Of a DNA stretch of 56,249 nucleotides, positions 1 through 56,249 are shown in pieces (positions within the stretch are counted from its first letter, which is position 1; every line of letters begins with the position of its first letter). The DNA comes from Halohasta salina (GTDB lineage: Archaea > Halobacteriota > Halobacteria > Halobacteriales > Haloferacaceae): assembly GCF_024178165.1 (NCBI RefSeq), contig NZ_JAMZIE010000010.1, positions 1 to 56,249 of the forward strand, written 5' to 3'. The translations under genes and the position numbers were made by a program. The notes beneath the pieces were generated by a model that did not search any database, was not told where the DNA came from, and saw only the letters and a list, made by a program, of their open reading frames with translations.

Positions 1-127
1 GTCCGCTCTCGCTCCCAACATTCAAGATTTGCCGTGTCTAACGACTCACTGAGCAGTTCTGGGGATAGCATCAACAACTCAAACCACGAACTGCTCACTT
101 CTCAAACTGGCTTAACTAGACAGTGCC
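1..127 (-). mobile_element. IS6-family element, 5' end only (runs off the window)
   Basis: On the minus strand the element begins at 127 with GGCACTGTCTAGTTAAG. This is the same terminal sequence as the second copy at 5013. A transposase start lies at 71, and the reading frame to position 1 gives MLSPELLSESL and then the WERERT motif seen in haloarchaeal IS6-type transposases (ISH14/ISH15-like). The element has inserted into the zinc-finger end of the neighbouring tnpB. Only about 127 bp are in the window, so whether this copy is intact cannot be judged. Confidence 0.8.
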
Positions 128-1129
128 GGTAAACCCACACATCGAACACCGCTTAGACGTGTTCCGAGGGTCAACCTGCACGACTGCCACCTCGTACTCC
201 TCGGCCTTGTATTCGACGTACTCGAAGAGTCGTCGGAACGCCCAGACATGTTGCCACCTCGCCTTCGGGATGTTCTCCCGAATGTGGGTCAAGTCCTCGA
301 ACACGATGTGCGAGCAGTCGTGTTCGACGGCCTCCCCGATGAGCTCGTTCGCCACCGAGTGTAGGTATATCTCGAATCGTCCAGTCTCTTTGCGACCGAC
401 ACTCTCGATGTTCTCGTGAGCGTGGCGAGAGCCACACTGTTGGAGCAACCCACGACGGTTCTCGTATTCCCTGCGCCAGTGGTTGAACTCGTCTGCCGAC
501 CAGAAGCGCCCCGTCGAAGCGACGGCGATGTTGTTGACGCCCAAATCCACACCAAGGACTGTTCTGTGCTTGGAATCGGACTCGGGTTCATCGTCTGCTT
601 CGACCTTTCTCATCGAGGCGTGTAAGTACCACTCGCCGTCTCGGTGCTGTAAGTGTGCCATCCTGAACTCGAAGTCCTCGTCGGAGACGTACTTCGTCGG
701 TGGTCTTTCCGAGTCGTCGGGAAGGATGTAGTCGCACTTGATACGTCCATCAACGGTGGAGAGGGATACGTGGTCGCGGTGGAACGTTGCGCTTCGTTTG
801 TCGTACACCGCGCTGTCTGCAGAGAAATAGGGACGTGACGTATTCTCTCAACGCTTGAGACGTTCTACTCCACTTTTGACTGCTTCGACAGCCCGCCGAA
901 TCCCCTTTTGAACGAGGTTTGCGGTGAGGTCGGTTTCGTCGCGGAGTTGGTCATACAGAGCGCGTTCGGCTTTCTGTTTGGATGTGACGTGGTATCCGTC
1001 GTCGCCGTACCAGCACCACTCTGAGGCGGTGTTGGCGCAGTGTTTGAACTGCTCGACAGTCTCACGGAGGAGCGGGTCGGCCCCTTCAGGAGTGTCGAGT
1101 TTGATGACGGCGGTTCGACGGTACTCCAC
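128..1129 (-). pseudogene. tnpB: IS200/IS605-family tnpB (RNA-guided nuclease-type), broken
   Basis: Two collinear blocks in the same frame encode a TnpB-like protein. The N-terminal block (1129-848, GTG start, MEYRRTAVIKL) runs into an in-frame TGA right after GVERLKR. The frame then continues through ENTSRP into the catalytic half. The RuvC-like motifs GVDLGVNNIAVA and VFEDLTHI are present. The zinc finger is cut after CSMCGFT by the IS6 element, so the second CxxC and the last catalytic Asp are lost. The nonsense codon probably replaced GGA or CGA of the usual RGEN motif. The protein would be inactive. No tnpA lies beside it, so this was an IS1341-type element. Confidence 0.88.
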
Positions 1130-1221
1130 TGTGTTTCACATATCAAGCCGGAGTTATTTAATTAGTCGGGAGTCGGCCTTGCTATCGAACGTGGTTTGCG
1201 TCAGTTGTTGTCGGCTTCCTG

Positions 1222-1240
1222 CCCGAGGTCAAGCCTCGGG
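1222..1240. repeat. Stem-loop CCCGAGG/CCTCGGG beyond the tnpB relic
   Basis: A perfect 7-bp stem (1222-1228 with 1234-1240) encloses a 5-nt loop. It has the same GC-rich style as the IS200/IS605 end at 4057-4081 (GCCTCGGGG/CCCCGAGGC). It probably marks an old IS200/IS605 boundary next to the tnpB relic. The exact element boundary cannot be fixed from sequence alone. Confidence 0.45.
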
Positions 1241-1430
1241 GCATCCGCCTTGACTTTTCTGTGAACGACGGTCGAGATCTCGATATCAAACTGAAGTAGC
1301 AATCGGATTGTGCGGTTTAAGAAGTTCTACCGCGACTGTTCAGAAATGGCATATAAACAAAACGAAATCTTGTGTTTTATATATGATGCTTGTATATATT
1401 TTTAGTCGGACATTCAGGTTGTGTTCACCA

Positions 1431-1667
1431 ATGAATACGCAAAACCACCATGAGCGACAGCTACGCGAGGAATTGAAATGGGCGCGCGAGGCACACGCTA
1501 TTTCTGAGATGGAAGAGTCACTGTCGTATCGAAATATGATCGAAGCGCGGAAAGACTGTATTGTTCCACAGCATCGACATATGGTCGACTGGTCTTCCGA
1601 GGATTTGGAGAAACACATCACCAGGTTAGAGACTGATTTGGAGCACGCACAACAGGGTGAGTTCTGA
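1431..1667 (+). CDS. Small hypothetical protein, 78 aa
   Basis: The ATG at 1431 is the first good start after a T/A-rich promoter-like stretch (TATATATTTTTAG at about 1391-1403). The upstream part of the open frame is unlikely to be translated. The product is hydrophilic and predicted helical, with many charged residues (Glu, Arg, His) and no membrane segment or metal motif. It is followed 3 bp later by another small gene in the same direction, so the two probably form one transcript. I do not recognise the family. Confidence 0.5.
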   Translation: MNTQNHHERQLREELKWAREAHAISEMEESLSYRNMIEARKDCIVPQHRHMVDWSSEDLEKHITRLETDLEHAQQGEF

Positions 1668-1670
1668 AAG

Positions 1671-1856
1671 ATGTCCGGTAATGTTCCATCCCACATCCAA
1701 CGCGAAGCTCGACGCGCAGGGATGACACCACGAGAGTACTGCATTTCGAGAATCGACCACTGGCGAGAGAACCTCGAACAGGTCAGTGAGGATTATCTAG
1801 GGCTGTCCGATGAAGAATTTCAAAAAAGGGTCGACGAAGAAATCGAGTCTCGCTAA
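1671..1856 (+). CDS. Small hypothetical protein, 61 aa
   Basis: This follows the 78-aa gene by 3 bp. The 61-residue product starts MSGNVPSHIQREARR and looks helical and acidic towards the C-terminus (DEEFQKRVDEEIE). The size and the pairing of two small charged proteins could suit a small regulator or an antitoxin-like pair, but no ribbon-helix-helix or toxin motif is visible. Function unknown. Confidence 0.5.
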   Translation: MSGNVPSHIQREARRAGMTPREYCISRIDHWRENLEQVSEDYLGLSDEEFQKRVDEEIESR

Positions 1857-1986
1857 GCTACCCATTAGCAGATGGGAAGGGTTCAGTGTAGACTCCCCAG
1901 CCGTTCGGGCACCGACACCTTCCCGAGAGCCCGATGTCGTCGACTGGCGTTTCGGAACGCCACACAACTCGTTGGAAAACGGAGTG

Positions 1987-2901
1987 TCACTCGAATGTGC
2001 TCACGGCCGCCCCTCTCGACGTGTTCGTGACCGCAACGACCTCATCAGGAGATTCGATCACCACAGCTTCACCACCCGAGGAGTCGAGATTGTCGCGGAT
2101 AACGTTCTGGCAGATGGTGTTTCCTGTTCGGGTCGGCTGTCGGTGCCGAGAGTGACCGACGATCTGTGGTGGCGCGTTCTCTTGCATGTGTCTGAAATCC
2201 ATCCATAGCAGCCCTGCCGACGCCCCCCTCCCGAACGTTCCACCAGTCCCGAACACTAGCTCGTAGTCTGCAACAACGTCGAGTTGTTCGTCGTCGTATC
2301 GGTCCTCGTCGAGCAGCGTCAGGAGTCGTTGGGCAGCCTGTTGTGCCTGTTCGTTGGCGGCCTGGACATCAAACGCCTCGTTCGCGCCTGCATGTGTGTA
2401 GGTGTGTTCGTATCCCTCGAAGGCGACAGTGATGTCACCCGCCGCGACGTGTTCGATGAACGACCGCCGGAGGTCGTCGTCCATTTCGATGCTGTAGACA
2501 CCCGGCCAATGGAATCGTTCGGAGAACAGCACCGCCATCTCGTGGTTCCCGAGATGATATCGGACGTGGCCTGACGGAGCCTCACCGGCAAGTCGCTCCA
2601 AGAGTGCCAGACACGCTCGGTTTTGATCCCCACGATCGATCAAATCCCCGTTGACCACGAGGAGGTACTCGTTGTCTGCCCAGTGGAGTCGACCCTCTTC
2701 GTCGGTGGTGACAATAGGGTCAAACGAATCAGTTTCCCCGACGGCTGTGAGCGCGTTGCGTGCTGCCTCAAGATAGCCGTGGATATCGCTGATACTGACA
2801 ACCGTCGGCGTCTCTCCACGTTCACGAAACCACTCGATACTATCCGGCGTTCGCTCTGGTCTGTAATCCATGGAGACTGTTTGGTTTTCTGGGCTTATCA
2901 T
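1987..2901 (-). CDS. Calcineurin-like metallophosphoesterase
   Basis: The 304-residue protein has the ordered metal-binding motifs of the calcineurin-like superfamily: SDIHG (about 38-42), GDLIDRG (about 84-90), GNHE (about 117-120), then His residues in the C-terminal half (YTHAGA and VGHSRH). Spacing is closest to PrpA/bis(5'-nucleosyl)-tetraphosphatase-like serine/threonine phosphatases. The substrate could be phosphoprotein or a dinucleotide; sequence cannot decide. The Met at 2871 (MDYRPERTP) is a plausible alternative start. The gene stands alone between accessory genes. Confidence 0.85.
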   Translation of the reverse strand: MISPENQTVSMDYRPERTPDSIEWFRERGETPTVVSISDIHGYLEAARNALTAVGETDSFDPIVTTDEEGRLHWADNEYLLVVNGDLIDRGDQNRACLALLERLAGEAPSGHVRYHLGNHEMAVLFSERFHWPGVYSIEMDDDLRRSFIEHVAAGDITVAFEGYEHTYTHAGANEAFDVQAANEQAQQAAQRLLTLLDEDRYDDEQLDVVADYELVFGTGGTFGRGASAGLLWMDFRHMQENAPPQIVGHSRHRQPTRTGNTICQNVIRDNLDSSGGEAVVIESPDEVVAVTNTSRGAAVSTFE

Positions 2902-3019
2902 TGTAGGTAACCAGCCTCAACATTCCGCGACAGTTGGTAGTGCTAAGCAGACAGTAGTCGATGTGTGCTGAAAGCTGCTCTCCTGCGCCTGTACAGTACA
3001 ACCACCCAACAGACGGTGA

Positions 3020-3589
3020 TCAGTCCAAGAGAGACAGCACCTGACTGACGTAGGTGCTGTTGTCCCAGCTCCGATGCGGACTAATATTCGTAATGAGTGA
3101 CCGTGCCTCCGAGTGAGTCGTATGTCCGCTCCGTGCGTAAGCACAGATCAACCGTGGTGTGGGCACAATCCGTGGTCCCTGAAGGACAGCATGGATGAGT
3201 GCAAAATTGGTCCCACCGAATTCGTCTGTCAGAAACCCGTCGACACCGAGTGCGTTCGCAAGAACGATGCCATCCGTTTCGCCGTCGTCAAGTCCGAATG
3301 TTGGTCTCGCCTCGGCGGTATCCGACCGTGCATACGGATCTTCGACTATGTAGTAGTCCTGAGCCGCGAGAACGTTGGTAGCTGCAGCACTGTGTATATC
3401 CTGGTACTGTGTGATGTCACGAAGCTCCGAGACGACTTCGGGCGGGACAGTAACCTCACAGGCGGTGAGCAGATACTGAAGCGGATCTGACGCGGTCGTC
3501 GTATCGTACGCTTCGTCAGCACGCGGAACAGCGAGACTTACGAGTGCACTTGTGTCGGCAACGACCGTCCGTAGGCGTGACCTACTCAT
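3020..3589 (-). CDS. PIN-domain toxin-like nuclease
   Basis: The 189-residue protein starts with the PIN signature VVADTSALVSLA (first acidic residue Asp12). An acidic VSELRD helix follows, then DDGETDGIVLANALG and FLTDEFGG, which supply the remaining acidic active-site residues. The layout resembles DUF3368-type PIN proteins, which pair with UPF0175 antitoxins. The start overlaps the upstream antitoxin stop by 4 bp (ATGA at 3586-3589). The likely role is an RNase toxin. The roughly 45-residue C-terminal extension after the PIN core is unexplained. Confidence 0.75.
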   Translation of the reverse strand: MSRSRLRTVVADTSALVSLAVPRADEAYDTTTASDPLQYLLTACEVTVPPEVVSELRDITQYQDIHSAAATNVLAAQDYYIVEDPYARSDTAEARPTFGLDDGETDGIVLANALGVDGFLTDEFGGTNFALIHAVLQGPRIVPTPRLICAYARSGHTTHSEARSLITNISPHRSWDNSTYVSQVLSLLD

Positions 3590-3954
3590 TGATCGTCGAC
3601 TTCGTCGGTCGCGACTGTCGTGGTGTCCCCATCATAGATATCGACGTCATCCGGAGCAGCAATATCGAGCGGTTCATCGGATAGGTCAGATTTGAGAAGC
3701 CGGAGTCGTTGGGCGGTCTCAGCGCCGACGAGCTGTTTTGCCGTTTCGAAATCAAGTTGGTCATCGTAATACTTCGTCGCGACCAACTCTTGGAAGGTCT
3801 CGCTGTCGGCGGTATCCTCTATATACTCTCGCATCGCCTCAACAAGAACATCCGTGCGATCCTTGTCGAAGAGGTCAGCGATCGCATCAAGCCGCTCGAC
3901 GAGATATTCCGGTGACTGGAAATGGACTCGTCTGGGATCATCACTTGCACTCAT
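3586..3954 (-). CDS. UPF0175/RHH-like antitoxin
   Basis: I chose the start MSASDDPRRVHF at 3954 because a short ribbon-helix-helix-like segment (VHFQSPEYLVERLDAIADLF, about 8-27) begins just after it; the open frame upstream of it is unlikely. The following DFETAKQLVGAETAQRLRLL segment resembles the UPF0175 helix-turn-helix. An acidic C-terminal tail follows, which typically neutralises a toxin. The gene overlaps the downstream PIN gene by ATGA, so the two are translationally coupled, with the antitoxin first. Confidence 0.7.
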   Translation of the reverse strand: MSASDDPRRVHFQSPEYLVERLDAIADLFDKDRTDVLVEAMREYIEDTADSETFQELVATKYYDDQLDFETAKQLVGAETAQRLRLLKSDLSDEPLDIAAPDDVDIYDGDTTTVATDEVDDQ

Positions 3955-4019
3955 CCTATGTGCAAGTTCTGCACACAGAAGGATAATCATTGCGGCGTTT
4001 GCGCAGAGCTTGCATATTA

Positions 4020-4095
4020 AATGGGAACACAGTCTCTACAGAGGAAACAAGGCGAGTGCCTCGGGGCTTGACCCCGAGGCAGTTCACAGGTCCAG
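4020..4095 (+). mobile_element. Solo IS200/IS605 right end (no transposase left)
   Basis: A perfect 10-bp stem TGCCTCGGGG/CCCCGAGGCA (4057-4066 with 4072-4081) is followed by AGTTCACAG. The same trailer follows the stem at 28476-28525. The reading frame across the stem (ASASGLDPEAVH) resembles the read-through C-terminal tail of some haloarchaeal TnpB proteins. No other part of the element remains, so this is a scar. Confidence 0.6.
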
Positions 4096-4196
4096 TGTTC
4101 AAGATCGGTACTTCCCAACCGATCTAAGAGCTGTAGCTAAAGTGTGACTCTCATGATGATCTACCGACTGGTCGACGCGACCGCTGCCAACCGGCG

Positions 4197-4535
4197 CTAC
4201 TTCTCGCGCAGGAATTCCTCACACCGATCGGTCATTTGATCTGTGAATGCCATCGATATGTGTCCCTGGGGATTCGCAACTACTCGGTGTTTGATCGTCC
4301 CGATAACCCACGGCGAACAGTACGATGTTTTGTCGGGGTTGCGGCCAGTCACCCAGTCATCTCCAACCTCGTGATTCGCTGGGAGATCACTTGTTGTGAG
4401 CGCAGCACAGAGGTACTCTTCTCCGGGGAACGGAAGCGTATCGGCGCTGAGAACCAGCCACAGTCTCGGATTAGAACCCTGCTTGAACGGATCCGGTGCC
4501 CAGATGACATCCCCTTTCTGGTATCGGTCACTCAC
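4197..4535 (-). CDS. MazF/PemK-like toxin
   Basis: I chose the GTG start at 4535. It gives VSDRYQKGDVIWAPDPF, the standard beginning of the MazF/PemK beta-barrel, and overlaps the antitoxin stop by 8 bp. The longer open frame upstream reads through the antitoxin in another frame. The 112-residue product keeps the core strands (RLWLVLSADTLPF, YLCAALTTSD). The family are mRNA interferases. The usual catalytic Arg/Thr pair could not be placed with certainty, so activity is inferred. Confidence 0.72.
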   Translation of the reverse strand: MSDRYQKGDVIWAPDPFKQGSNPRLWLVLSADTLPFPGEEYLCAALTTSDLPANHEVGDDWVTGRNPDKTSYCSPWVIGTIKHRVVANPQGHISMAFTDQMTDRCEEFLREK

Positions 4536-4896
4536 GGTCTTTACGGGGGTCAACAGCGTGGTCTTGCCATTCGTCGTACGCCATAGGTTCATCTTCGTGG
4601 CTTGCCGCGACCTTGGCAGCATGATCCGTCGCAGCGTCCACACTCTGAACATGGTCACTCACACGCCAGTAGTTACCTCTGTGGTCGACACGCCCAGCCT
4701 CGCGCAGACGGACGAGTGTCGGCCCCAAGGACCCTCTTGTGACGCCAGTTTCTTTTGCAATCTCGCTTTGGGAGAATGCCTGGTCCTGATGAGATTCAAG
4801 AAATGATAGAATCTCGTGTGCATTTGTTCCCGGATTCGGACCACTGTCGTCGTCAATCTCCTCGAACCGGTCCGCGCTGATTGGCATATGTATCAC
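4528..4896 (-). CDS. Winged-helix antitoxin/regulator of the MazF-like gene
   Basis: The 122-residue protein has a clear winged-helix core: HEILSFLESHQDQAFSQSE, then IAKETGVTRGSLGPTLVRL as the helix-turn-helix, then AGRVDHRGNYW as the wing. A C-terminal charged tail (about 80-122) could bind the toxin. MPISADRF at 4887 is an alternative start. Antitoxins of MazF families are more often AbrB or RHH folds. A MarR/Rrf2-like winged-helix partner is less usual but known in haloarchaeal toxin-antitoxin pairs. Confidence 0.7.
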   Translation of the reverse strand: MIHMPISADRFEEIDDDSGPNPGTNAHEILSFLESHQDQAFSQSEIAKETGVTRGSLGPTLVRLREAGRVDHRGNYWRVSDHVQSVDAATDHAAKVAASHEDEPMAYDEWQDHAVDPRKDRE

Positions 4897-5012
4897 TATG
4901 TATCGGATGTACTAAGCCATTTGGATCTTCAAAATGAGTTGAGAGCTCGCAGATCCTACTTCGCTCCTAGATCGACGGCGAACTTCCGACTCAGATTCAT
5001 GATTTCGCTGTT

Positions 5013-5755
5013 GGCACTGTCTAGTTAAGCCAGTTTGAGAAGCGAGCAGGTCGTTGAGTTAATTGGTCAGAATGCTCGCAGACCTGCTCAGCGAGTCGTT
5101 AGCGGCGGATTATCAAGAATGTTGGGAGCGTGAGCGGACGGCGACACCCGTCAGGGTGTTCGCCGTCCAGCTCCACGCGACCGGCTGTTCTCTTCGAGAA
5201 AACAAGAGAAATTCTTCGTCTATTGGGCGTTCAACGCTCTCATCAAGCAGTTTGACAGTGGGTACATCAGCTAGCTGACAGCTGTCACAACCCGCCTGAG
5301 GCGAAGCCGAAGCGGGTTGCGGTTGACGAAACCGCTGTCAAAATCAATGGCGAGTGGTCTTGGTTGAATGCTGCAATAGACATCGAGACAAAATTGATTC
5401 TCGATGTCGAGCTATTCGGACGACATGGCACCGATCCAGCTGCTGCGTTTCTCCATCGACTGACCGAGAAACACGATCTCTCCGAGACCGTGTTTCTCGT
5501 CGATGGCTACGGCTACCAGACTGCCCTTGCTCGATTAGGACTGAGCGGTCGGCTTGACTACGTTGACCGAAACCTGATCGAAAAATGGTTTCAGACACTC
5601 AAAATGAGGATCGACCGCTTCCATAATTCGTGGGTGGGCAGTCGGTCAGTCGTCCGTGAGTGGTTGATACAGTTTGTACAATACTATAACTTTCACCGAC
5701 CGCATCGAGCTCTCGATGGACAGACGCCAGTTGAGGAGGTTATCTAGACAGTGCC
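5013..5755 (+). mobile_element. IS6-family insertion sequence, decayed
   Basis: The ends are GGCACTGTCTAGTTAAG at 5013 and CTAGACAGTGCC at 5755, forming a terminal inverted repeat. The element is 743 bp, normal for haloarchaeal IS6 members. It sits in opposite orientation to the partial copy at 1-127, so the 4.9 kb between them is flanked by inverted IS6 copies with their 5' ends facing inward. No matching 8-bp flanks are visible, so simple target duplication at this site has been lost or never existed. Confidence 0.85.
5072..5747 (+). pseudogene. IS6-family transposase, frameshifted and with a nonsense codon
   Basis: The start MLADLLSESL at 5072 leads into WERERTATPVR. Near 5200 the frame shifts at LREN, where the sequence continues one frame away as EKTREILRLLGVQRSHQAV. 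A TGA then stands where homologues have Trp (AV*QWVHQL). The rest is intact: VAVDETAVKING (first catalytic Asp), FLVDGYGY (second Asp) and DRNLIEKWFQTLKMR (catalytic Glu). The C-terminus FHRPHRALDGQTPVEEV is complete. Not functional unless supplied in trans. Confidence 0.88.
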
Positions 5756-5960
5756 GAATACATTGACATCCTCCTCCGCCTGAAGGCGGGAGGAATCCCG
5801 AGCGGTGGGAGTTTCAGGTTTGCAGTCCAAGCAACTGACTACCAGACCTTTCGGGCACGGGTAGTCCCACAGCATCGGACTAGTGGATTGCTGGCCATGC
5901 CAAGTGGCCGTTACCCCTATCCTCGACCGTGTACGGCATCCCGGTGTTGTTTTGACCACG
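5756..5960 (-). mobile_element. IS200/IS605 right end with tnpB tail remnant
   Basis: Read on the minus strand, the sequence ends in a stem-loop (CCTCCTCCGCC at 5770-5780 with GGCGGGAGG at 5785-5793) followed by GGATGTCA. The same trailer occurs at 23400 and 33571. The frame over it reads TARDSSRLQAEEDVN, the kind of read-through tail common on haloarchaeal TnpB proteins. The adjoining IS6 element begins within a few bases. The stretch from 5960 to 6240 holds no convincing gene. It probably belongs to the same decayed element. Confidence 0.55.
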
Positions 5961-6241
5961 GGGATGCCAGCAGGCGTCGGCAGAGTCGGGGGTATCTTTC
6001 TGAGTCACTGTGAGCAGTCAACACAGACACACGCTTCTAGCATGTGTGTTCACTGACTGCTGTTTCGGATATTGCCTCGTTTCGTGGGTGGACAGACCAC
6101 CTCCGAAGGACAGGACGGAATCCGCTCCGTTCCGACCGATTCCTACCTTAATGTAGAGCGGGCAGTCAATTAAAACGTTGCTGTGGGAAACTCGGAGTAG
6201 CCATCTGAATGGAAGTTTGTTTCTCACCACGTCGGCTTCAT

Positions 6242-6311
6242 CACCCGCCTATTCGTCATTCGGTTCCGACCTGTGCGGTCGGAACACTCCTTCCTCACGG
6301 GAAGGCGGGTG
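6242..6311. repeat. Cruciform-forming structured element
   Basis: The outer arms CACCCGCCT (6242-6250) and AGGCGGGTG (6303-6311) are perfect inverted repeats. Inside lies a perfect 9-bp stem GTTCCGACC/GGTCGGAAC (6263-6271 with 6277-6285), and a third small stem CCTTCC/GGGAAGG overlaps the right arm. The element sits just downstream of the DUF5305 gene. It could be an IS200/IS605 end, a transcription-terminating structure or a small structured RNA. Confidence 0.5.
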
Positions 6312-6360
6312 TATTCGCCTTGTAATTATATAATCAAGTGGCCGGAAGCTGCACAGATTA

Positions 6361-7515
6361 TTATTCACTCGGCCGGTCGGTGTCGTGATTCATCGGCTCC
6401 GGCTCCTGGTCGAACGGCTCTGACGGTGTCGACGAGGGCCCAAACGCTGCGAACCCGAACTCGTCGGTGTTGCCGTCTTCGCCGTCACGATACTCGTACA
6501 TCAGGTTCCCGTCGACGACGGCGTAGATGTCCTTGTTCGTGTCGTGAATGACCCGTTTCTCGGAGTCGATCGCGATGTCGACCAGGTCGACCAACGCTTC
6601 GACCGGCACGCGAGCATAGTTGCCCGTCGCCGGGATCGTCCCCCGAGAGATCCATTCGACGTATCGCACCCGTTCGTACTGCCGCCGGAACGAATCGAAA
6701 TCGTCGATCCGCCGTCCAGTGTACAACACGCCCCCCGCGAGACCGATTGCAGCAAGGCCAGCGAGGCCAACCCCTAAATCACGCGGAGGGATACGACCAC
6801 GAGGCCCGAAGAGACCGCTCGTCCCGCCGCCAGCGACCGCCTGCTGGACAGTTGTCGTGTTGGTCTGTCGGTCCTGTTGTGGGGTCCGGAGTTCGTATGC
6901 GCGGTCGGTAATCGTCAGCGGGGTTTCGGCGGTCGCTCTGCCGCTGTAGCTGCCGGAGTCGTACAGCGCGATAGCCGAGACCCGTGCTTCGATCGTACCG
7001 ATATCTCCGGCTTCGGCAGTCACGTTCGCCAACTGGTCGCGGGCGAGCTGCTGGACATCGAGTGTGACTTGCGTCCGTGCCGTGCCGTCGGTCACGTTTT
7101 GGCTGTCGATAGCGAGCGTCTGTGAATCCCGCCAGAAGACCTCTCCGTTCCGCGTCGCCGACAGTTCGAGGACGATTTGCTGTGTGACTGAGACGGTTCG
7201 GTCGGGTGGCGTCGACGTGACGGCGATCAACTCCACCTCCGGAGTCGCCGTCCGAAGGTAGACCGGCATGTCGGTCAGCGTTTCACTCCGATTGTACAGC
7301 GACGTGTTTCCGGTTACTGTCGCCTCGGTCGAGAGCGTCGTCTCGACGGTCATCGAATCGGTTTCGACGGTGACCTGCTGCGGCTCGGGTTCCGAGGCCA
7401 CGCCACCGACGGCCGTGGCGACCGCAATAACGCCGATGAGGAGCAGCGCTGGGACGAGACGATGCCAGTATTTGCCGCAGATGTATTTTGTTCGGAGCTC
7501 CAAATCACTCGTCAT
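6361..7515 (-). CDS. DUF5305-type membrane protein
   Basis: The 384-residue protein has an N-terminal membrane segment (about 17-39, LVPALLLIGVIAVATAVGG). An extracellular beta-rich domain with several Asn-X-Ser/Thr sequons follows, then a second membrane segment (about 247-267, GVGLAGLAAIGLAGGVLYTG) and a cytoplasmic tail of about 115 residues (YVEWISRGTIP, KRVIHDTNKDIYAVVDG). This matches the haloarchaeal DUF5305 layout. These genes commonly travel with SipW-type signal peptidases. It probably helps assemble or anchor the exported fibre-like protein encoded upstream. It has its own promoter side with a paired operator (7587-7625). Confidence 0.8.
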   Translation of the reverse strand: MTSDLELRTKYICGKYWHRLVPALLLIGVIAVATAVGGVASEPEPQQVTVETDSMTVETTLSTEATVTGNTSLYNRSETLTDMPVYLRTATPEVELIAVTSTPPDRTVSVTQQIVLELSATRNGEVFWRDSQTLAIDSQNVTDGTARTQVTLDVQQLARDQLANVTAEAGDIGTIEARVSAIALYDSGSYSGRATAETPLTITDRAYELRTPQQDRQTNTTTVQQAVAGGGTSGLFGPRGRIPPRDLGVGLAGLAAIGLAGGVLYTGRRIDDFDSFRRQYERVRYVEWISRGTIPATGNYARVPVEALVDLVDIAIDSEKRVIHDTNKDIYAVVDGNLMYEYRDGEDGNTDEFGFAAFGPSSTPSEPFDQEPEPMNHDTDRPSE

Positions 7516-7586
7516 CCAATAGCCTCCACGATCGTGTGTGTAGCGTCCATACTACTACAGCCGCCATACGTGTCAAAAAGCGTATG

Positions 7587-7625
7587 CTAACTCCGGCGTG
7601 AGCGGGCTGCTTACGACCAGGTAAG
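7587..7625 (-). promoter_or_regulatory. Paired CTWAC-N6-GTWAG operator upstream of DUF5305
   Basis: The gene-proximal site is CTAAC-TCCGGC-GTGAG (7587-7602) and the distal site is CTTAC-GACCAG-GTAAG (7610-7625). They are offset by exactly 23 bp, as in three other pairs at 10268, 15014 and 15072. A weak T-run (7572-7579 region) sits where a TATA box would be. Function is inferred. Confidence 0.6.
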
Positions 7626-7673
7626 TCGGTCGACGCTCTCGTTACGGGAGTCGGCCACGACCCCTCAGTCCGT

Positions 7674-8486
7674 TCACGACACCTGAAGACCCGTTCCACT
7701 GCCGTCGGCCGTATCGGTGACGACGATCCGTTCGCTCTGGATCTCTCCGGTGTCGTCGAACAGTCGAACCGTGATTTCGAAGGTGTCTCCGTCCCGCCGG
7801 CCACCGCTTGTGAAGCCGATCGTGTCGCTCTGTGCACTCGATTCTCTGGTCTCGACGCCGTCGTTCCGGTCGAGGTTCTCGAAGTCGACGCTCACCCGGT
7901 CGAACGAGCCGGTCTCGCCTTCGATACTGTAGCTGACCGCGTACTCTGCTTTCCCGCCCTTCGCGTTCGTCGTTCGATCGACGATCTCGACAGTTCCGAA
8001 GGCGAGCGTCGGGTCCGCGCAGTCGCTCGTGTCGACCAGCGCGGAGCGAGTCGCCTGCCCGCTGAACTGCCCGTTGGCGCTCGCAGCGATCGTCACAGCC
8101 AGGTCGCTCGGAGGCGACTCACAACCGACTGTCGCGGCCGTCGTCAGCGACTCGCCGGGGCCGAGCCTCGCCTGACTGTTCGACAGCGATGCCGCCGCCG
8201 AGACGTCGACGGTCAGCGTCCGATTGAGGTTGTTCGTTACGGTAACGAGCCGCCCCTCGGTACCCGCCTGCAGACCGTCTGTCACGTCGATTCCGAGGAA
8301 CCCCTCGGAGTCGTCAGCGACCGGAGCAGCCGTTCCGCGGTCGACAGAGCCGGTCGTAACCGCCGCCGAGGGTGCGACCACGAACCCGGCGACAAGAAGC
8401 CCAACCGCAAGCCCGACGACGAGGACCAGTGCCCGACTGTTCGCCCCGTTTCGGGATCGTGAGCGTGATCGTCGACCGACGGTCAT
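7674..8486 (-). CDS. Secreted hypothetical protein of the SipW locus
   Basis: I chose the start at 8486 (MTVGRRSRSRSRNG) because it overlaps the signal-peptidase stop by ATGA; the longer frame runs through the peptidase gene. The 270-residue product has an Arg-rich start, one hydrophobic segment (about 19-42, ALVLVVGLAVGLLVAGFVVAP) and then a beta-rich, Thr/Ser/Asp-rich domain. The pattern is that of an exported, possibly membrane-anchored surface protein. Segments such as RLVTVTNNLNRTLTV and FGTVEIVDRTTN look like Ig-like beta strands. I do not recognise a named family. Position suggests it is a minor subunit or a SipW substrate. Confidence 0.7.
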   Translation of the reverse strand: MTVGRRSRSRSRNGANSRALVLVVGLAVGLLVAGFVVAPSAAVTTGSVDRGTAAPVADDSEGFLGIDVTDGLQAGTEGRLVTVTNNLNRTLTVDVSAAASLSNSQARLGPGESLTTAATVGCESPPSDLAVTIAASANGQFSGQATRSALVDTSDCADPTLAFGTVEIVDRTTNAKGGKAEYAVSYSIEGETGSFDRVSVDFENLDRNDGVETRESSAQSDTIGFTSGGRRDGDTFEITVRLFDDTGEIQSERIVVTDTADGSGTGLQVS

Positions 8487-9553
8487 CGGCGGCCTCCGAG
8501 CGTTCGTTCGAGCCGACTGCGGCCGCTCCGAAGCGGTGCGGTCGTGTCGACGAACAGCCAGTAGACCAGCGACAGCGGCAGAATGCTGGTTCCGACCGTC
8601 GAGATCGCCGCGATCAGCGGGTGAATCCCGTGAAGTCGGGTGATGAGCTTGCCCGGCAGGACTGCTGGGTAGGGGTGCATCCGAATACTGGTCGCGTGTG
8701 GCCCTGTGGTCTCCTGTGCCGGAATCCGGGTGTCGATCGTCCGCGTCGACGATTCGAAGGGATGCCACGGAAGCCAGCCCATGGCTTCCGCTGACGGTTG
8801 GCTGTCGACAGCCGTGCCCGACTCCGGCGATATCCGAACGATCTCCATGCCATCGGTCTCGGTCACGACGTGCGCGAACGGTGATTTCGTCATCTGGAGC
8901 GAGATCGATTCGGTTGCCGACTCGCCGACGGTCAGCGTCGACGGGATGGGCGTCGGCTGCTCGGTGACGGTGTAGACTTCCGTCTCCTGGACGGCCCCCA
9001 GCGAGACGAAGACGACACCCGAAACGAACACCAACACCACGACCGGGAGGACGATCTCCCGGCTTCGCAGGACGTGTGTCCGGGTACGTCGTCTGTCGGA
9101 GCTCGAACCGCCGACCAGGAGGTAGCCAGCGAGTGTGCCGACGACGACATACCAGTAGCTCGTGATCGTCCCGAGTAGCGTTCCGAGGTATGGGATGACG
9201 ACCACACTGTTGCCGACCGTCAGCAGTTTCCCCGAGACGTCGGACGGCTTGACGAGGGGGTAGCCCGATGCCTGGTCGGTCGAGGGGTTGCCGTCGCCCT
9301 TGGTGACGATGCCGTCGGGGGTGACCTGTGTCGCCCGGTGGGTCACGTACGTTGCCCGTTCCTCGGAGTAGAAGGTGATGATGTCGCCCGGTTGCACCGT
9401 CCCGACCGGGACGAGAACGTACCCCTCGTTGGTGTCGATCGTCGGCGACATGCTGTCCGAGGAGACATACGAGATCTGAAGGGGTGCACCGGCTGGCACA
9501 GCGATCGCTATGAGGATCAACAGCCCGATAGCGATGCCAGCCTTGTGTATCAT
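8483..9553 (-). CDS. SipW-type signal peptidase I (S26B)
   Basis: The 356-residue protein has an N-terminal membrane anchor (about 7-25). The S26 catalytic boxes follow in order: SSDSMSPT with nucleophile Ser34, VTHR with His72, and KGDGNPS with Asp87. This is the archaeal/ER-type Ser-His-Asp arrangement. Two more membrane segments (about 115-148 and 165-190) and a long extracellular tail with a final membrane helix make it larger than housekeeping signal peptidases. The frame overlaps the next gene by ATGA. The likely role is dedicated maturation of the exported protein encoded immediately upstream. Confidence 0.88.
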   Translation of the reverse strand: MIHKAGIAIGLLILIAIAVPAGAPLQISYVSSDSMSPTIDTNEGYVLVPVGTVQPGDIITFYSEERATYVTHRATQVTPDGIVTKGDGNPSTDQASGYPLVKPSDVSGKLLTVGNSVVVIPYLGTLLGTITSYWYVVVGTLAGYLLVGGSSSDRRRTRTHVLRSREIVLPVVVLVFVSGVVFVSLGAVQETEVYTVTEQPTPIPSTLTVGESATESISLQMTKSPFAHVVTETDGMEIVRISPESGTAVDSQPSAEAMGWLPWHPFESSTRTIDTRIPAQETTGPHATSIRMHPYPAVLPGKLITRLHGIHPLIAAISTVGTSILPLSLVYWLFVDTTAPLRSGRSRLERTLGGRR

Positions 9554-9597
9554 GGGATGGGAAGTGGGGAACGCAAGCGGTCGGAGTCGCGGTTCAG

Positions 9598-9640
9598 GTC
9601 CGGATTACGACGGGCTTAAGTCCGGATTACGACGGGCTTA
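9598..9640. repeat. Tandem 21-bp duplication at the DUF1102 gene end
   Basis: A 21-bp unit starting GTCCGGATTACG occurs at 9598-9618 and again, identical, at 9620-9640. The unit contains the TAA stop codon of the DUF1102 gene. This looks like a recent slippage duplication. It has no effect on the protein. Confidence 0.9.
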
Positions 9641-10228
9641 GGCCCCGCCTTCGACGGTGTCATCGATGCTGAAGCCGAGGGTGCCCGAGAGGTCGGCGTC
9701 CGGTCCAAGCAGGTCCGAACTGTGGCCCGTATCGACGGTGACAACCACGTAGTAGGCGGTGTTCGCCGGGGCCTCCCAGGATGCGGTCGCCCCCGAGGCG
9801 CTGATCGTGTCGACGAGCGCGCCGCTGCCGTCGTAGACCTCGAATTTGAGGTTGTCCTCGGTGGTGGCATCAGAGGTGTTGGCCCGGTATTCGGTGTTGA
9901 TCACGTGGGACTCGACGTCGTTGTTCGTGATCATGAACGCCTGTGAGTTGGTCGGGTCGGCCGGATTGCCCAACTCGAAGAGGGCGTTGGTGTTCGCGCC
10001 ACCTGCTGTGCCCGCGGTGAAGTCGATGCCGAGTTGGCCCTCGCCGTCCTGGAACACCAGGTCGCCGGAGGTGCCATCGGTGAGTCCGAGCAGTCCGGCC
10101 TCGTCAGCGACGACGTCTACGTTTGCTTGCCGGTCGACCTGTGCGGTGGTGAACGCACTCGTTCCGACGGAAACCCCTGCAACAAGGAGAATGCCCGCCA
10201 CGAGCAGCGTTTTCGTAAGTTGTGACAT
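9638..10228 (-). CDS. DUF1102-type exported protein, TasA/archaeal bundling-pilin-like
   Basis: The 196-residue protein begins with a hydrophobic signal segment (about 7-25, LLVAGILLVAGVSVGTSAF). It is followed by AFTTAQVDRQANVDV, the style of signal processed by SipW-type peptidases in TasA/CalY-like proteins. The rest is an acidic beta-rich domain (ESHVINTEYRANTS, AYYVVVTVDTG). DUF1102 proteins of haloarchaea share the fold class of TasA and archaeal bundling pilins; that relation is family knowledge, not shown by sequence here. The gene is first in the surface operon. Its promoter has a TATA element (about 10254-10269 on the minus strand) with paired operators directly upstream. Confidence 0.75.
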   Translation of the reverse strand: MSQLTKTLLVAGILLVAGVSVGTSAFTTAQVDRQANVDVVADEAGLLGLTDGTSGDLVFQDGEGQLGIDFTAGTAGGANTNALFELGNPADPTNSQAFMITNNDVESHVINTEYRANTSDATTEDNLKFEVYDGSGALVDTISASGATASWEAPANTAYYVVVTVDTGHSSDLLGPDADLSGTLGFSIDDTVEGGA

Positions 10229-10267
10229 TACATACTGTTCGAGACGCGTAACACGTATAAATATAAG

Positions 10268-10306
10268 CTAACTGATAAGTTAGTAAACGGGTTACCGACT
10301 GGTAAG
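10268..10306 (-). promoter_or_regulatory. Paired CTWAC-N6-GTWAG operator upstream of DUF1102
   Basis: The proximal site is CTAAC-TGATAA-GTTAG (10268-10283) and the distal site is GTTAC-CGACTG-GTAAG (10291-10306), with a 23-bp offset. The proximal edge touches the TATA element of the DUF1102 promoter and lies 40 bp from the start codon. This suits an activator bound just upstream of TFB/TBP. Confidence 0.7.
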
Positions 10307-10434
10307 TACTGTTGTGTGGAGCGTCCCATAGCTCGCTTCTCACGGCCCCGATAGCCGAATCGTATCGATTCTCGACTCGAAGGTGCGTATTTTGCAGGTA
10401 GTTTTATATTTATACGAAACAAATGTCAGGTGTA

Positions 10435-10671
10435 ATGACCTCAGACGAACCCGCTTCAAGTGGAATCGCACAGGAAGTAGACGAGAGCGGCCTCGGTCCG
10501 GCAGGATTGGCCTCGATCGGGTCGGTTGCCCTCGCGCTGTACTACTACTACGTCCGTGGCGACGAACAGCGCGGGCAGTTTGTCGGCCTGTGGCCAGCAA
10601 CAATCATCGGGATGGCGACGTACCTCAAGCTGGAGCAGGTGAGACAACAGCTGACCGAAACCGACGACTGA
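10435..10671 (+). CDS. Small membrane protein, 78 aa
   Basis: A strong TATA-like run (GTTTTATATTTAT, 10401-10413) puts the expected transcript start close to the ATG at 10435, so I prefer that leaderless start over the ATG at 10423. The product has one or two hydrophobic stretches (GLASIGSVALALYYYYV and GLWPATIIGMATYL) and a charged C-terminus. It resembles short uncharacterised haloarchaeal membrane proteins. It is transcribed away from the DUF1102 gene. Function unknown. Confidence 0.65.
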   Translation: MTSDEPASSGIAQEVDESGLGPAGLASIGSVALALYYYYVRGDEQRGQFVGLWPATIIGMATYLKLEQVRQQLTETDD

Positions 10672-10721
10672 TCAGGAGAGCCCGACAGTTGCTCCGTTCG
10701 CAACCCCGGCTCTGAAAAGAA

Positions 10722-12698
10722 TCACCGGACGGGCTTCCGGACATCGAGCTTTTTTTGACGGCTTGTCTCCGTCTGATCGCGCTCAACGTAGCCGGTGACG
10801 TCTTCCTGGAACCCGACGTAGTTCGTGAGACGTCCCGCCTCGTCGGTAATCGGCGCAATCGTGAGCCGGTTCCAGAACGGCGTGCCGTCCCGCCGGTAGT
10901 TCCGGATGATTTCGGTGATCGGCTCCTCGTCTTGGATTGCGGTCCGGATCCTGTCGACGGTGTCTCGGTCGGTGCCCGGACCCTGCATGAACCGACAGTT
11001 CTGCCCGAGGATCGTTGATTCGGCGTACCCCGTCTGCTCACAGATCGTCTCATTGACATAGATGAGTGGGTTGTCATCCTGATGCGGGTCACTGATCGTG
11101 ATTCCGATCGGCGCGTTATCTATCGCCCGTGTCTTTCGCCGTAGTTCGGCGGTTCGGCGAACTCGATCTGTAATATCATGCGCGATGATGAGATGTTGGT
11201 CCGGGACGATGTTCGCGGTGGCGGCGTACTCGATGATCCGCTCTCGACCAGCTGCATCTAGGACCGTCACCGTATCCCGCACAGTACCCTCCGTTGTCAA
11301 CGTCTCCCAGCGGGCCTCGAAGTCGATGCTATCGGGGACGATATCGGAGAGCGACCGGCCGCGAAGCTCCGTTTTTGGAAGGTCGTACAGCGTCGAGGCG
11401 GTTTCGTTTGTATCGAGAATCCGAGCGTCGCCGTCGGTGATTACCATCGCCTCGTTGGACTCTTCGAAGGCGGCATGGTACTGATCGCGAGCCCGCGTGA
11501 GCTCGGGCAGTTGGCTGTCAGCCGGGGTCGACTCGGCAGACGATCCCGTGATATGTGGCACCGAGAGCGTCATCGTTGTTCCATCCTCGCAGACCGTCGA
11601 CTCGACGCTGCCGCCGTGGGTGGTGGCGATCCAGTGGACGAGCCAGAGGCCAAGGCCACTGCCGTGGACGAGCGGCGTTTCGGCCCCGTGTTCGAGTACC
11701 TCCCGTTCCTGTTTCGGGAGTCCCGGCCCGTCGTCAGTGACCTGAACGACGACATCGGTCGGCGTCCGGTCGACTGAAACCGCAACGATTGGCCGTGTCC
11801 CGGCGTGTTTGGCCGCGTTTTCGATCAGTTCCGAGAGTGCCTGTTCGAAGCTCGGACGGACGGCTGTCGTGACCTCGTCTTCGGCGTCGACGGTGACGGA
11901 TACGGCTGGGGTAGCCTCCTCGACGGTGCTGGCGACACAGGTGGCAAGCGAGCCGATATCGGTCGGCTCTCGGGGTGCCGTCTGATCGAGAACCGACTCC
12001 AGATCGCGGGCCGTCTCGCCCAACTCGATGAGTTCGTCCATCTCCTTCAGTACCCGGTCACAGTGGCTGTCGTCGTCCAACTGATCGGCCGCCAGCTGCG
12101 CGTGACCCCGAATGATGGTCATACTGTTCCGGAGATTGTGCCGAAGCACCCGGTTGAGAACGGTTGTCAGATTGGACTGGTTGCGGAGTTGCTGTTCCTT
12201 TCGGTCGCATTCGAGTTCGTGTCCCAACACTCGCGCAAGGAGGTCGCCGAACAACAGCTCGGCGTCATCGAACGGCTCGGTTCGTGGCTCTTCGGCAACG
12301 AAACAGACCGTCCCGTACTGTGCGTCGTCGACGACGACCGGCGTGCCGAGATAGCAGTGACAGCCGAACGACTGGTAGCCCGGATCGTCGGTCTCCCCCT
12401 GCGCCGGAATATCGTGGAGCGCGACCTGTGTTTCGCCTTCGACCGTTCGTCGACAGTAGGTCGCAGAGAGATCACGAGGGGTGTGCTCCGGAACGCCCTC
12501 GGGAAGCTCCGTGGTGACGACGGGATCCCAACGGTCGGTGTGCTCGTCGGTCACCGCGAGGTAGCCGAAATCGGCCCCCAGATACGCCACCCCGAGGTCG
12601 AGTACGTCGGATACTTTCTCCTGGATCGGTGTCTCTCGACGAACGATCTCGTTGAGGCGCGTGCGTACGGTGGTCGCCGTGAGTTGGGTGTCGGACAT
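10722..12698 (-). CDS. GAF-histidine kinase-PAS-LOV hybrid sensor
   Basis: The 658-residue soluble kinase has a GAF domain (about 20-165) and a HisKA-like region with VLRHNLRNSMTII (phospho-accepting His187). The ATPase domain (about 250-385) has N-box ELIENAAKHAG, DDGPGLP and GSGLGLWLV. A PAS domain (about 400-510) follows, then a C-terminal LOV domain (about 521-645). The LOV core is GQNCRFMQG with adduct-forming Cys568, followed by NYRRDGTPFWN and NYVGFQEDVT. These are the flavin-binding residues of blue-light LOV receptors. Sensors placed after the kinase core are unusual. It lies 65 bp downstream of the transducer gene in the same direction. Light control of the partner pathway is inferred. 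Confidence 0.9.
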   Translation of the reverse strand: MSDTQLTATTVRTRLNEIVRRETPIQEKVSDVLDLGVAYLGADFGYLAVTDEHTDRWDPVVTTELPEGVPEHTPRDLSATYCRRTVEGETQVALHDIPAQGETDDPGYQSFGCHCYLGTPVVVDDAQYGTVCFVAEEPRTEPFDDAELLFGDLLARVLGHELECDRKEQQLRNQSNLTTVLNRVLRHNLRNSMTIIRGHAQLAADQLDDDSHCDRVLKEMDELIELGETARDLESVLDQTAPREPTDIGSLATCVASTVEEATPAVSVTVDAEDEVTTAVRPSFEQALSELIENAAKHAGTRPIVAVSVDRTPTDVVVQVTDDGPGLPKQEREVLEHGAETPLVHGSGLGLWLVHWIATTHGGSVESTVCEDGTTMTLSVPHITGSSAESTPADSQLPELTRARDQYHAAFEESNEAMVITDGDARILDTNETASTLYDLPKTELRGRSLSDIVPDSIDFEARWETLTTEGTVRDTVTVLDAAGRERIIEYAATANIVPDQHLIIAHDITDRVRRTAELRRKTRAIDNAPIGITISDPHQDDNPLIYVNETICEQTGYAESTILGQNCRFMQGPGTDRDTVDRIRTAIQDEEPITEIIRNYRRDGTPFWNRLTIAPITDEAGRLTNYVGFQEDVTGYVERDQTETSRQKKLDVRKPVR

Positions 12699-12763
12699 CG
12701 GTGGTTGCCTGTGTTACTGCAGTTCGGTCAGCTCTCGTTCCCGGTGATCCGGACGGTGGTCGA

Positions 12764-14977
<2,214 letters not shown>

Positions 14978-15013
14978 GTTATGAAGTGGGGAGTTAATAT
15001 ATATAATAAACCG

Positions 15014-15052
15014 GTTTCAATTAGGTAAGTAACCGACTAACTTTGCGGTTAG
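15014..15052 (-). promoter_or_regulatory. Paired CTWAC-N6-GTWAG operator upstream of the transducer gene
   Basis: The proximal site is the imperfect GTTTC-AATTAG-GTAAG (15014-15029) and the distal site is the perfect CTAAC-TTTGCG-GTTAG (15037-15052). The offset is 23 bp. The proximal edge lies 37 bp from the transducer start codon, next to the BRE/TATA region. The geometry matches the DUF1102 promoter. Confidence 0.65.
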
Positions 15053-15071
15053 CGGGGTGTACACGGCCACG

Positions 15072-15110
15072 CTTACGCTGCGGTAAGTCGGCCGCTAACA
15101 TCGTGGTTAG
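15072..15110 (+). promoter_or_regulatory. Paired CTWAC-N6-GTWAG operator facing the phosphorelay operon
   Basis: The distal site is CTTAC-GCTGCG-GTAAG (15072-15087) and the proximal site is CTAAC-ATCGTG-GTTAG (15095-15110). The offset is 23 bp, and an AATTTTA element follows at about 15117. With the pair at 15014-15052 this forms a 97-bp array of four palindromes between divergent genes. Confidence 0.7.
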
Positions 15111-15185
15111 CGAGCAATTTTACACCCCATTACGGTACGGATATCCGAACTATATGAGTACCTCCCGTTACACTGGAGTCGCCTG

Positions 15186-15650
15186 ATGGGATACGGTGAC
15201 AGCTCCGCACAATCGCTTCGGACACTCCAGGTACTCTTCGTTGGCGCGCCACCGATTAATCTCCAAGCCGCGTGTGATAGCTCCTGCAGTCGACCGGTCG
15301 ACATCGAGATCGTCACCGACGGCAAGACGGCGATCCAACGGCTCGCCGACTCCAGCGAATCACCGGTCGACCACACGGATCCTGATCTCGTTTTGTTGCA
15401 GTGTGACTTCGAGTTACCCGACGGGCTGACAGTTCTCCATGCGATCAAGTCCAGCCCACGTCTCGAGACGGTGCCCGTGGTCGTACTCGATCCCGACGAG
15501 GACGCCGAGATAACGTACAGCACCGGCGGCAACGCACACGTTAAAACACCACAAACGGTAGCGGAGTACACTGATCTCATCGACTCTGTCGGGCAGTTCT
15601 GGTTCGAGTGGGCACAGTACCCGGCAGAGTCCTTATATTCTGATACGTAG
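15186..15650 (+). CDS. Degenerate response-regulator receiver
   Basis: The 154-residue protein has the overall shape of Rcp1-like single-domain receivers (VLFVGAPP, DPDLVLLQCDFELPDG, VKTPQTVAEYTDLIDSVGQFW). The acidic pair after the first strand is missing (VGAPP instead of VEDNP), and the phospho-Asp region reads LLQCDFELP instead of LLDLNLP. Only the Lys near the end (VKTP) is normal. It is therefore probably a pseudo-receiver that works by protein contact rather than phosphorylation. It is the first gene of the phosphorelay, 4 bp before the HxlR fusion. Confidence 0.78.
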   Translation: MGYGDSSAQSLRTLQVLFVGAPPINLQAACDSSCSRPVDIEIVTDGKTAIQRLADSSESPVDHTDPDLVLLQCDFELPDGLTVLHAIKSSPRLETVPVVVLDPDEDAEITYSTGGNAHVKTPQTVAEYTDLIDSVGQFWFEWAQYPAESLYSDT

Positions 15651-15654
15651 AAGT

Positions 15655-16554
15655 ATGAGTATGACAGATTTTCATGCACGCGAGACGCCGGTGGTTCCGG
15701 ACTCGCTTCTCGACAGCGTCTCCTTGCTCTCGAAGAAGTGGCATCCGGCGGTCATCCGGTGTCTGTCAGTCGACGATGGCATGGGGTTTAGCGACCTCGA
15801 ACGCCGACTCGATGGCGTCTCGGCGAAGGTGCTAACCGACGCACTGGATGAACTCCAGGAATACGAAATCATCGAGCGTCGAGAGATCAGCCAAAGCCCG
15901 CTGCGGGTCAACTACACGCTGACCGAACGGGGCGAAGAACTCGATGCCGTAATCGAATCGCTTGCCGACTGGGGCGAAACCCATCTCGCCGAGCCGGAGA
16001 CCGAACAGGTCGTGTTGGTCGCCGACGACAACAAGCGCGTCAACACGATGCACACGGCGTGGCTGGAAGACGACTACACTGTTCGGACAGCCACTGACGG
16101 CGAGGAGACGCTCCGAAGTCTCGACACCGATGTCGACGTCGTCGTTCTCGACCGACGAATGCCGGGACTCTCCGGCGACGAAGTACTCGACTGGATTCGC
16201 TCTCAGCGGTACGACATCCGCGTCGTTGTGGTGACCTCCGAAGACGTCGACCTCGAGCTTCTCGATATGGGGTTCGACGAGTACCTCACCAAACCCGTCC
16301 GCCAGGATGAACTGCGATCGGTGGTTGCGGACCTCTTCGAACGCCGAGCCTACGATGCGCAGCTCCAGGAGTATCTCGGGCTTCGCTCGAAGCTCGGACT
16401 GCTGCGGGCCGAGTATCCCGACGAAACGCTCGAAACACACGAGTTGTATCAACGGCTTCGAGACCGGCTTGCGGATCTCGAACCGACCGAGGAGACGTTC
16501 GACGAGATCGACAGCGAGATACTCGAACGCGTGTCGACGGGGACCCCACAATGA
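15655..16554 (+). CDS. HxlR winged-helix / receiver / HalX fusion regulator
   Basis: The 299-residue protein joins three parts. Residues about 15-112 are an HxlR-type winged helix (LLSKKWHPAVIRCLS, FSDLERRLDGVSAKVLTDALDELQE, INYTL-like wing with LTERGEEL). Residues about 118-222 are a receiver with acidic pair Asp124/Asp125, phospho-Asp166 in VVVLDRRMPG, Thr194 and Lys213. Residues about 225-295 are a HalX-type helical domain. HalX normally follows receivers without a DNA-binding domain, so the added HxlR part turns it into a likely phospho-controlled transcription factor. It overlaps the giant kinase gene by ATGA. It is the best local candidate to bind the paired operators. Confidence 0.88.
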   Translation: MSMTDFHARETPVVPDSLLDSVSLLSKKWHPAVIRCLSVDDGMGFSDLERRLDGVSAKVLTDALDELQEYEIIERREISQSPLRVNYTLTERGEELDAVIESLADWGETHLAEPETEQVVLVADDNKRVNTMHTAWLEDDYTVRTATDGEETLRSLDTDVDVVVLDRRMPGLSGDEVLDWIRSQRYDIRVVVVTSEDVDLELLDMGFDEYLTKPVRQDELRSVVADLFERRAYDAQLQEYLGLRSKLGLLRAEYPDETLETHELYQRLRDRLADLEPTEETFDEIDSEILERVSTGTPQ

Positions 16555-19500
16555 GTACCGACACGCGTACCCATGCAGTTGGAGACGCCACAGCCGAGGA
16601 CGTTATCGGTCGCGTCGACGAGGCGATCTGTGCGTTCGACACCGACTGGCAGATCACCTTCGTCAACGACCGGGCGGCGAGGCTGCTGGATCACACACCC
16701 GGGGAACTGCTCGGCACAGCACTCTGGGATGTGATGCCGAATGCCGACGAAACGGCTGTCGGCGAGCAGTTCCGTGAGGCGATGTCGACAAGAACCCCCA
16801 CGCGGTTCGACCAGTACATCGAGGCACTCGACCGCCGGTTCGACGTTCGTATCTATCCCGACGAAGTGGGAGCGACAGCGTGGTTTGATGATATCACCGA
16901 CGAACGGAGCGCGCACGAAACGACGGCTGATCTCCACAACGACGCCCTCGAAGCGTTTCAAGAGATCGCAACCGACGACGACCGCTCGCTCGACGAGCGG
17001 ATCGACGCGGTGCTCGAACTCGGCTGTGCGCATTTGGGACTCGACATCGGGATTCTCTCGGCGGTCGAGGATACCGAGTACACCGTCGAAGGGGTCGACG
17101 CAGCCGACGACAGCATTCAGCCGGGTGAGCAGTTCGATCTCGGCGAGACCTTTTGTGATCACGTCGTCGACAGCGGTGAACTCGTGGCAGTGACCGACGC
17201 CAGCGACTGTAACCTGGCCGAGCATCCGGCCTACGAAGCCCAGGGCCTCGAAGCGTACATCGGGACACCGGTGATCGTCGACGGCGAGCAGTACGGCACG
17301 CTCAACTTTTCACAGGCGGCTCCACGCGAGCAGCCGTTTACCGAGAGCGAGCGAACCCTCGTGCGCCTCTTTGCCCAGTGGATCGGTAAGGAACTGAGCC
17401 GAGAGCAGAACAGAAAGCGGGCGGCCGCAAACCGGGACCGACTCCGACAGATCATCGATCTGTTGCCACAGCTGGTGTTCGCCAAAGACAGGGACAACGA
17501 GTATATCCTGGCGAACCAGGCGATCGCAGACGCCTACGGCTCGACTGTCGAGGAGGTCGAAGGCTCGACCGACGCGGATTTCGTCTCCTCGGAAGCCGAA
17601 GCCGAACAGTTCAGACAGGACGACCTCGCCGTAATGGACTCCGGGGAGCCGAAACACATTCCCCAGGAACCACTGACGAAAGCCAACGGCGAGACGGTGA
17701 TGTTGCAGACGATCAAGATCCCGTACGATCCGGTCGACCACGATACGGAGGCGGTGTTGGGTGTCGCAACCGATATCTCAGAGCTGGTCGAACAACGCCA
17801 GGAACTCGAAGAGGCGACACAGCGACTCACCGTTGCGCTGGAGGGGACGAACACGGGCGTCTGGGAGCTGGATATCGAAACCGAAGCCGTGGTATGGACC
17901 GAGTCGATGGCGTCGTTGGTCGGCATCGATCTCGACTCGTTCGGGGGAACGTTCGAAGCCTCTGCGGAGTTCGTCCACCCGGACGATCTACCCGATGTCG
18001 AGCGGGCAATCGACCGAGCTATCGACGAGGAAACGGGATTCCAACAGGAGTACCGTATCGTCAACGCCGACGGTACCCAACGCTGGGTCGAAGCCCGCGC
18101 CGAGCTCGTTGACCGGGCCGACGGCAACCGTCGACTGGTCGGGATCGCGACCGATATCACCGACCGCAAGGAGCGTGACGCCGAGATCGAACTCCAGTCG
18201 GCAGCGATGGAGGCGGCAATGGACGGCATCGCCATTCTCGATGACGACGAGTACGTGTATATGAACCAGGCCCACGCCGACGTCTTCGACTACGACCCCG
18301 AGGAACTGCTCGGCCGGGAGTGGCGCGACCTCTACGGCGACGCGGAGATCGAACGCATCGAAGCCGAGGTGTTTCCGGAACTCGCCGACACCGGATCGTG
18401 GCGTGGCGAAACCATCGGCAAAAAGCGGGATGGCACTCCCGTGCATCAGGATCTCGGTCTCTCACTCTTGGACAGCGGCGAGTTGATCTGTACGAACCGG
18501 GACATCACCGAGCAAAAACAGCGGGAGCAGGAACTCCAGCGACAGCGCAGCCGACTTCGAGCCCTGTTCGATAACTCTCCGGACGGCATTGTGATTCATG
18601 ACGCCGACGGAGCCGTACTCGATGTCAACGAAACCACCGCCGACACGCTTGGCTACGACCGGGAGACACTCATGTCTATGAACGTCGCCGAGTTCGAGGC
18701 AGGGATCGACCGCTCGGAACTCGTCGATATCTGGGCAGCAATGGAGCCAAACGAGACGCTCAAAGTCGAAGGCGAACACCGCCGACAGAACGGCGAGACG
18801 TTCCCCGTCGAGGTGTGGGTGAACAAAGTCGACGTCGGCGGCAACGACCGATATATCGCCGTTGCGCGGGATATCACCGAGCGGAAACAGCGTGAAGCGG
18901 AACTCAGACGGAGCCGGGAGTTTATCGAAGCAGCCCAAGAGAGCGCCAGCATCGGCGGCTGGGAGGTCGACCTCGAAACCGACTCTCTGCGATGGACCGA
19001 CGAGGTCTACCGGATCCACGAGGTGCCGACCGATACAGCGATCGAACTCGGGGACGGATTGGACTTCTATCATCCTGACGACCGCGCCGAGATCGAGGCT
19101 GCCTTCGACCGACTCGTCGAAGAAGGCGAACCATACGACCTCGAACTCCGGATCGTCACCGCCAACGACCGCGTTCGGTGGGTCCGAACAGTCGGCAGCC
19201 CGCAGTTCGATGATGACGGAACTATCACCGGCGCGTTGGGCGTCTTCCAGGACATTACCGACCGCAGGGAACGCGAGGCCGAACTCCGCGAGGTGAAAGA
19301 ACGGCTCGATCTGGCCGTCGAAGGGGCGAATCTCGGTGTCTGGGACTGGGATATGGAGACCGATGCGGTTACGTTCAACGAACAGTGGGCCTCGATACTC
19401 GGCTTCTCGCTAGACGAACTCGAACCGCGACTCGAAACGTGGGAAAACCGCGTTCATCCGGCAGACATGGCCGACGTCGAAGCCCAACTCCAGGCGCATA

Positions 19501-21713
19501 TCGCCGGCGAAACCGAACTGTACGACTGTGAACATCGGATGCAGACCAAGGGCGGCGAGTGGCGATGGGTCAGGGACGTCGGAAAGGTCGTCGACCGTGA
19601 CGACGACGGCAGCCCAACGCGTGCGGTCGGTATCCACCTGGATATCACCGAGGAAAAGGAGTCCAAGCTGTATCTCGAAGAGGAACGAGACATGTTCGCC
19701 GAGGGGCCAGCGGTCGTCTTCAAGTGGCAAAACGAAGACGGCTGGCCCGTCGAGTACGTCTCCGAGAACGTCGCCGAGACGTTCGGTTACACCCTCGAAG
19801 AGCTTACCTCTGGGGCGGTTCCCTACACCGACCTGATTCACGACGAGGACCTCGAACGCGTCGCCAGGGAGGTCGACGAACAGACTGACGAGACAACGGA
19901 CCGGTTTAGCCACGACCCCTACCGGATGGTCACGGCCGACGGAGACGTTCGGTGGGTCACGGACAACACCAAACTGCTTCGCACCGATGGTGAGGTCACC
20001 CACTACCTCGGCTACCTGATCGACATCACCGAGCAGAAACGGCTCGAAGCGTCGCTTCGAGAGAGCGAAGAGTCGCTTCGAGAACTCACCAGCATTGCCT
20101 CGGATACCGACCGCGAGTTCGAAGCCAAACTCGAAGCCCTGCTCGAACTCGGGACCGAACGGCTCGGGCTGCCGTACGGCTTTGTGAACAGCATCGACGG
20201 CGAGACACAACACGTCGTGGAGGCCGTTGGCGATCACCCCGAACTCCAGACCGGAGCCTCGGCCCCGAAATCGGAGACCTACTGCCGGAAAACCATCAAG
20301 CAGTCGACGCCACTGACAATACAAGACGCCGCTGCGGAGGGGTGGGAGGGCGATCCAGCCTACGAACGGTTCGATCTGGGCTGTTACGTTGGCGGCAGTG
20401 TCACCGTCGGCGACGAGCTGTACGGGACGCTGTGTTTTGCCGATCGACAGCGGCGTGACCACGAGTTCACCGACGCCGAGCGGACGTTCGTCGAACTACT
20501 GGTGCAGTGGATCAGCCACGAGCTTACGACCGACGAGTTCGAGACGAACCTCCAGGACATCAACGAGACGGCCCAACAGCTCATGGCCGCCCCAACGAAG
20601 GCGGAGATCGGGTCGCTCACCGTCGAGATTGCCCGGTCGATCCTCGAGATGCCAGCCATCGGTGTCTGGTGGTATGACGACGCGACCGAGAGCCTCGTCG
20701 GCGACCGGATGACCGAAGCGGCGTCCGAACACGTCGCCGAGCAGCCGGTCTTCGAGCGCGGAACGTCACTCGCCTGGGAGGCCTTCGATGCCGGTGAAAT
20801 ACGTGTCTCTGACGATCCTCACATCTGCTCCGAGGAGCTGGCTCTCAGCACCCAACTCGTCGTTCCACTCGGCGAGTACGGAATCATGTGTGCGGGATCG
20901 GCCGACCGACGGTCGGTTACCGAGACCGATCGGAACCTCATCGAAGTGCTGTCGTCGACCGTCGAGGCCGCCCTGGCCCGTGCGGAACGCGAGACGGAGC
21001 TTCGGGAAACCCAGGCCGCGCTCGAACAGTCCAACGAGGAACTCGAACAGTTCGCGTACGCGGCCTCCCACGACCTCCAGGAACCGCTCCGGACGGTTTC
21101 GAGCTATCTCACGCTGTTGGAACGCCGGTACGGCGAGGAGCTCGACGGCGATGCCGTCGAGTTCATCGAGTTCGCCGTCGACGGAGCCGACCGAATGCGG
21201 AACATGATTCAGGCGTTGTTGGCCTACTCGCGGGTCGATACCCGCGGCGAGTCCTTCGAGGCGGTCGATCTCTCGACGCTTTTCGAGCAGGTGACCGACA
21301 GTCTCGGGGTCAAGATCGACGAAACCGACGGGACCGTGTCGGTACCGTCGACTGCGGCCACCGTCAGGGGCGATCCGAGCCAGCTCGCCCAACTGTTCCA
21401 GAACCTCGTCGACAACGGTATCAAGTACAATCGGAACCGGCCGGAGATCGATATCTCGGCCCACCGCCACGACGGGATGGTCACCATCGAGGTCACCGAC
21501 AACGGGATCGGGATGGAAGCCGACCAGATCGAGGGAATCTTCGAGGTGTTCCAGCGGCTCCACACCCGCGAGGAGTTCGCGGGGACCGGCATCGGGCTGT
21601 CGATCTGCCGAAAGATCGTCGACCGTCACGACGGCGACATCGACGTGCAGTCCACGCCTGGAGAAGGGTCGACGTTTACGATCACACTGCCGGAGGAGGC
21701 CACCGATGCATAG
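16551..21713 (+). CDS. Giant multi-PAS/GAF sensor histidine kinase, 1720 aa
   Basis: This soluble kinase has, in order, PAS (20-120), GAF (123-285), seven further PAS domains (about 296-1165), two GAF domains (about 1176-1330 and 1335-1480), HisKA and HATPase. Several PAS domains end in the PAC pattern GxxxDITDRK/ITERKQ. The kinase core has ASHDLQEPLRTV with His1507, N-box LVDNGIKYNRN, DNGIGM and GTGIGLSI. It resembles the kinase core of phytochrome-like Cph1 proteins, but no chromophore-binding phytochrome domain is visible. Neighbouring PAS pairs look duplicated. Substrates are probably the receivers in the same operon. There is no membrane segment. Confidence 0.92.
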   Translation: MSTDTRTHAVGDATAEDVIGRVDEAICAFDTDWQITFVNDRAARLLDHTPGELLGTALWDVMPNADETAVGEQFREAMSTRTPTRFDQYIEALDRRFDVRIYPDEVGATAWFDDITDERSAHETTADLHNDALEAFQEIATDDDRSLDERIDAVLELGCAHLGLDIGILSAVEDTEYTVEGVDAADDSIQPGEQFDLGETFCDHVVDSGELVAVTDASDCNLAEHPAYEAQGLEAYIGTPVIVDGEQYGTLNFSQAAPREQPFTESERTLVRLFAQWIGKELSREQNRKRAAANRDRLRQIIDLLPQLVFAKDRDNEYILANQAIADAYGSTVEEVEGSTDADFVSSEAEAEQFRQDDLAVMDSGEPKHIPQEPLTKANGETVMLQTIKIPYDPVDHDTEAVLGVATDISELVEQRQELEEATQRLTVALEGTNTGVWELDIETEAVVWTESMASLVGIDLDSFGGTFEASAEFVHPDDLPDVERAIDRAIDEETGFQQEYRIVNADGTQRWVEARAELVDRADGNRRLVGIATDITDRKERDAEIELQSAAMEAAMDGIAILDDDEYVYMNQAHADVFDYDPEELLGREWRDLYGDAEIERIEAEVFPELADTGSWRGETIGKKRDGTPVHQDLGLSLLDSGELICTNRDITEQKQREQELQRQRSRLRALFDNSPDGIVIHDADGAVLDVNETTADTLGYDRETLMSMNVAEFEAGIDRSELVDIWAAMEPNETLKVEGEHRRQNGETFPVEVWVNKVDVGGNDRYIAVARDITERKQREAELRRSREFIEAAQESASIGGWEVDLETDSLRWTDEVYRIHEVPTDTAIELGDGLDFYHPDDRAEIEAAFDRLVEEGEPYDLELRIVTANDRVRWVRTVGSPQFDDDGTITGALGVFQDITDRREREAELREVKERLDLAVEGANLGVWDWDMETDAVTFNEQWASILGFSLDELEPRLETWENRVHPADMADVEAQLQAHIAGETELYDCEHRMQTKGGEWRWVRDVGKVVDRDDDGSPTRAVGIHLDITEEKESKLYLEEERDMFAEGPAVVFKWQNEDGWPVEYVSENVAETFGYTLEELTSGAVPYTDLIHDEDLERVAREVDEQTDETTDRFSHDPYRMVTADGDVRWVTDNTKLLRTDGEVTHYLGYLIDITEQKRLEASLRESEESLRELTSIASDTDREFEAKLEALLELGTERLGLPYGFVNSIDGETQHVVEAVGDHPELQTGASAPKSETYCRKTIKQSTPLTIQDAAAEGWEGDPAYERFDLGCYVGGSVTVGDELYGTLCFADRQRRDHEFTDAERTFVELLVQWISHELTTDEFETNLQDINETAQQLMAAPTKAEIGSLTVEIARSILEMPAIGVWWYDDATESLVGDRMTEAASEHVAEQPVFERGTSLAWEAFDAGEIRVSDDPHICSEELALSTQLVVPLGEYGIMCAGSADRRSVTETDRNLIEVLSSTVEAALARAERETELRETQAALEQSNEELEQFAYAASHDLQEPLRTVSSYLTLLERRYGEELDGDAVEFIEFAVDGADRMRNMIQALLAYSRVDTRGESFEAVDLSTLFEQVTDSLGVKIDETDGTVSVPSTAATVRGDPSQLAQLFQNLVDNGIKYNRNRPEIDISAHRHDGMVTIEVTDNGIGMEADQIEGIFEVFQRLHTREEFAGTGIGLSICRKIVDRHDGDIDVQSTPGEGSTFTITLPEEATDA

Positions 21714-22158
21714 CCCGGTCTCCGAGTCGTCGACGCCGCAGATATTCGTTATCGAGGACAACCCTGCAGACGTCCGGATGGTCAGGGAGGGAATCGACGC
21801 CACGGAGATCGATGTCGCGGTGACAGAGATCAACAGCGGTCGCCAGGCGGCCGAACGCCTCACCGCCATCGAGGCCGACCGGCCCGAAACACACCCGGAT
21901 TTAATACTGCTTGATCTGAACCTTCCAGGTAAATCGGGGTTCGACCTCCTTGAGCTGATCCGCGAGGAGACCGCGTTTCCGGACGTGCCCGTCGTGGTCG
22001 TCTCCAGTTCGGAAAACCGGGAGGACATCAACCGCGTCTACGAACAGTCGGCAAACGCCTACGTAATGAAACCAGCAGATCCGGACGACTACATCAGAAT
22101 GATCGACGCCACCGTCGACTTCTGGATCACAACCGTGACACTAGCAACCAATGACTGA
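21706..22158 (+). CDS. Rcp1-like single-domain response regulator
   Basis: The 150-residue receiver has IEDNPADVRM (acidic pair), phospho-Asp70 in LILLDLNLPGKSG, VVVSSS and KPADPDDY. It overlaps the giant kinase by 8 bp and the next gene by 8 bp, so all are translationally coupled. Rcp1-type receivers are the usual partners of Cph1-like kinases. It has no output domain and probably relays phosphate, for example to the HxlR-receiver regulator. Confidence 0.92.
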   Translation: MHSPVSESSTPQIFVIEDNPADVRMVREGIDATEIDVAVTEINSGRQAAERLTAIEADRPETHPDLILLDLNLPGKSGFDLLELIREETAFPDVPVVVVSSSENREDINRVYEQSANAYVMKPADPDDYIRMIDATVDFWITTVTLATND

Positions 22159-23230
22159 CACAGCACTCACACGCGTCCTCCTCGTCGAGGACAACCCAGC
22201 CGATGCTCGTCTCATAACCGAATACTTCGCCGAACAGTCGTGGCCGAACATCGACGCCGACGCGCCGACCGTCGACCACGTCGACCGGCTGTCGGAGGCT
22301 CGTGACGCACTCACCGAGGACGTAGATGTCGTCCTTCTCGATCTCGGATTGCCCGACAGTTCCGGCGTTGAGACGCTCGATGAGGTGCTCGCGGTCGGTG
22401 TTCCAGCGCCCGTGGTCGTCATGACTGGCCTCGATGACGAGCGCGTGGGCGTCGACGCGGTCGAACACGGAGCACAGGACTACCTCGTCAAGGACGACGT
22501 GACACCACGCCTGCTCCAGCAGACGCTCCGGTATGCGATCCGTCGGGAACAACAGCAACGGGAGCTCCGGCAACGGAACGCCGAACTGGCCCTCTTAAAT
22601 CAGGTCGTTCGCCACGATATCCGCAACGACGTGGCCGTGATCTTGGGGTGGGGCGACGGGCTCAAACCCCACGTCGACGAGGCGGGCCAAGACTCCCTGG
22701 AGCGCATGTTGAGTGCTGGCGAACACATCACTAACATCACCGAAACAGTCGGTGACTTCCTCGACGTGCTCGAAGGCGATAGTGAGCCGGAGCTCCATCC
22801 GGTCGACCTCGAAAGCGTCCTGACCAACGAGATCGAAAAGGCCCGCTCGGCCTACGACAACACGACGATCACCGTCGAGGGAGATCTCCACGCTGGCCTC
22901 GAAGTCCGTGCGACCGACCTGCTGTCGTCGGTGTTTCGGAACCTCTTGAACAACGCCGTCTCCCACAACGACAAGCAGGAACCGGAGATCACAGTCACCG
23001 TCGAAGACAACGGCGAGACCGTGTCGGTGGCGATCGCCGACAACGGGCCGGGGGTTCCCGACAGCCAGAAAGACGAGATCTTCGGCCGTGGCGAGATGGG
23101 ACTCGAAAGCTCAGGCTCCGGCATCGGACTGTATCTCGTCGACACGCTCGTCGAAATGTACGACGGTACAGTTGTTCTCGAAGACAACGACCCAGAAGGG
23201 TGTGTGTTTACAGTCACGCTCAATTCGTAG
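22151..23230 (+). CDS. Receiver-histidine kinase (inverted hybrid)
   Basis: The 359-residue protein starts with a receiver (about 8-125; acidic pair in LVEDNPAD, phospho-Asp64 in VLLDLGLPD, Lys in YLVKDD). A coiled linker follows, then a kinase core with VVRHDIRNDV (His155), NLLNNAVSHND, ADNGPGVP and GSGIGLYLV. Its receiver input is N-terminal, a layout common in haloarchaea. It closes the five-gene operon and could read phosphate from the giant kinase and pass it on. Confidence 0.92.
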   Translation: MTDTALTRVLLVEDNPADARLITEYFAEQSWPNIDADAPTVDHVDRLSEARDALTEDVDVVLLDLGLPDSSGVETLDEVLAVGVPAPVVVMTGLDDERVGVDAVEHGAQDYLVKDDVTPRLLQQTLRYAIRREQQQRELRQRNAELALLNQVVRHDIRNDVAVILGWGDGLKPHVDEAGQDSLERMLSAGEHITNITETVGDFLDVLEGDSEPELHPVDLESVLTNEIEKARSAYDNTTITVEGDLHAGLEVRATDLLSSVFRNLLNNAVSHNDKQEPEITVTVEDNGETVSVAIADNGPGVPDSQKDEIFGRGEMGLESSGSGIGLYLVDTLVEMYDGTVVLEDNDPEGCVFTVTLNS

Positions 23231-23344
23231 TCAGCTGCCACGACCGCGGCGTGTTGGAAGCTGGCCGATCCGATCGATCTTCTGGTCGATCCAACCAACT
23301 AGTCAACAATGAAACATCCCACTCAACCCGACACAGACGGCTGG

Positions 23345-23400
23345 CCTGCTTACGGAAAATCAAGGAGAAAGCCCCGTGCTTTAGCGCGGGGAGGATGTCA
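23345..23400 (+). mobile_element. Solo IS200/IS605 right end
   Basis: The sequence GAGAAAGCCCCGTGC-TTTA-GCGCGGGGAGGATGTCA forms a stem-loop (CCCCGTGC with GCGCGGGG) and ends in GGAGGATGTCA, as in the tnpB elements at 5760 and 33571. No tnpB or tnpA is attached. The last bases TCA (23398-23400) provide the stop codon of the SufU-like gene on the other strand. Confidence 0.65.
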
Positions 23401-23796
23401 ATCATTGTATTCTCCTTGTCGGACCGCACGGACGACAAGTTCCGCACACTGGAGCCGTGCCGGTGTGAGATCCATACCTACCTGCTGTTCGATGAACTCA
23501 CGGTCCCAACTTCGGACTTCCTCAAGATCTGTCCCTTCCATTTGTTGAGTGAGAAGTGAGGTGGCCGCCTGCGACAGGGTACAGCCAGCTCCTTCGAACC
23601 GAACGGATTCTATCACGTGTGGCTCATTGTCCGAGAGTCTTAGCGAAAGCGATACCCAGTCACCCTCAGGATGTGTCGGCCCAACGCACTGGGGATTGTC
23701 GACCCTTTCGGAAAGGTCTGGGTCCGATACAGTTCCATAGTTTCGTGGATTGCTGCTATGATCTGCGAGCAACTCACGAACGTAGGCGTTGTTCAT
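23398..23796 (-). CDS. SufU/IscU-like Fe-S scaffold protein
   Basis: The 132-residue protein has the SufU pattern: DHSSNPRNYG near the N-terminus, Cys37 in NPQCVGPT, Cys72 in GAGCTLSQAATSLL and Cys117 in RLQCAELV. The Asp that normally follows the first Cys by two residues (NPxCGD) is replaced by Gly. Zinc or cluster handling may therefore be altered. The last residues and stop lie in a solo IS200/IS605 end, so the original C-terminus may be slightly different. The start overlaps the upstream zinc-ribbon gene by ATGA. It probably acts with the SufB encoded upstream. Confidence 0.8.
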   Translation of the reverse strand: MNNAYVRELLADHSSNPRNYGTVSDPDLSERVDNPQCVGPTHPEGDWVSLSLRLSDNEPHVIESVRFEGAGCTLSQAATSLLTQQMEGTDLEEVRSWDREFIEQQVGMDLTPARLQCAELVVRAVRQGEYND

Positions 23797-24197
23797 TGGC
23801 TCTGGGTAGTGGTATTGGTCGAATTCATTGGATTAGTTAACTCAGTTATGCCATAGCGTGCCAGCGACTCGTTGAGGAGGTCTTGTATTGGCCACGCTGC
23901 CGAACACTGTTTCGCCGAAACCGACGTCCCATCTATCGTGATCGTGGTGAGCGTTCCCCTGTTTTTTTGAAACCCGACCCGGAACTCAAAGGATCGCTCA
24001 TGTTCGTCGACGGTGTAGATCCGAAGTTCACCGGTTCCGTTGGGTACTGACCAATAGTCGTTGTCGGTAACCCGTAATTCGCCGACCGGAGAGACACATG
24101 TTGATTCACAGTCGGGACACTCGGCGCTGTGCGGCCCTACACCAATGTAGGTGTACTGAGTTCCACACTGGAGACAGTCGAGAGGTGTAATTGTCAT
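23793..24197 (-). CDS. Zinc-ribbon hypothetical protein
   Basis: I chose the start MTITPLDCL at 24197. The 134-residue protein begins with a zinc ribbon (CLQCGTQY then CPDCES, two CxxC pairs about residues 8-34). It then has a domain with strands such as GELRIYTVDEHERSFEFRVGF and GTLTTITIDGTSV. Its stop overlaps the SufU-like start by ATGA, and it lies about 97 bp after sufB. I do not recognise a named family. Context suggests a role with Fe-S or sulphur metabolism. Confidence 0.65.
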   Translation of the reverse strand: MTITPLDCLQCGTQYTYIGVGPHSAECPDCESTCVSPVGELRVTDNDYWSVPNGTGELRIYTVDEHERSFEFRVGFQKNRGTLTTITIDGTSVSAKQCSAAWPIQDLLNESLARYGITELTNPMNSTNTTTQSQ

Positions 24198-24294
24198 AGG
24201 ATGATGTGACGTGTTGGATATCAAACAGCGAAGCACCGAGGTTCACTGTTCGGCTTTTTTGTCGATCTCGTATCGATACTCGATTGGGATTGGA

Positions 24295-25722
24295 TTATCC
24301 GAGACTGCCTTCCATTTCGAGTTCGACCAGTCGGTTGAGCTCTACGGCATACTCGATAGGGAGCTCTTCGGTAAGCGGTTCGATGAATCCCGAGACGATC
24401 ATTTGTTTGGCGTCATCGTCATCTAGGCCGCGATTTTGGAGATAGAAGATATCCTCGTCGCCGATCTTGCCGACAGTAGCCTCGTGGGCAACGTCGACTT
24501 GTGACTCGTTGATCTCCATGTACGGCATTGTATCCGACGTCGACTCGTTGTCGAACATCAGTGCATCACACTCGACGGCCGTCGAAGAGTTTTCTGCGCC
24601 ATCTGCGATGTGGACCAGTCCACGATAGTTGGTTCGGCCGCCGTCCTTCGAGATCGATTTCGATTCGACCGTCGACTTCGTCTCGGGGGCGTTGTGGTAG
24701 ACCTTTGCGCCCGTGTCGATGTTCTGGCCCTCACCCGCGAACGCGATAGTGATGTGATTGTCAGAGGCACCACGACCCTTGAGGATCGTTGAGGGGTAGA
24801 GCATTGTCGCTCTCGAACCCATCGAGCCTGAAATCCACTCCATTCGTCCGCCTTTCTCGGCGATGGCGCGTTTCGTGTTGAGATTGTAGGTACTCTTCGA
24901 CCAGTTTTGGACCGTCGAGTACTGGACGTGAGCGTTCTCGCCGACGAAGACCTCGACACCGCCTGAGTGGAGATTGAACTCGGAGTATTTCGGGGCTGAG
25001 CAGCCCTCAATGTAGTGGACCTCCGACCCCTCTTCGGCGATAATGAGCGTGTGTTCGAACTGACCCATCCCCTCGGAGTTCATCCGGAAGTACGCCTGGA
25101 TCGGCATCTCGACTTTGGTGTCTTCGGGCACATAGACAAAGGAGCCGCCAGACCAGATCGCGCCATGGAGCGCGGCGAACTTGTTGTCGCTCGGTGGGAC
25201 ACACTTGTTCATGAAGTGCTCCCGGACGAGCTCCTCGTGGTCACGGACCGCCTTGTCCATGTCACAGAAGATCACGCCTTTCTCTTCCCACTGCTCCTGC
25301 ATGTTCTGGTAAACGATTTCGGACTCGTACTGTGCACCGACGCCCGACAGCGCGTTCTTTTCGGCTTCCGGAATGCCGAGCTTGTCGAAGGTATCCTTGA
25401 TGTCGTCTGGCAGATCCGTCCAATCGTCAACGCCACCACGGGTCTCGATATCTGGTCGGATATACGGGACGATCTCGCTGACGTCGACTTCTGAGAGATC
25501 GGGGCCCTCTGGCCAGTCGGTTGGCATCGGCATGTTCTGGAAATGCTCAAGCGCGCGGAGGCGTCGCTGGAGCATCCACTCGGGTTCGTCTTTGTCCTCG
25601 GAGATGACCCGGACAGTCTCCTCGGTCAGTCCCTTTTCGCTCTTGAATGCAGAGGCTTCCTCCTTTTTAAATTCAAACCGAGCCTCGGTGTTCGTCTCGC
25701 TCAGGTTTTCGTTTGAACTCAT
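24295..25722 (-). CDS. sufB: Fe-S assembly protein SufB
   Basis: I chose the start MSSNENLSE at 25722, which matches haloarchaeal SufB beginnings; the longer frame runs into the palindromic promoter region. The 475-residue protein has the canonical features: FDKLGIPEAEKNALSGVGAQYES, IFCDMD, CVPPSDNKFAALHGA, the beta-helix core with QYSTVQNWS and ISKDGGRTNYRG, and the late TMPYMEINESQVDVAHEATVGKIG segment. In the SufBC2D complex it builds clusters on a SufC ATPase. No sufC or sufD is in the window. That makes this a separate or duplicate sufB unit. Confidence 0.93.
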   Translation of the reverse strand: MSSNENLSETNTEARFEFKKEEASAFKSEKGLTEETVRVISEDKDEPEWMLQRRLRALEHFQNMPMPTDWPEGPDLSEVDVSEIVPYIRPDIETRGGVDDWTDLPDDIKDTFDKLGIPEAEKNALSGVGAQYESEIVYQNMQEQWEEKGVIFCDMDKAVRDHEELVREHFMNKCVPPSDNKFAALHGAIWSGGSFVYVPEDTKVEMPIQAYFRMNSEGMGQFEHTLIIAEEGSEVHYIEGCSAPKYSEFNLHSGGVEVFVGENAHVQYSTVQNWSKSTYNLNTKRAIAEKGGRMEWISGSMGSRATMLYPSTILKGRGASDNHITIAFAGEGQNIDTGAKVYHNAPETKSTVESKSISKDGGRTNYRGLVHIADGAENSSTAVECDALMFDNESTSDTMPYMEINESQVDVAHEATVGKIGDEDIFYLQNRGLDDDDAKQMIVSGFIEPLTEELPIEYAVELNRLVELEMEGSLG

Positions 25723-25784
25723 ACGATACGTTTCGATATTGGCAGGTATATATGTACGGGTGCTAAACCTACTTTCGAAATCAA

Positions 25785-25818
25785 AAATAGTTTCTCTGGG
25801 CATTATTAGAAACTATTT
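25785..25818. promoter_or_regulatory. Long palindrome between sufB and tfb
   Basis: AAATAGTTTCT (25785-25795) and AGAAACTATTT (25808-25818) are a perfect 11-bp inverted repeat with a 12-bp spacer. It lies between the divergent sufB promoter (TATA-like TACATATATA on the minus strand, about 25749-25758) and the tfb promoter (CTTATTTTGG, about 25829-25838). It is a good operator candidate for both genes. Confidence 0.6.
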
Positions 25819-25899
25819 CTAGTCACAAATCTTATTTTGGATGAGAAAAGAACCTCTAGCAACGAGCCAAGTAATTAGTGCCAGCACACCCTAAATAAT

Positions 25900-26883
25900 A
25901 TGAAAAACGACCAGATTAGCGTCAGCGGACAGTCAACCAAAGTCGACGGAGCAACCGGCGATCAGCACCGTTCGACTCAGCTCGAAAACCAGTGCCCGGA
26001 ATGTGAGGGAACACTGGTGAGAGCTGACGATACAGATGAGACAGTCTGTTCGGAGTGCGGACTAGTTGTCGCTGAACATGCTATTGATCACGGACCAGAG
26101 TGGCGAACATTCGATTTCGATCAGGGAGAAACCGCTTCCAGAGTGGGGTTACCGACGACACAGCAGATGCATGATAAGGGGTTAACAACAAATATCGGAT
26201 GGCGTGATCAGGATGCCCATGGAAACCCTCTGTCAGCACGTCAGCGACAAAAGATGAGCCGGCTTCGAACGTGGGACGAGCGGTTCCGGACGCAGAATTC
26301 GAAGGACCGGAATCTGAAACGGGCTCTCGGCGAGATCGATCGGATGGCCTCAGCCCTTGGGGTTCCTGAGCCAAGTCGTGAGACCGCGAGTGTGATCTAT
26401 CGGCGAGCCTTAGATAAGGATCTACTTCCTGGTCGGTCAATAGAGTCGGTAGCTACCTGTGCACTATATGCTGCCACACGAACGAATGATATCTCACGAA
26501 CCATCGACGAACTCACAGAGGTGAGCCGCGTCGACAGATTGGATATTGAACGGACTTACCGGTACATCTCACGAGAGTTAGATCTCCAGATACCACCATC
26601 GCATCCAATGGAATACGTGGGACGATTCGCATCGCAACTCGGCTGTTCGAACGAGACAGAACGGTATGCTCGAAAACTGATCGAAGACGCGACTGAGAAA
26701 GGGGTACACAGTGGAAAAAGTCCCGCAGGCATTGCGGCTGCCGCACTGTATGCCGCCTCACGTCTTTCTGGAGAATCAATCATTCAGCCCGAGATATCTA
26801 AAGCAGCTAATGTGAGCGAAGTCACAATCAGACAGCGATATCGAGAAATATTGGCCGCTACAGAACTAGAAACAGATGGCTGA
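25900..26883 (+). CDS. tfb: Transcription initiation factor TFB
   Basis: The 327-residue protein has an N-terminal zinc ribbon (Cys32, Cys35, Cys50, Cys53 in CPEC and CSEC). The B-reader/linker includes GPEWRTFDFDQ and NPLSARQRQKMSRLR. Two cyclin folds follow (about 130-215 and 225-320), each with the Ala-rich helix YAATRT or AALYAASRL. The C-terminal helix-turn-helix (NVSEVTIRQRYREI) contacts BRE. Haloarchaea carry several TFBs, each with different promoter sets. Sharing a palindromic intergenic region with sufB hints at linked control. Confidence 0.93.
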   Translation: MKNDQISVSGQSTKVDGATGDQHRSTQLENQCPECEGTLVRADDTDETVCSECGLVVAEHAIDHGPEWRTFDFDQGETASRVGLPTTQQMHDKGLTTNIGWRDQDAHGNPLSARQRQKMSRLRTWDERFRTQNSKDRNLKRALGEIDRMASALGVPEPSRETASVIYRRALDKDLLPGRSIESVATCALYAATRTNDISRTIDELTEVSRVDRLDIERTYRYISRELDLQIPPSHPMEYVGRFASQLGCSNETERYARKLIEDATEKGVHSGKSPAGIAAAALYAASRLSGESIIQPEISKAANVSEVTIRQRYREILAATELETDG

Positions 26884-26964
26884 CCAGAACAATAAATGAA
26901 AACTGGACAATATTTTCAAAAACAAGATTATTAACACAATCGAAATGATACTATATAGAATTAA

Positions 26965-28359
26965 ATGACCTTTTCATTCGATACCACTTACAAAAATTTG
27001 GACTCGAACCTCTATTCGAGAGTAACGCCGAAAAGTATCGATACTCCCGAGGTTTTAGTTCGTAATGACGAGCTATGTGCTGATCTAGGCTTGGATACAG
27101 CGAATCTCACTGTCGAAATGCTGGCAGGCCAAGACCTTCTGGAAGAACCAATCGCTCAGGCATATGCAGGCCACCAGTATGGGAATTTTACCGTCTTGGG
27201 CGATGGGAGAGCGATGATACTCGGCGAACATATACACGATGGCAAGAGATACGATATTCAACTGAAAGGGGCTGGTCGAACGCCGTACTCCGGAAGAGGC
27301 GATGGCAACGCAACTGTCAGTTCGATGCTCAGAGAGTATCTGTATTCATATGCGATGCAGAATCTAAACATCAAAACGTCGAGAAGTCTGGCAGTCCTCG
27401 AAACCGACGAAGCAGTCAAACGACGACGGACAGAACCTGGAGCCGTCCTCGTTCGAGTGATGAACAGCCATATTCGATACGGGACCTTCCAGTATGTTGC
27501 AGGCCGAGCATCCGACGAACTACAGCGATTCACTGACTATGTTATCGACAGGCACTACTCACAGCTAAATGCAAAGGATCGAAAATATCTAGACTTCTTC
27601 GATGTGGTCATGCAGTCGTCGATCGAGATGGTTGTTGACTGGCTGCGTGTCGGATTCATCCATGGCGTCATGAATACGGATAACATGAGTATCAATGGCG
27701 AAACATTTGATTACGGACCCTGTGCCTTCATGAATTACTACGATGAGGAGACAGTCTTCAGCTCAATCGATAAGCACGGGCGATATGCATTCGGGAATCA
27801 GCGACCCATCTTGCGGTGGAATCTTGAGCGGTTCGCAGAGACACTCCAACCCCTGTGTGCACAATCAACACTCACGTATGATGAACTCGAAGTCAAATTA
27901 GACGGATTTGAGGATCGGTTTGATGAGCAATACTGCACAATGATGCGGAAGAAGCTGGGAATCAACTCAGATGATGAGCAAGAGCTCGTCGATGAATTCC
28001 TGGAGTGGCTTCGGAAATCGAACGCAGACTATACCAATACGTTCCTCGAATTGGAGACGCCTGGTACGTTTGATGATCCAGTGTTTGCAACTACAGAGTT
28101 CGAACAGCTTCGAAATAAATTGGCTGCTGTCGGCCTAGATGAGGAGTTGATGCAGGAAGCCAATCCGCGGTATATCCCCCGCAACTACTTGATTGAAACG
28201 GCACTGGATGAGTATCTCGAAACTGGTGATCTATCCAAATTTAAGGGGTTGTTGACCGTGTTGGAAGACCCCTATACATCGAAGGATATGGGTTCACAAT
28301 TCCAGCAACCACCACCACGAGAATTCGATGTGGAGTATATAACGTACTGCAATACTTGA
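26965..28359 (+). CDS. selO: SelO/YdiU-type protein adenylyltransferase (pseudokinase fold)
   Basis: The 464-residue protein carries the SelO hallmarks: QYGNFTVLGDGRA, LKGAGRTPYSGRGDGNA, SMLREYLYSYAM, and GFIHGVMNTDNMSINGETFDYGPCAFM, which holds the metal-binding Asn/Asp residues. SelO transfers AMP from ATP to protein hydroxyls. A Cys three residues from the end (TYCNT) matches the C-terminal redox Cys of bacterial homologues. Eukaryotic members have selenocysteine near this position. Base composition is more AT-rich than the signalling block. SelO is uncommon in haloarchaea, so bacterial transfer is plausible. It stands as a single transcription unit downstream of tfb. Confidence 0.9.
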   Translation: MTFSFDTTYKNLDSNLYSRVTPKSIDTPEVLVRNDELCADLGLDTANLTVEMLAGQDLLEEPIAQAYAGHQYGNFTVLGDGRAMILGEHIHDGKRYDIQLKGAGRTPYSGRGDGNATVSSMLREYLYSYAMQNLNIKTSRSLAVLETDEAVKRRRTEPGAVLVRVMNSHIRYGTFQYVAGRASDELQRFTDYVIDRHYSQLNAKDRKYLDFFDVVMQSSIEMVVDWLRVGFIHGVMNTDNMSINGETFDYGPCAFMNYYDEETVFSSIDKHGRYAFGNQRPILRWNLERFAETLQPLCAQSTLTYDELEVKLDGFEDRFDEQYCTMMRKKLGINSDDEQELVDEFLEWLRKSNADYTNTFLELETPGTFDDPVFATTEFEQLRNKLAAVGLDEELMQEANPRYIPRNYLIETALDEYLETGDLSKFKGLLTVLEDPYTSKDMGSQFQQPPPREFDVEYITYCNT

Positions 28360-28470
28360 GCGAGTATCATCGACTTTAGCCAGCTAGGAGTGGGATACTC
28401 CGAAGAAACGCCTGTGGAGACTGCGCTCCCTGTGGATACATCCGTATCTGCAAAGCGTGTCATAGAAGCA

Positions 28471-28535
28471 GGAAGCCCCACCCTCAACGAGCGACCCGCG
28501 TTAGCGGTGAGCGAGTAGGGTGGGGTAGTTCACAG
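28471..28535 (+). mobile_element. Solo IS200/IS605 right end, second type
   Basis: CCCCACCC (28476-28483) pairs with GGGTGGGG (28518-28525), and an inner stem CCGC-GTTA-GCGG sits between them. The trailer TAGTTCACAG matches the end at 4081-4091. No transposase is attached. It lies between selO and a toxin-antitoxin pair. Confidence 0.55.
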
Positions 28536-28605
28536 ATGGTAGATGTCTGAGCGTGTTTCGAACAGAGTCCAATGATTTATTTGTGAGACACGCGTCTCAC
28601 AGAAT

Positions 28606-28896
28606 ATGAGCACTGATGCTGACGACACCCCCAACACCGAAGGGATGGAAAAAATCGATGTTCGGGTTCCCTCGACGGTCCTTGATGCCATCGAGTCCGA
28701 ATATCCGCGTCGAGGCTTCTCCTCTCGTTCGGAGGCAGTCCGCGATGCTCTCCGTGACTGGCTGAATCCCTCGCCCGAGTTATCAGAAGAGATCTTGGCT
28801 GACCTCCAGGAGAGTCGCAAGCAGCGTGAGACCGGTGAGACGGTGTCGGCCGCTGAAGCCCGAGAACGGCTCGGGCTCGATGACAGTGACGAATGA
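28606..28896 (+). CDS. CopG/ParD-type ribbon-helix-helix antitoxin
   Basis: The 96-residue protein has a ribbon-helix-helix core (EKIDVRVPSTVLDAIESEY then SSRSEAVRDALRDWL, about 15-52). A Glu-rich tail (RERLGLDDSDE) follows, suited to toxin binding. It overlaps the downstream ParE-like gene by ATGA. Type II antitoxins of this fold usually repress their own promoter; a TATA-like TGATTTATTTG lies at about 28571-28581. Confidence 0.88.
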   Translation: MSTDADDTPNTEGMEKIDVRVPSTVLDAIESEYPRRGFSSRSEAVRDALRDWLNPSPELSEEILADLQESRKQRETGETVSAAEARERLGLDDSDE

Positions 28897-29156
28897 CGAG
28901 CGTCGAATACACCGAACAGGCTCTCGAACATCTCACAGATCTTGAAGACTACGTCGCCGATCGTGTACTGAACAAAGTCGAGGAGGCAACCGAGTGGACC
29001 GACCATCGGTTAGAACGCCTCTCAGGGTATCCATACTACAAGCTTCGCGCTGGCGACTACCGAGCCATCATCACCTGGGATCAGGAAGCCGACCGGTTGA
29101 TTGTGGAAGCAGTCGGTCATCGACGGAATGTCTACGACCGCCATCTCCCACCCTGA
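28893..29156 (+). CDS. ParE/RelE-type toxin
   Basis: The 87-residue protein has the RelE/ParE fold: YTEQALEHLTDLEDYVADRVLNKVEEA, then LSGYPYYKLRAGDYRAIITWD and the last strand IVEAVGHRRNVYDR. The conserved Arg/Tyr pattern GDYRAI and HRRNVYD suggests a RelE-like mRNA interferase rather than a gyrase poison, but this cannot be settled here. It is translationally coupled to its antitoxin. Confidence 0.88.
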   Translation: MTSVEYTEQALEHLTDLEDYVADRVLNKVEEATEWTDHRLERLSGYPYYKLRAGDYRAIITWDQEADRLIVEAVGHRRNVYDRHLPP

Positions 29157-29800
29157 CTAGTGGACCTGCGCCCTGCATCTTGCACGGGAGATTCTGATAG
29201 AATCCAGATGGGTTAGTTGGTCACGCCCATGATCGAGACATGCTACCAGCTAAGTCAAACTTTGGACTTTACAAGAAGAGTCCAAAGTTAAGTAAACTCC
29301 ATCGCTAATCCAGTGAAACAACTGCCAGATATCCAAGATGGGTCGATTTGGGGTGATGAATATAGAGGGTAAATGTCCGAATGGTACTCGTCAATAACGA
29401 AAGAGGGGGGTGCCCCCGGCCCTCCTTCGCAGAGATCCCCTAATCCCTGCGATTTGGCATCAGATTCGAATTGATAAAACAGTACCGACGAGTCACTCGT
29501 TTAATCAAAAACAATTCTACCAACTGGAAGTCGTGTCTTTCGGTTCACGCTTCGAATCGACCACCGACGGAGAGGTTAGAACCGGTTTCGATGATACCGA
29601 ACAGGATACCATTGATTCACTCATGTGTAAAAATAGTTTATTTCCCGAGGTTAGCTACTTAGTGGATTATCAAGTGGGATAAAGAAACGGACAACGTGAG
29701 CAAGGGCCCAGCGTTCGATAACATCAAACCACTGCTTGAACTGTTGGGAGCAAACGAAGACGAACTTCCTGCCGACTGGCTGCAGACAATTGATAGCTAC
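29157..29800. other. Gene-poor gap with a palindrome and fragments
   Basis: A perfect inverted repeat AACTTTGGACT / AGTCCAAAGTT (29258-29268 with 29279-29289, 10-nt loop) lies near the start. A frame at 29410-29682 (90 codons) and a GTG frame at 29696-29830 (44 residues, VSKGPAFDNIKPLLELLGANEDEL) are open. The second runs into the TrmB-like gene on the other strand. Neither has a recognisable family or clear promoter. The second may be the tail of a lost gene. Confidence 0.4.
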
Positions 29801-30595
29801 TCAGTTGTCGGCAGTGAATTGTCCCTGTGACATCAGTCGACGCGCGATCACGACCAGTCCGTTGCCGAACCCCTCGCCGAAAACTGCGTGTTCTTCTCCG
29901 GTCGAGGGCACAATCGAACTCACCAGAATTGTCGAGCGGTCGATCAACACTAGCCGACCAATTGCCGTTTCGTCGGTGTCTGCGTCACCTTCGTGGAGCC
30001 ACTCTAAGCCAGAAACGAACGTTGTGGCCCGTGGAATTACATCTTGGACGTGGGTTCTCACTGACTCAGATACTGCACCGACTAGCAGGTCGACTCCATC
30101 GTCGGTCCCATTGAGTTTAGCAACCAGCCGCTCGGTGAGCAACGATTCGTCGGCGATGACTAACACGACCTCGCTTTGGGCCTGCGAGAGCAGTGTGTTC
30201 GTCCGGTTTTCGATTGCTGTCGAGCCTGCCATTGACCACACCTCCTGGATCGATGACTCATCGTCATCGGTGTCCATCTGGATAGAATCCAGGGCGCTCT
30301 GGAGCCGGTCGACGCGTGCGTCGTACTGATTTCGGAGCGTCTCTGTAGCCTCCGACATTGAGACGGCCCGAAACCGCTGGGGGCTCGAATGCTGGATCTC
30401 GACTAACCCCTCGGACTCCAGTACCCGAACCGCATCATAGACGCGCGTTCGAGGAACATCGGTCATCTCACTGAGCTTCTTCGCAGTGCCCGACGGCACC
30501 TGCGAGAGACCGACAAAACACTGTGCTTCGTACTCTTTGAGCCCAAGCTGTTGGAGTACATCGACCGCCTCTTTGATATTATCCCCTGTCTCCAT
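29801..30595 (-). CDS. TrmB-family transcriptional regulator
   Basis: The 264-residue protein has an N-terminal winged helix (LGLKEYEAQCFVGLSQVPSGTAKKLSEMTDVPRTRVYDAVRVLESEGLVE, residues about 16-66, read in parts). A coiled linker and a PLD-like/TrmB C-terminal domain (SEVVLVIADESLLTERLVAKL, GRLVLIDRSTILVSS) follow. TrmB-type proteins bind sugars or related effectors; the effector cannot be read from sequence. It is divergent from a paralogue at 30968, and they share a 372-bp promoter region. Confidence 0.88.
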   Translation of the reverse strand: METGDNIKEAVDVLQQLGLKEYEAQCFVGLSQVPSGTAKKLSEMTDVPRTRVYDAVRVLESEGLVEIQHSSPQRFRAVSMSEATETLRNQYDARVDRLQSALDSIQMDTDDDESSIQEVWSMAGSTAIENRTNTLLSQAQSEVVLVIADESLLTERLVAKLNGTDDGVDLLVGAVSESVRTHVQDVIPRATTFVSGLEWLHEGDADTDETAIGRLVLIDRSTILVSSIVPSTGEEHAVFGEGFGNGLVVIARRLMSQGQFTADN

Positions 30596-30740
30596 AGATA
30601 CGACAGTCCGACAGCTTCGGATCTAGCTGAGAGGAGAATGTCCACGTAAATAGGTGTTGTCACTGGGTTCGTAAATAAAAAATACAAGTTATTAATACAG
30701 GGCGTGGACCGTGTAGTAGTACGTTATAAACGCACTATAC

Positions 30741-30759
30741 TGTAACTATTTAAGTTACA
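30741..30759. promoter_or_regulatory. Palindromic operator candidate between two TrmB-like genes
   Basis: TGTAACTATTTAAGTTACA is a perfect 7-bp inverted repeat with a 5-nt A/T spacer. It lies in the 372-bp divergent intergenic region (30596-30967), which also has AT-rich TATA-like stretches (for example TTATTAATAC at about 30690) and no gene. It is probably bound by one or both TrmB-like regulators. Confidence 0.5.
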
Positions 30760-30967
30760 AATGTACAATTGCGTGTACTGAACGTTTTGTGGTGTTGAAC
30801 GGGTGTGATTCAAGTTCACTCATTTAATCACAAAAATTATATGTCGAGCAGAGTTCTACAGTCTTATCAGTGCGCAATCTAGGTCTGAACACTACCAACG
30901 GGATTGCTGTGTACCGAGCAGCCACGCCGTTTGACCGGAGTTGTGCTCTAAGGCAGCAGTAACCACA

Positions 30968-31777
30968 ATGAGTGACAATCTAGTCGAAGACCCGCAGTCT
31001 GCAGCGATCAAACAGCTCGAACGGTTTGGATTGAGCACCTACGCCGCACGAACGTTCGTCGCATTGGCGAGCCTTGGCAGCGGAACGGCAAAAGACGTAA
31101 GCCAAGTCTCAGAGGTGCCACGGACTCGGGTTTACGATGCTATCGACGAACTGCATGACCGGGGACTCGTCGATATCCAGAACACCTCACCCAAAGAGTT
31201 CTGGTCAGTCTCTGCAGAAACCGCGAGCAGAACGTTCGAACACGAACTTCAACGCAGCAATAACATACTGCGGACTGCACTGAACGAGCTCGAACCTGCC
31301 CAACGGCGAGCCGAACAACGGGGGGTATGGACAGTCAGTGGACAGCAAGCGATTACTAACCGTCTGGTGGAGTTTTTTGATAGTGCTGAAGAGGAGATCG
31401 TCTACATGACTATCGAAGACCTGCTTACTGAGGACCTCCTTTCGAGCTTACGTAGGGCCGCAGAACGGGGTGTTTCGATCCGACTCGGAGGAGTCTCGGC
31501 GGACGTACAGGCGCGGATTCAGGACGATATCCCCGGTGCGGAGATGTTCGACTCACTGTGGGTCTGGTCGGACACCCCAGCTGGGCGGCTCATGATGGTC
31601 GACGGTCAGAAAACACTCGTGAGCGCACTCGCCAATGGGAAGGACGCGAAATCGTCGGATCCACGGTCGGAGACTGCGATTTGGGGAGAGGGTGAAACGA
31701 ACAGCCTCGTTGTGGTCCTGAGAGCAATCTTCACCTGGCGACTGGATCCAAACGAGGATATAGTATCTACAAAATAG
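30968..31777 (+). CDS. TrmB-family transcriptional regulator
   Basis: I chose the start MSDNLVEDPQ at 30968. The 269-residue protein is a paralogue of the divergent TrmB-like regulator. Its winged helix has FGLSTYAARTFVALASLGSGTAKDVSQ and EVPRTRVYDAIDELHDRGLVD, and its C-terminal domain has EEIVYMTIEDLLTEDLLSSL and GRLMMVDGQKTLVSAL. The recognition helix VPRTRVYDA is identical in both, so both probably read similar DNA. The pair may cross-regulate. Confidence 0.88.
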   Translation: MSDNLVEDPQSAAIKQLERFGLSTYAARTFVALASLGSGTAKDVSQVSEVPRTRVYDAIDELHDRGLVDIQNTSPKEFWSVSAETASRTFEHELQRSNNILRTALNELEPAQRRAEQRGVWTVSGQQAITNRLVEFFDSAEEEIVYMTIEDLLTEDLLSSLRRAAERGVSIRLGGVSADVQARIQDDIPGAEMFDSLWVWSDTPAGRLMMVDGQKTLVSALANGKDAKSSDPRSETAIWGEGETNSLVVVLRAIFTWRLDPNEDIVSTK

Positions 31778-31953
31778 GAATGGGATTGGAAGGTCGGTGA
31801 GCTACACTTGACAGTCGATTTGTCAACGATTGACTCAGTCATCTGTATTTCCGCGTCACGTCTGGACTACTGACATACGATGCAGTGGCCGTATTGCTGA
31901 TCTCCTAATTCCTATGAGACAATACAGGGGTTGCTACGTCCGTCGCTCACCGA

Positions 31954-33426
31954 CTAGTCAGTGAGCCGCTCTACTGTGTCGGATATTTCCTGGATCTGAG
32001 TAGCTTGCTCCTGGTTTGCCTCGGCAATTTCATCGATCTCGTCAGCCATTTCTTCGAGATCATCTACAAATGCATCTGTCATACTAGCGACTTCTTCGGT
32101 TGAAGTTGCTTGATCCTCTGTTGCCCGCGAGACTTCATCAATTCCTTGGGCAGTCTCTTGAATACTCTCGACGATGTTCCGCAACCGGGCCTGTGTTTCT
32201 TCTACCTGTGCAATTCCTTTATTCACCTGTTCAGTAGCCTCAGACAGACTTTCTGCAGTCTCTTTCGTCCGAGACTGCACGTCATCAATGGTCTGCTCGA
32301 TCTCGGCGGCGTTCTCTTTGGACTCTTCAGCTAATCCCTTGACCTCATTTGCGACGACAGCGAACCCTTCTCCTGCTTCGCCGACTCGTGAGGCCTCAAT
32401 ATTCGCATTCAAAGCCAATATATTCGTCTGATCAGCAATATCGTTAATCAAATTGGTGAACTCGCTTACTTCTTCCATCTGAGACCGTAGGCCACTCATC
32501 TCATCGCTCACCTCAGAAACAGCACTCTCTATCGATTGCATCTGATCGATTGCCTCATCTGCAGACTCACTTCCCTGCTCTGCCAACTCTTCGGCCTGAC
32601 TACTCGATTTGGTCACTGCGCTCGCTGTTGAGGCAATCTCCTGGATTGTCGCGCTCATGTTTGATACTTCTCCCGCAACTTCATTCATTGAATTTGTCTG
32701 CTGTTGAATTGTCTTGTTGACCTTGTTCGTACTCTCAGTCGCATGTTGGGCTGCTTGGGAGACTTCCTCAAGGGGACGCTGTAGGTCCGCCTCAACTTGC
32801 TCCATCAATTCCTCCTGTTGGGCCATCGCATCCCTGACCTGCTCATTGTAGGAGTGGATGTAAGTATCCATAGCAATCTGCTGGTCAAGATTGATTAATT
32901 TCTGAACAGCTAACATGCGGTCCACGAGTGTATCTATAGCAGCTTCAAAATCTGATGGATCAAATGAGGACTTAATATCTTCACCAAACCGCTCAGTGAT
33001 TCCGCGGTAGTAGACCGAATATGCTCCGAAGTAGATCTTCGGGCCAAGGTCCAGCATATCGTGAATCTTGCCGATCCGAGCCCGGCGGTTGAAGTATCGC
33101 TGTCCGTATTGGCCCGAACCGAGTTCCATCAGATACTGTCGTTGGTCGTTCTTGAGGGCCTGCACTGGTTTCGACGACGAATCTAGGATGGCGATCGTTT
33201 CGTTGTAGCTTTCGAGACGATTATAGAAGTCCTCTACAAGCTCGTCGGCGATATCCTCGAAGAGATGGTTCACCGATGCTAATGTTCGTGCGTCTTCGTC
33301 GGTGAACTGCGTGTACTCCTTCCGCCACTTGATTTCAGCGTCGTCGACACCAATTTCAGTCGTCAATTCGCTTCCATCGACCATTCGGCGGTCTGCATCA
33401 GTGATTTTCTGAGACGACTCGGACAT
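31954..33426 (-). CDS. hemAT: HemAT-type globin-coupled aerotaxis transducer
   Basis: The 490-residue soluble protein starts with a globin-coupled sensor domain (about 20-200) and has no membrane segment. The proximal heme ligand is His122 in [13 protein letters not shown]. After a helical linker it has a chemotaxis signalling domain with the hairpin tip [33 protein letters not shown] (split by reading) and flanking methylation-type Glu/Gln helices. HemAT proteins sense oxygen and drive aerophobic or aerotactic responses through CheA/CheW, which are not in the window. Confidence 0.93.
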
Positions 33427-33570
33427 ATCTATCCATGGTAGTAACCCATCATAATACCAAGGGTAATTAACACTTCAACTGAGAAGATATACGCTGTATT
33501 GAGATGGCACTGTCTATTTGAGCAGAATTAGCGGATCTCAACTGTTTAAGAACTAGCAGTGCAGTGGTAT

Positions 33571-33600
33571 GACATCCTCCCCGGCGTGAACGCCCGGGTT
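33571..33600 (-). mobile_element. IS200/IS605 right end of the adjoining tnpB
   Basis: Read on the minus strand the end is CCGGGCG-TTCA-CGCCGGGGAGGATGTC, a stem-loop with the shared trailer GGAGGATGTCA (compare 23390-23400 and 5764-5771). It lies about 20 bp beyond the tnpB stop, on the correct side for the element's right end. Confidence 0.7.
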
Positions 33601-33621
33601 TCCTCACGCAGGGGGTATCGC

Positions 33622-34802
33622 TTACCGACCCACGGAGGCAACTTGCGGGTTCGTATGCTCCTCGTTGGGAACTGAGCGTGATGACTCTGACCAGTGATGG
33701 TCGTCCCACTTGAGGCATACAGGCCGTGCCATCGAGCGTGTTACCGTCGTCTGCCACCTCAGGAATGTCTCCAACGCGGAGAGGTCGACGTGCCCCTCAA
33801 ATCCGCATGGACACGTCAGCGTGTCTCTGTGACGTGTCGTGTCCTCTGTCGAACCGCAGTTCGGACACTCTTGACTCGTCCACGCCTCTGACCGTACTTC
33901 CACCGAGATACCGTATTCTTCGGCAGTACACGCCAATCGGCTCACGAACGCTCTGAATGCCCAGAAGTTGTGCGTCTTCGCATTCGTCTCCACCGACCAG
34001 TGCGTGTCAAGCACGTCCGTCAACGCCCCGACGTATACTATCGAAACGCCTTCGTCGTACAGGCGTTCGATGAGGTCACGGGCGAGTGCGTCTTGAGCGT
34101 GGTCACGTCACTTGGTTCGCAAGTCGTACAGGCGTCGGATACGGTGGCTACTGTACCGACCGTCCTCCAACAGCGATTGGAGGAGGGCAATTTCTCGCGT
34201 TGTCTCGTGGAATCGCTCGAACAGGTCGCGTCCTTCTTACAGGAGTTGCTGGCCAGTTGTGGTTGTGCAGGCGACGAGATTGTTCGCACCGATGTCCAGA
34301 GCGGCTTCTTCCGAAGCCAGTGGTTGTGCCAGCCGAGAATCATCAACGGTGACTGGCTGAAAGGCCCTGAACGATTGTGCTTGCTCGTCGTAGAACAACT
34401 CCAGCCGACCTTGCTTGTCGTACTCCTTCCAGCTGGGATCGCCTCGAACTTCGAGCCGGAGGCGTTCCGGTATCCAAGACTGTACTCGTCTTTCAGGTCT
34501 TTCCCGATGAGGATTTCAAGCCGAGAGTATTCACCCCACTCGACGGAGTACGACGTGTTTCGGATGTACGTGCGGAGTTCCCGTCCAGCTTCTGAGTTGC
34601 CCCAGAAGCCGGGTTTGCCGTTGGCTTCGCCCTTCTTCTTGAGGCTGAAGAACGACTTCCACGCTTCGCGGTTCTTGCGTTCGAGTTGCTGAACCGTGGA
34701 CGCACCGAGGACTCCGCCGTAGCGACCGCGATACTCAGTAATATCCCATACGTCGCCGTCTGGGTCGGGAACCTCACTCGCTGAACAGCGAACAAACCTC
34801 AC
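33622..34802 (-). pseudogene. tnpB: IS200/IS605 tnpB, decayed (frameshift and two stops)
   Basis: Translation from 34802 gives a normal TnpB N-terminal part ([38 protein letters not shown]). One G is then lost at GYR[E]RLRLEVRGD near 34470. The correct frame continues through LELFYDEQ and the catalytic [10 protein letters not shown], then meets TAA after TTGQQLL and TGA after DLRTK. The last part, from [10 protein letters not shown], is intact, with the zinc finger CPNCGSTE and [11 protein letters not shown]. The protein is dead. No tnpA is present. Confidence 0.9.
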
Positions 34803-34853
34803 CGGCGTTTTGATAGTGGCATCACAGTAGAAAGTTCTCCTAAAGATTCGACC

Positions 34854-36212
34854 TCACGATTGAACAGCACTCACGTTGGTCACTTGGCCCAGGAATAGAA
34901 CCGCATCAGTTGGTCTATCTCGGATACAAAACAGGAAGGGTCGGTCGACAGTTAGATCGAACGACCTCTCCGATGCGCTTTCGTTCATAACGACGCCGGT
35001 TGCCGCTGCGGCCTCCGTTCCCTCCTCGTCGACACGCACAAACGACTTGTGGAACACATCGTCGATGCCCGGGCCCCCACCACTCGTGACCATCCCCGCA
35101 AAGTCCGCACCAGGTCCGAAGGCAGACTCCATGCCCATCGTTTTGAGCGCCTGGCTGAGTTCGGTCTCGAACTCGTACTCAAATCTCGGCATTCGAAGAT
35201 CTCCACTGGCATCACCGAGTGCCTCGAAGATGCCGAACAGTGTCGCTCCCGATAGCTCTCCGTGGATCTCCTCGAACTCGCCTTCGTCGGGGACGATAAC
35301 AACCATCGATACCTCACCACCCACATATGGGAGTTCGATTGCTTGGACACCCGGGAGGTCGGCGTAGTCCGCCCGTAGGTTCTGGTGCATCATCGAGACC
35401 GTTGATTCTGATCCATCGAGGGCCCTGAAGGTCGATCCACTCGTCTCATCGGGATCGAACGGCAGTTGCCAGCCGGCCATGAAGTAGATCGCATTCGTCA
35501 ATACCAGTACCGTCTGGGCCGACAGGCCGTCTTTGGGAATCAGTTCCTCGATTCGACCCCCTGTCTCATCGTCGACCCACTGGTTGATACGCTCGCGTTC
35601 GGCCTCGGGATCACTCCCGAAGTCTGCCTCATTGAACCCTCCACCGTAGTGTTCGTCGACGAGATCGAGATACGCCTCGGCAAAGGAGTAATCACTCGCA
35701 CCCCACAGGGCATTTGCAACTTCGAGTTGGAAGGCGTCAGTCGTGTCTTTTCCAGGGTCACCCGGCACGTCGCTGGTCGCTCTCGCATCGAGTGCTGCTT
35801 GCAGCTCGTCAAAGGCAGGATGAGTCTCGTCACTAAGTGAGAAGCCAAGGGTTTCTCGCATTGCAGTCTCTGTTTGGCCACTGGCCCCACCATACGTCAT
35901 GGCCAGTGCCATCGAAATGCTGTAGGGTGAGACAAACACGTTGTCGACGTCGTCGGCTGCTGTGAGTTGCTCGTGGAGATCAAGTGCGAATCCCGCATTG
36001 CCAGCGACGAGTTCGGCCATACGTTCGTTCGTCGACGAGGGCGATCCCTCGGGCAGCGATCCCGTAGGCTCGTCGACTGGTGGCTCGTCGGTCGTATTCG
36101 GGGGGTTGTCGGTCGTGTTTCTTGGAGCACCCTCTGTACACCCAGCGAGCGCTGCAGCTGCAGCCATCCCGGTCGCAGCCAGTAGGCCACGGCGGTTCAA
36201 ATTCAGCTTCAT
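34854..36212 (-). CDS. Serpin, Tat-exported lipoprotein
   Basis: I chose the start MKLNLNRRGLL at 36212, because it puts the twin-arginine motif at the usual distance; 36245 is the alternative. A Tat signal with the lipobox LAGC is followed by an acidic Thr/Pro linker and a full serpin domain of about 370 residues (NVFVSPYSISMALAMTYGGASG, LVLTNAIYFMAGW, FHKSFVRVDEEGTEAAAATG). The hinge GTEAAAAT is rich in small residues, as in inhibitory serpins. The scissile bond is probably near MNESAS. It should protect the cell surface from serine proteases such as secreted halolysins. Confidence 0.93.
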   Translation of the reverse strand: MKLNLNRRGLLAATGMAAAAALAGCTEGAPRNTTDNPPNTTDEPPVDEPTGSLPEGSPSSTNERMAELVAGNAGFALDLHEQLTAADDVDNVFVSPYSISMALAMTYGGASGQTETAMRETLGFSLSDETHPAFDELQAALDARATSDVPGDPGKDTTDAFQLEVANALWGASDYSFAEAYLDLVDEHYGGGFNEADFGSDPEAERERINQWVDDETGGRIEELIPKDGLSAQTVLVLTNAIYFMAGWQLPFDPDETSGSTFRALDGSESTVSMMHQNLRADYADLPGVQAIELPYVGGEVSMVVIVPDEGEFEEIHGELSGATLFGIFEALGDASGDLRMPRFEYEFETELSQALKTMGMESAFGPGADFAGMVTSGGGPGIDDVFHKSFVRVDEEGTEAAAATGVVMNESASERSFDLTVDRPFLFCIRDRPTDAVLFLGQVTNVSAVQS

Positions 36213-36421
36213 CGAAACCTCGATACCCGAAGGGCGCTCATCCATACCCCCTCAGAAGCATGATATGTGTAAATATCTTGTAGTGTATGAAATAGTTCTT
36301 TGGTAGCTGTCCCACCGGACTGACTGGTCTTGTGGTCTTACAGTGGGATGGTGATGGTATGCACTTCAGCGAAAGATGATGAACGACCCTTTTATCAAAT
36401 ATGGATATGTTCTGCTATCTA

Positions 36422-39400
36422 ATGGTCGCTCTCAGTGAGTACGAGCATAATGATGTTGCGACTCTTTTTGTCAAACTGTGTGAGGTGACTGAGTCAAAGA
36501 TACAGCAGCGTGCATACGAATTAACGGTACGGACCCCAGATTCCGAACCAATACAACTCATTGTCTGGGAGGGCAGTCCAGCTGTCGACGTCGACTGGAT
36601 AACAGATGATTGGTATAAAATAGAGGATATCGTCATCAAGCAGTGGGAAACGACTACTGAGTTGGATGCGACAAACAAGACGACCGCCCAGCGAGTCGAA
36701 AACCCGATAGAAACCAAGGACGTTACTGAAAATGAAAACACAGCGGCCACTAAAGAGGCTGGTGCAGTAGACACAGAGCCATCACCACCACAATCAGTCG
36801 AACCAAACCGTATTTCTGAGCTCTATGAAGCCTTTCGAAGTCTCCGGACTGTATTGGACGCGATTATTGAATACCCAGAGAGTGCTGTTTCTCCGTCTGA
36901 GACGGATCAGCCACTGGTACAGTACCACACTGTGATTCAGGCCGTAATTGGGACCAGTAAGTATCTGCCAGCAGGAGTCGACGGGTTCGGTACTCAACAG
37001 GCCGAACGTGTCCCATTTCAAATGACTGAGTATCGAGAGGTGTACGGAACCGAATCGGCGGCCTATGAAACCCAATATCCGACCGGTCAAAATAGATCCT
37101 GGATAACCGACTACCAAACGATCGAGACAGCCCCGCTGGATGAAACAACCCAACAGGCACTCGAAGAACACGGCCTCGTCGAAGACGCCTCAGTGTTCGT
37201 ACGCCCGGTCGCTCCTGAAACACAGACCCCACTGCCGCTGTTACCGTGGAGTAGCGAGGAACTTGCTCAGGGTCTCTCGTTGCTATCACAATTCGAGACA
37301 CGACCATCGGTGCCGTGGGACAACGATGGAGTTGGTGATGGTGATACTCCAGAGAAATTCACCATACAAGAGGTATATGAACAGGTCTGTACGGTCGAAG
37401 AAATCGACACAGACCACCGTGTCACAATTGATAGAACAAACAGAGGCCAGCTGTCGAAGCCAACAAGCAAGGACATATGGACGACAGACGAGACCGCGCC
37501 AACAGATCGCTGTGGGTTTGTGTGGCCACCCGATGAGAGTGCCGACAAAACACAGCGGGCCAGCTGTTGTTACCGCGCGACCTGGCGCGATTTCGACCGG
37601 TGTATTTGGCATGCTGATACCGATATCGACAAACCAATCGAAGAGCTAACAGACGCCCGAGAATCGGAATCAAACCGGCTTCACAACCATTTGCCGAGAG
37701 AAATACTCGCCGGTGCAGTGCTTCGAGATACCCAACTCACCGATGAGATTCTAACTGGCGTCGATTTCAGCGGTGCGGATTTTGAAGGCTCAGAATTCAC
37801 CGACGTATATCTGAGCTATGCTGAGTTCACCGAAGCCAATGTATCCGGTGTTGATTTCACCGAAACGACTGTCTCACGAGTTAGCTTTAGAGATGCAGAT
37901 CTCACGAATGCGACGCTGGCTGGACTATCGTTGTACAATACAGACTTTAACGGAGCGACGCTAGCTGACACTGATTTCACCGATGCGAAAATTGAGCAGG
38001 CCATCGTTGCGAACGCCAATATCGAAGATGCAGTCGGAGTAGACACCAACGACCGACCTGGAGTAGCCAGTACCGACAACACAGAGGTCGATCCCAGTAC
38101 AACGCCAGCCGAAACAGCCACCGCAAGCGGTGACACAGACTCGAAAGCCGAAGACGAGACGTCGCTTGTGGTGACCACCGACACCTACATCGATCGAAAG
38201 AACATGAGTCGTGTCGTTAGACAGGAAGACTATCTGTCGGCTCTCGCTGAGATAGCCCAGAGTGCTATCGATACAGGATCAGATGCGGTGGTCCATCTGG
38301 GGAACCTCTTTTGGACGAAAGGATCACGAGACAGAGCAACCGATGGCCTCGAAGAACTCCTTCGAAAGCTTGCAGATCACGATATCGAGTTTCTCCTCGT
38401 CCAGGGGCCCAAAGATTCGGCCGCTGGATCAACTGTTCTCGGGACACTCGAAGAGGAGAATCTGCTGAGCATCTTAGATTCTGGCTGGCACAAAGTCGGT
38501 TCTGTTGGACTGCTTGTCCATGGTGTCGACGCAGATTCGATCAGCGATCAGACCACGACACCACCGAAAGATGCCACAGCCACCATCGCAGCCCTATATG
38601 ATGACATCACAACGGCGACAGAGTATTCGGAGGGCGCTGGGATTGAAACAGCCCTAGAGCCGGAGCTAGACCTTATTTTGACTGGCACACCGGATGCGAC
38701 GAACACGACAACTGAGTTGGGAACCCCACTGATGTCTCCAGGAATGCCCGAACGCCTAATCGGGCGATCGATCATTGATTCGACGCCCTCGACACCAGGG
38801 TTTCTCGAATGTGAGTTCCTCAACGGAGAACTCAACACCACAGTCCACGAGACAGACGCACGGCCTGCGACTGGATTCCGTATTGAGCTGTCGGCCGACG
38901 CAACGAAAGCCGATGTCATCGATAGGCTCCCTGCAGACCTGCCAACTGATGCGGCGGTGATGTTCGAAATTCGTGGCGAAAAGACCGCCGAGAGCCTCTC
39001 GAAACGCGAGATTGAAAATATTGTTACTCAGCGTGTTGAGATCGCTCGTGGTATCGACAAGCGAACTGAACGCAACTCCCATACAGATACGACAGCCGAT
39101 ACGGATACCCATACCACAGCGGACTCAAACATCGACAGCACTGACGCAAAATCCACCGAACTTACCGTAGAGTCGATCGCGGCGTCTTCATCAACACTAG
39201 AGGCCGAGTCTATCGAAACCAAAGTTAACAAGCTGCAATCCTACGGCGCTACGCGCAAAGAGGCGCTATCGTGTGTTTCGCAGTACGCTCATGATGAGGG
39301 CCTGTACTCGATTCCAGGAGTGGGTCTGGCAATTGGATATAAATTGGCAAGCCATGGGGTCACGAGACGAGATGAAATAGAACCCAAACACCTCGATATC

Positions 39401-40831
39401 GTCAAAGAGATCCCCGGAATCACCGACTACCATATAGAGCCGATCATTGAGGCAGTCGACGGTCTCGAAAAACCCGTTGATGCGACTACCCCAACCACTG
39501 ATACAGGCCCCGAGGTCGCTCGTAACCAACTATCAGAGTATTACGAGTCATTTCGAACGGTCCGAAAAGTGGTCTCGACAGTCATGCAGCTGGATGGTAC
39601 TGAAATCGTCCCCGACGACCTAACACATCCTGCAGTCCAATACTATGTGCTGCTCGATGCGTGTATCAGCTACGGCTTAACTGAGGCGAATTTTACGGGC
39701 TATGGGCTACAACAACGTGATCGCTTGCCATTCAGTATCAATGACTACCGCGATGCCTATCGAGAGGGAAGCAAGGGAATAATTGATTATCAGGAGATTC
39801 CAGTCGAAAGCTACAGCGAAGACACACAGTCATGGCTCGCGAACAATACATGGCTCACAGATACCGAGCAGTTCATGCGGCCAGTGGCCCCGGAGAGTGG
39901 CTACCCGCTCCCAGAGATGGTAACGACGAAACAAGAACTCGTGCGTGCTGTCGAACTCCTCAACGAGTTCCCCGCCTACCCTTCGATCCCGGACGAAGTA
40001 GATACCAGAGATAGAACGATTCCGATTAAGAGGCTGTATCAAGACCTATTTGAAGAAGTTCACGACGAGCACCTAATTGAACTCTCGCGTCTTTCGCCTC
40101 CTGGTCAGGCAAGTGGGGAACCGATTACCGGGCCGGTTGCCGATGCAACACCGACGTCTGAGGCTGATGCAGAATCGATGCTCCTCGACTACGGAAAGCT
40201 ATCTCACCTCTTCAGACGAGTCAAACCACCGAGTGAATCGCCGATTCAACGACAACTGCCCGTCTTTGGACTCGACTGGTACCAGCAGCGCTCACCATCT
40301 TTCAACCAACTCCAGAACCTTGCAAAGTACGATGATGACGATCCAATAACCCATTTCAAACCTCGCCTGCAGGATATGATTCATCGTCGATTCCTCCGAG
40401 ATCGGTGGAACTACGACTATATTACCGTCTTCCCCAGCCACGAGAAGGAAACATTGAGCTCAACGCTCGTCGACCTCGCCCAGGAGGCCGTTGTCGAAAC
40501 CTCAGTGGTATATACACCACTGCTCGAACGGACAGAGACGACCGGTCGGCAACGAGAAAAATCAGAAGCAGGCCGAAAGGAAGTGGCAATCAACCCCGAA
40601 GAAACGCTTCGTGTGCGGGCGTCGCTCGACGGAGAGACCATTGTCCTCTTAGACGACATCTGTACAACGGGGAGTTCTCTCTCGGCTGGTGCATACTTGC
40701 TTCGAGAATCAGGGGCCAGCCGTGTTGTCGGAGTCACACTCGGGTTTACGCCTGGTGGCCCGGTCGACGACGTGAGCGTAATCAAGAAGCCCGATGCATT
40801 TGCCTCCGAAATTATCGCAGGGGTTGAATGA
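36422..40831 (+). CDS. Giant multidomain protein with a ComF-like phosphoribosyltransferase, partner of DprA
   Basis: A TATA-like TTTATC (36391-36396) places the transcript start near the ATG at 36422, so I prefer this leaderless start to 36401 (1476 aa from there; numbering follows 36401). Order: possible OB-like strand set (10-85); module A (137-308); Cys cluster CGFVW...CCYRATW...CIWH (about 369-405); pentapeptide repeats (433-545); Mre11-like domain with lost metal motifs (587-870); HhH IPGVGLAIGYKLASHGV (967-1020); module A again (1040-1201); ComF-like PRTase with LLDDICTTGSSLSAG (1333-1470). The stop overlaps dprA by ATGA. DNA binding and a nucleotide-related activity are inferred. The complete architecture is unfamiliar to me. 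Confidence 0.8.
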   Translation: MVALSEYEHNDVATLFVKLCEVTESKIQQRAYELTVRTPDSEPIQLIVWEGSPAVDVDWITDDWYKIEDIVIKQWETTTELDATNKTTAQRVENPIETKDVTENENTAATKEAGAVDTEPSPPQSVEPNRISELYEAFRSLRTVLDAIIEYPESAVSPSETDQPLVQYHTVIQAVIGTSKYLPAGVDGFGTQQAERVPFQMTEYREVYGTESAAYETQYPTGQNRSWITDYQTIETAPLDETTQQALEEHGLVEDASVFVRPVAPETQTPLPLLPWSSEELAQGLSLLSQFETRPSVPWDNDGVGDGDTPEKFTIQEVYEQVCTVEEIDTDHRVTIDRTNRGQLSKPTSKDIWTTDETAPTDRCGFVWPPDESADKTQRASCCYRATWRDFDRCIWHADTDIDKPIEELTDARESESNRLHNHLPREILAGAVLRDTQLTDEILTGVDFSGADFEGSEFTDVYLSYAEFTEANVSGVDFTETTVSRVSFRDADLTNATLAGLSLYNTDFNGATLADTDFTDAKIEQAIVANANIEDAVGVDTNDRPGVASTDNTEVDPSTTPAETATASGDTDSKAEDETSLVVTTDTYIDRKNMSRVVRQEDYLSALAEIAQSAIDTGSDAVVHLGNLFWTKGSRDRATDGLEELLRKLADHDIEFLLVQGPKDSAAGSTVLGTLEEENLLSILDSGWHKVGSVGLLVHGVDADSISDQTTTPPKDATATIAALYDDITTATEYSEGAGIETALEPELDLILTGTPDATNTTTELGTPLMSPGMPERLIGRSIIDSTPSTPGFLECEFLNGELNTTVHETDARPATGFRIELSADATKADVIDRLPADLPTDAAVMFEIRGEKTAESLSKREIENIVTQRVEIARGIDKRTERNSHTDTTADTDTHTTADSNIDSTDAKSTELTVESIAASSSTLEAESIETKVNKLQSYGATRKEALSCVSQYAHDEGLYSIPGVGLAIGYKLASHGVTRRDEIEPKHLDIVKEIPGITDYHIEPIIEAVDGLEKPVDATTPTTDTGPEVARNQLSEYYESFRTVRKVVSTVMQLDGTEIVPDDLTHPAVQYYVLLDACISYGLTEANFTGYGLQQRDRLPFSINDYRDAYREGSKGIIDYQEIPVESYSEDTQSWLANNTWLTDTEQFMRPVAPESGYPLPEMVTTKQELVRAVELLNEFPAYPSIPDEVDTRDRTIPIKRLYQDLFEEVHDEHLIELSRLSPPGQASGEPITGPVADATPTSEADAESMLLDYGKLSHLFRRVKPPSESPIQRQLPVFGLDWYQQRSPSFNQLQNLAKYDDDDPITHFKPRLQDMIHRRFLRDRWNYDYITVFPSHEKETLSSTLVDLAQEAVVETSVVYTPLLERTETTGRQREKSEAGRKEVAINPEETLRVRASLDGETIVLLDDICTTGSSLSAGAYLLRESGASRVVGVTLGFTPGGPVDDVSVIKKPDAFASEIIAGVE

Positions 40832-41793
40832 TGGAGTTAGATCAACTCGCTGGCTTGGTCGCACTAACCGATATTGAGGGGATCGGTGACAGTCGTGCCT
40901 ATGAGTTGTTCCAAGCATTCGATTCGATATCTGAGCTGAGTTCCCAGCCAATGTCGGCATTTTCGGAATTTCATTATGTCGACTCTCAGACGCACGCCGA
41001 GTTGCAGACTCTGGATTCAAAACAGGGGACACATCTAGAAGCATTCGAAGCCTACCTGGACGATGGAATTGTACCGATTGGTATCGAGGACGGCCGGTAT
41101 CCAGAGGCACTTCGAAGCCAGCACGCACCGCTGGTGTTGTATGCAAGCGGTGAAACTGATCGGTTGACCGACTCGCTAGTGAGTGTCTCGGGATCACGTG
41201 AAACGAATAGTGTGGGCTGTAAGTGGATCAAAGAACTGTCTTCTGAGCTCGCGAGGGCTGGTAGAACGGTCGTCAGCGGTGGGGCACTGGGAGCAGACAC
41301 CGCAGCCCATCGGGGAGCTCTCGATGCCACAGGTGCGACCATCGTTGTCTTAGGAACCGGTCTAAATGTGGCCTATCCACCAGAGAACGCCGAGCTGTTC
41401 GCTGAAATCGTCGATGCTGGTGGTCTCGTGATCTCACATCGGCCGCCGCCAGCAGAACCGAATCGGCATGCGTTCATTGATAGAAACAAGACAATCTCTG
41501 CACTTAGTCCAGGACTCATTGTTGTTGCAACCGACGGCTCTGGCGGTACGCAAGCACAATACGAGATTGCACAAAAGCAGGGCCGTCACGTATTTGTCCC
41601 ACCACACGAGACCGATATCACTCCAGCCGAGGGTATCGACGAGATCCGAGCCGATTCCTCGACGAGTACAATTAGATCCAGTGGTGCACTCATAGATGAC
41701 CTTGAGACACTAGAGGCAGATCTGAGCAGTGACAACCCCAAAGAAGACGCCGATGTCGACAGTACTCAAACACAGTTTGGCGAGTGGAGCTGA
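40828..41793 (+). CDS. dprA: DprA/Smf-family DNA-processing protein
   Basis: The 321-residue protein has an N-terminal HhH-like segment (LTDIEGIGDSRAYELF) and then the Rossmann-like DprA domain: VSVSGSRETNSVG, VVSGGALGADTAAHRGAL, VVLGTGLNVAYPPEN, FIDRNKTISALSPGLIVVATDGSGGT. These are the DprA signature motifs. Bacterial DprA binds ssDNA and loads RecA during transformation. The C-terminal extension is acidic. The ATGA overlap with the ComF-like protein gene strongly implies a functional pair. DprA is not usual in haloarchaeal core genomes. Confidence 0.9.
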   Translation: MMELDQLAGLVALTDIEGIGDSRAYELFQAFDSISELSSQPMSAFSEFHYVDSQTHAELQTLDSKQGTHLEAFEAYLDDGIVPIGIEDGRYPEALRSQHAPLVLYASGETDRLTDSLVSVSGSRETNSVGCKWIKELSSELARAGRTVVSGGALGADTAAHRGALDATGATIVVLGTGLNVAYPPENAELFAEIVDAGGLVISHRPPPAEPNRHAFIDRNKTISALSPGLIVVATDGSGGTQAQYEIAQKQGRHVFVPPHETDITPAEGIDEIRADSSTSTIRSSGALIDDLETLEADLSSDNPKEDADVDSTQTQFGEWS

Positions 41794-41848
41794 GTGCCGA
41801 CCTGCTCGTTAGGACTTCCATTAGGAGCCTTCGGTTGAACAGACAGGA

Positions 41849-44041
41849 CTAGAAGAAATCGTCAAGACCAGCGTTCACAAGATCCTCAGTATCTGTTTCG
41901 AGTTCGTTATCTAGCTCTCTGCTATCTGGGACTTCAAATGAAATCCGTGGCTCTGCCTGCTGAACTTCCTCCAACGTCTCTTTAATTTCCGCATGGATCG
42001 GTGCTGTCGGATTGGTCCCAGTCAGCGAACACCAAGCTCGCGTGCGAGTCAACGCGACAAATAATTGATTGCGCCGGTGTGCCTCTTCACCACGCCATTC
42101 TTCTTCGGTCGTTGAGTCGACACCGAGTACGTATACCGAAGCTGCTTCGTTGCCTTTGGCTCTATTAATTCCTGCAAGCGTAACCATACCCGGTTTTGAG
42201 AACACTTTGTTATTGCTTTCCCAGACGGGATTAACCTCAATATCGTCCTGACTTAGATAGTCGCCAAGCGTATCGAGAACATACCTTCTGCTCTTTTTTC
42301 TCTCGCGTTTCTGGCCCGAGAGTGGAATGACGAGAATCTGTTCTGGTTCAAGTCCTTCTTCGAAAATATCGACTCGAATCTGTTTAGCGACCCACTGGAG
42401 TTCGTCTTCTTTCGAAGCAAACGACCGATGTGTGAGAAGCGACTCCGGATCTAAGACCCCCTGGATTGGGTGTGGGGAATTATCGATTGGACGCGAGAGG
42501 ACTGCTTCACTACCGATTTTTCGGAAATCACCTTCGATTTCGTACCCTAGATTGTTCCAACCATCTTGTCGGGTGATCGTCTGGACCGGACCCTCATCAC
42601 GTTTTAATCCCATTCCAAGCACATGCGCAGTCATGATGAGTGATCGTGGTGCTCGGTAGGACTTTCGCATTATGTGCGTCTTTTGTGGTCCGTTCTTGTA
42701 TGTCCCGCTGAGATCCATAATCGGTTCGCCAGCTTCATCGGTTCCGAACACGTTTTTCGGACTTGGTGCTTCCAAGCTCCTGAGGTCTTGGGCCTCGTCA
42801 TATGCCCAAATAAGACGATTGGCGTCGGTCAGTGCCTCACGACACATATTCAGAAACTCTGGACCAAAATCCTGTGCCTCGTCAATTAGAATTGCATCCC
42901 AGAGCTCTGGGATGTCATCTGCAAGCCGTACTTCAGCGGCAACCGCTTCTTGTTTATCCTCTGCATCAGGGAATGCTTTCTCTGCTTCGGGGTAATTTTT
43001 GTAGTTTACTCCCTCTGTTGCGTTTGCTATTCGATAGTAGATTCCGTCACCAGTTTTGTGACCTCCCCACCCATGTATTATGTCAATATCGAAGTTTGAT
43101 TCGCTAAGAGGTTGTCCGGTGAACCGTTGATAGAACCGCTCGACGAGTTCTGTGATGTGATCATAGAGGCTTTTCGTACTGAAAGTGAGCGCAATACGGG
43201 GATACTCGGAGTCGAAAGTCTCCCAATCACCGGGGTCTGCAAGCATTCTAGCAGCCTTCATCGCAATGAGAACTGTTTTTCCAGAGCCTGCAATGCCACG
43301 TATTTGCTGCGGGCCGGGTGGTATTTTCAAGCCAATCTTTTGTTGTTCCTCATCAAGTCCCCGAATTCCAGTTGTTACCTTTTCGTAGTACTCAGATCGA
43401 GTTTGAGGATTATCGGTAGGCCGACCATGTGTTCCGCTGATCGCCTGACCACAACTGAGAACATCTCTAGCAACGTCGTATTCCGACTCTGTGAGCGATC
43501 CGAATTCGGGCAGTGAATCTAATCGATTTCTGAGTGTTACTGGGCCCATCTCATCACCAGTGATGATTCGAGGGGCACTTGGTCCGTTGAATCCTCTTTC
43601 TTCCCACTCCGATCGGTCAATATTTGGAAGTACAACGATCGGGTTCATTGCGATACGGCATTGGCCCTTGTCTGAACGCAGTTGTTGTTCTCGCTGAAAG
43701 TATGATTGGAGATGGAACCCCTGATTGCGTGCTTGTTCAAGTGGCGTGGCTGTTCTCTGAGTCATGTCTTTCAGATGCCACGTATCACCCTTGATTTGCT
43801 CAATGTGGTCAATTGTATATCCCTTACATTCGAGAATTACCAAGCCAATCTGTTGATGAAGAAGTACAAAATCAGGCTTTTGATCGAATCGGTTTCCTCC
43901 CTTATTCACAATCGGATACTGGTGATACAAGACACCACGTTCGTCTGTGTCGAAACAGCGTTTTAATCGGTTCCAGACCGTGAGTTCTGCTTCACCGCCA
44001 GGATCAGATTCGGAAACAGACGATGCTGAAATATATTCCAT
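41849..44041 (-). CDS. NERD nuclease-domain / superfamily 1 helicase
   Basis: The 730-residue protein starts with a NERD domain: GGEAELTVWNRL (Glu17/Glu19), KPDFVLL (Asp57) and VILECKGY (Glu71 and Lys73). A UvrD-like helicase follows: Walker A GIAGSGKTVLIAMK, motif II AILIDEAQDFG, SYRAPRSL, and the C-terminal ALTRTRAWCSLTG. NERD-helicases are widespread in mobile and defence regions and are presumed to degrade or unwind DNA. It converges on dprA, leaving a 55-bp gap. Confidence 0.9.
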   Translation of the reverse strand: MEYISASSVSESDPGGEAELTVWNRLKRCFDTDERGVLYHQYPIVNKGGNRFDQKPDFVLLHQQIGLVILECKGYTIDHIEQIKGDTWHLKDMTQRTATPLEQARNQGFHLQSYFQREQQLRSDKGQCRIAMNPIVVLPNIDRSEWEERGFNGPSAPRIITGDEMGPVTLRNRLDSLPEFGSLTESEYDVARDVLSCGQAISGTHGRPTDNPQTRSEYYEKVTTGIRGLDEEQQKIGLKIPPGPQQIRGIAGSGKTVLIAMKAARMLADPGDWETFDSEYPRIALTFSTKSLYDHITELVERFYQRFTGQPLSESNFDIDIIHGWGGHKTGDGIYYRIANATEGVNYKNYPEAEKAFPDAEDKQEAVAAEVRLADDIPELWDAILIDEAQDFGPEFLNMCREALTDANRLIWAYDEAQDLRSLEAPSPKNVFGTDEAGEPIMDLSGTYKNGPQKTHIMRKSYRAPRSLIMTAHVLGMGLKRDEGPVQTITRQDGWNNLGYEIEGDFRKIGSEAVLSRPIDNSPHPIQGVLDPESLLTHRSFASKEDELQWVAKQIRVDIFEEGLEPEQILVIPLSGQKRERKKSRRYVLDTLGDYLSQDDIEVNPVWESNNKVFSKPGMVTLAGINRAKGNEAASVYVLGVDSTTEEEWRGEEAHRRNQLFVALTRTRAWCSLTGTNPTAPIHAEIKETLEEVQQAEPRISFEVPDSRELDNELETDTEDLVNAGLDDFF

Positions 44042-44186
44042 ATAGAAATTCTATTATCCACCTAATTAATTTTTTATAATACCAGCGAGACACTTTTTAA
44101 TTGGTTGAAGAGTCTGTAACGTAGACGGGAACTTCCCAGAATATATTATAACCAACAGTCTCGAATATGGGTTAGAGATCTACCGT

Positions 44187-44615
44187 ATGGATGAAATTAC
44201 CGAAAATCTTTACATATCAAAAGCACTCGCACTCCTCGAACTACCAGCAGATCACGAATTTGATGAGGTTGTCTCTCTTTCCTCTCGAGATCATCTGGGA
44301 ATCGAATCACCAAAGCCGACGACGACAGGCGACCAATTCGTGTTTCCTGATGGGCCTCACGACTACGAGATATTCGAGGCTGCAGTCGACTATACGATTG
44401 AGTGCTTAGATCGAGGTGACAAAACTTTGGTCCACTGCCAAGCTGGAGTCTCACGGAGTGCAGGGGTCTGCACCGCTGCAATCGCTGTCAGACAGGGTCT
44501 CGATGCTGACCAAGCGCGTGAAAAAATCAAAGCCTCCCGGCCAGAGATTAATCCAACATCTGAAATCTGGAAAAGTACAGTCCGGTATGTCGACGAGCAT
44601 ACACGCCTTTGTTAG
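44187..44615 (+). CDS. Dual-specificity protein phosphatase
   Basis: The 142-residue protein has the DSP signature VHCQAGVSRSAG, with nucleophile Cys84 and phosphate-binding Arg90. The N-terminal ITENLYISKALAL and C-terminal RPEINPTSEIW match the compact DSP fold. It removes phosphate from Ser/Thr/Tyr. The nearby kinase/PP2C triad makes phosphoproteins of this island natural substrates, but this is inference. Confidence 0.88.
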   Translation: MDEITENLYISKALALLELPADHEFDEVVSLSSRDHLGIESPKPTTTGDQFVFPDGPHDYEIFEAAVDYTIECLDRGDKTLVHCQAGVSRSAGVCTAAIAVRQGLDADQAREKIKASRPEINPTSEIWKSTVRYVDEHTRLC

Positions 44616-45017
44616 CTAGAGAGGGACCATACCAGATCAGTCTGATACAGTAATACTCGATAGGTGGTATCACTGGCTTCGATACGACTACTCAACGGAA
44701 GGCGATCGAAACGATAGTGATAGCGTTATGGTCTTAATTATTGAATAGACATCTCGTATCCAGAAGTCAGAAAGAAGCTGTTAGAACGTATCGTCGATAA
44801 GAGAAGTGTGCTTTTTCAACGGCAGTCACAGGCTGAGGCTTCGAGGGCTGGCTTCTTGCATTATGATAAATATGCAACAGTTTGAGTCAGAGGGCACTGT
44901 TATCTCAACTGATGGGAGTGGTACACGATTTTAGCCAACGAGGATACTACTTCGAAACGTGATAATAGTCCGTTTTATAAAGAAATTTATACAGTCTCGA
45001 ATATCTACTATAATAAG
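44616..45017. other. AT-rich gap, promoter region of the vWA operon
   Basis: No convincing gene is seen. A short open frame around 44771-44884 (KKLLERIVDKRSVLFQRQ) may be a fragment of something lost. The last 45 bp contain TTTTATAAAGAAATTTATA (about 44973-44991), a strong TATA region for the vWA gene at 45018. Confidence 0.5.
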
Positions 45018-45737
45018 ATGTCACAAGATAGTGGACTGGATCCGAGTATCGATCCTGCCCTTGAGCGTACTGCGACTGTTCTCGTCGTCGATACGTCTGG
45101 CTCAATGGGTGAGGAAGTGTCTCCTGCGGCGGATGAAGAGCCTCGACCACGGATTGAACAAATAAATGAGGGGATGTCGTTCTTCAAAGAAGAAATAATT
45201 GAAATGGAAGAGGTCAAGAGAGAAATTGACGTCTCTGTTGTGACCTTTGGCGGTGGGGTGACCGTAGAGCAAGAATTTACACCAATCATTGACTGGGAAC
45301 CACCAGTGTTGAGTGAATCTGGTCGCACACCGATGGGAGGAGCCATAGAGAAGGCACTCGATCTCGTCGATGATCGGAAAGAAGCCTACAAACAGGAAGG
45401 TATTGCATACAAGCGGCCGTTCGTTTGGGTGCTAACCGACGGGAAGCCTACAGATATGAAACCCAACTCTGAGAAATGGGAAAATATCCATGATCGGATT
45501 CAGACGGGAGAGAATGGGAAACACTTTGCACTATTCATTATGGCTGTCGGACAAGGGGCAAAAGAAGCAATCAGTCCACTTCATCCAGAGCGCACCCTTG
45601 CTCTTGAGGATGGGAAATTTAGGGAGTACTTTGAGTTTCTCTCATCGAGTGTCGAACAGGTATCGTCGACAGAAGATGACGATGACATAGACCTCTCCGA
45701 AGAGGCTGGCGAGTTCGAAGAGATATTCCAGTTGTAA
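45018..45737 (+). CDS. vWA-domain protein, TerY-like
   Basis: The 239-residue protein is one vWA domain with an intact MIDAS: DTSGSMG (Asp25, Ser27, Ser29), then GRTPMGGA (Thr) and VLTDGKPTD (Asp). Its tail is strongly acidic. TerY-type vWA proteins are known to co-occur with a PP2C-like phosphatase and a protein kinase as a signalling triad linked to tellurite/stress and proposed defence systems. The next two genes supply both. Confidence 0.88.
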   Translation: MSQDSGLDPSIDPALERTATVLVVDTSGSMGEEVSPAADEEPRPRIEQINEGMSFFKEEIIEMEEVKREIDVSVVTFGGGVTVEQEFTPIIDWEPPVLSESGRTPMGGAIEKALDLVDDRKEAYKQEGIAYKRPFVWVLTDGKPTDMKPNSEKWENIHDRIQTGENGKHFALFIMAVGQGAKEAISPLHPERTLALEDGKFREYFEFLSSSVEQVSSTEDDDDIDLSEEAGEFEEIFQL

Positions 45738-45748
45738 CCATACTACCT

Positions 45749-46783
45749 ATGGAAGTGTCACCATCGAAATTCAACGAACCAGAGGTGATAGGTGAGAGCG
45801 TCCAAGGGCCAGGACATAAAACAAATAATATCGAATGCCAAGATAACTGGTCTGCAAAAGCCGGAGAAAATTATGTTGTAGCCGCTGTCGGAGATGGTCT
45901 TGGGACTGCATCACGGTCTGCTGAAGGATCACAACTCGCAACAAAAATAGCGGTCAAAAAATTAACACAGTGGTTGCAATCGGACGAGGTAGATGTGGAA
46001 AATGTCTCGCAGTCGGAAGCCAAAGATGCATTTCAGAGTGCAATCATCCACGCTCGAAAGCGTATTGAGACCGTTGCCGCCGAGTTCGATAATGACTTGA
46101 ACCAATACCACACCACCTTATCGGTAGTCTGTAATACCCCTAACTGGTATGCAGCGATTGCGATTGGTGATAGTGGAGTTGTCGGTATTACTGTAGACGA
46201 TACATATCGACGTTTAGTAGATCGCGAAGACTCTAGCAGCTCAAGTGCAACAGTTCCACTAACTGGATCGCCAACCTTAGTGAAAGAGAAAAATCGTTTT
46301 GATTTCGATCAGACCGGGATGCAAACAGTCGTCTTATTCAGTGATGGATTAGATCGCTTCGCCTGGAGTCTCGAAAACAAATCTGAGCCCCGTCAAGAGT
46401 TCTTCGGACGATTACAAGATTTCATAACCCACATTGACTCGTTGTCAAGCGAGAAAGCTAAATCAGACTTCCGCGAGTTCGTTGACAGTGATGAGTTCCA
46501 TAATTACTCTAGCGATGATAAGACGCTTGTCGTAGCTCACCTACCACAGGCAACGTCTAGAACTACGAGTTCACCGTCGGGAAGAAAAAAATTCTCGGAT
46601 AGAGAGTTCAAAAATGCCGTTGAGTCAGCTCAACAACCATCAATAACTGAGGTCGGAGAGATTGTAGGCTGTTCCCACACTACTGCAGCGGATCGTCTCC
46701 GCCAATTAAAACAGGACGGGGTGCTTTCGAGCCGTGAAGCAGGAAATGAAATCCTTTGGAAAGTCGATCAGTCTGGAGAATAA
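45749..46783 (+). CDS. PP2C-like phosphatase fused to a winged helix
   Basis: The 344-residue protein has a PP2C core (QDNWSAKAGENYVVAAVGDGLG, AAIAIGDSGVVGI, VVLFSDGLDRFAW, SSDDKTLVVAHL) with the metal-binding Asp residues in DGLG and SDGLD. Residues about 275-344 form an additional winged helix (SITEVGEIVGCSHTTAADRLRQLKQDGVLSSREAG). A phosphatase tied directly to a DNA-binding domain may regulate the operon in response to phosphorylation. It begins 11 bp after the vWA stop. Confidence 0.85.
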   Translation: MEVSPSKFNEPEVIGESVQGPGHKTNNIECQDNWSAKAGENYVVAAVGDGLGTASRSAEGSQLATKIAVKKLTQWLQSDEVDVENVSQSEAKDAFQSAIIHARKRIETVAAEFDNDLNQYHTTLSVVCNTPNWYAAIAIGDSGVVGITVDDTYRRLVDREDSSSSSATVPLTGSPTLVKEKNRFDFDQTGMQTVVLFSDGLDRFAWSLENKSEPRQEFFGRLQDFITHIDSLSSEKAKSDFREFVDSDEFHNYSSDDKTLVVAHLPQATSRTTSSPSGRKKFSDREFKNAVESAQQPSITEVGEIVGCSHTTAADRLRQLKQDGVLSSREAGNEILWKVDQSGE

Positions 46784-46857
46784 GGAGCTATGGCCTCTAT
46801 GCTACTTTTCATGATTAGCGAACAGTTTACACTTGAGTGTGTGGTTGAAAATAATAA

Positions 46858-49086
46858 ATGACTGTCTCGCAAAAGAATCTCACAAAAGTCGCTCAACAGA
46901 TAATTGAAAAATACAACGTCAGTAAGTATACGTCTGTTGAGCAAATTCGCGAGATGCTAGATCAACTGATCAACGAGTACCAAGTACCTCCGGAGGAGGC
47001 GAAAAAATCCGTCATTAGAAAATTAAAGGATAGTGGCATGACTGAGGACACAAACTCTTCTGTGAGCGATAGTAACGGGCAGTCAGTTCCCGATAGTTCA
47101 GATTTCGAAAAGGAGTCAGTGACTACTGGTGAGGGAAGAGCACTCACAATCGGGAGCGAACTCGGGGGAGGTAAAGAAGGGACGGTCTATGCCGTACAGA
47201 GCGAAAGCGACCTGGCGGTGAAGGTGTTCAAACAAGACCGAATTGAGAATAGCCGGATGAAAAAGAAGATCGAAGTGATGCTGAATAATAGGCCCGTAGA
47301 CAAGCGTCGAATTGGCCAAAACGATCTGATATTTGCTTGGCCAGTTGACACAGTATATTACGACGACATATTTATAGGTTATTTGATGCCGCGTGTAGAG
47401 ACTGATAATCGCAGTAATATACGTACCTACATCAGAAAACAATTATCTGCGTCTGGTGATCTCAAGCGAAGAATAAAACTCTCTTACAATCTCGCATCAG
47501 CAGTATATTTTGTTCATAGATGTGGGTATGCAGTGGGTGATTTCAATTATGAAAATATTTTTGTCAGTGATGATAAAGATCGAGTCACGTTGATAGATTG
47601 TGACTCGTATTCGATTGCAGACGGAAATCAGAGTCAGTTCCACGGGTCGACAATGTATGAAGAGACTGTCCCGCCCGAAAAACGTGAAACGAGTTCTATG
47701 CAAGGAGCTCAGATGGCAGACTCGTTCAATCTGGCAGTCTGGTTGTTCCGAATTCTCCACCCCACAGAGCATGCATATTTGAATCCATTCCAGGCCAAGG
47801 GAAGTCTTGCAACATCTGGCAAATTGGTCGAGATGATGCGCGAAAATCCATTTCCCTACTGGAATCCTAAAGCAGACTTGATTGAGCCGACGAGCGGGCA
47901 ATCGACATATACCTCCCTTCCGATCGGATTGCGTGTCCTTTTTGAATCGGCTTTCCTCGGAGGTAAGTACCATCCGTATAAACGGCCCTCGCCTGGTGTA
48001 TGGCGGGATGTTCTTATAAACTACTATCGCTGGAATGACAAGAGTGGTCTGGAGAAAGGATCCCGAAAAAGAATTGATCAAGACGAGTTATCCACAAATT
48101 ATACACAGTGTGGCCCAAGCATTGACTTCTCACAGGTCAACAAACTCGGCTGTAACGAATCTTTCGACGAACCATATGAGTCAGCAGAGATTGTCGGGAA
48201 AATAAAATCAGTAACTCCATTGCATGAATTCAACCGTGATGAGGCTAATGAGGAAAATGACCGGGAGCAAACTGGGTTCGTGTCAAATGTTGTATTGGAA
48301 AATGCAACCGGTCGAAGACGTCTAACTTTCTGGGATAAGCAGGCAGTCGTTGCAGCAAGGTCATTACATCCGGGATTGGTGATCCATGCTACAGGTGAGA
48401 TACGGCCTGAAGATTACATAGACGAATTTGACCAACAATTGTATGTCGATGAGTTTAGCGCAATGCCTACCTTCGATAACTGTCCATCGATAGAAGAATT
48501 ATCCGTTGGTGATGATTCGATACATGCCCGTGGTCAGATCGTTGGTATGCGATCGATCAAGCGATTCGACAACAACGGATCAAGCAATGCAGTCTTGAAT
48601 TTAGTAATAGCAGACGGATCTGGTCATGCCCACGTCACTTTGTGGGGTAAGATGGCCGAGCGGTTGAAATTCGTCCCATCTGGGTTAACGCTCGAAATAA
48701 TCGATGGGTATGTGAAACAAAAAGATGGTCAGACCACTATCGAGATCTCCGAAGACTGTATCCCTCCGGTGGTGTCTGATCTAAGATTGGATAATACACT
48801 CAAACCAACCCCGATTTGTACAATCGAAGACGGTGACGTTGTCGACGTTGGAGGTGTAATAACAGATGTCCAGCAGATCAATGAGTATAGTGGGAATAAA
48901 AAACGCGAACTCAAAATCCAAGATGAGACTGATTCAATCACTGTCAACATATGGGGTGATGAACTCGCCACAGAAGAATATAATAAGGGCGACAAAATCT
49001 TGGTAACCGGTGTAGAGGGTAATTCGGATTACGGAGATACAAAATTAAATACGCAAGTTAGCTCTGTGGTAGTGTTTTCAGAGTAG
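46858..49086 (+). CDS. TerY-P-type protein kinase fused to OB-folds
   Basis: The 742-residue protein has a helical N-terminus and then a kinase domain (about 95-390): GGGKEGTVY loop (about 101-109), AVKVFK (Lys near 122), catalytic GDFNYENIF (about 228) and LIDCDSY in place of DFG (about 247-253). The last motif is typical of kinases in TerY-P triads. Three RPA-like OB-folds follow (about 443-545, 552-650 and 658-742; VNIWGDEL and VTLWGKMAERL strands). This suggests single-stranded DNA or RNA sensing. The stop codon lies in the terminal repeat of the following IS66 element, so the native C-terminus may be cut. Confidence 0.85.
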   Translation: MTVSQKNLTKVAQQIIEKYNVSKYTSVEQIREMLDQLINEYQVPPEEAKKSVIRKLKDSGMTEDTNSSVSDSNGQSVPDSSDFEKESVTTGEGRALTIGSELGGGKEGTVYAVQSESDLAVKVFKQDRIENSRMKKKIEVMLNNRPVDKRRIGQNDLIFAWPVDTVYYDDIFIGYLMPRVETDNRSNIRTYIRKQLSASGDLKRRIKLSYNLASAVYFVHRCGYAVGDFNYENIFVSDDKDRVTLIDCDSYSIADGNQSQFHGSTMYEETVPPEKRETSSMQGAQMADSFNLAVWLFRILHPTEHAYLNPFQAKGSLATSGKLVEMMRENPFPYWNPKADLIEPTSGQSTYTSLPIGLRVLFESAFLGGKYHPYKRPSPGVWRDVLINYYRWNDKSGLEKGSRKRIDQDELSTNYTQCGPSIDFSQVNKLGCNESFDEPYESAEIVGKIKSVTPLHEFNRDEANEENDREQTGFVSNVVLENATGRRRLTFWDKQAVVAARSLHPGLVIHATGEIRPEDYIDEFDQQLYVDEFSAMPTFDNCPSIEELSVGDDSIHARGQIVGMRSIKRFDNNGSSNAVLNLVIADGSGHAHVTLWGKMAERLKFVPSGLTLEIIDGYVKQKDGQTTIEISEDCIPPVVSDLRLDNTLKPTPICTIEDGDVVDVGGVITDVQQINEYSGNKKRELKIQDETDSITVNIWGDELATEEYNKGDKILVTGVEGNSDYGDTKLNTQVSSVVVFSE

Positions 49087-50661
49087 TTGGATAGCAAGAC
49101 CAAGATACACCGCTCAGTGATGCCTCTCGTCCTTACCGAAGTTCTCTCCCACCCAGAATTGACTGGAGCTGTTCTGGTGGATCGAGGCCTCGCCGTTTCC
49201 ACGTCGCCAACATCGTTGTTATTGTCTCGTGAATCTGGACCCCTTCTACCGAACGGAGGGTCCGAAACATCTTCCGAAGGACTACTTGCTCGCGCAGAGC
49301 CCGCTCTGCGCGATTATTCGTCGAGTCAACGTCTGGCTCAGTCACGAACGTAAGCCAGTGACCCAACCCGTTGCTGATCTTCTTGATCAGCTTCTGAACC
49401 TCTCGAACCTCGTAATCTTCCCTAATTAGGCCCTCTAAGTGCAAGGACGCTTCCGCCCGCTTCTGCTCGCGGGCGGAAGCGGACGGCTCTCCTTCGACGA
49501 ACGCCGTTAGATCGTCGTGGAGTGCGTGTAACTCTTCAGATATTCGCTCTGCTTCCTCGTACCGTTCAGCGACGTACTCAGCCTCCCGTAACAGGTGCGC
49601 CCAGCACCGCTGAAGTCTCGTGTGATAACTCGAATACGCTGACCAGCCGTCACAACTGAGCGTCGAGTCCTCGGCGAATTCCTCGCCGAGGACGTCTTCT
49701 AAGACCTGACTTCCACGGCTCTCATCAACCCAGAACAGCACTTCCTCATCAGTGACAAACGTCCACGCCCAGTGTTGTTCTCCATCAACCGGAAAGCCTG
49801 TTTTATCACAGTAGACGACCTCACTCTCCTGAATCTTGTCTTTGACATCCTCGTAAGCGGGTCGCAACCGGTCTGCGACCCGCTTGGTCAAGTTGTAGAT
49901 CGTCCGGTGAGAGATCGGAAGGTCGAGCTCCCAGTCAAACAGCTCGGCCTGTTTCCGGTTTGGCAGTCGTTGATGGAACCGACCGAGAGCGGTTTGGGCC
50001 ATGATGTTTGGCCCAAACCGCCCCTTTTCGGGACAGTCAGGATGCTCAGCAACAACCTCGTTTCCACAGGAACAGTGGTGTTTGCCGAGTTTGTACTCGG
50101 TAACAGTGGTTGGAACGGGAAGCGGTACGTCGATAATAGTCCGTGAAACGTAGCTATCAGGGCTAGAAAGGATTTGCTCACAGTCTGGACAGAATCCCTG
50201 ATCGACGAGGATCGTCTCTTCTGGTTCAGGTGCTGTTCGAGTTGTTCCCTCGTGACCTTCGCTGCGTCCAGGCGATGAGTCGCTGGCGGCGTCAGAGTCG
50301 CCGCCAGCGTCGTCTTCATTAGGTTCTTCGTCTTCGTCCTCGGTTTGGCCGTCATCGCCTGGTGAGTTAGCTGCACCACCCTGTCTACTGGGTGGTGTGT
50401 TTGGATTTTCGTACTGCTTGAGGCGAGCCTCAAGCTGTTCGATCTCTTGTTGTTGTGCGGTAATCTGGCGTCGCAGAAGCCGGTTCTCAAGCTTTTTGAC
50501 TACGAGCTGCTGACGAAGTAGAGAACTGTCATCGGTGCGGATCACAGAATCTGTCGATTCCGTTGATCCGCGACTCCCTAGCGACACAGTAGTTCAGCAC
50601 TGGTGAACGATCTATGAGACTGCTACGAAATCGTCTCGGCATGGAACTGCTATCCAACTAC
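49083..50661 (-). mobile_element. IS66-family insertion sequence
   Basis: Perfect 14-bp inverted repeats GTAGTTGGATAGCA (49083-49096) and its complement (50648-50661) bound a 1579-bp element with one transposase. No 8-bp target duplication is evident in the flanks (TTTTCAGA and GAGATTTC). The left repeat supplies the stop codon of the OB-fold kinase. Confidence 0.85.
49133..50587 (-). CDS. IS66-family transposase (TnpC-like)
   Basis: The 484-residue protein has a leucine-zipper start (LVVKKLENRLLRRQITAQQQEIEQLEARL, in parts) and an acidic linker. A zinc-binding region CPDCEQIL/HHCSCGNE and the IS66 core follow: YCDKTGFPVDGEQHWAWTFVTD (first Asp), LSCDGWSAY (second Asp), CWAHLLREAEY, and STNNRAERALREQVVLRK (Glu). 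It appears intact, so the element may be active. The accessory orfs tnpA/tnpB of bacterial IS66 are absent, as usual for haloarchaeal members. Confidence 0.9.
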   Translation of the reverse strand: MSLGSRGSTESTDSVIRTDDSSLLRQQLVVKKLENRLLRRQITAQQQEIEQLEARLKQYENPNTPPSRQGGAANSPGDDGQTEDEDEEPNEDDAGGDSDAASDSSPGRSEGHEGTTRTAPEPEETILVDQGFCPDCEQILSSPDSYVSRTIIDVPLPVPTTVTEYKLGKHHCSCGNEVVAEHPDCPEKGRFGPNIMAQTALGRFHQRLPNRKQAELFDWELDLPISHRTIYNLTKRVADRLRPAYEDVKDKIQESEVVYCDKTGFPVDGEQHWAWTFVTDEEVLFWVDESRGSQVLEDVLGEEFAEDSTLSCDGWSAYSSYHTRLQRCWAHLLREAEYVAERYEEAERISEELHALHDDLTAFVEGEPSASAREQKRAEASLHLEGLIREDYEVREVQKLIKKISNGLGHWLTFVTEPDVDSTNNRAERALREQVVLRKMFRTLRSVEGVQIHETITTMLATWKRRGLDPPEQLQSILGGRELR

Positions 50662-50880
50662 GAGATTTCCAAACAATTGATAGAAGATGTGTATCGGATG
50701 ATAACGAGATATCTCCACCCTGCGGGAGGAGTGTCAGTTATCCCAGCATGTTAAATTTGGATTATATAATTCACACCACCACTTGCAGAGCGAATCAAGT
50801 TCCAACCGAAGACAGTCGAAAATATACGGCTCAAACACACTATAATAAATAATTTTAACTCGGTTGGATACAAACAAAAT

Positions 50881-51333
50881 ATGGCTGACGAATTAAACAA
50901 GCAAGACGATTCCGTTGATACGCCAAGTACGGACGACGCTTTTGAACTCGCTAAAGGCGATCCCAATCTAGATATCGAGCTGCCAGAGGAGAGTCTATTC
51001 ACCCTTGACAACTATCTGGAGATGTACAACGTCGCGTCAACTAAGCCAGGATTCACTATCTTAACCTTGCTACAAACTGAAGAACACCTCAGTACCAGTG
51101 AGCTCTCACAAGCCCTTGATCGTGAGAGCAATAAGTTGCATTACCACCTTAGAAAACTCAAAGATACAGCACTGATACGAAATCGGCGTGATCCCAACAC
51201 GGGAACGGAAGATGAATATTCATACTATATGTTGACCGACATCGGCCACACTGTCCTTACTCATGGTATCAAAACGGGAGTTGAAAAGTTGGCTGCTGAA
51301 GAGCATGAAATACAAGAACAGTATTCCAAATAA
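50881..51333 (+). CDS. Winged-helix transcriptional regulator
   Basis: The 150-residue protein has an acidic, disordered N-terminus of about 55 residues. A winged helix (GFTILTLLQTEEHLSTSELSQALDRESNKLHYHLRKL, then RNRRDPNTGTEDEYSYYMLT as the wing) and a C-terminal helix follow. It resembles ArsR/MarR-type regulators of haloarchaea. A TATA-like TAATAAATAATTTTAA (about 50842-50857) lies upstream. It precedes the archaellin gene by 230 bp and may regulate it; that is inference. The 50662-50880 gap otherwise holds nothing clear. Confidence 0.75.
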   Translation: MADELNKQDDSVDTPSTDDAFELAKGDPNLDIELPEESLFTLDNYLEMYNVASTKPGFTILTLLQTEEHLSTSELSQALDRESNKLHYHLRKLKDTALIRNRRDPNTGTEDEYSYYMLTDIGHTVLTHGIKTGVEKLAAEEHEIQEQYSK

Positions 51334-51564
51334 ATAAGCCAGATTGGCACCCTCTAAGAGGATAAATTGCTATACTTAGAGAGGCTGTTCATCAATCGAA
51401 ATCAAATCCATTAGATTAGTGTTATATTTTAATTATTTTCAATAACCAATACATACATGATGTCTCTCTGTATCATCTCTGAGAATCAAAAACTTAGTTT
51501 TAATTAACGATGGGTGACAACAATATACAACGGCTGTAGATTAATTTCATAAAAACACGTAACT

Positions 51565-52155
51565 ATGTTCGAAACACATACTCGGGGTCAGGTTGGTATT
51601 GGAACACTCATTGTGTTCATTGCGATGGTCCTTGTGGCGGCGATTGCAGCAGGTGTACTGATTGATACTGCTGGACTCCTCCAGACACAGGCCGAAGCCA
51701 CCGGTGAGGAGAGCCAACAACAAGTTACCGACCGACTTCAAATCCAAAGTGCAACCGGTAATGTTACAGAAGAGTTCGGTGAGCCAGTAGTTGATAAAAT
51801 GAATGTGACTGTTACAAGAGCTCCAGGTGCAGGCGAGATAAACCTTAGAAATGTAACTTACGAATTTGTTACGGACGATACAGTTGAAACAGGTCGACTC
51901 GTTGTCGATGATAGTGGCGTCTACCCTATTACGAGTGAGACACAAGATCTCACAATCACTAGCCGATCAGATCGATACAGGATTGAATTCTATATCAACG
52001 TTAGTACAAACGATGACGAATTTAATGTTTTTGACAGTGGGTTTAACGGTGGAGACTCGGTAACACTGACACTCACGACGGCATCAGGTGCGTCGACGGT
52101 TGAGGAACTACGAGTTCCGGACTCTCTCGTCGAGCGATCGGCGGTATCGCTGTAA
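51565..52155 (+). CDS. Archaellin (archaeal flagellin)
   Basis: The 196-residue protein has the archaellin N-terminus: a short leader, the FlaK/PibD cleavage region THTRGQVGIGTLIVF, and the hydrophobic helix IVFIAMVLVAAIAAGVL. A beta-rich outer domain with N-X-S/T sequons follows (NVTEEF, NVTVTR, NVTYEF). No other archaellum genes are in the window, so it is a lone or accessory archaellin that must rely on machinery elsewhere. The AT-rich region upstream (51334-51564) contains promoter-like sequence but no gene. Confidence 0.92.
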   Translation: MFETHTRGQVGIGTLIVFIAMVLVAAIAAGVLIDTAGLLQTQAEATGEESQQQVTDRLQIQSATGNVTEEFGEPVVDKMNVTVTRAPGAGEINLRNVTYEFVTDDTVETGRLVVDDSGVYPITSETQDLTITSRSDRYRIEFYINVSTNDDEFNVFDSGFNGGDSVTLTLTTASGASTVEELRVPDSLVERSAVSL

Positions 52156-52528
52156 GACCACCCAAGAATTCTTTTTATCAATCAAATTGTCATTTAGTGA
52201 TATAATAAAATCAGCCACCTCATTCAAATAATGGCTTGATTAATCTACAATTTGCGATACGTGCGGTCGCAGTCTTGCAGACACGCCTCATCTGAGTCGA
52301 CAAGACAGCCTATCAACTTCCGTGTAGATCTTAACCTACAACGCTGGAATCTTCACACCTTCTGTTGGTTAAGTGGTCTCGGCGGTGTTGGAAGTGAGAG
52401 AGACGATTGAGAAGAGAATGGTTCTCCGTAGCTGCTACCTGCCCCCGGCATCCAAGAGATAGTAGCCCAGAATAATCTAATCGCCCGCTTAAGTGGCTGG
52501 GAGAAGTATCCCATACCAACCTTCAGAA
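52156..52528. other. Gap without a convincing gene
   Basis: A T-rich stretch follows the archaellin stop (TTCTTTTTATCAAT, about 52168-52181) and may terminate transcription. A minus-strand open frame at 52353-52550 (65 codons) has a hydrophobic middle but overlaps the next gene's start and has no clear promoter. I do not call it a gene. Confidence 0.4.
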
Positions 52529-52786
52529 ATGCCACCAGAAGGCCACCCATCGCTCCCAGGATGGATCGAAAATACGTACTTCCCTCTTGAGCGGTATCTC
52601 TGCAACCAGTCGGATCAAGACTCCGTTACACATCAACAGGCTACTGACCTCATCGCTGAGGCCAATCCAGGTCTTAAAGATGCCGATATCGACCACGCCC
52701 TAAGTTATCTACTTGACCACGGCTGGCTCTACGAAGTCGACGGGCAGCTGTTCGTCACTGAATTTCACGAGTCAGAATCGGAGTAA
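52529..52786 (+). CDS. Small conserved-looking haloarchaeal protein, winged-helix-like
   Basis: I chose the start MPPEGHPSLPGW at 52529; 52493 is less likely. The 85-residue product has helix patterns of a short winged-helix domain (THQQATDLIAEANPGLKDADIDHALSYLLDHGWLYEVDGQLFVT, in parts) and an acidic end. It has a Cys in YLCNQSD but no metal site. I recognise no named family. It may be a small regulator. Confidence 0.6.
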   Translation: MPPEGHPSLPGWIENTYFPLERYLCNQSDQDSVTHQQATDLIAEANPGLKDADIDHALSYLLDHGWLYEVDGQLFVTEFHESESE

Positions 52787-52934
52787 CCGAACCAGGTGGC
52801 ATAGGGTATAGAAGGTCCTGTTCGAATACGGAGCGCTGTGTCTCCTAGGAAGATTACTGCTCGATGTTCTAATTTGAAGCCGCGGAGTCGGCTCTACCGA
52901 GATGTTCCATCACGTGTCCAAACGCAACTGTCTC

Positions 52935-53312
52935 TCAGACCGTTTCGATTTGAATCCGAACCCACTGTCCTTTCTCGGTCTCGGGGACGATTACAACGAA
53001 TCCACGCTCTACACGAGCGAGACCATCCCCTTGATCTCCTAACTCCGAGATCTCGACAATCCGAGTTTCGCCTGTGCTTACGGGTGGCCGATTGGCCTTC
53101 GATTGCTGATCGTCGGTCTCGCTCGATTCAGAGGGATCTGGCTGTGACTGTGAAGGCTTCTCAGAGGTCCTGAGGATTGCAACTCGGTAATCTTCTGCAG
53201 GGTCAACGTAGCCGATATCAACTTCCTGTTTGGGGATTTCAAGAACGTACGATTGGTCATGGTCTTCGATTTCAGCAGTAAACAGACAGGTGAGTTCTTC
53301 AGAGATATCCAT
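52935..53312 (-). CDS. TRAM-domain protein
   Basis: The C-terminal half of this 125-residue protein (about 76-125) is a TRAM domain: PPVSTGETRIVEISELGDQGDG, LARVERGFVVIVPETEKGQWV. TRAM is an RNA-binding beta barrel found in tRNA-modifying enzymes and in small archaeal RNA chaperones. The N-terminal half (CLFTAEIEDHDQSYVLEIP) is a short beta domain of unknown role, followed by a Ser/Pro-rich linker. It may act as an RNA chaperone. Confidence 0.8.
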   Translation of the reverse strand: MDISEELTCLFTAEIEDHDQSYVLEIPKQEVDIGYVDPAEDYRVAILRTSEKPSQSQPDPSESSETDDQQSKANRPPVSTGETRIVEISELGDQGDGLARVERGFVVIVPETEKGQWVRIQIETV

Positions 53313-53378
53313 TGAGAGTTCGTAGGAACCACTGCGATAACGAGGAACTTGAGACTGTCGAGAAGATCAATCCCCAAC

Positions 53379-53528
53379 TCAACTCACGACATATTCAGCT
53401 ACCGACTGCTGTTCACACATAGGACAGACTGTTGTTCCCGGCTCCACCGTCGATCCACATCTCCGACACTCAGCGTAGGTCTGATCTCCGCGACCTCCAA
53501 ACAAAGTGTTGAGCTGTGGTAACCTCAT
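53379..53528 (-). CDS. Small zinc-ribbon (rubrerythrin-like) protein, 49 aa
   Basis: A 49-codon frame starts at 53528 (MRLPQLNTLFGG) and ends at 53379. It has two CxxC knuckles, CRRCGS and CPMCEQ, 11 residues apart. That is the pattern of haloarchaeal rubrerythrin-like zinc-ribbon miniproteins. It is transcribed in the same direction as the TRAM gene, 66 bp upstream of it. It is short but the motif is convincing. Confidence 0.75.
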   Translation of the reverse strand: MRLPQLNTLFGGRGDQTYAECRRCGSTVEPGTTVCPMCEQQSVAEYVVS

Positions 53529-53834
53529 ATCTCTCTATGAAACAACCACACATCATAAAGGTTCATGACTGTTCGCGCTACTGTCATCCGTTACGTAGTC
53601 CAAGCACTAGGTGAATCACGAAAGATACACCGCAAAATCCGTGAGACCTACACAATCTCAGTGTAGGTCACGGCCCTATCGGTAGGTGGGTCCCCGCTGA
53701 CGCTCCGGCCCTCCAAAGCGGAGCGCAACTGGAGATATTCACTCCAACAATAATAATGTTTGGCAACATTACACAAGAAGACAACAGGATACAGCCAGCA
53801 CTAGCGTTTTGCCCCCCGAAGCTAACGTATTCAT
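53529..53834. other. Gap with a stem-loop
   Basis: CCTACAC (53647-53653) pairs with GTGTAGG (53661-53667) around a 7-nt loop. A GC-rich patch (53680-53730) follows that resembles IS remnant sequence. No gene is seen. A TATA-like sequence near 53826 (CGTATTCATATG) precedes the next gene. Confidence 0.45.
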
Positions 53835-54815
53835 ATGCCGTTCTCAGGTATTTGGCACACAATTCTCGACGAACTCGACGAGGTACCACCTGATGGGACC
53901 TTCCGGACGCCGCTCTCTGACAAACCGTTCCGTCTCGAGGACGTACAGGAACACCGTGTCCTGATCGGTTATCGTGAGCAGGAGACGACTATCCCACTCA
54001 AACGTGAGCAGTTCGAAACTCTCTACGAACGCGTCTCTGATACGCCACAGCCCTTTGATCTCGATCGACTCCCTGCTGATGCCGAACCATACGCGACTAT
54101 TTTTTCTGTGCATCCACGCTTCGAGATCGACCAGCGCGAGGGTGTCCTCAAAAACACTGATTCTCCCGCATCCTCTTCGCTTGTCGACGCTTCGCTCTCT
54201 GTCGAAAGCCCAGATCAAACTGAACCAACTCGCGAAGAACCCGATCTCCCACTCTACTCGGATTCGTTGCTCCTGATCGATGCCCTCGAACGCTACGATC
54301 CGACTGACCTCGAAACGATGGAGACTGCTGAGCTCGTCAATCTCTATACCCTCTGTTCGGATGTCCAGCGCAATGCCAACGATCTCCGTCAGAATGTGCG
54401 CTCGCTTCTCTTAGATCGCCTCCACCACGACCAGCCTGTCCACGGCCAGTACGGCTCCGTCCAGCGCACCAGTCGACGTAATCGAAGCCTCAAAGACGAC
54501 GAGACTGTCCTCGACAAACTCGAAGCCCAGGGCATCGACCGCGAACGTGTCACCACTGTCGACACCTCGAAAGTCGACGAAGCACTCGAAGTCACCGACC
54601 TTTCAGAGTCTGATCTCTACGAGATCGATGAAAGCCAGTACGTTCGCAAGGCTGATGTCGACGAGGAGGTCAAAGAATCTCGCCTCCAAGGCCTCAAAGA
54701 TCAGCTTGCAGCTGTCGACGAACCACAGACAGAGGAACTTCAGCGTGAGATCGAGGACCTCGAAGCGCGGATCGATGAACTCACGAGTTTCAGCTCCGCA
54801 ACTGAATTTGAGTAG
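53835..54815 (+). CDS. Hypothetical acidic coiled-coil protein, 326 aa
   Basis: The protein has an N-terminal mixed domain (PFSGIWHTILDELDEVPPDGTFRTPLSD, about 2-100, in parts) and a Ser/Glu-rich linker (about 110-135). Helical segments follow (about 145-200). A long coiled coil forms the C-terminus (KESRLQGLKDQLAAVDEPQTEELQREIEDLEARIDEL, about 275-318, in parts). There is no membrane segment. I do not recognise it. The IS-rich surroundings suggest a plasmid- or virus-related gene. Confidence 0.7.
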   Translation: MPFSGIWHTILDELDEVPPDGTFRTPLSDKPFRLEDVQEHRVLIGYREQETTIPLKREQFETLYERVSDTPQPFDLDRLPADAEPYATIFSVHPRFEIDQREGVLKNTDSPASSSLVDASLSVESPDQTEPTREEPDLPLYSDSLLLIDALERYDPTDLETMETAELVNLYTLCSDVQRNANDLRQNVRSLLLDRLHHDQPVHGQYGSVQRTSRRNRSLKDDETVLDKLEAQGIDRERVTTVDTSKVDEALEVTDLSESDLYEIDESQYVRKADVDEEVKESRLQGLKDQLAAVDEPQTEELQREIEDLEARIDELTSFSSATEFE

Positions 54816-54816
54816 C

Positions 54817-54933
54817 AGTTATACGTCACGAACGGTACGACATGCGATACAGCAACTCGAAGATGACGGTGTCGTTGAATCCGAGATCACACACGTAGAT
54901 TCCGGTACCACATTGACACGGTGTTTCATTTGA
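54817..54933 (+). pseudogene. Winged-helix fragment
   Basis: The frame reads SYTSRTVRHAIQQLEDDGVVESEI and ends at a stop at 54933. This is the recognition helix and start of the wing of a winged-helix regulator, with no start codon or N-terminal helices. It is probably the tail of a truncated MarR/ArsR-like gene. The rest of the gap to 55031 holds nothing clear. Confidence 0.45.
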
Positions 54934-55116
54934 CACAAGGGGTGCTTTTCGAATCTCACGCGCTGTCTCCGGTATATTGTAGTTTCAGATCCGCACCCTC
55001 ATCGGAGTTCCAGTCCCGACTCCTAGCGAATTTATTCGACATTCATGCCAAAATTGACACGATTCCAAAAGAAATATACTGCAAACATGAGCGTGATTAG
55101 GTATGCTTTCAGGAAC

Positions 55117-56121
55117 GCTCTTGTGGCGGAGATTGTTGGTGAGTCATAGTGCAGCGTCGAGAATGGTTTTCAGAGCTTCTTTTCCTGGTTTTCGATAGAC
55201 GCGACGACGAAGCTGAAACGCTCTGAGGTACGGCGTGAGTTTGTCCTTGGAGACACCTCGATGGGGCGAGAGCCAGGATCGCACCAGCGATCCGTGGCTC
55301 TCGCAGGTGTTCACGTGAACGTCTCCATCAACGTACTCGCCGTCACCATGGACGACGTATTCACGAGTGAATGCGTCGTCCTCCTCAAGCGGTTCATACG
55401 CCCGAAAGCCGTCAGTATAGACAGTCAGCGACTCCTGTTGGCTGTCAGCCAGCAGGAGTCGAATCGTCGATTCATTGGCGGCTTTCGCTGGGATCACGTA
55501 CCGCTCACCGGTGCTGCGATCAGCCAAAATAAACACAGGTGGCTTGTCCTTTTCATATGTTCCACGTCCACGTGTAGAGAGGCCACGCGAGCGCGACGGC
55601 TGGTCGCGCTCGCGGCCTTTGAGTCCTCCTGCTTTCACGTACAGCTCGTCGATCTCAACGGGTCCTTCGAGATGTGGCAGAGGCGCGTCCAGCGCCCGCA
55701 GGAAGCGCTGGACGCGCCGATAGATTGTCTTGTAGGAAACGTCGATCTCCACGTCAAGCTGTCTGAGACTCGTGTTGAAGCGGATATAGGTGTAGACAGC
55801 GAGGAACCACTTCTTCAGAGCAATCGATGAGTGGTCAAAAACGGTGGCTGTCTGATCGTTGAACGTCCGGTCGCAATTTTTACACAGGTATCGCTGAAAC
55901 ACTCGATAGCTGCCGTACCGAATCACGGATTCGGCACGGCAGCGTGGGCAATAGACGCCGTCACGCCAGCGAACCTGTCGCAGCAGGTTTGCGGCTCGAC
56001 GCTCCGAGACAAACGTCTTGATTGGGAACATCGTTTGTCGGGTGACACGAACGTGTCACCCTTGCCCACTGTGACTTCCAGCTACTGCTGAGAACTGACC
56101 AACAATCCTCTACCCAAGAGC
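55117..56121 (-). mobile_element. IS1595-family insertion sequence
   Basis: The imperfect inverted ends begin GCTCTTG (55117) and finish CAAGAGC (56121). They continue inward with a shared GATTGTTGGT. Both sides are flanked by GAAC (55113-55116 and 56122-56125), a possible short target duplication. The element is 1005 bp with one transposase. It interrupts an older ISH3-like transposase. Confidence 0.75.
55144..56031 (-). CDS. IS1595-family transposase
   Basis: The 295-residue protein has the IS1595 zinc ribbon (CPRCRAES and CKNCDRTF) and then FNDQTATVFDHSSIALKKWF and the helix-turn-helix DVEIDVSYKTIYRRVQRF. The catalytic core has VEIDELYVKAGG (Asp), LTVYTDGFRAY (Asp) and HVNTCESHGSLVRSWLSPHRGVSK. 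It appears intact, so the element may be active. Confidence 0.9.
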   Translation of the reverse strand: MFPIKTFVSERRAANLLRQVRWRDGVYCPRCRAESVIRYGSYRVFQRYLCKNCDRTFNDQTATVFDHSSIALKKWFLAVYTYIRFNTSLRQLDVEIDVSYKTIYRRVQRFLRALDAPLPHLEGPVEIDELYVKAGGLKGRERDQPSRSRGLSTRGRGTYEKDKPPVFILADRSTGERYVIPAKAANESTIRLLLADSQQESLTVYTDGFRAYEPLEEDDAFTREYVVHGDGEYVDGDVHVNTCESHGSLVRSWLSPHRGVSKDKLTPYLRAFQLRRRVYRKPGKEALKTILDAAL

Positions 56122-56249
56122 GAACGTCGTTGTTCCACGCTTGGCCAGTGAGGAGTAGAGAGCTGCTGTTTCGTCTTCATCGCCGTAGTAGGGATCGAGG
56201 TGGAGGTCGGCGACGACCTCCACCGGTCGATCAGGAAGCGTATCGACAG
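56110..56249 (-). pseudogene. ISH3-like transposase fragment, split by the IS1595 element
   Basis: The frame entering from the window edge reads VEVVADLHLDPYYGDEDETAA and then LAKRGTTTF. These are motifs of ISH3-type transposases, including a catalytic Asp region. The frame is cut by the IS1595 end. Across the insertion, the minus strand from 55112 continues FLKAYLITLMFA, which aligns with the expected continuation, and stops at 55032. The gene is therefore broken both by insertion and by later decay. Confidence 0.65.

Follow-up and report, generated by a model that had tools for sequence, protein, structure and literature searches.

A gene pair of the haloarchaeon Halohasta salina, in which a giant protein ending in a phosphoribosyltransferase (PRTase) domain is encoded directly ahead of a DprA-like partner, resembles the ShosTA/PsyrTA toxin-antitoxin defence systems in an enlarged, modular archaeal form. 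The pair lies in the 56,249-nucleotide stretch of DNA analyzed here (the window). New in these results is a haloarchaeal clade of PRTase toxins, comprising eight loci in the PRTase tree, with swappable N-terminal modules; a literature search covering few preprints returned no title on a haloarchaeal PRTase/DprA variant, and an earlier description is possible. The reading that we favor, and consider likely, is that the pair is an antiviral module of a PRTase toxin and a DprA antitoxin, and that the N-terminal array of the giant protein is a non-cutting DNA reader controlling release of the PRTase.

Results

A giant toxin-like gene overlaps dprA

The toxin-like gene occupies positions 36401..40831 of the forward strand as an open reading frame of 1476 aa. 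The gene for the DprA-like partner (ShosA/PsyrA-like; 40828..41793, forward strand, 321 aa) begins within its last codons, the stop of the toxin gene and the start of dprA sharing the 4-nt ATGA. The original prediction, made from the sequence alone, had described a gene for a protein of about 1470 residues overlapping dprA in this way, and both reading frames and the overlap are present as claimed. Translation may truly start at the ATG at 36422 rather than at 36401, because the N-terminus of a homologue from Natronorubrum thiooxidans aligns nearby and a TATA-like TTTTATC at 36390 lies ~30 nt upstream of that ATG. The predicted identity of the partner as DprA holds firmly (Pfam E = 2.4e-51). 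Among PADLOC profiles it matches ShosA (1e-49) and PsyrA (5e-31), and its DprA profile matches both a solved DprA (7e-42) and the solved ShosA 9vzo (4e-39).

The effector domain has a ShosT/ComF-like PRTase fold

The phosphoribosyltransferase effector domain (40208..40828, forward strand; residues 1270-1476) retains an intact PRPP loop, DDICTTGSS at residues 1418-1426, with D, D, T, G and S invariant. It scores 25.6 bits in the Pfam scan, just under the cut-off of 26.3, and is matched by the PADLOC profiles for ShosT (2e-13) and PsyrT (3e-7). The structure predictions are based on few sequences; that of the PRTase reaches a pLDDT of ~75-95 across most of the domain. Foldseek with this model places ShosT at ranks 1-3, the top match being 8zvb, and VIA Z scores are tied for ComF (14.6) and ShosT (13.8), with PurF at 9.9. 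Identity to ShosT is only ~15% across the fold. The ComF-like PRTase proposed earlier for the C-terminus is therefore recovered, with a predicted fold as close to ShosT as to ComF. The placement of ShosT in the PRTase tree rests on a single phage ShosT-like row (L234), which forms a long, poorly filled branch.

Several properties of characterized relatives bear on how the pair may act. Toxicity of RqlH requires its PRTase, RqlI co-precipitates only with the PRTase present and likely binds it, and the toxin gene precedes the antitoxin gene, frequently with overlap (PMC4670107). A DprA and PRTase pair shields E. coli from T7 and lambda (PMC9122126), and ShosT reportedly disturbs purine nucleotide pools and ShosA reportedly binds DNA (reviewed in PMC12593503). 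The window pair resembles ShosTA in its PRTase fold with a PRPP loop and in an adjacent DprA-like partner that matches solved ShosA by profile and sequence. It differs in being archaeal, in the size of the toxin (1476 aa with DNA-related N-terminal modules versus ~430 aa), and in gene order, which is toxin then antitoxin in the window and the reverse in the P2-like phage checked. With PsyrTA/RqlHI it shares a large toxin with a C-terminal PRTase and a downstream, overlapping DprA partner; its front end, however, combines other modules with an Mre11 fold devoid of metal ligands and has no RecQ-like helicase. Membership in PsyrTA was rejected, as a Pfam scan of the window protein found no helicase family.

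The N-terminal array includes an Mre11 fold that has lost its metal-ligand motifs

The most N-terminal domain (36422..36715, forward strand; residues ~8-105) was overlooked in the earlier sequence-only reading. It is common to the N. thiooxidans homologue (42% identity), haloarchaeal long Argonautes and Mre11-like phosphoesterases. The matches to the N-termini of the Argonautes, which carry Piwi (8.7e-13), and to stand-alone Mre11-like phosphoesterases with intact motifs are weak in both cases (E ~1e-5 to 1e-6). In one stand-alone protein (L232:2445-3467) this N-terminal domain is fused to a phosphoesterase of the Mre11 type whose motifs are intact, and the giant may have obtained its front end from a protein of that kind. 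The strand order of the predicted domain follows an OB-like beta pattern; an OB fold is at most a candidate, as Pfam gave no match and an hhalign comparison with a kinase OB domain was not significant.

A duplicated module, proposed earlier, is present as copy A (36797..37330, forward strand; residues ~133-310) and copy B (39491..40066, forward strand; residues ~1031-1222), which are 33% identical across 173 aa (E=1e-31) and are both predicted at low pLDDT. Viral relatives of module A/B or of the N-terminal third were searched for and none were found. Both the Cys cluster and the pentapeptide repeats named in the original prediction are also there, within 37496..38050 (forward strand; residues ~366-550; Pfam PF00805/PF13599): the former comprises C371, C389, C390, C401 and H404, and the latter span residues 451-526 (Pfam 1.4e-16). 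The helix-hairpin-helix (HhH) claim fares less evenly. The region at 39263..39466 (forward strand; residues ~955-1022) matches PF14520 above the Pfam cut-off in four homologues (L053, L055, L154 and L033) but only weakly in the window protein itself, at 17.9 versus 27 bits.

The Mre11-like domain (38153..39100, forward strand; residues ~585-900) is real as a fold. Foldseek finds P. furiosus Mre11 at 5.6e-12, and VIA Z scores against Mre11 structures reach 18.8 over residues ~580-890, with both the nuclease and the capping fold matched. However, alignment with the genome's own Mre11 shows that DTH, GDLF and GNHE have become DTY, GNLF and GPKD, and in aligned relatives the motifs are degenerate with other combinations lost. 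The likeness to Mre11/SbcD thus extends to nuclease and capping fold (Z ~18), and the difference is that the window domain lacks the inspected metal-ligand motifs and sits inside a PRTase protein. We therefore rejected an active Mre11 nuclease on the basis of these substitutions; the fold in the giant protein probably cannot cut DNA.

A clade of PRTase toxins with exchangeable front ends

In the PRTase tree the window protein falls within an 8-row clade (support 100/99), nested in an 11-row clade whose members are all DprA-linked (100/96), itself nested in a 30-row clade (97/87) with 24 of the 30 rows DprA-linked. Architectures within the giant clade vary widely. The toxins of Halovenus rubra (646 aa) and Haloprofundus marisrubri (807 aa) are both HhH-B-PRT. 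N. thiooxidans has two, of 1207 aa (Mre11-HhH-B-PRT) and 1303 aa (N-domain-CysPPR-Mre11-HhH-B-PRT), and the remaining members are those of genome G421 (1209 aa; Mre11-HhH-B-PRT), genome G159 (902 aa; CysPPR-HhH-B-PRT) and Halalkalirubrum salinum, whose toxin is split across contigs, the upstream part carrying three HhH stretches, a zinc finger and module B. Several of these toxins have no Mre11 domain, and module B occurs in all with upstream sequence available. The sister group consists of three small pairs from Haloferax and Halorubrum, with toxins of 308-328 aa, in which PRTase and DprA are kept and the N-terminal array is absent. Two module copies are found only in the window protein among the giant clade and these small pairs.

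Gene organization is conserved. In all giant and small pairs of this PRTase clade the toxin gene comes first and the two genes overlap or abut; at L055 the dprA start was set at 9624, where MKATD begins, which again gives an ATGA overlap. At two giant-clade loci, similar phosphoesterase-like ORFs of ~300 aa (TIVSISDIHGYL) lie directly behind dprA (L055:10610-11518 and L052:3099-4019).

The modules recur in other haloarchaeal proteins

Module A/B is also found beside HNH-repeat and HhH domains, in PbeA-like helicase proteins, and in a 2771-aa protein (L041:3649-11964) with matches to PDC-S37 (1388 bits) and to Hhe. The last is a PDC-S37 defence helicase-nuclease with module A/B and HNH repeats. 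Dozens of haloarchaeal proteins contain the Cys-pentapeptide unit, among them one (L050:6713-9037) in which it is fused to an ion-channel domain.

DprA is rare in the sampled haloarchaea and always follows a PRTase gene

A PRTase profile and the Pfam DprA model were searched over 391 genomes of the class, one per species and covering part of the class; a control search was positive in 10 of 14 named genomes. Seventeen DprA-family genes were found in 14 genomes, leaving 377 of the 391 without DprA, and each of the 17 immediately follows a PRTase gene. Sixteen adjoin a PRTase recovered by the profile search; for the seventeenth (G323) a 246-aa PRTase ORF ends 2 nt upstream. The search for homologues without dprA had the opposite outcome to the one that would have told against the proposed pairing, as dprA is present beside every close homologue. 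RqlH-type helicase-PRTase fusions without detected DprA occur in five genomes (L158, L159, L160, L161 and L162), and RqlH without a DprA partner has also been described in bacteria (PMC4670107). Two genomes of the same genus as the window (G046 and G047) have neither a PRTase-profile match nor DprA. This sparse distribution of DprA is as expected for defence genes. A small PRTase and DprA pair is also present on a viral contig (L183:7367-8869).

Genes around the pair

A NERD-UvrD helicase gene (41849..44041, reverse strand) lies downstream of dprA in convergent orientation. Since it stands beside only one other giant pair, ~1 kb beyond one of the N. thiooxidans pairs, and also occurs alone on haloarchaeal plasmids without a PRTase-search match, we treat it as an accessory neighbor and rejected it as a core part. 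Upstream and divergent from the giant gene is a serpin gene (34854-36245, reverse strand; Pfam 1.8e-103). Further downstream, next to the toxin pair, consecutive genes at 44187-49086 form a TerY-P-like phosphorylation set: they encode a dual-specificity phosphatase, a VWA protein with a weak TerY match, a PP2C whose tail is wHTH-like, and a kinase that carries OB domains. Mobile-element ORFs surround the region (33467-34802, 49133-50587 and 55144-56031), comprising an IS605-type TnpB remnant and two ORFs that look transposase-like (by eye, one IS66-like and the other IS1595/ISXO2-like), and GC in this region is below that of most of the window's first 24 kb.

Discussion

The profile and fold comparisons place the pair with the ShosTA/PsyrTA/RqlHI kind and support a DNA-sensing immune system, one of two functions initially suggested, as the best reading. 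The architecture had been called unrecognized; that judgement holds for the N-terminal part, whereas the core of PRTase and DprA belongs to a known kind. By analogy with characterized relatives, the PRTase would be toxic, DprA would neutralize it, and the pair would act against viruses by abortive infection. At rest, DprA supplied by coupled translation would bind and restrain the PRTase. DNA ends and branched or single-stranded intermediates of viral replication would serve as the trigger, recognized by the Mre11 fold, HhH and other modules of the N-terminal array and perhaps also by DprA, and the array would decide when the PRTase is released. The freed PRTase would then consume or rewire PRPP or nucleotides, upsetting the nucleotide pool so that growth stops before virus is released. 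The domain types of the array point to DNA sensing, and these modules could serve other purposes.

DprA could itself be the sensor, binding viral single-stranded DNA and activating or freeing the PRTase, with the N-terminal array merely docking the complex on DNA. Rousset et al. put forward such a role for the E. coli pair (PMC9122126), DNA binding by ShosA is reported in the review cited above (PMC12593503), and the small haloarchaeal pairs manage with PRTase and DprA and no array. Yet giant-clade toxins repeatedly bear differing sets of DNA-related modules, which suggests that the modules matter for specificity, and we regard sensing by DprA in place of the array as rather unlikely. Less probable still is a housekeeping role in DNA repair, with DNA edited or tagged by the PRTase and a recombinase loaded by DprA. 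The Mre11 fold, HhH, DprA and the neighboring helicase would suit it, and a DNA-modification model was offered by the RqlHI authors (PMC4670107); against this stand the patchy presence of the pair, including its absence from same-genus genomes, the two copies in some genomes and the lost Mre11 motifs.

DprA is a bacterial competence protein, and a DNA-uptake or processing device was the other function suggested at the outset. The window proteins share the PRTase and DprA folds with ComF/ComFC and DprA of competence, ComF is as close by fold as ShosT, and DprA functions in competence in bacteria. However, the window PRTase is fused into a giant protein, and we know of no Com protein resembling such a mosaic, with its Mre11 fold stripped of metal ligands. 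Haloarchaeal DprA, moreover, is sparse and without a visible competence link across the 391 genomes, and both genes are absent from same-genus genomes. That DprA is rare and in every sampled case paired with a PRTase is strong evidence against competence and favors defence of the PRTase-toxin/DprA-antitoxin kind; on this distribution we rejected the competence reading, which we consider highly improbable. The least plausible account, a nuclease effector system in which the Mre11 domain cuts invading DNA under regulation by PRTase and DprA, has a genuine Mre11 fold with capping domain in its favor but is contradicted by the replacement or degeneration of DTH, GDLF and GNHE in the window protein and its relatives and by giant-clade toxins that do without the domain.

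Returning to the toxin-antitoxin module with a DNA-reading front end, the recurrence of A/B and the Cys-pentapeptide unit elsewhere raises the tentative idea that haloarchaea plug interchangeable recognition modules onto varied effectors, the giant protein being a DNA-pattern receptor built on a non-cutting Mre11 fold. In this wider and less certain reading, the modules would include the Argonaute-type N-domain, A/B, Cys-pentapeptide, HhH and Mre11 folds without metal ligands, and the effectors the PRTase toxin, PDC-S37-type helicase-nuclease, Argonaute and ion channel.

These results add a giant, modular haloarchaeal form to a recently characterized kind of anti-phage toxin-antitoxin system, and they offer a reason for the presence of DprA in some haloarchaea, namely the PRTase partner found with every sampled copy. 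The Mre11 fold that lacks metal ligands and is joined to a PRTase makes a candidate DNA-structure receptor, and modules A/B, the Argonaute-type N-domain and the Cys-pentapeptide unit provide handles for finding more archaeal defence effectors.
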